Source: Treponema sp.
GTDB taxonomy: Bacteria; Spirochaetota; Spirochaetia; Treponematales; Breznakiellaceae
Reading direction: 5' to 3'
DNA length: 41,344 nt
Assembly: GCA_031258005.1 (NCBI GenBank)
Contig: JAIRNP010000186.1
Coordinates: 1 to 41,344 of the forward strand
Below, in pieces: positions 1 through 41,344 of the stretch. The position numbers and the translations under genes were made by a program. Under the pieces are notes generated by a model. That model was not told the DNA's origin, did no database searches, and was given only the letters and a program-made list of their open reading frames with translations. Position 1 is the first letter of the stretch; each line of letters opens with the position of its first letter.

Positions 1-602
1 CCCCCCACCCACCCTCCCCCCCCCCCCCCCCCCCCCCCCCCCACCCCCCCACCCCCGCCCCCCGGGGGGGCGCCCCGCCCCCCCCCCAAGACCATCAGTG
101 ATGCATCATAGCACAAAAACCGCTCAAAAACATTCATATTAGACCGCCTTATTACTATAGGGCCTTATGTACCGTTTCCTCAAACTACTTCCAAACCCCT
201 CAGGCCTTGCTTAGGGAAGTATCGGTAACAACTTAACAAGTACCTGTATTATGAAACCGGCGTAGCTGTTTCATAGCTTACTTAAAATCTATAGTTCATT
301 TGTGGGTATTTGTCTACTCCATTCGAGGTTTTTTCGCCGTCTGGACATTATGAGAGACTTGTATCGGACTAAAGTTCGTCTGACTTTAGTCCGATACAAG
401 TCCAATGAAGATACGAATTCCTCTAGGGTTATCCTGTCCAGGTTATCGGTGTACTTGTCATAGATCTTTCCCCTTGCTATATTTATACCATAGCGGTCTG
501 TAAAGGACAGCAAACGGCCCTGGGGAAGCCCGTAACAAGCCCGGTTAACAATTCAGCGTCATGCGCCTTTTCAATAGGTCTAAAGCGCTTGGGGAGGTTA
601 GG
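1..602. other. Poly-C edge and gene-poor leader region
   Basis: The first 87 bases are almost entirely C, interrupted by a few A, T and G, and are unlike anything else in the window. They look like a low-complexity or mis-assembled contig edge. From about 88 to 602 the composition becomes normal, but I find no convincing gene. A 74-codon minus-strand frame (289-513) is open, yet half of it reads through the perfect hairpin at 356-402. It has no clear ribosome binding site and no family I recognise, so at best it is a gene remnant. Confidence 0.6.
356..402. repeat. Perfect 20-bp inverted repeat (hairpin)
   Basis: Arms 356-375 and 383-402 are exact reverse complements of 20 bases, separated by a 7-base loop. 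The arms carry the core GGACTAAAGT/ACTTTAGTCC. The same core, GGACTTTAGTCC, occurs again inside the inverted-repeat cluster near 36.33 kb. Neither strand shows a run of T after the stem, so a classical intrinsic terminator is unlikely. A dispersed palindromic repeat or the end of a small mobile element is more plausible. Confidence 0.75.
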
Positions 603-1112
603 ATGTACAGTGTTGGGATAGCATATTTGCTTTGGCTCGTATCAGGGTGCGGAGCCTTAGGTTTCCATCGGTTTTATTTGGGAAAAATCCCTACGGGTAT
701 CCTGTGGATGTGTACCGGCGGACTGGGCATGATCGGGGCTATTTACGATTTTTTTACCCTCCCTGGGCAAGTTCGAGAGGCGAATATTCGGAATGCCCTT
801 TTTAACCACCCCAATATGCGGTACCGGCATGATGCATCCCTCTGGCGGTACGTTCATGACGGGGATGCCCGAGTAGTAAAAGAAAAAGAACCGGTGGAAC
901 GGGTCATCCTTAAAATGGCCAAAGAGAATAAGGGTATCCTCACTGCCAGTGAATTGGCTTTGGCATCTAATATTTCCATAGATGAGGCGAAGAAAAATCT
1001 GGATGCCCTGGTTTCCAAGGGATTTGCTGAAATTCGGGTGCGTAAATCCGGTACCTTGGTGTATACCCTCCCGGAATTGATGGATACCGATTCCCCCTTG
1101 GAAGACTTTTAA
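603..1112 (+). CDS. TM2-domain membrane protein with C-terminal winged helix
   Basis: The 169-residue protein begins with a TM2 module of two hydrophobic helices (about residues 3-20 and 28-48). Between them lies the characteristic GFHRFYLGK turn. The C-terminal third (about 105-165) reads like a winged helix: a helix, then ASNISIDEAKKNLDALVSKGF, then a beta wing. I chose the ATG at 603 because GGGGAGG lies five bases upstream. A frame-compatible ATG at 561 has no such site and would add 14 residues before the first helix. The function is not known. A membrane-tethered DNA- or protein-binding role is inference. The gene converges on murB. Confidence 0.75.
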   Translation: MYSVGIAYLLWLVSGCGALGFHRFYLGKIPTGILWMCTGGLGMIGAIYDFFTLPGQVREANIRNALFNHPNMRYRHDASLWRYVHDGDARVVKEKEPVERVILKMAKENKGILTASELALASNISIDEAKKNLDALVSKGFAEIRVRKSGTLVYTLPELMDTDSPLEDF

Positions 1113-1184
1113 GTCCGCGCCTCTCCGGAGGAAAATTTTCCCGTGGTAATAGACCTGCACCTGCCTTTTTTCCGGTAGACGGTA

Positions 1185-2138
1185 TTACCGGGGAGTCGCT
1201 TGAGACGGCCAGTCTCCTACAAAGCGGATCTCCGGTTCAAGGTGTATCCCCAAGGCAGTCTGGACATACTCCGTGATGTGGAGGACCAAGGCTCGGATAT
1301 CCTGGGCCCGGGCATTCCCGGTGTTGATGATGATATTGCCGTGCCAGGGCGCCACCGCAGCGCCGCCAATCTGCAAACCCCGTAAACCCAATTCATCGAG
1401 AATTTTCCCCGTGGGCTTGCCAAAATTGCGATTGTTCTTAAAGGCCGACCCTGCCGAGGGGAACCGATAGTGGCCCTTGTGTTCCCGGTCCAGCCGGTAC
1501 TGTTCCATTTCCTGCCGTATTGCCGTCTCCGGCCGCGGTACGGTTCTGAGCCTGATGGAAAGGATAAGCCCATCCTGGTTCTGGAAGGGGCTTTGCTTAT
1601 AGCCATAGTCCTCATATCTATAGGGTACCAAGGACTGATGAAAAGCAGTATCCAAACAGGTAGCGCTCACTAATACATCGGAAAGGGATTTCTCATAACA
1701 CCGGGCGTTCATCCATAGGGCGCCCCCCAAAGAACCAGGCATACCGGCAAGGAATTCAATGCCTCCCCGTTTATACGCCGCGAGGATATCCAAAGCCGCA
1801 TCGATCCGCGTACCTGAACGGATGATCGCGTCCTCCCCGGTAATGGACAGTCCAGACCATCCGCCGGTATCCAGGACGATACCCCGAATGCCCTGATCTG
1901 CAGCCACCAGATTCGCCCCACCTCCCAGCACAAAAACCGGGATACCTGCAGCACGAGCATGGTGGAGTAAGAAGGCCCCGTATTCCAAAAAACACCCTGC
2001 ATCGGGCCGTATCCACAGATCCGCAGGACCACCGACCTTAAAGGTGGTATGCAAGGCCAAGGGCTCATCATACCGGAGTTCTCCGGTAAATCCCATCTCC
2101 GTATTGATTTTTTCTATGAATTTCCGTAGACTAGTCAT
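1185..2138 (-). CDS. murB: UDP-N-acetylenolpyruvoylglucosamine reductase MurB
   Basis: MurB is the FAD- and NADPH-dependent enzyme that reduces UDP-GlcNAc-enolpyruvate to UDP-MurNAc in cytoplasmic peptidoglycan precursor synthesis. The 317 residues match the usual length. Visible motifs include the N-terminal NTFKVGG-like sequence (TTFKVGG), the FAD-binding GGGANL, the AGMPGSLGGALWMNA block, the catalytic-serine segment RFPSAGSAFKN, and the C-terminal EPEIRFVG. It is divergent from cysS with only 55 bases between the start codons. The start has no evident Shine-Dalgarno site and sits ten bases after a good -10 box, so the transcript may be nearly leaderless. Confidence 0.95.
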   Translation of the reverse strand: MTSLRKFIEKINTEMGFTGELRYDEPLALHTTFKVGGPADLWIRPDAGCFLEYGAFLLHHARAAGIPVFVLGGGANLVAADQGIRGIVLDTGGWSGLSITGEDAIIRSGTRIDAALDILAAYKRGGIEFLAGMPGSLGGALWMNARCYEKSLSDVLVSATCLDTAFHQSLVPYRYEDYGYKQSPFQNQDGLILSIRLRTVPRPETAIRQEMEQYRLDREHKGHYRFPSAGSAFKNNRNFGKPTGKILDELGLRGLQIGGAAVAPWHGNIIINTGNARAQDIRALVLHITEYVQTALGIHLEPEIRFVGDWPSQATPR

Positions 2139-2148
2139 ACCAATTAGT

Positions 2149-2176
2149 AGTATAGCAACTTATACGAGCCGCGCAA
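2149..2176 (-). promoter_or_regulatory. Candidate sigma-70 promoter for murB
   Basis: On the minus strand TTGCGC (2171-2176) and TATACT (2149-2154) are separated by 16 bases. The -10 box ends ten bases before the murB ATG, which would put the transcription start only three or four bases before the start codon. No ribosome binding site lies in that stretch. Confidence 0.4.
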
Positions 2177-2193
2177 ACAGTAACGGAGGTTTC

Positions 2194-3645
2194 ATGGCGT
2201 TTACCTTATTCAACACCTTAGGGCGGACCTTACAGCCCTTTGAACCCCTCAAACCTGGAAAGGTCGGTTTTTACGGGTGCGGCCCAACGGTATACAATTA
2301 CGCCCATATCGGGAACCTCAGGGCCTATGTGGTCCATGATATCCTGGTGAGGACCCTGCGGCGGGTAGGATTTGAAGTAACCCATGTGATGAACATCACC
2401 GATGTGGGCCACCTCTCGGGGGATAACGATGAGGGGGATGACAAAATGCTCAAAAGCGCGGAAGAACGGGGGAAAACCGTCTGGGAAGTGGCGGATCTGT
2501 ATACCCGACGCTTTTTCCAGGATACGGAACGGCTCAATATCCAAAAACCTACGGTGATCTGTAAAGCCACCGAGCATATAGCCGACATGATTGCCCTGAT
2601 CAAACGGATTGAGGAGCGGGGCTTCACCTATTTTGCCGCAGGCAACCTCTATTTCGATATCACCAGGTTTCCTGCGTACGGGGAACTGGGCCGCTTGCGG
2701 CTGGAAGACCAGAAGGCCGGAGCCCGAATCAAGGTGGACAACAACAAGCGCAACCCCCAGGATTTTGTGCTCTGGTTCACCAAAAGTAAATTTGAAAATC
2801 AGGCCATGGTATGGGACAGCCCCTGGGGAAGAGGCTATCCGGGTTGGCATATTGAATGTTCTGCCATGAGCATCAAATACCTGGGGGAGACCTTTGATAT
2901 CCATGCCGGCGGCATTGACCATGTACCTATCCATCATACCAATGAAATTGCCCAAAGCGAAGCGGCCACGGGTAAACATCCCTGGGTACGGTACTGGGTA
3001 CATAACGAATTCTTAGTGCTGGATAAGGGGAAGATGTCCAAATCTACGGGAGGCTTCCTTACCCTTCAAACCTTGATAGATGCAGGCTATGATCCCTTGG
3101 ATTACCGGTATTTTCTTTTGGGCGCTCATTATCGCAGCCAGGTACAGTTTTCCTATGAAGCCTTGACCGGCGCTCGTAATGCCCGGAAATCCTTGATGGA
3201 TCGTATCCGGGAGCGGATGAAGGTTCTGGGGCGGCCCCTGCTCGAGTTACGAAACAAGCCCCTGCCCGTCTCGTTTACTGAGGGCAAGGCTGGGACCTAT
3301 TTGGCTGCCTTCAATGCGGCGCTGGAGGATGACTTGGCAAGTCCCCGGGGTTTGGCCGAACTATGGGGGATCCTCCGGGATCCTGCCGTATCTGCTGAGG
3401 ATGCCCTCCTTGGCGTCTGTGCTATGGATGAAGTCTTGGGGCTTAATCTGGCAGAAGAAGTAGAAACGCCGGTTCCCGTAGAAAGCTCAGGACTGCGGGA
3501 TTCCATTGAAGCCCTGATCGCGGAACGGGCCGCGGCAAAGAAGGCCCGGGATTTTGCCCGGGCTGACCAGATCCGGCAAACCCTCAAAGAACAAGGTATT
3601 ATTCTGGAAGATAGGCCTACTGAAACGGTATGGCGCCGTGGGTAG
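2194..3645 (+). CDS. cysS: Cysteinyl-tRNA synthetase
   Basis: This class I aminoacyl-tRNA synthetase charges tRNA-Cys with cysteine. The 483 residues include the zinc and signature region [17 protein letters not shown], where HIGN is the HIGH motif. They also include the zinc-ligand segment WHIECSAM, the [11 protein letters not shown] motif and the GKMSKST KMSKS loop. The C-terminal DALR-like and anticodon region ends with [14 protein letters not shown], typical of CysS. The start at 2194 is chosen for GGAGG at 2185-2189 and because the family begins near this point. The open frame reaches back to 2044 but overlaps murB and lacks family similarity there. Confidence 0.97.
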
Positions 3646-3707
3646 AACCGGCGTTCCCCTACCTTACCTGAAGATTCCCCGGTGGGTGTAACGATTAAGG
3701 ATACAGC

Positions 3708-4238
3708 TTGTTTTTAGCTATTGATGATAGGATGCCGGAATTCCGTAAGCTGTATGAGACGGTATTCCCCATACTATTCAAGGTTGCGTATCGTATCGCT
3801 AATAGTGAAGAAGCGGCAGAGGACCTGTGCCAGGAAGCTTTTTTCCGGCTGTATGAAAAAAACATGGTTTTTCCCAACGCTGAAGAGGCCAAGTACTGGC
3901 TTATCCGGGTGGTTAAAAATGCCGCCCTCAATTATGCTAAACGTAAAGATAGGGAACGGAAGGCATACCAGAAGGCGTTCCGTGAGGATATAAGGCTTGA
4001 AAAGACCGGAGAGCAGGTACTGATTAGCCAAGAAACGCAGCGAGAAGTACAGGACGCTCTGGAAAAATTACCGGACAATTTGCGTATCGTGTTAATATTA
4101 AAAGAATACGGCGAGCTGAATTATAAAGAAATTGGACGTGCCTTGGGTATCAGTGAGGGAAATGTAAAAGTTCGGGTATTTAGAGCCCGGGAGCGCTTAG
4201 CGGGACTTTTATCGAAGGATGGTTCACATGTGTCCTGA
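3708..4238 (+). CDS. ECF-type RNA polymerase sigma factor
   Basis: The 176-residue protein has the two-domain layout of extracytoplasmic-function sigma factors. Region 2 (about residues 12-90) includes AEDLCQEAFFRLYEKN, the helix that contacts core polymerase and the -10 element. Region 4 (about 115-170) includes LPDNLRIVLILKEY and the recognition helix YKEIGRALGISEGNVKVRVFRARERL. The likely start is TTG at 3708, six bases after TAAGGA. An ATG at 3732 is the alternative and would cost eight residues. The next gene encodes a zinc-finger anti-sigma factor that overlaps its end, so the pair should form a signal-responsive switch. The inducing signal cannot be read from the sequence. Confidence 0.9.
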   Translation: MFLAIDDRMPEFRKLYETVFPILFKVAYRIANSEEAAEDLCQEAFFRLYEKNMVFPNAEEAKYWLIRVVKNAALNYAKRKDRERKAYQKAFREDIRLEKTGEQVLISQETQREVQDALEKLPDNLRIVLILKEYGELNYKEIGRALGISEGNVKVRVFRARERLAGLLSKDGSHVS

Positions 4239-4815
4239 TTATCACATTCTTTCCGTATATTTTGACCAGGAGCTTCCCTCTCCATGGAAAGAAAAAATGG
4301 AGCTGCATCTGATATCCTGTCCGGTATGTAGGGCCCGGCTTGAGCGATTCAGACGGTGTTCGGAAGCCCTGCAATATCCCCCTGGAGGAGGGTGCACGCC
4401 GAAGCTACCGGTCATGGAAGCGGCAAAGGATCGGGTTTGGCAGCGTATGGCGCGCTTAGAAACTGAAAAATGGGGCTGGGGACAAAGCCATAGCCTCTGG
4501 CAGCGGACCCTTTCGATTCCCCTGCCTCTAGCAGCCGCGGCGGCGGTACTGCTCATCATGGCTTTTTTCCTCACCTTAACCAGACAGCCCGTGGGGATTC
4601 CGCCGTCTCAGGATACCATGGCAGCCAGTGAGATGGTGGATATGCAGGGTTTTATACCTGCATCGGATATGCACGAGGTATTGCAATACTTGGAAAATCA
4701 GGACATGACCGATATCGTGATCATACGGCTTCCCGAGACGAGGAGTTTCTCCAGTTCCGGGGAACCCACCATGCTCCGGGCTGCGGATTATACCAGGAGA
4801 AACATATCCCCATGA
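4228..4815 (+). CDS. Membrane anti-sigma factor with zinc-finger (ZAS-like) domain
   Basis: The 195-residue protein starts with a short zinc-binding anti-sigma module. It has an early Cys, then the HLISCPVC signature (His-x3-Cys-x2-Cys) near residues 28-35. One transmembrane helix follows (about residues 94-115), with a roughly 80-residue domain beyond it, presumably periplasmic. ATG 4228 is preferred over 4219 because GAAGGA lies at proper distance. The gene overlaps the sigma gene by eleven bases, indicating translational coupling. By family knowledge it should hold the sigma factor inactive until an envelope signal arrives. Confidence 0.85.
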   Translation: MCPDYHILSVYFDQELPSPWKEKMELHLISCPVCRARLERFRRCSEALQYPPGGGCTPKLPVMEAAKDRVWQRMARLETEKWGWGQSHSLWQRTLSIPLPLAAAAAVLLIMAFFLTLTRQPVGIPPSQDTMAASEMVDMQGFIPASDMHEVLQYLENQDMTDIVIIRLPETRSFSSSGEPTMLRAADYTRRNISP

Positions 4816-5408
4816 GATCCTACGCGCTTTTACGGCGGGCAACCCTCTTTGGAAGCCTGTTGGTTCTTGCTGCCCGAGGAGCGGCTCAGGAGCCGTCTCT
4901 TGAGGACCTGCTGCCGGCTCTCAAAGAACGGGCGGTGGTCTTAGATATCATTGCCCGGGTAGTGGAAAAAAACCAACAGGAAGTCTGGCATTCGGTTAAT
5001 TCAAAGGTTACGATTCCTGGAAAGCCCGTAAGCTTGAAGCTTGTAGGCGCTAATATTCTTGTAATAGTACAATTTACCCCCTATCTCCGGGGGGACGGTA
5101 ACAACTTCTTGGTAGCTCAGGGGCAGATATGGGTAGATATCCCCAAGCAGGGAATCCACTACCAGACCACGATACAGACGATCCCGTTGGAATTCGGAGA
5201 ACAGATTTATTTTTTCCCCCTTGGTTCGGTGAATTCGCAAGATGAGGCTCATATAGAAATACAATTGGAATTACATCCCTATGCAAAACAAGTAAAAGAC
5301 ATGGCGGATTCTAAGGAAGCTCCCCTATCCAAAGAGGCGCCTCCAGATACGGTTCCTTCAGCGGCGCCTGGAGACGTAGTTCCGGTAAGCCCTGAAAACA
5401 GCCCATGA
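4812..5408 (+). CDS. Exported protein of unknown function, third gene of ECF operon
   Basis: The 198-residue product has a signal peptide (about residues 1-25, ending GAAQ). A compact region follows, rich in beta-strand-forming residues (about 40-160), with VSLKLVGANILVIVQFTPYL and GQIWVDIPKQGIHYQTTIQTIPLEFGE. The tail is Pro/Glu/Ala-rich and probably disordered. I do not recognise a named family. The start codon overlaps the anti-sigma stop (ATGA), and its own stop overlaps the next start in the same way. It is therefore cotranslated with the sigma/anti-sigma pair and the downstream lipoprotein, and may act in the same periplasmic response. Confidence 0.75.
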   Translation: MRSYALLRRATLFGSLLVLAARGAAQEPSLEDLLPALKERAVVLDIIARVVEKNQQEVWHSVNSKVTIPGKPVSLKLVGANILVIVQFTPYLRGDGNNFLVAQGQIWVDIPKQGIHYQTTIQTIPLEFGEQIYFFPLGSVNSQDEAHIEIQLELHPYAKQVKDMADSKEAPLSKEAPPDTVPSAAPGDVVPVSPENSP

Positions 5409-7060
5409 AACGTTCCTTGAAGGGGACGCTTGGTTTGAAGCGGATCAAGTACGGGTTCCTTTTTTCCCTGCTCTGTGTATGCTTGTATGCCTGCGAAGAA
5501 GAGGCGCCGATTATTCGGTCCATTGATCCCCGGATTGGCATGAGCGGGGAGATCCTCACCATTGAGGGGAGCGGCTTTGGTGCTGAACAGCACGAATCCT
5601 ACATCACTATCGCCGGGATACCTCCTACAGGTTCCTCATACCTGACCTGGCAGGACGATCGTATTACCGTGAAAATACCCGCATTGGGAGGATTCGGACT
5701 CGTGTACGTGCATAGGGATGGCAAGAAAAGTAATCCCTTCCTCTTTTCAAATCGGGCAGCCATGCCTGAGCGGGTACAGAACCAGGTTCCCGGCATAGCG
5801 CCTCACATCAGTTCGATAAAACCGGAATCCGGTTCCATTGGTACCCTCATAAGCATCCATGGAAGCGGTTTCGGTGCTTCCCGGGAAAGTAGCGGGGTGT
5901 TTTTCGCCTGGAATGCCGAACCATCCCCTACCGCGCCTGAGGCAGCGCAAGAGCCGGAAATGGTGGAGGTCTTTGAAATGGAATTCGGTTATGAACTCTG
6001 GAGTGAACGGGAAATTCGCCTGCGGATTCCCGACGGAGCGGTAAGCGGGAATATCCTGGTGGAGACCCCCTGGGGAAGTTCCACGCCGGTCTTTTTTACG
6101 ATTACCGACAAGCCGGGAACTAAAACCTTCAAAGAAAAACGCAGCTACACCATTGCCTATACCGTGGATATCCAGGTACAAGAGGCGGAAGTCCCGAATA
6201 CCCTGTACCTGTGGATTCCCCATCCCCTTAGTTCCGCTTCCCAGCGGAATGTTACCCTCTTAGCCCGGAACCGCGAGCCTTTTACAGAACATTACCAGGG
6301 AACAACCCTGTTTCAATTAACCGATCTAGCCGCCCGTACCAGCGCCCGTATGAGCCTGTCATACCTGGTGGATGTGTACGCTTTAGAGACTACCCTGAAG
6401 AGTCAGTCCATTCGGCAAACCGGCGATTCTCCGATTTCTGCGGTATATACCCTTCCCTCCACGCTGATACCTTCGGATAACCCTGACATAGTCGCAGCAG
6501 CGCATGCCATCATCGGTAACGAGCGGAATCCTTACGAAAAAGCTCGAAAATTATACGAATGGCTTATACAGGAAGGAGGCATCCAGGGGACGCCCCTGCA
6601 TAACAGCGCCTTGGACGCGCTGGTGCAAAAGCAGGCGGATGCCTATTCTGGGGCGCTCCTCTTCTGCGCCCTGGCCAGAGCAGCGGCCATACCAGCCATT
6701 CCTGTTGCAGGGGTGCTTATCAACCGCGCTCGTATATCGAGCCCCCATTACTGGGCGGAATTCTGGATTGCAGGATTCGGCTGGATACCCCTGGATCCGT
6801 GCTTGGGTGCAGGGGCTGCTCCAGAGGGCTTCGATCTGCATCAAGAACCGGCGGTTTATTATTTCGGCAATCTGGATAACCAGCGGATCGCCTTTTCCCG
6901 GGGGCAGGAGGTTCTTTCTCAGATGGACCCGCGGGGGAGGATCACGGTGCGTAACCGGGATTATGCCCTACAAAATCTCTGGGAAGAAGCGATAGGAGGC
7001 ATAGCGTCTTATTCTTCCCTCTGGAGCGACATTACCATTACCGGTATGTACATACAATAA
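5405..7060 (+). CDS. Lipoprotein with two IPT/TIG domains and a transglutaminase-like domain lacking the catalytic Cys
   Basis: The N-terminus has a basic start, a hydrophobic core and the lipobox LYAC (Cys about residue 30), so a lipid-anchored envelope protein is expected. Two IPT/TIG immunoglobulin-like domains follow (about 35-115 and 135-245, each with the SIDPRIGMSGEILTIEGSGFG-type opening). Next come a beta-rich linker and a transglutaminase-like domain (about 360-480). In that domain His448 (SPHYWAEFW) and Asp464 (GWIPLDP) of the catalytic triad are present. The position that aligns with the family Cys (GDC-x-ALLF) reads Ala413 in QADAYSGALLF. The domain therefore probably binds rather than catalyses. 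The start overlaps the previous stop, closing the ECF sigma operon. Confidence 0.82.
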   Translation: MKRSLKGTLGLKRIKYGFLFSLLCVCLYACEEEAPIIRSIDPRIGMSGEILTIEGSGFGAEQHESYITIAGIPPTGSSYLTWQDDRITVKIPALGGFGLVYVHRDGKKSNPFLFSNRAAMPERVQNQVPGIAPHISSIKPESGSIGTLISIHGSGFGASRESSGVFFAWNAEPSPTAPEAAQEPEMVEVFEMEFGYELWSEREIRLRIPDGAVSGNILVETPWGSSTPVFFTITDKPGTKTFKEKRSYTIAYTVDIQVQEAEVPNTLYLWIPHPLSSASQRNVTLLARNREPFTEHYQGTTLFQLTDLAARTSARMSLSYLVDVYALETTLKSQSIRQTGDSPISAVYTLPSTLIPSDNPDIVAAAHAIIGNERNPYEKARKLYEWLIQEGGIQGTPLHNSALDALVQKQADAYSGALLFCALARAAAIPAIPVAGVLINRARISSPHYWAEFWIAGFGWIPLDPCLGAGAAPEGFDLHQEPAVYYFGNLDNQRIAFSRGQEVLSQMDPRGRITVRNRDYALQNLWEEAIGGIASYSSLWSDITITGMYIQ

Positions 7061-7087
7061 ATTGTGGCGCAATGCCGGGCGGTGGCG

Positions 7088-7179
7088 CGACGCAGCGTTT
7101 CGTCGAGGTACGACGCTAGCCTTCGTCATGCCGCAACGCTAGTCTTCGTTGAGGCACGATGCCGGGCTTCTTCTCTGCC
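7088..7179. repeat. Degenerate 23-bp tandem repeat, four units
   Basis: Four adjacent 23-base units (7088-7110, 7111-7133, 7134-7156, 7157-7179) share a pattern around CGACGCTAGCCTTCGTC. Units 2 and 3 are the most alike. The last two-and-a-half units code the C-terminal tail of the Rpn-type nuclease on the minus strand, and the others lie beyond its stop. Because 23 is not a multiple of three, each unit is read in a different frame. Confidence 0.6.
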
Positions 7180-7926
7180 CTGTTCCAAGCCTTCTTCAAA
7201 GCGGACCTTCAAGGCTTCGTCTTGATTCCATTCGGTTATGAGCATGTTCTCTTCCTCCCTCGTCAGGTTCTTAAAAAACCATTCCAATATCCCCTGTTCC
7301 CTACAATAGGTTATAGCGTACCTTAGCGCTTTTTGCAATGCGTAGGGCTTCTCCTCAGGGTTTTCTTCGATTAGCTGCCCCTGCTTTTTCCGCACCTGGT
7401 CGACGAACTCCGCATAACCGGACAGCGTTTCGCATCTTTTGATAATCTCCCCGTTGCGGCCCTTGTTGACGTTTATCATGGTAACAAGCAGTTCCAGATG
7501 TATGCCGTTCATTCCCCCCGCTTGTTTGAACGCTTCCGACAGTTTCAGGGCCACTTTGTCGGGGTAGGGGTCTATCCCGTTGTACAGCACGAAAAACTCA
7601 GGGCGCGGCAGCTTTACCAGCCTTCGCCGGTAGATGAGGTTCCTGTCGCTTATGCTGTTCTCGAAAAGCCGCGCGATGGAGGACAGGAAGCGGAAAGGCA
7701 TGTTCTCATTTATCGTTGACTGGTGTTCAGTTACGATGACCGCTTCGTCGTTAATTATGCCGGAAAGATCATTTTTCCGGTTCGAGAACATGGTTTCGGG
7801 CCGGGTGTTGATGAACACGGGCGTGTCATCACCGTAGTCAGCCCCGCTGAGGGCGTTGCACAAGCTCAAAAATTCCTTCCCGCTGCCGAAAAGAAAACGG
7901 AAAACGCTGTCTTTGTAAGCACCCAT
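7126..7926 (-). CDS. Rpn-family recombination-promoting nuclease / PD-(D/E)XK transposase-like protein
   Basis: The 266-residue protein has the features of the Rpn (PDDEXK_2, formerly transposase_31) family. The N-terminus YKDSVFRFLFGSGKEFLSLCNALSG matches the typical start KDxxFKxLFG...LLxLxNAL. A nuclease core follows with an Asp near residue 53 and the active-site pair IVTEHQS (the family E-x-Q). The FFVLYNGIDPYPDK segment follows, and the C-terminus is charged with GLEQGREEAR. Proteins of this family cleave DNA and stimulate RecA-independent recombination, and they are common in variable gene patches. The gene opposes both neighbours. I see no Shine-Dalgarno site at the ATG. Its tail runs into a 23-bp repeat, suggesting the end has been remodelled. 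Confidence 0.85.
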   Translation of the reverse strand: MGAYKDSVFRFLFGSGKEFLSLCNALSGADYGDDTPVFINTRPETMFSNRKNDLSGIINDEAVIVTEHQSTINENMPFRFLSSIARLFENSISDRNLIYRRRLVKLPRPEFFVLYNGIDPYPDKVALKLSEAFKQAGGMNGIHLELLVTMINVNKGRNGEIIKRCETLSGYAEFVDQVRKKQGQLIEENPEEKPYALQKALRYAITYCREQGILEWFFKNLTREEENMLITEWNQDEALKVRFEEGLEQGREEARHRASTKTSVAA

Positions 7927-8219
7927 GCAAACGAGTATACAAGGGGATTGTGAAAGAGGAAAGGGTGGGGAGGATAAAGGCGGTTCGTCCGCTTTTTCCG
8001 GTTGTTTCGGCGCGTTTTTTTATGGAAGCGTGAGTCCGGTGGACTATGAAGGGTCTACAGGCTGCGCAAAAGAGGCGGGCGTTTCATCCTGACATCTTCT
8101 TAATCCGTGAAAGGCAGGATAAGGGGCGGGCTTTTTCTTCCTACGCGCCGTCCTGGTAACTATCCTTAAACCTGCGCCCGCGCTATAGTTATCGTATCCA
8201 TATAATTCAAGGAGCGCTT
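7927..8219. other. Intergenic region between divergent rpn-like gene and LpoB-like gene
   Basis: No gene is seen. A plus-strand stem (7976-7983 with 7989-7996, loop TTCGT, one G-T pair) followed by T residues resembles a weak intrinsic terminator. It could stop read-through from the left. TATAAT at 8201-8206 is a good -10 box for the following gene, though no convincing -35 box is visible. AAGGAG at 8209-8214 is that gene's ribosome binding site. Confidence 0.4.
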
Positions 8220-9809
8220 ATGAAAAAGATGAAAAGCATGAAAAAGCGCGGAACCCTGCTTGTTCCGCTGCTGTTCTTTTCGGCCTTCTCTCCACTTTTC
8301 CTTATCCCCAGGGCGCGTAGGCTCTTTATGCTTTTCCTGCTGTTTACCGCATTGACCGGCGCCGCGGCCCAGGAGACCCTGGCCATACTCCCCTTCACCG
8401 GGGGGCAGGGGGAGAACGGCGAGACCATTGCGGAGCTGTTCTCGTTTCAGCGGGACCTGACCGCCCTCTTCATCCCGGTGCCCCGCACCAGCATCAACCG
8501 GGCGATACGCAGCGAACAGGGCTTTCAGATGGCCTCCGGCATGACCGACCCGGACACCATCGCCGCGCTCGGCAAGCAGCTCGGTGCAACCTACGTGGTG
8601 GCGGGGACTATCGCGAAGCTGGGCAATCAGAACCTGCTGGTTATCGCCATCGTGCACACGGAGAACCTTCAGCAGATAGCCGGGGACGTTCAGACCTACG
8701 GCAGCATCGAGGAGATACGCGGCAAGCTGCCGGCAATGGCCCGGAACATTGCCGCGGCGGTGGGGACGGACACATCCCGGCTGCCCCCGGTGGGGCTTGC
8801 GGGCGGAGCGGACGGGCGGGAAGCGGACGCGCTGGCGCAGATACTGGCGGTGCATCTGATACGGAGCGGCAGGTACGCGGTGTACCCGCGCACGAAGAGC
8901 CTTGAGCAAGTACAGGAGGAGTACGGGCGTGAGTTCAGCGGGGACACGGCAGATGAGTACCTGCCCAATATAGGGACGGGGGACAACCCGCGGCTTGTGC
9001 TGTCGGTAACGGCGCGGCGTCTGGGGAGCTTCGCGATGTTCAATGCGGCGGTGATCAACCTTGAGACGGGGGCGCAGGAGGCCGGGGACAGGGCGGAGTA
9101 CCGGACGCTGGACGACGGGGTGCAGGCGATGGAAGAGCTTGCGCTGAGACTGACCGGGCAGGAGACGAAGGCGGCGGAGCTGAGGGCGCGGGTGGAGCGG
9201 GAGCACCTGGCGGCGGAGGCGGCGTGGGCGCGATATAATCCTGCCGCAAATGACGCGGCTTCTTTTACCCGTGCAATCGCCGCCATTAACAACGACAGGA
9301 CGCCCAATACTACATATACCATTACCCTGGGCGGCAGCTTTACCAGCGGCCCCGTGGTCTTTACCGGCAGTGCTGCAAAGACCCTCACCATCAAGGGGGA
9401 TGCGCTCGTCCGCACCATCTCGAACAGCGGGGGTGACGCTCTGTTTACCGTACCCAAGGGGATTACCCTGATACTGGACAACAACGTTACGCTGGACGGC
9501 AATAAGCAAAAGTATAGCATTGTGAACGTAAACGGCGGGGCGCTTGTTACGAAGGGCGGATCAACGCTGCGCGGCTCTCAAAACCGCGGCGTGTTTGTGG
9601 GGTCAAACGGCGTGTTTACGATGAGCGGCGGGGCTATAGGCGGGAATTCCACCGAACGTTCCGGCGGCGGGACCATCGACAGCACCAACCGGGCGGAACG
9701 CGGGCGTGTGGCGTATGTAAACATCTTGGACCGGCAACGCAACTCCACGGCGGGTCCCGGGGTCAACATGGACAGCCGCGTCTCCGGATCCGGCGGGGGC
9801 TGGGAATGA
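8220..9809 (+). CDS. Exported LpoB/CsgG-like protein fused to a beta-helix-like repeat region
   Basis: The 529-residue protein starts with an unusually long leader holding two hydrophobic stretches, ending near GAAAQE (about residue 51). A domain follows (about 52-190) with the ETLAILPFTGGQGENGETIAEL opening and ALGKQLGATYVVAGTIAKLGNQNLLVIAIV. These resemble the CsgG/LpoB/TolB-N type of periplasmic proteins. A second similar half covers about 200-330. Residues 345-490 carry short Gly/Asn-rich strands such as NGVFTMSGGAIGGNS that suggest a right-handed beta-helix. The sequence is clearly more GC-rich than the flanking housekeeping genes. The start is supported by AAGGAG at 8209. A surface or cell-wall role is inference. 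Confidence 0.65.
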   Translation: MKKMKSMKKRGTLLVPLLFFSAFSPLFLIPRARRLFMLFLLFTALTGAAAQETLAILPFTGGQGENGETIAELFSFQRDLTALFIPVPRTSINRAIRSEQGFQMASGMTDPDTIAALGKQLGATYVVAGTIAKLGNQNLLVIAIVHTENLQQIAGDVQTYGSIEEIRGKLPAMARNIAAAVGTDTSRLPPVGLAGGADGREADALAQILAVHLIRSGRYAVYPRTKSLEQVQEEYGREFSGDTADEYLPNIGTGDNPRLVLSVTARRLGSFAMFNAAVINLETGAQEAGDRAEYRTLDDGVQAMEELALRLTGQETKAAELRARVEREHLAAEAAWARYNPAANDAASFTRAIAAINNDRTPNTTYTITLGGSFTSGPVVFTGSAAKTLTIKGDALVRTISNSGGDALFTVPKGITLILDNNVTLDGNKQKYSIVNVNGGALVTKGGSTLRGSQNRGVFVGSNGVFTMSGGAIGGNSTERSGGGTIDSTNRAERGRVAYVNILDRQRNSTAGPGVNMDSRVSGSGGGWE

Positions 9810-10027
9810 GGCTTCCCCGCCGGGAGGCCGCTTTACCAAGGGGCGGGCGGGCATTTTACGGCTGCAGCGGCCTTTCCACCGGAGACCGGGAAGCCATAGG
9901 CAGGCGCTTTGGGGACGGGGTGTTTTAAACAAGTAATAAGGTCGGCGTTACAGGGCTTTGCGGACTTTCTCTCTGTATCGAAGGCAGGTTGCATAGGGTT
10001 TCAGTTTTGAGTTAAGAGGAGTGTACG
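9810..10027. other. GC-rich tail and pyrH leader
   Basis: There is no confident gene. The first 120 bases keep the high GC of the preceding gene and may be decayed 3' sequence of the same accessory patch. A 40-codon frame (9806-9928) overlaps the upstream stop but looks like chance. Composition returns to normal near 9930, and AAGAGGA (10014-10020) serves pyrH. Confidence 0.4.
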
Positions 10028-10717
10028 ATGATTACGGTTATTTCTTTGGGCGGTTCTATTGTCGCCCCGGATACGGTGGATGAACCCTTTTTGAAGGAGT
10101 GGCTATCCCTCATCAGGATGCTTTTAGAAGAAGCGTCCCAGCGCCGGTTTATTTTAGTAGTCGGCGGCGGCGGCCCTGCTCGGGTATGGCAGCAGGCCTA
10201 CCGGACTATATCCGGAACCGCCGTTTCCCACGAGCAGGCCGATTGGATTGGCATCATGGCGACCCGGCTCAATGCGGAACTCATTCGGGGGATCCTGGGC
10301 CCCTTATGTACCCAAGCAGTGGTAACGGATCCCACCCAGGCGGTGTTTGAGGGCCGGGTCCTGGTGGCCGCAGGCTGGAAACCAGGATTTTCTTCTGATT
10401 ATGATGCGGTCCTCCTGGCAGAACGGTTTAAGGCCGATAAGGTGATCAATTTATCGAATATTGCACAGGTCTATACCGATGATCCCCGCACCAATCCCCA
10501 GGCGCAGCCTATAGACACCATAAGCTGGGCGGACTTTCGTGTCCTCGTGGGGGATGAATGGGCTCCGGGGAAGCATGTTCCCTTTGACCCTATCGCAAGC
10601 CGGCATGCGGCACAAATCAAGCTCCCGGTGATCTGTGCCGCCGGGCGTAACTTGGAGAACGTACAAAAAATCCTTCACGGGGAATCCTTTATCGGTACCA
10701 CCATAGGACCCCTATGA
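10028..10717 (+). CDS. pyrH: UMP kinase, archaeal/spirochaetal type
   Basis: This amino-acid-kinase-fold enzyme phosphorylates UMP to UDP in pyrimidine nucleotide synthesis. The 229 residues begin ITVISLGGSIVAP, the glycine-rich ATP and phosphate loop in the form typical of archaeal-type UMP kinases. They continue with ILVVGGGGPAR, the UMP-binding region AVVTDPTQAVFEGRVLVAAGWKPGFSSDYDAVLLAERF, and the ATP-site block KVINLSNIAQVYTDDPRTNPQA. The start at 10028 has AAGAGGA seven bases upstream. Its stop codon overlaps the tail of the converging minus-strand gene by six bases, so no terminator separates the two. Confidence 0.93.
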   Translation: MITVISLGGSIVAPDTVDEPFLKEWLSLIRMLLEEASQRRFILVVGGGGPARVWQQAYRTISGTAVSHEQADWIGIMATRLNAELIRGILGPLCTQAVVTDPTQAVFEGRVLVAAGWKPGFSSDYDAVLLAERFKADKVINLSNIAQVYTDDPRTNPQAQPIDTISWADFRVLVGDEWAPGKHVPFDPIASRHAAQIKLPVICAAGRNLENVQKILHGESFIGTTIGPL

Positions 10718-11392
10718 TCGTTCAGAAATGGCAATGGCCAGTTCTACCTCGGATAAGCTGACCCCGAGCCGTGCGGCAATCAGACTGGCTGAAAGACCGG
10801 CTTTGGATAATTCCGCAACCTGTTCTGGGAACGGAGGGGGGTTCGGCGTTATTTCCCGTGGCGCCCGCACAATACGAGGGCCTGCAGGTTCCCGTGTCAA
10901 AGGGAGAGGCCCCCTATCAGCGGGAGCGGTGAAGCCCACCGCGGCGGCAGCGGGGATATCCTTTGCTGCAGCCGCCGGTGTTTTGGAATCCCCTTCCGTG
11001 TCGGTTTTAGCAGAAGCGCCGGAAAAAAGATCATAGGCCTTGGGAAAAGGCTGGATAACCGCAGAAAAAGGGCTGGTCACGCTGTGTTTTCTACCTAACT
11101 TCACATAGGCTTCTTCCTGGAATTGCCGCCGGTCCACTTCCCGAAGATGGATGCTGATACGCTTATCTACCTCCTCTAAAAGGGAGCGGAGGGTTTTTAT
11201 CCGCTCTTCCACCAACAGTGCATCCTTATCCGTGGCCGCATCAATTTCGGCAATGAGTTTATAGACCTCTTCCCGGAATTCCGCTAAAATCCGCTCGGAT
11301 CCGGTACGGCGCCGGAGATAAGCCCTGCAATATATAAAGAAAAAAACACAGGCCATAAACGTTACTGTAGAAAGAACCATAGATACCTGCAT
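10712..11392 (-). CDS. Membrane-anchored coiled-coil protein with C-terminal HTH-like motif, end of fla block
   Basis: The 226-residue protein starts with one transmembrane helix (about residues 4-22). A highly charged helical region follows (about 30-105, REEVYKLIAEIDAATDK...RIKTLRSLLEEVDKRIS). A Pro/Ala-rich linker leads to a C-terminal segment QVAELSKAGLSASLIAARLG, continuing with an SEVELA helix, that reads like a helix-turn-helix. I do not recognise a named family. It is the last gene on the strand of the flagellar block, 32 bases after the preceding gene. A role linked to motility is inferred from position only. Confidence 0.65.
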   Translation of the reverse strand: MQVSMVLSTVTFMACVFFFIYCRAYLRRRTGSERILAEFREEVYKLIAEIDAATDKDALLVEERIKTLRSLLEEVDKRISIHLREVDRRQFQEEAYVKLGRKHSVTSPFSAVIQPFPKAYDLFSGASAKTDTEGDSKTPAAAAKDIPAAAAVGFTAPADRGPLPLTREPAGPRIVRAPREITPNPPPFPEQVAELSKAGLSASLIAARLGVSLSEVELAIAISERS

Positions 11393-11424
11393 ACAACCAC
11401 CTTGGCATCCCGAACAAGGGAGGC

Positions 11425-11760
11425 CTATCCATTTATATCAATGTTTTTGCCTAAAGTCGGATCTCGTATGATAAAAACCGGATCGGTAATGCTGTCCTTT
11501 TCCGTATTTCCTCCGGCTTCCTCCTGGCCTGTCCCGTCCTCTTCCGGTTGTTTGGGATTGCGATCCTGCACTCCTTCAGCCCCTTCTCCGGTATTCTGGG
11601 CTTCATTTACCGATTGGATGTGGGTCTCCACTTTTTTCTGGATTTGAATACCCTGTAAGGCTTGTTGAATCGCAAGACCCTCTTTTTGGGATGCCTGAAT
11701 TTTACCCACCTTATCCAGTTGGGTGAATAAGGTCTGGATATCAATTGGTTGTATAGCCAT
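11425..11760 (-). CDS. Small acidic unknown protein in the fla block
   Basis: The 111-residue product starts AIQPIDIQTLFTQLDKVGK, has a helical stretch (about 5-50, with QASQKEGLAIQQALQGIQIQ) and continues as a Gly/Glu/Gln-rich, probably disordered tail. The ATG at 11760 is chosen because CGAGG precedes it and it overlaps the end of fapA by 20 bases. The in-frame ATG at 11796 lies deeper in fapA and lacks a site. No signal peptide or membrane segment is visible. The function is unknown, but the overlap shows it is cotranslated with fapA. Confidence 0.6.
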   Translation of the reverse strand: MAIQPIDIQTLFTQLDKVGKIQASQKEGLAIQQALQGIQIQKKVETHIQSVNEAQNTGEGAEGVQDRNPKQPEEDGTGQEEAGGNTEKDSITDPVFIIRDPTLGKNIDING

Positions 11761-13705
11761 CAGGACCTCGCTTTGCCTCTTCATCGGGTTCTTCATATTT
11801 AGTCACCCGTATCAACTCATTTTCAAGAATAAAGGTAATGGCCCGATATTCATTTTTTACACTCTCCACTACATCCCGGATTATGATTTTAACCCCCGGA
11901 AGTATCTTCTCTGATGCAGAGACCCGTCCCCGGATCTTTACCCCATTAATCAACTCTTGTATCTTATTAGCATTTTCATCTATTTCCTTTATTTCAGCCA
12001 ATAGGGTTCGGTGCCGTTCCATGAGTTCCTGCATGTGGATCTCTTTATCTTCAGGAAGGGATTTGCGTTGTTGTAAAATATTGTTAAGGGTCTGGAAGTC
12101 CAGTTTCAGCTGCTCGATTTCTTTTTCCCGGGTTGCCCTATTCACCATAAGGGTATCCAGCTCTTTCTTGCTTTTGGGGTCGATACCGACTTCACAGATG
12201 GTTTCGGTACCGCTGACAGAGCTGCCGATGACCTTCGCGTTGATCTCTTCAGTAGCCCGCAGATGTCCCCCGACGATGGTAGCCCGTTTACCTTTACAGA
12301 CTATCCGCTTAAGCGCATCCACCCGGGAATTGATAATGCCATCAGACACAATCACCATATTCCCCGCTTCAATCACCGTATTCTCAATAAATCGGGCATA
12401 GACGGATTTCCCGGCCTTAACCGTACCAACATTGCGCCCGGTAATACCCTTTTGGACGATAATATCCCCTTCCGCTTCCAGATTCGCCATTTCCACGGAC
12501 CCTTTCACTTCGATATTTCCCTGGGCTTTAACGAAAAAGCCATCTTCCACATTACCGGTTACAATTACGGTACCTAAGAAAATAATATTCCCGGTTTTCA
12601 GATTCACGTTACCCGGAACCGTATATACCGGTTCCACATTGATCGTCCCAGATGTCAACATGACTTGGCCGTTGATATCTGAAATAATCGTAGCCCGATC
12701 TTCACCGAGATGGACATTAGCCCCTAAGGGCATATCAATGTCATTCCCCGTTTTAGCAGGGAGGTATCCCCCGACCACGGTCCTGCCCACGATTCCCTCT
12801 CCGGGGGGAACTTTTCTTGCTAAAGGCTGGTCTTTAACCACGTTCTGGATGTTATTAACATCCCTAAAATCGACCCTTCCATCCGCTCCCTCATGGATCG
12901 GTCCCCGATTCTGAGTAGTCTTAAAAAAGTACTCTATGTATGCATCTTTGCCGTTCTCTGCGGGGCTGCCCTCAGCCGCCAGCACAGGCACCCGATAACT
13001 GGGACGGTCCAAAAAATCCTGTAAAAATGCCTCTTTAATGCCATATACCACCCGGTTATCCTTTAGCACACTGATAACCATCTCAAAAGACAGATCAATC
13101 CCTCCCGGACCTGGAGGCATCAGCGTAATATAGGCCTTCATATCTTGATCGCTGATATTCACCGAAACCATACTATCGTTGGTGTATTTACGATTGAAAC
13201 TACCGACCCGCACATATACACCCTTCGCCTCATTGACCACGGTAGTAACTAAGTCTTCGTCAATATCTATAATTCCCCTGGCATTGAGGGCTCTCATAGC
13301 TTCGCCTTTAGTTACCCGTCTCCCTTCCATCACCGGAGCTACCACCTTGAGCCTTGCCCCGTCATCATCCAGGTGCACAAAAACATCCCCATCTTTATGC
13401 ACCGGCACCGGAGCGACGGTTTCCGTATCGGCATTTGCTGACACTGATGCCACTACCACATCTTGCTTAGTGACCGCCCGTGGGTAGGCCCGGATTTTCC
13501 ATTCTTTTTTGCCGACCCCTAAAAAGCCGGAAAACCCCTTCTCGGTAATTTCATAATCAATCCGTTTAACCGGGAGGTTGAGCAAGGTAGCCGCCTCGGC
13601 AATCGCCGCTTCCAAGGTAGGACCTTCGGTATCAACCGTACGTATGGCCCTATCCCGGGTCAAACGCTGCTTCATGATAGACTGAAGCTGAACAAAATCA
13701 ACCAT
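11741..13705 (-). CDS. fapA: FapA-type (DUF342) flagellar assembly protein
   Basis: The 654-residue cytoplasmic protein has three parts. The N-terminus (about 20-75) resembles the Jag_N module, with AIAEAATLLNLPVKRIDYEITEKGFSGFLGVGKKEWKI split across the region. A middle FapA N-terminal domain follows. The long FapA beta-helix (about 330-520) has repeated short strands such as GTVIVTGNVEDGFFVKAQGN and GSVEMANLEAEGDIIVQKG. A coiled coil (about 540-600) and a small beta end complete it. FapA-family proteins are bactofilin-like scaffolds linked to flagellar placement in other bacteria. The gene follows fliA by 83 bases. The Jag_N-like start hints at RNA binding or membrane-insertion links, which is inference. 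Confidence 0.82.
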   Translation of the reverse strand: MVDFVQLQSIMKQRLTRDRAIRTVDTEGPTLEAAIAEAATLLNLPVKRIDYEITEKGFSGFLGVGKKEWKIRAYPRAVTKQDVVVASVSANADTETVAPVPVHKDGDVFVHLDDDGARLKVVAPVMEGRRVTKGEAMRALNARGIIDIDEDLVTTVVNEAKGVYVRVGSFNRKYTNDSMVSVNISDQDMKAYITLMPPGPGGIDLSFEMVISVLKDNRVVYGIKEAFLQDFLDRPSYRVPVLAAEGSPAENGKDAYIEYFFKTTQNRGPIHEGADGRVDFRDVNNIQNVVKDQPLARKVPPGEGIVGRTVVGGYLPAKTGNDIDMPLGANVHLGEDRATIISDINGQVMLTSGTINVEPVYTVPGNVNLKTGNIIFLGTVIVTGNVEDGFFVKAQGNIEVKGSVEMANLEAEGDIIVQKGITGRNVGTVKAGKSVYARFIENTVIEAGNMVIVSDGIINSRVDALKRIVCKGKRATIVGGHLRATEEINAKVIGSSVSGTETICEVGIDPKSKKELDTLMVNRATREKEIEQLKLDFQTLNNILQQRKSLPEDKEIHMQELMERHRTLLAEIKEIDENANKIQELINGVKIRGRVSASEKILPGVKIIIRDVVESVKNEYRAITFILENELIRVTKYEEPDEEAKRGPDGYTTN

Positions 13706-13788
13706 TCTCTCTCCTTTCCCTCCCGTTTCATCCTAAAAAATCTCTCGGGCAACGCTTCCCAGAACTTACGCGGGTTTTGGGAAAGCCC

Positions 13789-14577
13789 CTATATAATGCC
13801 TTTACGAATATTTGTTAATTTTGATCTGAGCCGGAGGATCGCTTTGGTATGCAGTTGAGATACCCGGGATTCGGTTACTTCCAATACCTGGCCTATCTCT
13901 TTCAAAGTCAGATCCTCATAGTAATACAAGACTAAAATCTTCTTTTCCTTGTCCGGTAATTCATTGATATGATCAACAATGACCCGGCGGATCTCATCTT
14001 TCTCGACAATCACATCAGGATTGAGGCTCATAGGAGCCTCAATGCTATCCCCAATAGAAACTTTATCGTTTTCATCCCCTGAGAACCACACATCGTTAAG
14101 GGAAAGGATCGAAGTCCCGGATATCTTCATCATGGTTTTAAGATATTCCCCTTCGTCCATACCCAAAGACCCGGCAATCTCGTGATCCGTCGCGGTTCTG
14201 CCAAGCTGGGCTTCCAAGGAGCCGATGGCATCCTCTACTTCCCGGGTTTTCTGCCGTACTGATCGGGGGACCCAATCAATGGAACGGAGTTCATCAAAGA
14301 TAGCGCCCCGGATCCGGGTTACCGCATAGGTTTTAAATTTAACCCCCTTATCAGGATCAAATTTATCGATAGCATCCAAGAGGCCAAAGGCTCCGTAGCC
14401 TACCAGGTCATCAAATTCCACATTATGGGGCATACCAATCGCTACTTTACCGGCTACATACTTCACCAAAGGAGCATATTGTTTAATAAAATGTTCCCGA
14501 ATCTTCACATTCCGGTTCTGATGGTATTCCACCCAAAGCTCATCTTCTCTTCTTTGTTCCAGGGGGACATTCCCCAT
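13789..14577 (-). CDS. fliA: Flagellar sigma factor FliA/WhiG (sigma-28)
   Basis: The 262-residue sigma factor has region 2 ([24 protein letters not shown]-type segment, then [19 protein letters not shown] and [10 protein letters not shown]). Region 3 includes [18 protein letters not shown]. Region 4 ends with [42 protein letters not shown] is characteristic of the FliA/WhiG group. It directs polymerase to late flagellar promoters, such as filament genes, which are not in this window. AGGGG lies upstream of the ATG. It sits eleven bases after the small membrane protein gene and is part of the fla block, so sigma-28 is made together with the basal body. Confidence 0.95.
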
Positions 14578-14588
14578 AGCCTATCCCC

Positions 14589-15182
14589 TTATTCTTGTTT
14601 TAATATGGTCTGTATCGCGGATGCCATTTTTTTCGGATCCAGATTTTCTCCCCTACTTGGCACCCTACTCGTATGCTGCGCTTTGCTTGAAGCTGCCTCA
14701 GGGATGTTTTCCGGAATAGCCTCATGGATCGAGAAAAGAGGATCCCTTCCGACTGCTCCGTCCATCCCTTGCGCCAGATCCTTGGCCCAGGGTGCGGAAG
14801 GCACAAAACCGGCAGGATCTACTCCCTCCCCTTTTTGTTGAGTATAGTCCTTTTTGCGCTCCTGATCCAGCGTTCCCGAAACCTCGAATAAATCGGTGTT
14901 TTCCTGATCTACGTCATCTTCCACGGAAATATCTATCCGGGAACCGGGGGCTTCGCCGGCTGCGGATGCTGCATCTGCATCGGGGTTAAGCAGTTCCGGT
15001 AGAAAAGTCCCAATAAGCCGCTGGGAAACCTCTATAAAGACAAAAAAAAGTGCTCCGAAAATAACCGCCCGCAAGAGCACCATAAGAAAACTACCGCCGC
15101 TGATGATCCCCACGATACAGGACAGTACAAAGCCGATCCCCCCGGCAATACCATTTACTTTTACCTTTTTTCCTCCAAGCAC
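14589..15182 (-). CDS. Two-helix membrane protein of unknown function between flhG and fliA
   Basis: The 197-residue product has a short basic N-terminus, two close hydrophobic helices (about residues 11-33 and 35-57) and a long acidic cytoplasmic or periplasmic tail with low complexity. The most likely start is GTG at 15182, with AAGGTGG about nine bases upstream. No enzymatic motif is visible. A membrane gene in this position, between flhG and fliA, is consistent with what I recall of other treponemal fla operons. A flagellar role is plausible but rests on position only. Confidence 0.65.
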   Translation of the reverse strand: MLGGKKVKVNGIAGGIGFVLSCIVGIISGGSFLMVLLRAVIFGALFFVFIEVSQRLIGTFLPELLNPDADAASAAGEAPGSRIDISVEDDVDQENTDLFEVSGTLDQERKKDYTQQKGEGVDPAGFVPSAPWAKDLAQGMDGAVGRDPLFSIHEAIPENIPEAASSKAQHTSRVPSRGENLDPKKMASAIQTILKQE

Positions 15183-15236
15183 CTTGGTAATCCACCTTAT
15201 CTATTGCAATTTCTGGGGCCCCAGATCCCCACGCTG

Positions 15237-16130
15237 CTAGGCCCGCCCAAAAAGCCGTCGAATCATAGCGGCAAAACCGTCGTTCTCGCTCCGACTCTCA
15301 TGCTTTTCCATGCGTTCCGCGATATGCTGAACGCAGAGCGAAGCCTTACACTTAGCGTCAAGCGCCATGAAGGGCTTCTGCCGGAGCACCGCCTGGGAAA
15401 CCATGGCATCATCGTAGATAAACCCTAAATAATCAATCCGGATGTTTAAAAATTGACAGGCAATATGGGTCATCCGGTCGGCCACTTTCTTTGCCTCCGC
15501 CACACTTCTTACCCGGTTCACCACCAGCTTAAGCCCCATGGTAAGACTCTCATACTCAGTGGCGATGATCTTGGTGATCCCATAGGCATCGGTAATGGCG
15601 GTGGGCTCGGGAGTCGCGATGATCACCGCATCGTCCGCGGCAGCGATAAAATCGAGCACGTTACTGGAAACCCCGGCGCTCGTATCAATAATAATAATAT
15701 CCGCCTCAGAAAGAGAATCCAATTCGTTGATGAAATACTGCCGCTCATCTTCGGTCAGGTTGGCGATCTTGGAAAGCCCTGAAGCCCCGGCTACAATGGA
15801 AATACCGTAATCGGTTTCCCAAAGGATTTCTTTCATGGTTTTTTGCTTACGCATCACATGGTACAAATTAAACTTGGGGATCGTGTTGAGCATGACATTG
15901 ACATTGGCAAGGCCCAGATCCGCATCCATAACCACCACTTTCTTCCCCAGCCGGGCATAGGCTAAGGCCATATTCACGGATATACTGGTTTTTCCCACCC
16001 CTCCCTTGCCGCTGGTGACGGTGATAATCCGGGTTCGTTTGGCTTCCGGGGACTTTACCGATTTGGTTTTTTCCTGGAAGTCGTTTTTTTTACGCATGAT
16101 TTCCCGTAGTTTTTCAGCCTGATCTTCCAT
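15237..16130 (-). CDS. flhG: FlhG (FleN/YlxH), MinD-like ATPase controlling flagellar number
   Basis: The 297-residue protein is a MinD/ParA-type ATPase. It carries the deviant Walker [19 protein letters not shown], the Walker A' [16 protein letters not shown], and the switch segment [17 protein letters not shown] basic N-terminus contains [11 protein letters not shown], resembling the DQAxxLR motif by which FlhG stimulates FlhF GTPase. FlhG limits how many flagella form. I chose ATG 16130 because GGAG sits six bases upstream. It starts two bases after the flhF stop. An ATG at 16142 would overlap flhF and lacks a site. Confidence 0.92.
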
Positions 16131-16132
16131 AA

Positions 16133-17407
16133 CTATCTCCATTGAATTTGTGCGGATTCATCAACCAGGAAAAGCCGCTCAATTTTTGCCCTATTGACCT
16201 GGAAGCCCTCAAGGTTGATAAGAAAACGAACCACCGTGGCCTTCTGTATATTGCTGGGTACTTTCTGTCCGTCGGTAATATAGGAAACGGATTTTCCCAT
16301 GTCCGAAAGCGCACTGATCACATTACCCATCCGTATGGTTTCATCCAGTTTCGTGATGATCAAAGACCGGTAATTGAAAGGTTCAAACTGCCGGATGATT
16401 TCCTTGAGATCGCTGGATTTGGTGGTCGCGGCTACCGCAAGATACAGCTCCGCTTGCGTCCCGCAGGCATCCAGCATCTGCTTCATCTTTCCCAACTGGG
16501 CAGAATCCCGGGGACTCCTCCCAATGGTATCTACCAGGATGAGATCCACCCCTTCCGAGTATTGGGCGATGGTTTTCTTGAGATCATCATAATCTTCCAC
16601 ATAGGAAACGGGAAGAGCCATGATATTACCGTACTTTTCGATCTGTTCTTTCGCGCCGATCCTAAAGGCATCAATGGTGATCATCCGCACCGAGAGCGGA
16701 CGCCGGTCCGCATTCCCAATCCCAAAGATGGCGGCTAACTTTGCAATGGTCGTCGTCTTACCCACGCCGGTAGGGCCCACCAGTACCATGATACGGGGGA
16801 GCCGCTGAAACTTTTCCTCTTTATAGATGGTGATGTTTTCACCAATCCACTGGATAACCTTGTCCTGTACCGCTTTATAATCATTGAGGGCATCCAGAGA
16901 AAATTCTTTTTTAATCCGTTCCAGGATCATCTGGCTAAAACGGGGGGAAAAATCATTGTGATCCAGCGCCTCCCCAATACGGCTGAGGGTAGCATGTTCT
17001 TCCGGGGCCTGAGCCGTCGTGCCTGCATCGATCCGTTCCTTGAGAGTCTGGACTTCTTTCAAGACCGCCTGCCAGCCGCTTTCCCCTTTATTCGCCGTAT
17101 TCGCCGCATCCAGGACTTTTCGTTTTTCCTCTTCAAAATCCGGGGGTGATTTCCGGGCCGCTCCTGCAGGATCCGAACCCGAAGGAGAACGGGAAAGAAC
17201 CGGCTCCGTACTGCCCAGATTGATATTTTTTACCACGTTATTGGCGGTAAACCCGCTGATTTCTACCCCATCCTTGGCGAACAATCCGAAAATTCCCCCT
17301 AAGCGAATGGTCTTATGGTTCAATATGGAAAAACGCTCCCCGTACTTCATCCGGATCTTATTGAGACATTCAGTATAGGTTAAGGCTTGTTCGGTAAAAT
17401 ATTCCAT
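16133..17407 (-). CDS. flhF: FlhF, SRP-type GTPase for flagellar placement
   Basis: The 424-residue protein has the three-part FlhF layout: a basic N-terminal domain (about 1-100), a helical N domain (about 120-195) and the SRP-family GTPase domain. The GTPase has G1 [17 protein letters not shown] near residue 205, the [13 protein letters not shown] insertion box, G3 [11 protein letters not shown], and G4 ITKLDE. FlhF recruits early basal-body parts to the cell pole and works with FlhG, encoded next. G3 reads DTIGR rather than the more usual DTAGR, a small deviation. Confidence 0.93.
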
Positions 17408-17422
17408 TGGTTCGCTTACTCC

Positions 17423-19540
17423 TTAATGATCCAACCGTATGACCCCTACCGATTCTAAGGTAACATCCGCGACGATCTCCGGCACCGAAAGGACCACTAA
17501 ATCCGGGAGGTCCCGGTCGGAAGAAGACTTCACCAAGTATCGGGCAGATTCCGAACAGACCACAATCGGGTACCACCCATGTTCTTGTACCGCCGCGACT
17601 GACCGGGTGAGGGCCTTTATCCAGGCGTTTTGAACTGCCGGGTCCAGGGCGGATAGGATCCCGGAACTGGTTTCCACGCGGCTTTCGATGATCTTCTGTT
17701 CCAATGCAGGATCCAAGGTGAGTACATGGAGCACCAGGCGATCATCCGCATAGCGATGGCAGATCTGCCTCCCCAGGGCCTGCCGGGCCTTTTCCGTCAG
17801 GAACCGGGTATCCCGGGTTACCGGGGCAAAATCCGCTAAGGCTTCCAAAATCGTTACCAGGTTACGGATGGAGACCTGTTCTTTGAGCAGTCCTTGGAGG
17901 ACCTTTTGGATTTCACCGATGTTCAGGGCCTTCTGGCTCTGAGCCTCCTCTACCAGCGCGGGGTATTCCCTCCGCAGGGTATCAAGAATGGCCTGAGTTT
18001 CCTGACGGCCCAGTATTTCCGCGGCATGACGCCGGATGATCTCCGTCAAATGGGTGGCGATCATGGAAGGAGGATCGACCACCGTGTACCCGGCCCGTTC
18101 AGCGGCATCCCGCTTATCATCGCTTATCCACAAGGCGGGAAGGCCAAAAACCGGCTCTTGGGTTTTCTCACCCGGTATCTCTTCCCGGACGTTCCCGGGA
18201 TTCATACAAAGATAGTATCCCATCTTGATCTTACCCCGGCCTGTATCAACCCCTCGAATCTTGAAACAGTATTCCGAGGGTTCAAGCAACATATTATCAA
18301 TGATCCGGATCTTAGGGATTACCAGTCCCAACTCTAAGCCCGCTTGTTTGCGAATCCCCTGGACCCGCTCTAAGAGTTCCGCCCCTTTATCCTTATCCAC
18401 CAAGGGGATAAGGCCATAGCCCAATTCCAGGGATAAGGTGTCCAGGGGAACTACCGGAGAGAGTTCTCCGGTAGTTCCCCCCTGGAGTTTCTGGGGATCC
18501 GCCGTTTTGCGCATCATGGCATTAAAATTCGCCTTACGCTGCCGGGATTGCCCTAATTTAAAGGCGAAAAATCCTAACGCCACGGACATGGGAATGAGCA
18601 CATACCAGGGAAACCCCGGAAGCAGGGCAAAACCCAGGAGTACCACCGCCCCGATCCAATAAATCCGAGCGTCCCGGGAAAACTGGGTGGAAATATCTTC
18701 AGCAAAAGTACCGTTGGAAGCGGAACGGGTAACCGCGATACCCGTGGCGGTAGAAACAAGAAGCGCAGGAAACTGCGAGAGCAGCCCGTCCCCCACGGAA
18801 AAGGCAATGTAGGTCCCTATCGCGGCGCTAAGGGGTTCTCCGTGGAGGGCTGCGCCAATGATGATCCCCCCCAGAATATTGATGACCGTTATGAAGATCC
18901 CGACCTTCACGTTACCGGATACAAATTTACTGGAACCATCCATGGCGCCGTAAAAATCCACTTCCTTTTGCAGTTCCTGTTTCCGAATTCGGGACTCTTC
19001 CTCGGTAATGGCCCCGGAACTATAGAGGCCGTCAATGGCCATTTGCTTGCCCGGCAGGGCGTCCAGGGCGAAACGGGCCGCCACTTCGCAGATCCGGGTG
19101 GAACCTTTGGTGATGACCACCACCTGGACCGCGATGATGGCGATGAAGATAATGAACCCCACGACAAGGCCGTCGGTTCCACCTGAACCAACCACAAAGG
19201 TAGAGAAAGCCCGGATCATCCGGCCGTCAAAGCGCGCGCCCTGGGTGAGGATGAGCCGGGTGGAAGAAATATTCAGGGCCAGGCCGAAAACCGTAATGAT
19301 CAAGAGAAGGGTCGGAAAAACATTGAAATCCGTGGCCTTTTTAGTGTAAAGCACGATAAGAAGGATGAACAGGGAGAACACCAGGTTCATGGCCATGAGG
19401 GTATCCAGTAAGATCGTGGGCAGGGGTACGATGATCATGATCACCACTACCACCACACCGATAGCGATGAACAGATCCCGGGACTCCTCTATAAAATCAC
19501 CCGGCTTGGCGGTATTATTCGCATGCACCCCATTGGCCAT
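17423..19540 (-). CDS. flhA: FlhA, flagellar type III export gate protein
   Basis: FlhA forms the nonameric ring of the flagellar export gate that binds chaperone-substrate complexes and uses the proton gradient. The 705 residues show eight hydrophobic helices (about 25-330). The conserved FHIPEP loop is present as EVAARFALDALPGKQMAIDG. The soluble cytoplasmic domain (about 370-705) contains GYTVVDPPSMIATHLTE and RNLVTILEALADFA, both typical. It lies 15 bases upstream of flhF and 66 bases after flhB. Confidence 0.97.
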   Translation of the reverse strand: MANGVHANNTAKPGDFIEESRDLFIAIGVVVVVIMIIVPLPTILLDTLMAMNLVFSLFILLIVLYTKKATDFNVFPTLLLIITVFGLALNISSTRLILTQGARFDGRMIRAFSTFVVGSGGTDGLVVGFIIFIAIIAVQVVVITKGSTRICEVAARFALDALPGKQMAIDGLYSSGAITEEESRIRKQELQKEVDFYGAMDGSSKFVSGNVKVGIFITVINILGGIIIGAALHGEPLSAAIGTYIAFSVGDGLLSQFPALLVSTATGIAVTRSASNGTFAEDISTQFSRDARIYWIGAVVLLGFALLPGFPWYVLIPMSVALGFFAFKLGQSRQRKANFNAMMRKTADPQKLQGGTTGELSPVVPLDTLSLELGYGLIPLVDKDKGAELLERVQGIRKQAGLELGLVIPKIRIIDNMLLEPSEYCFKIRGVDTGRGKIKMGYYLCMNPGNVREEIPGEKTQEPVFGLPALWISDDKRDAAERAGYTVVDPPSMIATHLTEIIRRHAAEILGRQETQAILDTLRREYPALVEEAQSQKALNIGEIQKVLQGLLKEQVSIRNLVTILEALADFAPVTRDTRFLTEKARQALGRQICHRYADDRLVLHVLTLDPALEQKIIESRVETSSGILSALDPAVQNAWIKALTRSVAAVQEHGWYPIVVCSESARYLVKSSSDRDLPDLVVLSVPEIVADVTLESVGVIRLDH

Positions 19541-19606
19541 ACAGTACTAGCACTCCTTCTTACATCAATCGCCTTCCCCCTTCCTGCAGCAAGGGGAAGA
19601 GCCGGC

Positions 19607-20785
19607 TCATACGCGCTGGGCTCGCCGGCGTTCTTCGTTAATTTTCATCACCTTACTCAATACCACCGCCACAATTTCCCAGTACGCTTCCGGTACCATA
19701 TCCCCGACTTTGGTCTCTGCATAGAGCGCCCGAGCCAGGGGCTTGTTCTCCACCAGAGGCACCCCGTGATCCTGGGCAATACGGCGGATCCTCAAGGCCA
19801 TTTCATCTTCGCCCTTAGCGGTAACCTGGGGAGCGGCCATATTGGTCCGATTATACTCCAAAGCAACCGCCACATGGGTAGGATTGGTGATAACCACATC
19901 CGCCTTAGGCACGTTGATAGCCATATTCTGACTCAAAATCTCCCGCATACGGCTGCGGAGCCGGGACTTGATTAAGGGATCCCCCTCATACATCTTGTGC
20001 TCTTCCTTGACTTCCTGTTTGGTCATCTTGAGGGATTCCCGGTACTGCCAACGCTGGAACATATAATCCGGAATAGCAAGCAGCAACAAGAGTAAAGCCG
20101 CGATGATGAGCAATCGTATGGCCAAGGAAGCCACCGTCTGTATCCCCAGCCACAAACTCGCGGTTTGCAGGTTTGCCAACTCTGCTATCCGGGAACGGAT
20201 AAGGAAAAAGGCCACTCCTCCGATAATTATCATTTTAATGGTGGACTTAAAAAAATTAAATAGCCCTTCCACAGAAAAAAGGGTTTTCTGGAAATAACGC
20301 CCAAAATGGGGGAGGATCTTGGAAAAATTGGGCATCAGGGGTTTGGTGGTAAAGAGTAAACCCGTCTGTACCAGATTGGAAAAGAGCGCCGCCCCCAGGG
20401 CTATGGCCAGGATAGGAAGACTCAGCCGAATATAATAGAAAAACACCAGGCCTAAGATGGTCCTGTTCTGGGCCGGGTCCAGTTCGTTCACCCGGAGCAG
20501 AAAAAACCGAACCATTTCCACACAGTTCCGCAGCATGAAAGGGGCTAAAAAGAGGAGCCCCAAGGCGGGTAAGAGGAGCCCCAAGGCGCTGATGAGTTCC
20601 TGACTTTTGGCGACTCGGCCTTCCTCTTCCCGGGTTTTACGGATCTTATATTCCGAAGGTTCTTCGGTCCGGCCTTCATCCTCCGCGGCAAACCATTGGA
20701 GATCCATATCCGCGGCGATTTGTAAGGCCGAGGGAGTATCATAAAACCGGCGGAAGTTCCCCGGGGGCCGAGGGGGCATACTCAT
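19607..20785 (-). CDS. flhB: FlhB, export substrate-specificity switch
   Basis: FlhB is the export-gate protein whose autocleavage switches secretion from hook to filament proteins. The 392 residues have a polar N-terminus with the EEPSEYKIRKTREEGRVAKSQE-type sequence, four membrane helices (about 65-275), and a cytoplasmic domain. That domain carries the cleavage motif NPTH in DVVITNPTHVAVAL. The start ATGA overlaps the fliR stop, with GGGGAG five bases upstream. The N-terminal extension before the usual family start is about 27 residues longer than in many homologues. FliK, encoded upstream, should trigger the switch. Confidence 0.96.
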   Translation of the reverse strand: MSMPPRPPGNFRRFYDTPSALQIAADMDLQWFAAEDEGRTEEPSEYKIRKTREEEGRVAKSQELISALGLLLPALGLLFLAPFMLRNCVEMVRFFLLRVNELDPAQNRTILGLVFFYYIRLSLPILAIALGAALFSNLVQTGLLFTTKPLMPNFSKILPHFGRYFQKTLFSVEGLFNFFKSTIKMIIIGGVAFFLIRSRIAELANLQTASLWLGIQTVASLAIRLLIIAALLLLLLAIPDYMFQRWQYRESLKMTKQEVKEEHKMYEGDPLIKSRLRSRMREILSQNMAINVPKADVVITNPTHVAVALEYNRTNMAAPQVTAKGEDEMALRIRRIAQDHGVPLVENKPLARALYAETKVGDMVPEAYWEIVAVVLSKVMKINEERRRAQRV

Positions 20786-21603
20786 GGTGTCTCCCCAAAG
20801 ACAGGGATTTGCAGTCCGATCCGGCTATAGAGGGTTTCCAGGGTCTGAAAACCGGCATCCACCACCCGGCTAAAGGCTTCCACCATGAAGGGCAACGTAG
20901 CAAAGATAAGTACAAAGGCCACGGTGATAGCTATAGGGAACCCTTCGGAAAGGATATTGATCTGCGGGGCAGCTTTGGAAATAAGCCCCGTAGAGAGGGA
21001 AATCAAGAAAAGAGTGCCCAGAATCGGCATGGAAATGATGACGGCATCCAGAAACAACCGGGAAAGACTTGAAAGGAGCATACGCATCACCGCGTCCCTG
21101 CCGGCTATAAGGTGCATGATACTGATGGATTGCAGCGAATGCCAAAACCCTTCGAGGAAGAGCGCCTGAAAGCCCCCCATAGAAAGGAACACCAACATGG
21201 CCACCAAATTAAGGTATTGGCCCATGAGCGGATTTTCTACCTGGGCCAGGGGATCGAAGGTTTCCGAGGCTCCAAAGCCCATCTGCAGGGAGAAGAACTG
21301 CCCCGCCGTGGCAAAGGCTGAAAATATAATGGTAAGAAAGAAACCCATGATAAGGCCGATAATGCCTTCTCCTATCACCAGAAGCAAAAAGCTCAGACTA
21401 TAAGGAGGTATATCCCCGGCCACTGCCCCCAGGGTTTCCCCGGCTGCGGGGAAGGCCGCATAGGCCGCAAAGCCGGCTAATGCCAGCTTTGCTACCTGAG
21501 GAATCGCCGAAGAGGATAGGAGCGGGGCCGTTTCGATCAGAGCCAGGGCTCTGACCGCGATCAGTATAAAAACCGGCCCTTGCCTCAGCAGTTCTTCAAT
21601 CAT
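20782..21603 (-). CDS. fliR: FliR, flagellar export gate protein
   Basis: The 273-residue integral membrane protein has about six hydrophobic segments. It shows conserved FliR features such as RALALIETAPLLSSSAIPQVAKLALAGF (split here between two helices), GEGIIGLIMGF, and the QMGFGASETFDPLAQVENPLMGQ block. FliR and FliPQ build the helical export channel, capped by FlhB. The stop overlaps the flhB start by four bases, and fliQ ends 54 bases upstream. Confidence 0.95.
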   Translation of the reverse strand: MIEELLRQGPVFILIAVRALALIETAPLLSSSAIPQVAKLALAGFAAYAAFPAAGETLGAVAGDIPPYSLSFLLLVIGEGIIGLIMGFFLTIIFSAFATAGQFFSLQMGFGASETFDPLAQVENPLMGQYLNLVAMLVFLSMGGFQALFLEGFWHSLQSISIMHLIAGRDAVMRMLLSSLSRLFLDAVIISMPILGTLFLISLSTGLISKAAPQINILSEGFPIAITVAFVLIFATLPFMVEAFSRVVDAGFQTLETLYSRIGLQIPVFGETP

Positions 21604-21657
21604 TTTTTCCCATTTCTTTTCCGTTTTTCACCCTTGTCTCCGTTCCCCGCGGCTTCA

Positions 21658-21927
21658 TTACCGCGCCATGTCTGGAATCATCCGGAATAACCGGATCGTA
21701 TAATCCTCCAAAGAAGAAAACATCCATCCTCCCAAAAACGCCAGCACGAGGAGAATAGCGATAATTTTCGGGACAAAGGTGAGGGTCTGTTCCTGGATCG
21801 AGGTGGTGGCCTGCAGTATGGCCACCACCAGGCCCACCACCAGCGCGGAAAAAAGCAGGGGAGCCGCCAACAAGAGGACTTCCAGGATCCCTCCTCGCAA
21901 GAGGGTCGTTATTTCACCGATACTCAT
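21658..21927 (-). CDS. fliQ: FliQ, flagellar export gate protein
   Basis: The 89-residue protein has the two-helix hairpin of FliQ, with LLLAAPLLFSALVVGLVVAI and the signature LQATTSIQEQTLTFVPKI, then a second hydrophobic helix. Four FliQ copies normally join five FliP and one FliR in the export channel. It starts ten bases after the fliP stop. Confidence 0.95.
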   Translation of the reverse strand: MSIGEITTLLRGGILEVLLLAAPLLFSALVVGLVVAILQATTSIQEQTLTFVPKIIAILLVLAFLGGWMFSSLEDYTIRLFRMIPDMAR

Positions 21928-21936
21928 CCCTGTTTC

Positions 21937-22764
21937 CTATATAAAAGAACGGATCAACTGATCCGTCAAGAGTCCCCACCCATCCACGAGAATGAAGAGG
22001 ATGAGCTTGAAAGGCATGGAAATCATCACCGGAGGCAGCATGATCATCCCCATGGACATGAGGGCGCTGGCCACCACCATATCGATCACGATAAAGGGGA
22101 TAAAGAGGAGTATCCCTATTTTGAAGGCTACGGTTAATTCATTCAAAATAAAAGCGGGAATCAGCACATAGGTAGGCACGTCCGCCAAGGTTTCCGGCCG
22201 TTCAAGGCCCCGCATCGCCATAAACAGCCGGATAGTATCGGGATGATTCCGCATTTGATTGTACATAAAGAGCCGCAGCGGCCCTTCCGCAGCTCGATAG
22301 GCTTGCTCCACGGAAATGGTTCCCTCTGCCAGGGGCTGCACCGAGTCCTCGTAGATGGTTTCAAAGGTGGGCCACATGATGAAAACCGTTAAAAACAGGG
22401 ATATCCCCAAGAGTACCTGATTCGGCGGAACCTGTTGGAGGGATAAGGCCCGCTTGATAAAGTCCAAGACAATAGAAATCCGCAGGAAGCTGGTCATCAG
22501 GATGATGATGCTGGGAGCCAGGGAAAGAACCGTAATAAGCAGGAGCAGTTGGAGCGAAAAGGCAACTTCCTGCCCCGTTTCCGGGTTCCGGATCGAGAGA
22601 TCAATGAAAGGAATCACCGGATTTGCAGGAGGATCCGGGATGCTTACGGTTCCAGACGTTCCCATAGCCGGAAACGTTTGGGCATGTCCCACGGGTACCC
22701 TCACCAGCCCCAGGAGACACAAGAGACCCAAACACCCTACCCGCACAACCTTACCCCGGTACAC
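21937..22764 (-). CDS. fliP: FliP, flagellar export gate protein
   Basis: The 275-residue product has a cleavable signal peptide (about 1-28) and four membrane helices. It carries the FliP signatures MTSFLRISIVLDFIKRALSLQQVPPNQVL and the C-terminal FIVIDMVVASALMSMGMIMLPPVMISMPFKL region (here given by their starts). It likely uses a GTG start at 22764, directly after the fliO stop, with GAAGGGG upstream, so it depends on coupling to fliO. FliP pentamers form the core of the secretion pore. Confidence 0.95.
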   Translation of the reverse strand: MYRGKVVRVGCLGLLCLLGLVRVPVGHAQTFPAMGTSGTVSIPDPPANPVIPFIDLSIRNPETGQEVAFSLQLLLLITVLSLAPSIIILMTSFLRISIVLDFIKRALSLQQVPPNQVLLGISLFLTVFIMWPTFETIYEDSVQPLAEGTISVEQAYRAAEGPLRLFMYNQMRNHPDTIRLFMAMRGLERPETLADVPTYVLIPAFILNELTVAFKIGILLFIPFIVIDMVVASALMSMGMIMLPPVMISMPFKLILFILVDGWGLLTDQLIRSFI

Positions 22765-23484
22765 CTAAAGCCCCTTCAACCGTTCCCGCCGTTTACGGAC
22801 ATTTTCTGCCTTGAGTTTGGCTTGAGGATCCGGCCCCGCTTCTCCCCCCAAACGGCGAAGCAGTTGTGCGAAATCAAGGCCTTTCCCTTCTCCAGGTTCG
22901 GCGTGCTTGCGGGAGGCATCCAGGAGCATGGCGTCTATGGTTTCCCGATCGTTTAACTCGGCTATGAGGGAGACCCCCCCCTCACTCGCTCCCACCAGCC
23001 AGGCTTGAGAACCTAAGGCTATCGCATGAACAAAACGATTGGATCCGAGATGGACCCCTGCCAATACCTTGAGATAGGGATCTTTCTGCTCAGGAGGACG
23101 GGAAAGGCGTTTGAGCAAAAACACCAGTCCATAAATCGCCCCTGCAGCCAGGGCAAGCACCAAGATCATCCGAAGGATCGTAAAAAAAGAAACCGCCCCT
23201 TGATTAGCAGGGATATCCACCGGAGGGGCTGCTCCTAAGGGGATTGCCTGTTCTCCTAAACGAACCGGGTTCCCTTGAGGATCGGTACGTTCCGCCGTTC
23301 CCGGCAGGGCATCCGAGGTTTGTGCGGATACTTCAATGCTGCCTGTCCAGAGACTACCGATACATACCATGACGACTATGATTATACGAAAGGATCCCAG
23401 TTTTTTCCCCTCCCCCATAACTGAACTACAAAAAGCTATGCTCCTGCCTCCATACCGGTTCGCGAGGTGCATACCGGTACGCAT
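22765..23484 (-). CDS. fliO: FliO (FliZ-like) export-gate assembly factor
   Basis: The 239-residue frame holds a signal-like hydrophobic stretch (about 31-50), a short periplasmic linker, and a second membrane helix (about 97-123, FFTILRMILVLALAAGAIYGL). The FliO cytoplasmic domain follows with VLAGVHLGSNRFVHAIALGSQAWLVGASEGGVSLIAEL. FliO assists assembly of the FliP ring. The start is uncertain. ATG 23484 has no good ribosome site, and ATG 23418 would give a cleaner signal peptide. The frame begins 120 bases after fliY. Confidence 0.85.
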   Translation of the reverse strand: MRTGMHLANRYGGRSIAFCSSVMGEGKKLGSFRIIIVVMVCIGSLWTGSIEVSAQTSDALPGTAERTDPQGNPVRLGEQAIPLGAAPPVDIPANQGAVSFFTILRMILVLALAAGAIYGLVFLLKRLSRPPEQKDPYLKVLAGVHLGSNRFVHAIALGSQAWLVGASEGGVSLIAELNDRETIDAMLLDASRKHAEPGEGKGLDFAQLLRRLGGEAGPDPQAKLKAENVRKRRERLKGL

Positions 23485-23604
23485 AGTATCTCATAACAAA
23501 CCCGTATCCGGTCTCAACAAGCTGCCCTGGATAAAAGTACGTTTCCACTATCCGTCCCTAGGACAGAAGCTTGATCGCACAAAGCCTCCCGATTTCCGAA
23601 GAGT

Positions 23605-24648
23605 TCAATCCTGCATACGTTCCATAGGAGAAACAATTTCGGTGACCCGCACGCCAAAATTTTCATCAATAACTACCACTTCGCCTTTAGCGATAAGTTT
23701 ATGATTCACTAAAATATCCACCGGTTCACCGGCAAGTTTATCCAGCTCGATGATAGTACCTTCTCCCATTCCCAAAATTTCCTTGATAAGTTTCTTGGTA
23801 CGACCCAATTCCACGGTCATTTCCATGAAAACATCCATGATAAGACCGATATTTCCCTGCTCATGAACCGTGGGATGCGGTGTAAGACCAGGAAATTGTA
23901 CTGATTGTACCTGTGCCGGCTGCCCTATCATCCCACTGTTACCTATACCTGACATGCCCCCTCCCCTAGCAGACATACCGCTGGTCCTCGGAGGCGGCGA
24001 AGATCCGGCAACCGGAACCTTATCCAAAGAACGAGCAATACTTTCTGATACCCTAGAACCATATATTTCCCAGAACTGTTGGGCGTTTCCGTCCCCCAGA
24101 TCAAGGTGATACAGAGCAGCGGTAAAATCACCCCCCGGTAACGCAGCTACCGCTTTAGGCACAGTACTTGCCTCAGGAGAAACCGAGGCAATGGACTTAT
24201 TACCGGTCTCTTTAGTCAAAGCGGTAATCTGGGTTCCCACTAGGTTGGACACCAGCTCCCCAATGACCGAAAGGGCCATGGCGTCCATCTGAATATCTTC
24301 TTCCTGGGTCATCCGGGCCGCAATCGCCTTGGCCGTGTCCTCTCCTATAATAAACAGGTGTTCGCCAGGAAAACCGGCATTAAAATCCGCTTTGACCACC
24401 GTAACCATATCGGGAAGCTGTTCCAGCAACGCATCCTGACTGGTGAAGGATACCTCAGGCCCTTTGAGCGAAACTTCGGTAGCCGTTAATTGTGAAAAAT
24501 TAGCGCTCAGGCTGTCTGCTGAGGAAACGAGAAAATTTTGCAAAAGCTGCCGTTCATGGTCGTTACCTCCTGCAACGGCTACAGGACTCTCTCCCGTTCC
24601 AGCCAATAATGCATCAAGTTCAGCTTGCGAAAGTGTACCGTCACTCAT
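23605..24648 (-). CDS. fliY: FliY (FliN with CheC-like domain), flagellar switch protein
   Basis: The 347-residue switch protein begins DGTLSQAELDALLAG, similar to the FliM N-terminal CheY-binding peptide. A CheC/FliM-middle-like domain follows (about 40-210). After a Gly/Met/Pro-rich linker comes the SpoA/FliN domain (about 265-345), with MDVFMEMTVELGRTKKLIKEILGMGEGTIIELDKLAGEPVDILVNHKLIAKGEVVVIDENFGVRVTEI (given here by its landmarks ELGRTKK and GEVVVIDENFGVRV). This FliY architecture replaces plain FliN in spirochaetes and Bacillus. The start ATGA overlaps the fliM stop, with GGGGGAGG upstream. Confidence 0.92.
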   Translation of the reverse strand: MSDGTLSQAELDALLAGTGESPVAVAGGNDHERQLLQNFLVSSADSLSANFSQLTATEVSLKGPEVSFTSQDALLEQLPDMVTVVKADFNAGFPGEHLFIIGEDTAKAIAARMTQEEDIQMDAMALSVIGELVSNLVGTQITALTKETGNKSIASVSPEASTVPKAVAALPGGDFTAALYHLDLGDGNAQQFWEIYGSRVSESIARSLDKVPVAGSSPPPRTSGMSARGGGMSGIGNSGMIGQPAQVQSVQFPGLTPHPTVHEQGNIGLIMDVFMEMTVELGRTKKLIKEILGMGEGTIIELDKLAGEPVDILVNHKLIAKGEVVVIDENFGVRVTEIVSPMERMQD

Positions 24649-25676
24649 AGCATTTCCTCCCCCTCAGATGCAAGCTCTATAAAATCTTCTTGTTTTATTT
24701 CTGCGATTTTTTTAATAACTTGGACCGCCATTTTTTTTCCAATAATCCCCGGCCGGCAGAGAAATTTCTTCTTGTTACCGATATTAAGGGAATACGGATC
24801 TCCTATCTTCGTATTATATAAGCAGATCACATCCCCTGCCCGGAGATCCAATACATCCCGTACCGATATCTGAATCGTCCCTATCTCCGCTACTACATTA
24901 ACATCGACACCTGCCAGCTTTTCCTTGAGGATATTTAGATTTTCCGTGGTGGTCCCTCGCCGTACTGATGAATACCAGAACTGAGCTGAGAGTTTACCGA
25001 TTATCGGTTCAATGGTCAGGTAGGGTATACAGAAATTCATCATCCCCTCTACCTCTCCCACCTTGGTCTCCAGGGTAACGAGGACCACCATTTCCGTAGG
25101 GGGTACAATCTGGGCAAACTGAGGGTTAGTGTCGATCTGACCGAGCCTGGGCCGCAGGTCTATTACCGTGGTCCAGGCCTCCCGCATATTTCCCAGGATA
25201 CGGACGATAATCCCTTCCATGACCGAGGTCTCAATATCGGTAAGCTCGTGCTGGACCTTGGTACCCTCCCCGGTGCCGCCAAAGAGGCGGTCAATAATGG
25301 AGAAGGTTATGGCCGGATCGATCTCTAAAATGGCGTTCCCTTTTAAGGGATCCATATTGATGATTGCCAAGGTGGTGGGAGTCGGAATAGACCGGATAAA
25401 TTCTTCATAGGTGAGCTGATCCACCGATGCCACATGGACGTGGACCATACTCCGCAGATTCGCAGAAAGGGCGGTCGTGGTGAGCCGTGCAAAGGTCTCA
25501 TGCATAATCGAAACGGTTCGGATCTGTTCTTTAGAGAATTTATCGGGCCGCTTAAAATCATAGATCTTGATCTTACGAATATCTGCCGCCGGCTTGAAAT
25601 CTTCAGTCTCCGTATCTCCGGCATTAATAGCGCTTAACAACTGATCTATTTCATTTTGAGAAAGAACTTCAGTCAT
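24645..25676 (-). CDS. fliM: FliM, flagellar motor switch protein
   Basis: The 343-residue protein starts TEVLSQNEIDQLLSAI, the N-terminal peptide that binds phosphorylated CheY. It continues with the CheC-like middle domain (about 45-240, with IINMDPLKGNAILEIDP and FGGTGEG) and the C-terminal SpoA domain (about 255-335). FliM links chemotaxis signalling to rotation direction, together with FliY encoded next. AGGA is upstream of the ATG. A 280-base gap separates it from fliL. Confidence 0.96.
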   Translation of the reverse strand: MTEVLSQNEIDQLLSAINAGDTETEDFKPAADIRKIKIYDFKRPDKFSKEQIRTVSIMHETFARLTTTALSANLRSMVHVHVASVDQLTYEEFIRSIPTPTTLAIINMDPLKGNAILEIDPAITFSIIDRLFGGTGEGTKVQHELTDIETSVMEGIIVRILGNMREAWTTVIDLRPRLGQIDTNPQFAQIVPPTEMVVLVTLETKVGEVEGMMNFCIPYLTIEPIIGKLSAQFWYSSVRRGTTTENLNILKEKLAGVDVNVVAEIGTIQISVRDVLDLRAGDVICLYNTKIGDPYSLNIGNKKKFLCRPGIIGKKMAVQVIKKIAEIKQEDFIELASEGEEML

Positions 25677-25956
25677 ACCCGTATCCTAAACCATCTAGTA
25701 TGAAAATGCAATCGAATGGTACCCACGTTACCCACATTCGATCACTTTAATGCAACCCATCATGTTCCTCGGTGTCCCGATCCCGCGCTGAAGGGTTACC
25801 CTTTTCCCCCTGGGCCACACGGCCTCGTATCTATCCTCGGCAATGTGGTGAACTTCGCCCTTTTATGTACCCTATACACCAAAATCATCGCAAGCCCTGA
25901 ACCGTCCAAAACGCCAATGAAACCCCCGTCCCAAGGCCGTCAGTCTCATGCCAACC
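25677..25956. other. 280-base gap between fliL and fliM with an inverted repeat
   Basis: No gene is supported on either strand. An 8-bp inverted repeat (25711-25718 with 25735-25742, ATCGAATG/CATTCGAT) encloses two copies of a TACCCA-like word, 35 bases upstream of fliM. It could be an operator or an mRNA hairpin. Such a gap is out of character for an operon in which neighbouring genes usually abut. Confidence 0.4.
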
Positions 25957-26514
25957 CTACATTTCCATTGCATCAAGCTGGTTAAACAAGATCGTCCGTA
26001 CTTTTGCGGTGTTAAGCACCCGGGTATTGAGGAGTTCTATAATCTCCTGTTTTAACCGGGCTTCATTTTCAGGCTGTAGTTCTTCCACATATTTACTGCC
26101 GAAATAACTCCGGACAAAATCCCGCAGTTCATACAATCGTCCGGTTAATTCTGTGGCCGCCTGAGCATTATTTAGATCATACCCGATAATCATGTCTACC
26201 ACCACCGCATAGGGAGTCGGATCCTTCGTACGGGTCCGGATCATGCCGATAGCGCTAAACATGGAATACTGGGGCCTGCTCCCAATATACGGGGAATTTT
26301 CCGGCACTACGGTCTGAGATCTGCCTCCCTTGTTGAGAATATTATAGGTAATCACCACCACCGTTACGATCAGTATCAACGCTCCTAGGCCAATCGCTAC
26401 AAATTTAAGCAAATGGGGCAAAAAAGCGATTAAGCCGGCAGCTTTTTTCTTAGAAGCTACCTCTCCCTCTGGAGAGCCTTCTTCCTGATTCTCAGTTGCT
26501 TGTGCATCAGACAT
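25957..26514 (-). CDS. fliL: FliL, stator-associated protein
   Basis: The 185-residue protein has a short cytoplasmic start, one transmembrane helix (about 35-58, FVAIGLGALILIVTVVVITY) and a periplasmic FliL domain. That domain includes AVVVDMIIGYDLNNAQAATEL, LRDFVRSYFGSKYVEEL and RTILFNQLDAMEM at the end. FliL forms rings around MotAB stators. In spirochaetes it also affects the orientation of periplasmic flagella. GGAGG lies nine bases before the ATG. The 107-base leader holds a hairpin and a 12-mer shared with the flbB leader. Confidence 0.93.
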   Translation of the reverse strand: MSDAQATENQEEGSPEGEVASKKKAAGLIAFLPHLLKFVAIGLGALILIVTVVVITYNILNKGGRSQTVVPENSPYIGSRPQYSMFSAIGMIRTRTKDPTPYAVVVDMIIGYDLNNAQAATELTGRLYELRDFVRSYFGSKYVEELQPENEARLKQEIIELLNTRVLNTAKVRTILFNQLDAMEM

Positions 26515-26553
26515 GCCCTGTTACCTCCACTGTATAGTTTACTCTCGAGCTTC

Positions 26554-26606
26554 TGCAAAACTAACGGTTTAAAGGCTGCTCTTTCAAAACTGCAATTCTG
26601 AAAGAG
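26554..26606 (-). promoter_or_regulatory. fliL leader: shared 12-mer and hairpin
   Basis: The plus-strand word TGCAAAACTAAC (26554-26565) recurs exactly at 32666-32677 upstream of flbB. Next to it, 26579-26586 and 26599-26606 form an 8-bp perfect inverted repeat (CTCTTTCA/TGAAAGAG, 12-base loop). The stem is not followed by a T run in the direction of transcription, so it may stabilise or expose the fliL leader rather than terminate. Confidence 0.4.
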
Positions 26607-26621
26607 GATCTACCCATAAGA

Positions 26622-27350
26622 TTACAAATGCCCGTCATCCAATATAATGATATCCACCCGCCGATTATAGGCCCGGCCTTCAGGGGTATCGTTTTTACTT
26701 ATCGGCATGGTATCGGCAAATCCTGCCACCTGAAAGCGCTTTTCCTCCACCCCGAGATCCGTCAAATAATGCAATACCGCGATGGATCGGGCGGTGGAAA
26801 GCTCCCAGTTCGATTCCCAAGGGCCATCCGGGTCTACCGGGACCGCATCGGTATGCCCTTCAATCCTGAATTTCTTACCCCCTAGTTCCTCAGCATTCAA
26901 AAGCCCCGCCAATCGGATCAGGATGTCCCGGGTTTCTTCGAGGTTGATTCGGGCACTGGCAGGGGCAAAGAAAGCGTCCGATGCCAGGTTGATCACCAGC
27001 CCCCGTTCATCATGGGTGATACGAACCTTATTGGACTTAAGCTCCGGGCTGAAAAGGCTCATAGCCCGCCGCAGGGCCTGGCCTAAAACCCGGCCCCGAT
27101 CCATCGAAGGTAAGGTATTGATGGTATTCCCCAATTCCACGCTTTTGCCCTCGGATAAGGTCATTCCTCCGCTTGAATTCCCCATCCCTACATTGGACAA
27201 GGCGGAAAGCAACGCGGACATTTGCCCCGGGTCCACTTCAGTCGTATCAAAAAGGGCGACGAAAAAACAGAGTAACAGGGTAACCATATCAGAATAGGTT
27301 ACAATCCAGTCCCCTTTTACTCCTTCATCTTCTTTTTTTTTCCGTGCCAT
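26622..27350 (-). CDS. motB: MotB, flagellar stator protein
   Basis: The 242-residue protein has a basic N-terminus, then one transmembrane helix carrying the ion-binding Asp21 in WIVTYSDMVTLLLCFFVALF. A plug/linker region follows, then an OmpA-like peptidoglycan-binding domain (about 125-240). That domain contains IEGHTDAVPVDPDGPWESNWELSTARSIAVL (landmarks GHTDAVP and NWELSTARS) and RVDIII. With MotA it forms the torque-generating channel anchored to peptidoglycan. It follows motA by 56 bases. Confidence 0.96.
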   Translation of the reverse strand: MARKKKEDEGVKGDWIVTYSDMVTLLLCFFVALFDTTEVDPGQMSALLSALSNVGMGNSSGGMTLSEGKSVELGNTINTLPSMDRGRVLGQALRRAMSLFSPELKSNKVRITHDERGLVINLASDAFFAPASARINLEETRDILIRLAGLLNAEELGGKKFRIEGHTDAVPVDPDGPWESNWELSTARSIAVLHYLTDLGVEEKRFQVAGFADTMPISKNDTPEGRAYNRRVDIIILDDGHL

Positions 27351-27406
27351 ACCGTATCCCTCTTTATATTACCCGTATTTTCACGGTCCCCTGAAAACAA
27401 ACCGCC

Positions 27407-28189
27407 CTAATCCCTCAGCACTTCTTGTTCTACTTTTTTCCGGGCTATAGGGGTAAGATAAGAAAGGAGCTTCGTAGCCAAAACCCGGGTATTTTCCCCG
27501 GCCTGAATCGAAAGGATCCCCTCAATTTCCATTTCCTTGAGTTTGGTTTCCATAGCATCCCGGGTTTTCAGTTTCCCGGAAAGGGGAATCATGAGTAAGT
27601 TGGCAATCAGCGCCCCGTAGAGCGTAGTCATCAGGGCAACCGCCATGTTAGGGCCTAATGAGCTTTTATCTTCCAGGTTTCTCAACATGGCGATAAGGCC
27701 GACTACGGTTCCTATCATCCCCAGCCCTGGGGCTATGGTGCCCCACATGTTTACCACCGCGATTTTACCGCTATGCCGCTCCTGGATTTGGCTCAGTTCA
27801 TTCTCAAGGAGTTCCCGAATGATACCCCCATCAGTACCGTCTACCACGAGGCGCATCCCTTTCTTCAAAAACTCATCATCCAGGTCTTCCAATTCTTCTT
27901 CCAGGGCCAAGAGCCCTTCCCGCCGGGCCTTATCGGAAAAAGCGAGGAGCTTGGTGATGATTCCCTCTTCATTAAAGTTCGGAACCTTCATGCAAAGTCC
28001 CAAGGTACCGAAAACTCCCAGGGTTTCCGGGATAGAGCAAAAGACAAAAAGCGCAAGATACGAACCAATGACGGTCATAAAGAACGAAGGAAGATCGAGG
28101 TAGAGTAGGATGGTGCCTCCAGAGGTAAAAATGGCCATAACCACCATGCTAAAACAACCAACGATTCCAATTATGGTCGAAAGATTCAT
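27407..28189 (-). CDS. motA: MotA, flagellar stator channel protein
   Basis: The 260-residue protein has four membrane helices (about 3-25, 33-50, 148-170, 180-203). It has a large cytoplasmic loop rich in charged residues that contacts the rotor. The channel prolines lie in WGTIAPGLGMIGTVVGLIAML and ALMTTLYGALIANLLMIPLSGKL. It begins nine bases after flbD, whose final codons (GAGGAG) provide its ribosome binding site. Confidence 0.96.
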   Translation of the reverse strand: MNLSTIIGIVGCFSMVVMAIFTSGGTILLYLDLPSFFMTVIGSYLALFVFCSIPETLGVFGTLGLCMKVPNFNEEGIITKLLAFSDKARREGLLALEEELEDLDDEFLKKGMRLVVDGTDGGIIRELLENELSQIQERHSGKIAVVNMWGTIAPGLGMIGTVVGLIAMLRNLEDKSSLGPNMAVALMTTLYGALIANLLMIPLSGKLKTRDAMETKLKEMEIEGILSIQAGENTRVLATKLLSYLTPIARKKVEQEVLRD

Positions 28190-28198
28190 ATAAGGTAC

Positions 28199-28396
28199 TT
28201 ACTCCTCATTTTTAAAGCCGCCAATCTGCCGGCGGTATGCAACGATGCGCTCTATAACTACCGCTGCGGTCTCCCGCACCACCAAGTACTTCCCGGATAA
28301 CATTAAAATCGTGGTATCCGGCCTCAGTTCCATGGATTCGATTTGATGCGGGTTGATATAGTACTCTGTTCCGTCAAGCCGGGTTACTTTGATCAT
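28199..28396 (-). CDS. flbD: FlbD, small flagellar protein
   Basis: The 65-residue protein matches the FlbD family of spirochaetes and Gram-positives: IKVTRLDGTEYYINPHQIES at the start and DTTILMLSGKYLVVRE in the middle. It lies between flgE and motA, its conserved position. Its role is poorly understood and it is not the Caulobacter regulator of the same name. Confidence 0.92.
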   Translation of the reverse strand: MIKVTRLDGTEYYINPHQIESMELRPDTTILMLSGKYLVVRETAAVVIERIVAYRRQIGGFKNEE

Positions 28397-28409
28397 CTAA
28401 ATATACCCA

Positions 28410-29810
28410 TTATCGCTTGAGGGTCAAGAGTTCTTGCAAGAGCTGATCCGCGGTCTGGATGGTCCGGGAGTTGGCCTGAAAACCCCGCTGGGTAACGATC
28501 ATATCGGTAAACTGTTCGGCCATATCCACGTTGGACATTTCCAAGACACCGGAGACGATCCCTCCCTTGCCCGCGATTCCCGAAGGTCCAATGTTAGCCG
28601 CCCCTGAGTTGATAGAAACCGCATAGAGGTTTTCCCCGGCCTTTTCCAGCCCTCCTTGATTGGTGAAACTGGCCAAGGCAATCTGGCCGATGGTTCGGTT
28701 TGAGCCGTTGGAATAGACCCCGGTAATGATCCCGCTGGAATCGATCTTGAAGTTATCCAGGTACCCCATGGAATACCCATCCTGCAGTACCGCTTTGGAG
28801 GAACTCTCTTCCGCATACTGGGTAATGGAATTGACAAAGCCCCCCACGGTACCTAGGTTCAAGGCAAAGGCTTGACGCACCTGGGCCCCATCCGCATCAG
28901 GATCCGTGTTTTGCACATCAAAGGCCACGTTCATGATCACATTGCCTGCTCCGCCGGATTCATTCCCCGCCCCGTCTACCGCGCTGAGAAGGGTCCCGTT
29001 ATTAGAGAAATTCACCGTAAAAGCCGCCCCGCCCCCTGCTGCAGGAGCCCCTTCCCCAAGGCCGATAGCCGTATTGGTAGCCACCTCGGCTTCCGGATCC
29101 ACCGTTACCGTAGCATTCCAGCTATTGGCCGTACCGGGCACCCGGGTAAAGTCTACCTGCAGGCTATGCTCCTCGCCAAAGGTATCGTAGATCTTGATCG
29201 TGGTGTTCCAGGTTCCCCGCTGAATATCCAGGGCCGTGGCTCCTTCAGGGATTTCCGGTATCCGTTTATCCAGGTTACAGGCGAAGTTGACCATCGTGGT
29301 GGCCCGGGCCGGATCCTTGGAACCCACCGGGATTATCAGATCTTCCACATCCCGGGAAACATCCAAGGTCTGCACCCCTTGTATGTCTTGAGCCATCCAG
29401 CCTTGAACCTTCATCCCGTTGGCAGGATTCACCAGGGTTCCTGCTTGATCCACATTAAAGGCCCCTGCCCGGGTATAATAGGAACTAGCCCCTTCTTTCA
29501 GTACAAAAAAACCTGCGCCCTCCACCGCCAGATCGGTCCCTACCCCCGTGGACTGAAAGGCCCCTTGGGTATGGATCGTATCAATAGACGCAATCGACAT
29601 GCCAAGACCCACTTCTTTCGGGTTTACCCCCCCCAGGTCCTCGGTAGGCCGGGAAGCGCCTTGAAGCTGCTGGTAGAGCAGGTCCTGAAAATTAACCCGG
29701 CCCTTTTTGAAACCCACCGTATTGATATTGGCAATGTTATTGCCAATGACATCCATTCGAGTTTGATGATTCTGCAGGCCTGATACACCGGCAAACAATG
29801 ATCGCATCAT
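28410..29810 (-). CDS. flgE: FlgE, flagellar hook protein with cross-linking residues
   Basis: The 466-residue hook protein opens with the axial-protein motif [20 protein letters not shown], then [13 protein letters not shown]. It ends with [20 protein letters not shown] and a coiled-coil [19 protein letters not shown]. Lys165 and Cys178 (in [10 protein letters not shown] and [10 protein letters not shown]) are spaced 13 residues apart at the same numbers as the lysinoalanine pair described in Treponema denticola FlgE, so a covalently cross-linked hook is expected. Residues about 245-290 form a Gly/Ala-rich insert. GGGAG precedes the first of two adjacent ATGs. Confidence 0.96.
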
Positions 29811-29845
29811 ATCGTCTATACTCCCTAGCTTAAAGGTTGTTCAGC

Positions 29846-30283
29846 CTATTCCTCAAATACCGTAGTAACCTGGTTCCAGGAATAATAGGAACCCTGTACC
29901 AACACTTTAGGACTATCCTCTCGGGTTACCGCCTTAACCGTACCCCGGATAACCGTATCGCCCGCCGCTATTTCCACGGATTTCCCCAGAACGCCGGTAG
30001 CTTCACTCCCCGCAATGAGCGCGGCAAGCCGGGAAAAATCCGTGGCCATACTGGTCATCTGATCCAGGGTGGAAAACTGAGCCATCTGGGCGATAAATTC
30101 CTTATCTTCCATCGGAGCCGTGGGGTCTTGATAGGAGAGCTGGGCAATCAATAGTTTAAGAAAATCATCTTTCCCCAGATTCTGCTGCGGATTCTTCCCT
30201 TGGTTTATCTTGCTGTTGTGTTCTTTCACCCATTGGGCACGTTCTGCCTGTTCTTGTGAACTCAGTATAGCTTTAAATTCCAT
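29846..30283 (-). CDS. flgD: FlgD, hook-cap/scaffold protein (short form)
   Basis: The 145-residue protein contains the FlgD N-terminal signature LGKDDFLKLLIAQLSYQDP, followed by MEDKEFIAQMAQFSTLDQM. A short beta domain (about 95-143) follows. It caps the growing hook and is discarded at completion. It is much shorter than the enterobacterial protein of about 230 residues and lacks the larger Tudor/fibronectin region, as is usual in spirochaetes. It lies 17 bases after fliK. Confidence 0.93.
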   Translation of the reverse strand: MEFKAILSSQEQAERAQWVKEHNSKINQGKNPQQNLGKDDFLKLLIAQLSYQDPTAPMEDKEFIAQMAQFSTLDQMTSMATDFSRLAALIAGSEATGVLGKSVEIAAGDTVIRGTVKAVTREDSPKVLVQGSYYSWNQVTTVFEE

Positions 30284-30300
30284 AATAATGCATCCTCCCT

Positions 30301-31770
30301 TTATACCAGCATATCAATCGGAATATGCCCCGATACGTTCCCGGCTGCTATGAAGCCTGCTTCCCCTTCCGAGGCCGTATTATAGGTAGACAGGGCAAAG
30401 CGTTCTGAAAAGAACGGCCCTGAGGGGTCTCTCTGCCGGGGGTTTCCTCCCTGCCCGTCCCTCCCTGAGGCCAAGGCCGTATCCAAGCTGGTCTCTCCAA
30501 AGCCTGAATCCTTAAACGCCTGTTCCAAGGAATGTATTTCCCGTTCAAATGCTCGAAGCGCCTCATTACTTTCTACGATAATGTGCCCTGTTATCTTCTT
30601 TTCGGCTAGTTCAAGTTGTATCTTTACATTTCCCAGTGATTCCGGTTTCAGGGCAAGCCGTATGGTCCCCGCGCCCCCATCCCGCAACACCACCTGGGCT
30701 TGCCGGACAATATCCCCGTTGAGATTTTGCGAAAGTTCCCGGGCGAGGAGATCCTCGAAACTGCCGGTGAGGGGGCTGTCCCGCGAAGCCGGCAGGGCTT
30801 CCCGATCGGGGGTCTCGGTATGGAGGTCCACCGTAAGTTCCAGGGTTTTGGTTTCTCCTGCTGATTTTGTCTCCCCGGGAACCAGAGACCCCGAAACAGA
30901 ATCCGCCCTTTCCTGGGAACGGAGATCCCGAAGGTCCGTTCGATCCCGGCGTTTATCCCGGGCCTTGACATCCGCATCCTTTTTGAGGCCCTTCCGGGCA
31001 GGTTCTTCACCGGCCTCCATCACCGGTCGCGGATCCGGCGAGGGCTTCAGGTGCGTATCTGGGGACTGACTTGCCCGAAAGAGCCCTGCCTTGGAAGCGC
31101 CTGCCTTTTCAACGTCCGTACTATCCTGAATATGCCGATTATGCACCTTGAGCGTGGAAATACTCCCCGGGGAACCGGTGTCCTTACCCGCGGTTTCGGT
31201 CTGCACCTGGGGATCCCCGGCTCCCGTTTCTGTCCGGGAACCGGCGGCTGAAGCAAGGCGGGGCTTATCCGTTTGCCGGCGCAACAAAGGGAGGCGGTCT
31301 TTTTGCTGAAGCAGTACCTGGGGACCGGCCTGGTCAGGAACTGGTCCTTCCTGAACAAGCAGCAAAGAAAACGACCCTCCCGGATCCTGGTTATTCCTGC
31401 CGCGCAGGATCCGGCCCTGTGCCCCTTCCCCAGAACGAGACCTTCCTCCTTCCCGGGTTTCTCCGCCGGATACGCGGGCCTTTTTGTGCTGATTTTTCTT
31501 CGAGGCGTTTCCCTGAGGTTCACCGCCGGCTTGGGCTGCTTCCGGCTGCGGGCCCTCCCCCAGAACAGACAAGGTAAGGCCCCTTCCGGTTGGACTATTC
31601 TTGACCAGCCCTTCAAGGAGTCGAGCAAAAAAATCGACCTTGTCCTGTTTAGAGGACTTTCCCTGACCCTGCTTAGGGCTAAGCGATGGGGGTTCTCCTC
31701 GCTCATCCACCCCGCTCATTCCCTCAAGGGAACCATCCGAACTGTACATCCGGGGAGATATGTGCATCAT
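30301..31770 (-). CDS. fliK: FliK, hook-length control protein (Tap1)
   Basis: The 489-residue protein has a long hydrophilic, Gly/Arg/Ser/Gln-rich N-terminal two-thirds that serves as the molecular ruler. The compact C-terminal Flg_hook domain (about 355-430) includes GTIRLALKPESLGNVKIQLEL, then ITGHIIVESNEALRAFE. That domain talks to FlhB to switch export. ATG 31770 is preferred because AGGAGG lies seven bases upstream. GTG and ATG codons at 31773 and 31767 are alternatives. A 230-base structured gap separates it from flbB, so a transcript may start here. Confidence 0.9.
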   Translation of the reverse strand: MMHISPRMYSSDGSLEGMSGVDERGEPPSLSPKQGQGKSSKQDKVDFFARLLEGLVKNSPTGRGLTLSVLGEGPQPEAAQAGGEPQGNASKKNQHKKARVSGGETREGGRSRSGEGAQGRILRGRNNQDPGGSFSLLLVQEGPVPDQAGPQVLLQQKDRLPLLRRQTDKPRLASAAGSRTETGAGDPQVQTETAGKDTGSPGSISTLKVHNRHIQDSTDVEKAGASKAGLFRASQSPDTHLKPSPDPRPVMEAGEEPARKGLKKDADVKARDKRRDRTDLRDLRSQERADSVSGSLVPGETKSAGETKTLELTVDLHTETPDREALPASRDSPLTGSFEDLLARELSQNLNGDIVRQAQVVLRDGGAGTIRLALKPESLGNVKIQLELAEKKITGHIIVESNEALRAFEREIHSLEQAFKDSGFGETSLDTALASGRDGQGGNPRQRDPSGPFFSERFALSTYNTASEGEAGFIAAGNVSGHIPIDMLV

Positions 31771-31833
31771 CACCCAGCCTCCTCATACTATGCCCGGAGC
31801 TTATCAAACTTCGACCATTTTTGTATTGTTACC

Positions 31834-31870
31834 GCGGCGGGTTCAACCTGTCCCACGTTGAACCCGCCGC
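31834..31870. repeat. Perfect 14-bp inverted repeat between flbB and fliK
   Basis: Arms 31834-31847 (GCGGCGGGTTCAAC) and 31857-31870 are exact reverse complements with a nine-base loop. No T run follows on the minus strand, so it is not a standard terminator. It is the closest of three stem-loops to fliK and may be a processing or stability element. Confidence 0.7.
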
Positions 31871-31883
31871 CTTAATGGTGAGA

Positions 31884-31911
31884 GAAAAAGCGGATGCGAG
31901 ACCGCTTTTTC
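31884..31911 (-). terminator. Candidate bidirectional terminator between flbB and fliK
   Basis: Arms 31884-31893 (GAAAAAGCGG) and 31902-31911 (CCGCTTTTTC) pair perfectly around an eight-base loop, giving an A-tract/stem/T-tract arrangement on both strands. A further stem (31919-31927 with 31932-31941, one bulge) lies just upstream for minus-strand transcripts. If it works, part of the transcript would stop after flbB and fliK would need its own promoter. I could not identify that promoter with confidence. Confidence 0.45.
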
Positions 31912-32003
31912 AGAAGCCCTCGGCAGTCCGTACTGACCGAGCTTTGAAACTGACTCACCCCATAGCGCATTGTTTCCCCTGCCTGGAACAACCGGTACGA
32001 TCC

Positions 32004-32639
32004 TCAGTTAAGGGTAGCAGGTCTCCCCACCATCTTCCGCTGTAACGCTGCGGCCCGGTCGGCGGGTAAGAGGGACATCCAATAGGAGACGATAGATGCG
32101 GTTCCTTCCGCCTGGGCCAAGGCTTCAGCCTGCCTGAACACGTCGATAGCGTCCTGATCTTCCATTTCGGTAATGATACCCACCGCTTGTTGGGGAGGCA
32201 TACCGGTCAAGTACCGGGCAACCTGTTCCACATTGCTACTCTTCGTTTCCGCGGCTTGCATCAAGGCGGTGAAAGAAGTTTCCCGTTCATCCAGGGCTTT
32301 CTGCCGCTCTTCCAATGCCTGGGCCATTTGTTCTATTTCACCTCGCCGGCTCTGGATATCCTGTTCCTGTTTTTCCAGTTCCAGGCTGCGCAGCTCCAAG
32401 GCTTCCAGCCGTATGGCAAGCCGTTCCGCATCCAGGGAAAGCAGCTCATCATCCACAAGGGGCCCGCTGCTCTTACGGCCTTCCCGGCCTATGAAACGAT
32501 AGAGCGGGGATAACAGGGTCTTAGCATCGATCACCTGGAGATAATCGAACCATACGAATCCTCCTCCGGCAAGGACCAAGATGAGCAGTAAGAGCACGAT
32601 TATCTTGCCGAGAACCCGGGGTTTTCCGAATGAGGCCAC
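32004..32639 (-). CDS. flbB: FlbB, periplasmic flagellar collar protein
   Basis: The 211-residue protein has one N-terminal membrane helix (about 10-33), then a long coiled coil (about 70-125, with AIRLEALELRSLELEKQEQDIQ). A C-terminal helical MgtE_N-like domain (about 130-205) carries VARYLTGMPPQQAVGIITEME. In Borrelia FlbB is a base component of the spirochaete-specific motor collar. The start is GTG 32639 with AAGGAG six bases upstream. In other spirochaetes it follows fliJ, but here it is preceded by a CBS-domain gene. Confidence 0.88.
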   Translation of the reverse strand: MASFGKPRVLGKIIVLLLLILVLAGGGFVWFDYLQVIDAKTLLSPLYRFIGREGRKSSGPLVDDELLSLDAERLAIRLEALELRSLELEKQEQDIQSRRGEIEQMAQALEERQKALDERETSFTALMQAAETKSSNVEQVARYLTGMPPQQAVGIITEMEDQDAIDVFRQAEALAQAEGTASIVSYWMSLLPADRAAALQRKMVGRPATLN

Positions 32640-32659
32640 CTCAATCTCCTTATACTTGA

Positions 32660-32710
32660 GGCTCTTGCAAAACTAACATCGAACCTTGGGTTCGCGTTTT
32701 GCCAGAGGCC
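32660..32710 (-). promoter_or_regulatory. Stem-loop in the flbB leader
   Basis: An outer imperfect stem (32660-32673 with 32696-32710) encloses a perfect 6-bp stem (32680-32685 with 32689-32694, loop TTG). The outer arm includes TGCAAAACTAAC, which is repeated in the fliL leader. The structure ends about 20 bases before the GTG start of flbB, just upstream of the ribosome binding site. It could affect translation or be a dispersed palindromic repeat. Confidence 0.5.
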
Positions 32711-32812
32711 TACTTACTACATTAATCGGTTAAAAAAAACAATTCTTTAGGCTGCCCTTTTCTAAAGTATTCCCGTAAGTACCCGGGAACGCAGGCAGGA
32801 GCAGCCAGGGCT

Positions 32813-33460
32813 TTAGAGTTCCCGGATATCTTCCAATTCCGTTTCAGGGATGGTTTGTATGATAGCTTCTATAGCTTCAGAGCTTATACCGGATATTTTG
32901 CAGGTTCCCCGCCGGTAGGAGAGGTTATCCCCTTCAGCGGAAACAAAAGATACGATGTTGCCCCCTTTTTCCGCGATGGCTCCGGCCAGTTTCGCCAACT
33001 GGCCCGGGCGTTCACCCATCGAGAGGGTAATCCGCACCCCGGGGTGGCGGGCGCCGAAAGCATTGATAAATACCTGCAGGAGATCGGTCCCGGTGATAAT
33101 GCCCACCAGGAGCGGTCCCCGCATCACCGGAAGGCAGCTTATATCCTTATCCGCCATGATCCGGGCGGCTTCCTCTACCACCTCGTTTTCCGCTACGGTA
33201 ATGACCTGCTTTACCATGATTTCTTCGATCTTGAGCTTGGAAAGGAGATAGCTTATTTCATAGATATCCAGGCTCGTGGCTAAGGAAGGGGCGGCCTTGA
33301 GCAGGTCTTTCCGGGTTACGATGCCGATGAGCTTATGGTTCTTATCGAGCACCGGCAGACGGCCTATTTTTACCCTGTCCATCAGGGACCGGGCGTCGTG
33401 CACCGATACGTCAGGATGCACAAAGATCGGATTCTTGGTCATAATACGGCTGATTATCAT
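32813..33460 (-). CDS. CBS-pair and ACT domain protein
   Basis: The 215-residue protein has two CBS domains (about 1-60 and 75-135; IISRIMTKNPIFVHPDVSV and KIEEIMVKQVITVAENEVV), then an ACT-like domain (about 140-210; ITLSMGERPGQLAKLAGAIA). This is the AcuB-like layout, a probable cytoplasmic sensor of adenine nucleotides and a small ligand. The target is unknown. I chose ATG 33460 because GGAGGG is five bases upstream and a -10 box lies before it. The frame is open for another 125 codons upstream, but that part has no domain and overlaps a different coding remnant. Confidence 0.85.
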   Translation of the reverse strand: MIISRIMTKNPIFVHPDVSVHDARSLMDRVKIGRLPVLDKNHKLIGIVTRKDLLKAAPSLATSLDIYEISYLLSKLKIEEIMVKQVITVAENEVVEEAARIMADKDISCLPVMRGPLLVGIITGTDLLQVFINAFGARHPGVRITLSMGERPGQLAKLAGAIAEKGGNIVSFVSAEGDNLSYRRGTCKISGISSEAIEAIIQTIPETELEDIREL

Positions 33461-33486
33461 AGGGCCCTCCATTGGTAGATACGTAT

Positions 33487-33495
33487 AGTATACCA
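33487..33495 (-). promoter_or_regulatory. Extended -10 promoter element for the CBS-ACT gene
   Basis: The minus strand reads TGGTATACT, an extended -10 box, 27 bases before the start codon. No good -35 box lies 16-18 bases upstream, which extended -10 promoters can tolerate. A transcript would begin near 33480. Confidence 0.4.
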
Positions 33496-33562
33496 CAAGG
33501 TACCGTTTTTTTCGGCATACCTCAAGGGTATAGCAAGGACACTCCCATAGAAACCGCGATGA

Positions 33563-33775
33563 GGGGCTGAAAGGCCTGAAGCCCTCAGGAATTCCTCTCA
33601 GGCCATCGCTGGTACGCTGCTGATGAGCCTCAAAGACGTTCCGGGACTGAAAGAGCCGGCGTATTGTGCCTGTCTTGAAAAGGTAAGCCATTGGGACCTC
33701 TTCCAGGGGAAACTGAGCCTGTACACCCGCTACCCGGAGGGCCGGCAGGAGTCCCTCCTGTTCAGTGCCGACTGA
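33563..33775 (+). pseudogene. 3' remnant resembling a META-domain (HslJ-like) protein
   Basis: In an otherwise empty 400-base gap, the plus strand has a 70-codon open frame that ends in TGA at 33773. Its second half reads EPAYCACLEKVSHWDLFQGK, then LSLYTRYPEGRQESLLFSAD. This recalls the last helix and strands of META domains, found in small exported or lipid-anchored proteins. An upstream TGA (33560) cuts off the N-terminal half. No signal peptide or start with a ribosome site is present. It is best read as a decayed gene, though a 50-codon product from ATG 33623 cannot be excluded. Confidence 0.4.
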
Positions 33776-33869
33776 ATGAAGCCGGGGGACTTTACGATGG
33801 GGCAAGGGCCGTTCCTTCGGAAACCTTTCCCCCATCGCTCGTAACGATAGCCGGGCGGTTTCTTTTCGC

Positions 33870-36020
33870 TTAGGCTGAATTTGGGAGGGGAACCCGTTTG
33901 ATCACCTGCAGGACATAATCATCCCGTTCCGGCGGGGGCAGCGTATCAATGGCGGGATCCCAGGAATGGTACAGAACTTCTACCCGCAGGAACCCGGAAA
34001 AATCCCGGGGCAGGACAATTTCCGTCGTAAAAGGATTAGGCGGCCCTTCCCCCAGGATAAAGCAAATCGAATTCTGCTCATGGTTCAACTCAAAAGGCAT
34101 GGGTGCCGCATAGATCACCGGCAGGGTTCCTGCTTCCGGCTCCAGGTACAGGGCAAAACACCGGGGGGTTCCCCGGGCTTCCAGGGTGATCCTCAGGGTC
34201 TGTCTCTCCAGAAAGGGCAGGGTACTACTCCTTATCCTCAGGATCGGCGCGGCGTACCGCGCTTCCCCGGCAGCGGGTTCATCAAAAGCAGTTTCAATCC
34301 CTTCCGCTTCAATAATAGTACGCCTCACCGGTGCCGGGGGAAGCTGCATGCCCAGTTGCCGGGTATAAAAAACCAGGCCCCCCAGGGTGCCGCTTATGAG
34401 CACCAGAGAGGGAATGAGGCGTTGGAGGAAGAAAGAACCTTTGGCCTTCTGCCGGGGCCGCTTCAAAAGGGCGGTGCCCCGTTCCAGGATGAGCATAAAC
34501 GGAAGGGTTATAATCGCCAGGTAGAAGGAGATGACCCAATTTTCAGCGAAGAATAGGGCAGCCAGCCTTCCTGAGGCAGACTGGAGGAGGAGCCCCAGGG
34601 CCCGCAAGGGGGTAATCAGCGCGCACAGGTATACCAGCGCCGGAATCGGTATGACCGCGCCCAAAAAGGTAAACAGCAGCACCCACATAAAGACCGGTAT
34701 AAAGGTGATGTTCAGCCCTGCGGCGATAAACACCCCCAGGCTCACCAGGATCACCGCGGCATTACCGTAGAGATTGGCTTTTCTCGGTATGTGTAAGAAA
34801 TCCAGCAGGGGAAAGAACAGGGAAAGAAACAAGAGGGCCAGCGCCAGCTTGAATCCTGCCCTGCCATAGTCTGCCAGGGAAAGGGGCAGGTTATAGTGTT
34901 TTGCCGCCAGGGCGATCAAGGAGCCTGCGGCCTCAAGGGCAATCACCAGGAAGGCGAGAAAGATAAGGGGTATCCAGAAATAACGGAGGAATATACGCCA
35001 CTGAACAACCACTATGGTACGGTATATGATCGAATAGACCAGAAACAGAAAAAAGAGGGCCCCCATAAGCAGCATGAAGAGGATCACCGTGAGGTCTTCC
35101 GGGATAAAAAAATAGTTCCCTAAACAATTGATAATAATGTAATGATAGTCCAGATTTCCCGTTGCCCAGTGGAGGGAATCGGCATATCCGGCGAGTACCG
35201 CGGCGAGATACTCTCGTGAAAGGAGGGGGTAAGCCTCAGGGGGAGCTTCCCTGATCCCCAAGGGCAGGCCGACTCGTTCCTTCTTTTCCGGTGAACCGGT
35301 GATATAGAGGGCATGTATGTCTTGTTTCACGATACGGTTCATGACCTCCGGCCCTTCTACCAGATTCAGCCGGTACAGTTCGTTAAACGTAACCGCCAAA
35401 CGATAGGGGACATGCCGGGAATCCCATACCTTCACCAGGGATTCCAGCAGGGTCAGCGCGGCGATATACTTCCCGCTTCCGTGATGGACCACCAGGGATT
35501 GGGGGGCCGTATCTATGTCCAGGTACATTAACAAGGTGCGCTCAGGGTTATCCACCGTGGCGCAGAGGTCTTCCAGGCCGAGATGGGATACTTTCCGGTG
35601 ATCCCGCGGCAGTTGGGAGACTTCATCGCCGAGAAACGCAACCCGGATACGTATGGCGGAACCCTGGGTACGTATATACTCGATAAAAGCCAACCCCAGT
35701 TCCACTCCAAAGGACAGTTCCCCGGAGCCGTCTTCTGCTTCGGCGCCGGATAGGGGGATCCCCAGCACCAGGGTTTCAAGCCCGTCAGCCTCAGGATGGG
35801 GGGAATGCGGCAGCGCCACATGCACCGACGAACCAAATCCCCCATAATCGGCCAAGAGGGATCGTTCTTCAAAGGGAATCTGCCGTTCCTTGAGGAGGGT
35901 AATCAGGGTATGCATACGAAGGGCTTCCTGGGCCTCTATTCCAACAGAAAACCCGCAGCACCAAAGGAGGAGAACCAACAAACCAAGCCGTCTGGGAATT
36001 ACTGCCACTGGTTTAAGCAT
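33870..36020 (-). CDS. Membrane protein with degenerate M28-peptidase-like periplasmic domain
   Basis: The 716-residue protein has a signal peptide (about 1-30). A periplasmic domain (about 32-290) follows whose order of motifs recalls M28 aminopeptidases: LVLGIPLSGAEAEDGSGELS, continuing with FGVELGLAFIEYI, then IRIRVAFLGDEVSQLP. The metal-binding His and the EE pair are missing or altered (DE). About nine to ten membrane helices occupy 310-555. A beta-rich exported C-terminal domain (about 575-710) completes it. The combination resembles membrane-tethered M28 proteins, but catalysis looks unlikely. Function unknown. It is a single gene, convergent with nothing and next to the CBS-ACT gene on the same strand. 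Confidence 0.65.
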   Translation of the reverse strand: MLKPVAVIPRRLGLLVLLLWCCGFSVGIEAQEALRMHTLITLLKERQIPFEERSLLADYGGFGSSVHVALPHSPHPEADGLETLVLGIPLSGAEAEDGSGELSFGVELGLAFIEYIRTQGSAIRIRVAFLGDEVSQLPRDHRKVSHLGLEDLCATVDNPERTLLMYLDIDTAPQSLVVHHGSGKYIAALTLLESLVKVWDSRHVPYRLAVTFNELYRLNLVEGPEVMNRIVKQDIHALYITGSPEKKERVGLPLGIREAPPEAYPLLSREYLAAVLAGYADSLHWATGNLDYHYIIINCLGNYFFIPEDLTVILFMLLMGALFFLFLVYSIIYRTIVVVQWRIFLRYFWIPLIFLAFLVIALEAAGSLIALAAKHYNLPLSLADYGRAGFKLALALLFLSLFFPLLDFLHIPRKANLYGNAAVILVSLGVFIAAGLNITFIPVFMWVLLFTFLGAVIPIPALVYLCALITPLRALGLLLQSASGRLAALFFAENWVISFYLAIITLPFMLILERGTALLKRPRQKAKGSFFLQRLIPSLVLISGTLGGLVFYTRQLGMQLPPAPVRRTIIEAEGIETAFDEPAAGEARYAAPILRIRSSTLPFLERQTLRITLEARGTPRCFALYLEPEAGTLPVIYAAPMPFELNHEQNSICFILGEGPPNPFTTEIVLPRDFSGFLRVEVLYHSWDPAIDTLPPPERDDYVLQVIKRVPLPNSA

Positions 36021-36045
36021 AGTTTCCGGCAGAGTCCGGCGTCAA
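36016..36045 (-). promoter_or_regulatory. Promoter-like pair overlapping the start of the M28-like gene
   Basis: TTGACG (36040-36045) and TATGCT (36016-36021) are separated by 18 bases on the minus strand. The -10 box contains the ATG at 36018-36020. If the promoter is real, translation cannot begin at that ATG and might start at the GTG four codons on. If the ATG is real, the promoter is coincidental. No Shine-Dalgarno site favours the ATG. Confidence 0.3.
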
Positions 36046-36073
36046 GAACCCCCGGATACGCCCCGGGGCCGTA

Positions 36074-36131
36074 ATGCCTAAAAATAAAATCTGGCCGAAA
36101 AGGGGGATGCCTCATAACTAAAAATCTGGCC
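36074..36131. repeat. Short imperfect direct repeat (about 33-bp period)
   Basis: ATGCCT at 36074 and 36107 each lead into an A-rich stretch and the word AAAATCTGGCC (36086-36096 and 36121-36131). The repeat lies directly next to the large inverted repeats that follow. Confidence 0.5.
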
Positions 36132-36141
36132 CGGAATATAA

Positions 36142-36296
36142 TAGGCCGAATGTCGAGTTTCGACTAATTCGCCCTTATTTATTCACCGCAAAGTCGAATA
36201 AGTCGAAGAAGGAAGGAAAAAAGAACAATTTGGCGCTAAAAACTTATTCGACTTCTTCGACTTGGCGGTGAAATTTAAAACTCGAAGTTCGGCCTA
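36142..36296. repeat. Nested imperfect inverted repeat 1
   Basis: An outer stem pairs 36142-36160 with 36278-36296 (19 bases, two mismatches). An inner stem pairs 36182-36210 with 36244-36272 (29 bases, three mismatches). The inner arms contain 9-base tandem words of the form AAGTCGAAT/AAGTCGAAG. No open frame exists inside. The size and structure fit a MITE-like or palindromic dispersed element, or a strongly folded RNA. Confidence 0.75.
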
Positions 36297-36299
36297 ATA

Positions 36300-36416
36300 A
36301 ACGTGAGTTCGACAGAGAGAAAAAAGTCCGCCGGACTTTAGTCCGCTATTACGCGAATGTATTCGAATAATTCGCTGAAATCAGCGTTTATTCGCGGATT
36401 CTATCGAACTCACGTT
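36300..36416. repeat. Nested inverted repeat 2, abutting a truncated gene
   Basis: Perfect 13-bp ends (36300-36312 AACGTGAGTTCGA and 36404-36416) enclose several smaller palindromes. These are AGTCCG-C-CGGACT near 36326, GGACTTTAGTCC, CGCGAAT/ATTCGCG (36352-36358 with 36390-36396), TATTCGAATA, and GCTGA-AA-TCAGC (36374-36385). The last bases supply the TAA stop of the gene that begins at 36729, so the element appears to have inserted into or replaced that gene's end. Confidence 0.7.
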
Positions 36417-36729
36417 AATTATGAACAGGAGAAAGGCAATTATAGAAAACACGTACCAGGAGTATCAGCAAGCCGGGCCGAGGCGAAATCCTGGACCGTT
36501 TGGTTCCCGTAACCGGGATTACCTGCCGGCCCTGGGGAACCGGCAGCATCGCCCTGCCGTCCTCATCGCAGAGGTATTCTTCGCCGTCCCAGGAATGGAT
36601 CACGGCGCCCTCCAGGGGTATATCCAGGTCCGCGCCGCGAACGGTGCTGGTCACCTCCCCGGCAAAAAGCGGCCCCCAGAGGCTGAAAAAGACCGCTGCG
36701 ACCAGAAGCCGGAGGGGGGATTGTGCCAT
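36415..36729 (-). pseudogene. Truncated, probably frameshifted secreted protein
   Basis: The frame gives a signal peptide (about 1-23, ending LFAGEV) and a small beta domain with GADLDIPLEGAVIHSWDGEE, then YLCDEDGRAMLPVPQGRQV, resembling peptidase-associated regulatory-like or Ig-like repeats. After about residue 70 the sequence turns unlike the rest (TKRSRISPRPGLL). In the shifted frame it reads NPGYGNQTVQDFASARLADT, which continues the PGY pattern expected for such domains. The TAA stop lies in the end of the neighbouring inverted repeat. A frameshift plus truncation is the best reading. The ribosome site is weak. Confidence 0.5.
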
Positions 36730-36801
36730 ACCTTTTTATCGTCGCATAAAAGGCAGGGAGAAAAAAGAGGAAAGCCACGAACCGGACCGGAGGCATCGGC
36801 G

Positions 36802-37602
36802 CTAAAAATTCTTCTGTTTCCAGGTTAAGAAGCGTTTCTCCAAAAGCCCCAGGAGATAGCTGGCAAAAATTGTCATAAGCGTGATGTAGAGAATCGTGCC
36901 GTACATCAAATCCAGCTTGTACCTGTTTACCTGCGCCATATAATACCAGCCAAGCCCGGCGGCCGCACCCAAAAGTTCAGACATGACAATCATAAAAAAC
37001 GCCACCCGCACCGCCAGGCGGAAGCCCGTAAAAATGCTGGGCAGGGTGAAAGGCAGAATTACCGCGCAAAATAGCGTTAAGCGCCCCGCCCCCATGGTTC
37101 TCGCCGCTTTTATAAGATTTGTGTCCACGCTTTTTGCGGCTTCCTGTATGTTAAACAGCACCGGCCACAGACAGGCCCAGAATACCACCGCCACTTTTTG
37201 TTTCGCGCCTATTCCAAAGAGCAGCATGAAAACAGGAACGACGGCAAAGGGATTGAGTTTTTCACATATATGAAAAAACGGCAAAAACAGCCTTTCCAGG
37301 GGCTTGAAAAAGGTGCCCAACATAAATCCCAGCACCCCCCCGGCTATTCCCGCAAGGAGAAAACCCAGGCCTATGTGTTTAAGGCTGATAAGCGTATGCT
37401 TCAGTATTTCTCTCTTTGGGTCCGCAAAGGCCCTGTACATTCCCTGCGCTACGCGGGTGGGGGAGGAAAGCACGCCCTTTGGAATTTGAGCCGAAGCAAA
37501 CTGCCAGAACAGAAAAAACAGCGCGATGGGAATGAGGGACAGAAGGATGTTTTTTATGAATTCCTGTCTCTTTTTTACCAATTCAAGCCGGGGCTTTTTC
37601 AT
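36802..37602 (-). CDS. ABC transporter permease (nitrate/sulfonate/taurine type), second copy
   Basis: The 266-residue inner-membrane protein has about six helices. The family loop reads FWACLWPVLFNIQEAAKSVD, then LIKAARTMGAGRLTLFCAVILPFTLPSIFTGFRLAVRVAF (landmarks AARTMGA and LPFTLPSIFTG), the EAA-type motif that contacts the ATPase. ATG 37602 is chosen because GGAGGAGG lies just upstream. The start overlaps the end of the first permease gene by 20 bases. Two unlike permeases with one ATPase suggest a heterodimeric channel. It is the last importer gene on this strand. Confidence 0.88.
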   Translation of the reverse strand: MKKPRLELVKKRQEFIKNILLSLIPIALFFLFWQFASAQIPKGVLSSPTRVAQGMYRAFADPKREILKHTLISLKHIGLGFLLAGIAGGVLGFMLGTFFKPLERLFLPFFHICEKLNPFAVVPVFMLLFGIGAKQKVAVVFWACLWPVLFNIQEAAKSVDTNLIKAARTMGAGRLTLFCAVILPFTLPSIFTGFRLAVRVAFFMIVMSELLGAAAGLGWYYMAQVNRYKLDLMYGTILYITLMTIFASYLLGLLEKRFLTWKQKNF

Positions 37603-38410
37603 TTTCCTCCTCCTTCCGGACCACGAGTTTTTTTTCAATGCGGCCCGTCGCGAAGTTGAGCAAAAATCCCAGCACAGCCGACAGCAGCGCGCCCAGATAG
37701 ATGCGGCTTATGTGCCCCATCACCTGGGCGTTGTGAATCAAAAAGCCTATGCCGGATTTGGCGCCCATGCTCTCCGCTCCGATCAGCATAATAAAACCCA
37801 GGGTTAAGCCCTGCCGCAAGCCGCGCATCAAATTCGGAAACGCCGCGGGAAACACCACTTTAAAGAAAATCTGAACGGTATGGGCGTTCATGGCTTTGGC
37901 GCAGCGGATGAGGCGCGGGTCAATTTCCTTTACCCCCTCTATGACGGTAAACAGCACGGGCCAGAACGCGGACCATACAATAACAAAGGCGATGGCGGTT
38001 TCCCCGGGGCCCGCCGCAATAACAACCACCGCGTATAAAATATAGGGCGGAATTTGGGCAAGGAAATTCATTAACGCCCTGAGGGCCGTCGCTGTCTTTG
38101 GCAGGGCGCCGCCCAGGATAAAGCCGAAGGGCAGGGCCAGGGCCATACAGAACAGCATCCCTGTGACAATCCGCCACAGGCTTGTCCCTATATGCAAAAG
38201 CAGCGTCCCCGCTTTCATTTCCACGGCCCCGCGCAGGACGGTGGAGAACGCGGGGATAAACACGGGGTTGACCCAGCCCAGGGCCGGCGCCGCCTGCCAC
38301 AGGGCGATAAACAGGATAAGCATATAAACGCTCATCAGCTTATTATTGAGAAACAACAACGCTTCCACAGGCGTTTTAGTAATTTTTTCAGCCCTTTTAC
38401 CTGCAAGCAA
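37583..38410 (-). CDS. ABC transporter permease (nitrate/sulfonate/taurine type), first copy
   Basis: The 275-residue protein has about six membrane helices. The coupling loop contains WSAFWPVLFTVIEGVKEID, then LIRCAKAMNAHTVQIFFKVV and FPAAFPNLMRGLRQGLTLGF. TTG 38410 is the likely start, with AGGAAGGG (inside the end of the URO-D gene) about eight bases upstream. The first in-frame ATG (38335) has no site. It begins four bases after the methyltransferase-like gene and overlaps the second permease, so the three are tightly coupled. Confidence 0.88.
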   Translation of the reverse strand: MLAGKRAEKITKTPVEALLFLNNKLMSVYMLILFIALWQAAPALGWVNPVFIPAFSTVLRGAVEMKAGTLLLHIGTSLWRIVTGMLFCMALALPFGFILGGALPKTATALRALMNFLAQIPPYILYAVVVIAAGPGETAIAFVIVWSAFWPVLFTVIEGVKEIDPRLIRCAKAMNAHTVQIFFKVVFPAAFPNLMRGLRQGLTLGFIMLIGAESMGAKSGIGFLIHNAQVMGHISRIYLGALLSAVLGFLLNFATGRIEKKLVVRKEEENEKAPA

Positions 38411-38414
38411 TTTT

Positions 38415-39476
38415 CTACCCTTCCTGTTGAGCCTTTTTTTTGGCGCCGGTTTTATAATGCGGAACGGCGCTGTAGGCGAGGTCCCGCATAACCTCTATGT
38501 TGGAAATAGGCACCCCCGCGGGGATTCCGCAGCCGGCCATAAGCACATAGGGAGCGTCCCCGACCTGTTCAAAAATATCCAGATAGGCCCTGCGCACTTC
38601 CTCCCGGTCTCCGGTCATAAGCGCCCCCGCGGGATTCGCGTTGCCGCCTATGACAATTTTGCCGCCCAGAATTTCCGCGGCCCTTTCCATGCTTACCTTA
38701 TAATCCAGGGACATAAGATCCGTGTCGGATTCGGGCAGCAAATCCAGCCTGTCCGTAACATTGCCGCAGATGTGCAGGCTGGTGGAAAGCCCCTTGGACT
38801 TATACCAGTCGAAGGTTTTTTTCAGCCAGGGCAGGGCAAATTCTTCAAAGGTTTTTTTGGAAACCATGTCCCCGGAAGCGGAAGGATCCGCGAGGGTTCC
38901 CACGTCAATGCCCAGATCGATAATTTCCTCCGAATAGGCCTTGATAAGCTCGAAGGTAAAATCGAGGAGCGCGTACACCGCTTCCCTGTCGCGCAGGCAG
39001 TTTCGCATGAGGGGCTCCGCGCCAAAGAGAAGCCCCGCCTGGGTAAAGGGCCCCCAGGAGCCGGTGGAAATACAGTATTCCTCCCCCGCGAGGGCGACAA
39101 GCTCTTTTGACGTTTCCCTGCAAACCTGGTAATGAAAATCCTGCTTTATCGCGTCGAGGTTTATTTTGTCAAGATCCGAAATCGCCTTGACAAAGGGCTC
39201 CTCAACATCGGGGTGGCCCTTGTCGCGGAATTTAACTTTCCCGCCCATGGCCTTTATTGCCAGGGTTCCGTTAAACCCCGCCCGTATGACATCCCCGCCG
39301 TAGGTCCGGTGCACCTCCAGGGAGAATTCCGCCTGCTCCTTTGGCGGCAGACAGTAATACTGTTCAAGGGTGAGGCCCCGCTGCCTGCGCACTATGTCGT
39401 GCGCCGAAATTGACAGGGGCATCCTGTCCGGCTCCTCAAAATTGACAACCGCCCTATACACTTCTTTTGGCGTCAT
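38415..39476 (-). CDS. URO-D superfamily protein, corrinoid-methyltransferase-like (MtaA/CmuA type)
   Basis: The 353-residue protein belongs to the uroporphyrinogen decarboxylase superfamily. It keeps the zinc ligands of the methyltransferase branch: His-x-Cys in LSTSLHICGNVTDRL and a Cys 79 residues later in VLMAGCGIPAGVP. True HemE enzymes lack this set. Such proteins move methyl groups between corrinoid proteins and thiols. The N-terminus (MPLSISAHDIVRRQRGL) lacks the HemE substrate-binding form. ATG 39476 has GGAGGG four bases upstream. Embedded between ATPase and permease genes of an importer, it probably acts on the imported compound, but no corrinoid protein gene is in view. Confidence 0.75.
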   Translation of the reverse strand: MTPKEVYRAVVNFEEPDRMPLSISAHDIVRRQRGLTLEQYYCLPPKEQAEFSLEVHRTYGGDVIRAGFNGTLAIKAMGGKVKFRDKGHPDVEEPFVKAISDLDKINLDAIKQDFHYQVCRETSKELVALAGEEYCISTGSWGPFTQAGLLFGAEPLMRNCLRDREAVYALLDFTFELIKAYSEEIIDLGIDVGTLADPSASGDMVSKKTFEEFALPWLKKTFDWYKSKGLSTSLHICGNVTDRLDLLPESDTDLMSLDYKVSMERAAEILGGKIVIGGNANPAGALMTGDREEVRRAYLDIFEQVGDAPYVLMAGCGIPAGVPISNIEVMRDLAYSAVPHYKTGAKKKAQQEG

Positions 39477-39497
39477 GGTTCCCTCCATAAAATGAGC

Positions 39498-39519
39498 TCC
39501 GCAAACCGCGGTTTGCGGA
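39498..39519. repeat. Perfect 22-bp palindrome between ATPase and URO-D genes
   Basis: Positions 39498-39519 form an exact palindrome with centre ACCGCGGT and arms TCCGCAAA/TTTGCGGA. It lies in the 53-base gap between the ATPase stop and the methyltransferase-like gene. It could bind a dimeric regulator or fold into a tight hairpin that adjusts the amounts of the two gene products. Confidence 0.7.
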
Positions 39520-39529
39520 ACCTGCGCCT

Positions 39530-40435
39530 TTAAATTCCCGCGCCGCTTTGATAGGCAAGCACGGCGGGCTCCTTGTCCTGCAGCAGTTCCCACACCCGGC
39601 TTGTCAGGTCGCCGAACTCGACGGTGTTCCGCACATCCCCGATGCGCCGCGGGCGGGGCAGATTGACGGTGACAACCGTTTTTACCGCGCCGGGCTGACG
39701 GCTCATAACCGCGACCCGGTCCGCCAGGACCACGGCTTCTTCAATGCTGTGGGTGACAAAGATGATGGTTTTGCCCGTCTTTTCCCATATGGCAAGGATC
39801 TCGTCCTGCATGGTTTCCCTGGTCTGCGCGTCCACCGCAGCGAAGGGCTCGTCCATCAGCAGAACTTCCGGGTCGTAGGCAAGCGCGCGGGCAATGGCGA
39901 CCCGCTGCTGCATCCCCCCGGAAAGCTCGTGGGGGTAGTGGTTTTCAAAGCCTACCAGGTCCACAAGTTTTATAAAGTGATCGCTCTTTGCCCTGCGCTC
40001 CTTTCCCGGCGTTCCCTTAATCTCCAGGCCGAACTCCACGTTGCGTCTTACGGTCCTCCAGGGAAACAGGGCGTAGCCCTGCAGCACAATTCCCCTGTCA
40101 AAGGCTGGGCCGTTTACGGGTTTCCCGTCGATCAGTATCTGTCCCTCGTCCGGACGGCTCAGGCCGATTAAAAGATCCAGCAGCGTTGATTTGCCGCACC
40201 CCGAGGGGCCCACGATGGTTATAAATTCGCCCCTGTTGATTTCCAAATTAAAATCCCTGAGGGCAAAAAACCGTTCCCCCCGGATCGCCGCGTTTCCCTT
40301 CGGTTTAAAGGATCGGGACAGGCCGTGAATTTCAATTTTTCCGGCGGCCCCGGTTGCCCCCGCGGGGGCGCTTGTTTCGGGCCCCGCGATGACGTTAAAG
40401 ATCGCGGCCGCTTTGGCCGCTAGAGCTCCGCCCAT
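39530..40435 (-). CDS. ABC transporter ATPase (SsuB/TauB type)
   Basis: The 301-residue ATPase has Walker A VGPSGCGKSTLLDL, the Q-loop in IVLQGYALFPWRTVRRN, and signature LSGGMQQRVAIARAL. Walker B is EVLLMDEPFAAVDAQTR, and the switch His is in TIIFVTHSIEEAV. This matches importers of the nitrate/sulfonate/taurine class. An unusual Ala/Gly-rich extension of about 35 residues precedes the ATPase fold. The ATG is three bases after the binding-protein stop, with AGGAG seven bases upstream. Confidence 0.93.
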   Translation of the reverse strand: MGGALAAKAAAIFNVIAGPETSAPAGATGAAGKIEIHGLSRSFKPKGNAAIRGERFFALRDFNLEINRGEFITIVGPSGCGKSTLLDLLIGLSRPDEGQILIDGKPVNGPAFDRGIVLQGYALFPWRTVRRNVEFGLEIKGTPGKERRAKSDHFIKLVDLVGFENHYPHELSGGMQQRVAIARALAYDPEVLLMDEPFAAVDAQTRETMQDEILAIWEKTGKTIIFVTHSIEEAVVLADRVAVMSRQPGAVKTVVTVNLPRPRRIGDVRNTVEFGDLTSRVWELLQDKEPAVLAYQSGAGI

Positions 40436-40438
40436 GGC

Positions 40439-41344
40439 CTAGCTCCTGGGCTCAAACTGGAAAGTCACCAGGTCGTTGACGGTGATGGCGCCTTTTTCTA
40501 TCGCGCCCTCGTTTTCAAGATCCACAATCCAGGGGGTAATGTACTCCGCGGGGAAACCGTTCCCCTCGTAGTAATAGTGCACAGCGTTTACTTCCCTTTC
40601 GATGGCATTGGCGGTTATTTCCAGGGCTTCCTGGGGGTTTTCGTTTGCGAACTTTTGGGCCTTTTTAATGGCGTTTACAAATTTCTGCACCACCGCCGGG
40701 TTTGTTTCGATGAACTCCTCCGTGAAGTAGTACACATAGGTCCCCGCGGCCGCGCCAAGCCCGGTGTCAACGGAATCCGCGATAAACACCAGTCCCGTCT
40801 GCTCCGCAAGATAATAGAAGGGAGGATGCACAAAGGCTATGTCGATATTTCCCTGTTCCACCGCCTGGAGCGCCGCCGCGTCCGAGGCCAGCGCCACAAA
40901 CTCTATTCTGTTCCTGTCCAGCCCGTTGTTTTCAAAAATTTTGGCCGCCAGGAAGGTGGTGCAGGCGGGGGCCCGGCCGTTGATGATCACCGGGCCGCCG
41001 CCCTTGTAGTCCGCCAGATCCGCCAGGGTTTTGATCCCCGAATTGGGGGACACATAGAACCTCATGTGCCGGTACTTGGAATCAAATTCCACGGGGGGAT
41101 CGATAATATTGAGGGTAACGGCCTTTATCGCCGCGCCCTCGTTGATGTAGGTGGCAAGCCCGTTGGGGTGGGCCTCGCCAATGTCGTTGGTGCCGTTCAG
41201 GACCGTGGGGAGCAGGGTCTGTCCCTCCCCCAACTGGCCGGTAAACTCGATTTTGAGCCCCTCCTCCGCGAAAAAGCCCTTTACATCCGCCACCCGGTAG
41301 GGCGTCGCGGTGCAGGTTACGTCCGTCCTTGCCTTTATGGTGAT
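40439..41344 (-). CDS. ABC transporter substrate-binding protein (SsuA/NMT1-like), partial
   Basis: The frame stays open to the right edge, so the N-terminus and signal sequence lie outside the window. The visible 301 residues begin ITIKARTDVTCTATPYRVAD and continue VKGFFAEEGLKIEFTGQLGEG, the usual start of lobe 1. NDIGEAHPNGLATYINEGA and GNIDIAFVHPPFYYLAEQTG are typical of NMT1/SsuA-like periplasmic binding proteins. The ligand cannot be told from sequence alone. A GTG at 41293 could be misread as a start, but the upstream codons fit the family. It is the first gene of the importer operon in view. Confidence 0.9.
   Translation of the reverse strand: MTIKARTDVTCTATPYRVADVKGFFAEEGLKIEFTGQLGEGQTLLPTVLNGTNDIGEAHPNGLATYINEGAAIKAVTLNIIDPPVEFDSKYRHMRFYVSPNSGIKTLADLADYKGGGPVIINGRAPACTTFLAAKIFENNGLDRNRIEFVALASDAAALQAVEQGNIDIAFVHPPFYYLAEQTGLVFIADSVDTGLGAAAGTYVYYFTEEFIETNPAVVQKFVNAIKKAQKFANENPQEALEITANAIEREVNAVHYYYEGNGFPAEYITPWIVDLENEGAIEKGAITVNDLVTFQFEPRS

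Follow-up and report, generated by a model that had tools for sequence, protein, structure and literature searches.

Two adjoining palindromic elements of a Treponema contig are very probably gene-less MITEs of the IS982 type

The strongly palindromic region at positions 36139–36421 of a Treponema sp. contig (hereafter the window, meaning the whole 41,344-nucleotide stretch that was analysed, one contig of a 2.65-Mb assembly that is 81% complete) very probably consists of two different, adjoining miniature inverted-repeat transposable elements (MITEs), A and B, each a remnant, without genes, of an IS982-type insertion sequence. Both share their ends with transposase-bearing elements, occur in multiple copies, are flanked by target duplications and contain no gene. 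MITEs derived from IS982 elements are a known kind, and no description of these particular families was found for this spirochaete lineage; a search combining Treponema with miniature inverted-repeat elements returned no paper with Treponema in its title or abstract, within a partial coverage of the literature that does not establish priority.

Two long stem structures lying side by side had been noticed in a first-pass annotation of the sequence, and both were recovered by an inverted-repeat search, with arms at 36139–36160/36278–36299 (22 nt, 86%) and 36182–36211/36243–36272 (30 nt, 90%) in the left-hand structure and at 36295–36316/36400–36421 (22 nt, 91%, with a perfect 13-bp core, AACGTGAGTTCGA) in the right-hand one. 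Their folding energies are far beyond those of dinucleotide shuffles, with z-scores of −8.45 for 36139–36299 and of −6.6 and −7.7 for the two strands of 36295–36421. An ORF scan found no frame of at least 100 aa inside the hairpin region, in keeping with the annotation, which had seen no open frame there. The two structures had also been read, tentatively, as one composite element, and here the genome speaks differently: a search of the own assembly with 36130–36425 returned two independent families that occur apart elsewhere, as query positions 6–170 (A) recur as a unit on contigs C129 and C145, and partly on C140, and positions 171–292 (B) recur without A in more than 20 other places. The features of the region are collected in Table 1.

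Table 1. Features of the palindromic region, in positions of the window
Feature	Position	Description
Element A, very probable IS982-like MITE, 151 bp	36144–36294	Terminal repeats GGCCGAATGTCGAGTTT / AAACTCGAAGTTCGGCC; copies at 91–96%; ends common to the G051 element
Left target duplication of A, TAATA	36139–36143	Direct repeat of 36295–36299
Right target duplication of A, TAATA; overlaps with B's left flank	36295–36299	Direct repeat of 36139–36143
Inner hairpin C (TTCACCGCAAAGTCGAATAAGTCGAAG...), long palindrome inside A	36182–36272	Core-alone matches in many genomes; standalone at L025 and L163
Element B, very probable IS982-family MITE, 115 bp	36301–36415	Terminal repeats ACGTGAGTTCGA / TCGAACTCACGT; numerous copies, in the own genome and in related ones; ends identical to those of the parent IS982
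Left flank of B, TAATAA (single-mismatch target duplication)	36295–36300	6–7 bp duplications in the B family
Right flank of B, TAATTA	36416–36421	6–7 bp duplications in the B family
Micro-palindrome CGGACTTTAGTCCG inside B	36332–36345	46 genome-wide GGACTWWAGTCC sites, 0 in reversed control

The family of element B numbers more than 20 copies in its own genome, and many more are present in relatives. Its exact 13-bp end motif, ACGTGAGTTCGAY, was found 28 times in the genome versus 0 times in a reversed control, and the motif is frequent within the genus and in a small number of further genera of the family. Of the 46 two-ended copies, 12 have an exact 6–7 bp direct repeat immediately outside the ends, where deliberate mispairing of left and right flanks gave an expectation of 0.4, and exact duplications of this kind at the ends are characteristic of a DDE transposon. 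With one exception, AGTTTA, the twelve have the form T(N)4–5A (TAAGTA, TACATA, TGTATA, TAAAGTA and TAATTTA, among others). Most copies lack an intact duplication, and the flanks of the copy in the window differ by one base. The ends begin ACGTGAG, that is, with the 5'-AC that is common among IS982 members; in the IS982 family, 57 of the 69 catalogued members have such ends (the other 12 do not), and duplications range from 2 to 10 bp (PMC7335449), a range that includes the 6–7 bp of B. Further copies and flanking target duplications, for which the first-pass annotation had proposed a search, do exist, the copies both in the own genome and in relatives.

The annotation had further suggested a dispersed non-coding element, either moved in trans or folded as RNA, and the first half of that suggestion has held, in that the elements are repeated, non-coding and probably moved in trans. 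It is quite improbable, by comparison, that the two hairpins constitute a structured non-coding RNA, or a cis-acting RNA or terminator. The folds are indeed very stable, and terminator-like minus-strand hairpins occur at 36339–36323 and 36164–36145, between two minus-strand reading frames; however, an alignment of 27 copies of B retains almost only the terminal stem, and across the terminal 12 positions of that stem 41 changes are one-sided and 1 is compensated, which argues against a functional RNA for B. Near-identical 115-bp copies do share a fold, simply by descent, and the copies are found in varied contexts and with target duplications. No Rfam family came near its gathering score, and the microRNA matches that Rfam did return, all below threshold, are most likely due simply to long hairpins. 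Some incidental termination or stabilisation of mRNA may still occur, affecting a minus-strand transcript that spans 36729 to 36020. Within this interval, a small minus-strand ORF (36415–36729) has a signal-peptide-like start and a stop codon supplied by the junction with the right end of B, and may be a gene truncated by insertion of B; it had no Pfam match, and a search next to the downstream gene in relatives did not recover it.

The parent of B was sought through transposases that adjoin B-type ends. An intact, 1,011-bp IS982-family element with an ORF of ~299 aa was found in Spirochaetaceae bacterium Cd354_bin111 (locus L391, 738–1748), where the transposase scores 247.9 bits to the NF033520 IS982 profile (cut-off 130), both terminal inverted repeats are identical to those of B, and the 7-bp target duplication, TAATGTA, is of the same type. 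The terminal repeat of B is also shared with transposase-bearing IS982 sequence at L260/L390, and a genus-mate, G006, possesses an IS982 transposase whose frame is open and whose score exceeds the family cut-off, with an exact B end upstream; Treponema sp. Roe453_bin17, to which G006 corresponds, has an IS982 with this end, and the protein is 100% identical. Degenerate IS982 sequences with a B-type end occur in G046, G003 and G007, that of G046 being a 992-bp B-ended element with a broken IS982-type gene. No IS982 match over the family cut-off was found in the window's own assembly, and for this reason the parent may sit in the missing fifth of the genome, or the element may be stranded here. 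A separate, 839-bp element with exact B-type ends (L220 1022–1861, on G013:C55) contains two kinds of tandem repeats; considered as a transposase-bearing parent, it was ruled out, being filled with these repeats and having no transposase.

Element A is present in its own genome as two other full copies (L002 and L003) and one partial copy, at 91–96%, and its ends, GGCCGAAnnTCGAGTTT, are bounded by identical 5-bp TAWTA duplications in all three full copies (TAATA here and TATTA in the other two). A 1,017-bp element of a related genus (G051:C132:332–1348) has ends that are exactly A-type on both sides, and its gene is a degenerate IS982-like transposase with one break, the halves of which score 88.9 and 35.8 bits, below the cut-off of 130; IS982 was the sole family that this broken transposase matched in a profile search. 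Single A-type ends also adjoin IS982-like fragments in G012 and G001. The ends of A start with GGCC, not with 5'-AC. The assignment of A to IS982 is good, and weaker than that of B because the parent gene in G051 is broken and, in G012 and G001, A ends lie beside fragments only.

Within A, the inner hairpin C has a distribution of its own. Some match to the whole query was found in 38 of the 99 relatives, the core of the hairpin matches alone, without the ends of A, in many genomes of the family, and standalone hairpins occur in the own genome as well. Since hairpin C is found without A's ends in other genomes, A has acquired another palindrome or been entered by one. At L064, L066 and L163, the hairpin core (ACCGCGAAGTCGAAGAAG...) is enclosed by another shell; the flanks are similar, and the end apparently lies near AGCACTTACTTT.

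Even less probable than an RNA is the view that A and B are REP/REPIN-type palindromes moved by a RAYT (Y1 HUH) transposase. The own genome does contain 17 Y1_Tnp matches and abundant REP-like GACTTGT...ACAAGTC hairpins, and hairpin C and the micro-palindrome could themselves be of REP/REPIN type; the A and B families, however, have target duplications and share their ends with DDE IS982 elements, and HUH elements are not known to make target duplications. The 17 matches, of IS200/RAYT type, lie in the single 2.65-Mb assembly (G000) and include L080 and L081, beside many of the GACTTGT...ACAAGTC hairpins. Scarcely credible is a third alternative, in which B would be a remnant of an rve integrase-type insertion sequence whose degenerate transposase frames adjoin a B-type end at L054: intact relatives of that transposase end in unrelated sequences (e.g., GAAAATGTTACCG) and lack B-type ends, for which reason it was rejected as a parent, and the IS1202 family, considered through the same lead, was dropped with it.

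As IS982-type MITEs, A and B have probably spread in trans, by the transposase of a full-length IS982 relative. Each element would have retained only the terminal inverted repeats of its parent, with palindromic filler between them; an IS982 DDE transposase supplied from elsewhere would recognise these ends, cut the element out and reinsert it at T/A-bounded, AT-rich sites, and gap repair would then produce the short target duplications, mostly T(N)4–5A for B and TAWTA for A. The two elements would adjoin because the TAWTA target of A lies within the TAATWA duplication beside B. Judging from the repeats, A is probably the younger insertion, as its duplication is perfect and that of B carries one mismatch (TAATAA vs. 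TAATTA). No empty site could be demonstrated for the A/B locus via the downstream gene, because relatives have no orthologous sequence upstream.

A link between this region and the hairpin at 356–402 had also been proposed in the first pass, through a common GGACTTTAGTCC core, and this proved inexact: the core is not exactly present at 356–402, where two one-mismatch versions of it are found. The arms of that hairpin read GACTTGT...ACAAGTC, as in a large set of REP-like hairpins of the own genome, and it belongs to a different, REP-like family and is no copy of A or B, having in common with B only one-mismatch versions of GGACTWWAGTCC, a palindrome of 12–14 bp. Further towards the contig start, positions 1–85 form a low-complexity run rich in C, apparently an artefact of assembly or sequencing.

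The micro-palindrome is itself widely distributed. When its 46 sites were sorted, partly by eye, ~16 fell in B-type elements and ~15 in REP-like hairpins; the remainder are in other contexts, among them several transposase genes. Omission of exactly 14 bp, CGGACTAAAGTCCG, leaves an uninterrupted transposase-like frame in three genes (L358, L378 and L360), and the same restoration was read by eye in L370; in two IS30-like copies (L373 and L388), the 14-bp palindrome is instead in frame, encoding RTKVR. The transposase-family names of these palindrome-bearing genes come from motif reading and not from profile matches. Among variants of B, the difference is one of whole 15-bp palindrome units, from none to several GGACTTTAGTCCGCC. 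From these patterns, the 14-bp palindrome looks like a very small insertion unit that may be mobile, although a contig scan with an ISAs1-like fragment recovered no palindrome-free homologues. More tentatively, and with the balance tilting somewhat against it, CGGACTAAAGTCCG could itself be a mobile or repeatedly templated unit; it would then have entered transposase genes, REP-like hairpins and IS982 MITEs of this spirochaete without duplicating the target, and would multiply in tandem inside B.

Known systems offer several points of comparison. With IS982 insertion sequences (PMC7335449), the present elements share ends that begin with AC (in B), variable short duplications, and a ~1-kb parent with an IS982 transposase, whereas A and B lack a transposase, and the A family begins with GG and has a distant IS982 relative as its parent. 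A precedent for IS982-derived MITEs is MITECca01 of Cardinium cOegib, derived from ISCca4 of the IS982 family (PMC9769881), which is likewise short and gene-less, has the ends of an IS982-family parent, and occurs in many, mostly intergenic copies. MITECca01 differs in its length of ~240 bp, its end sequences, the phylum of its host and the presence of an intact parent in the same genome, whereas A and B, at 151 and 115 bp, have strongly palindromic interiors and a parent known only from relatives. A MITE of P. gingivalis with a minisatellite (PMC4596501) contains short tandem repeats, as do copies of B, while family and host differ and the repeat unit of B is itself a palindrome.

The striking palindromes of this treponeme lineage are thus very probably explained as IS982 MITEs with a nameable parent, which allows them to be masked and annotated as such. 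What is moderately surprising here lies for the most part in the micro-palindrome: if its mobility were true, the 14-bp CGGACTAAAGTCCG would rank among the smallest mobile palindromes of bacteria, and a palindrome of this size, apparently entering genes and other repeats, would be a case in which extremely small mobile DNA can be put to the test.
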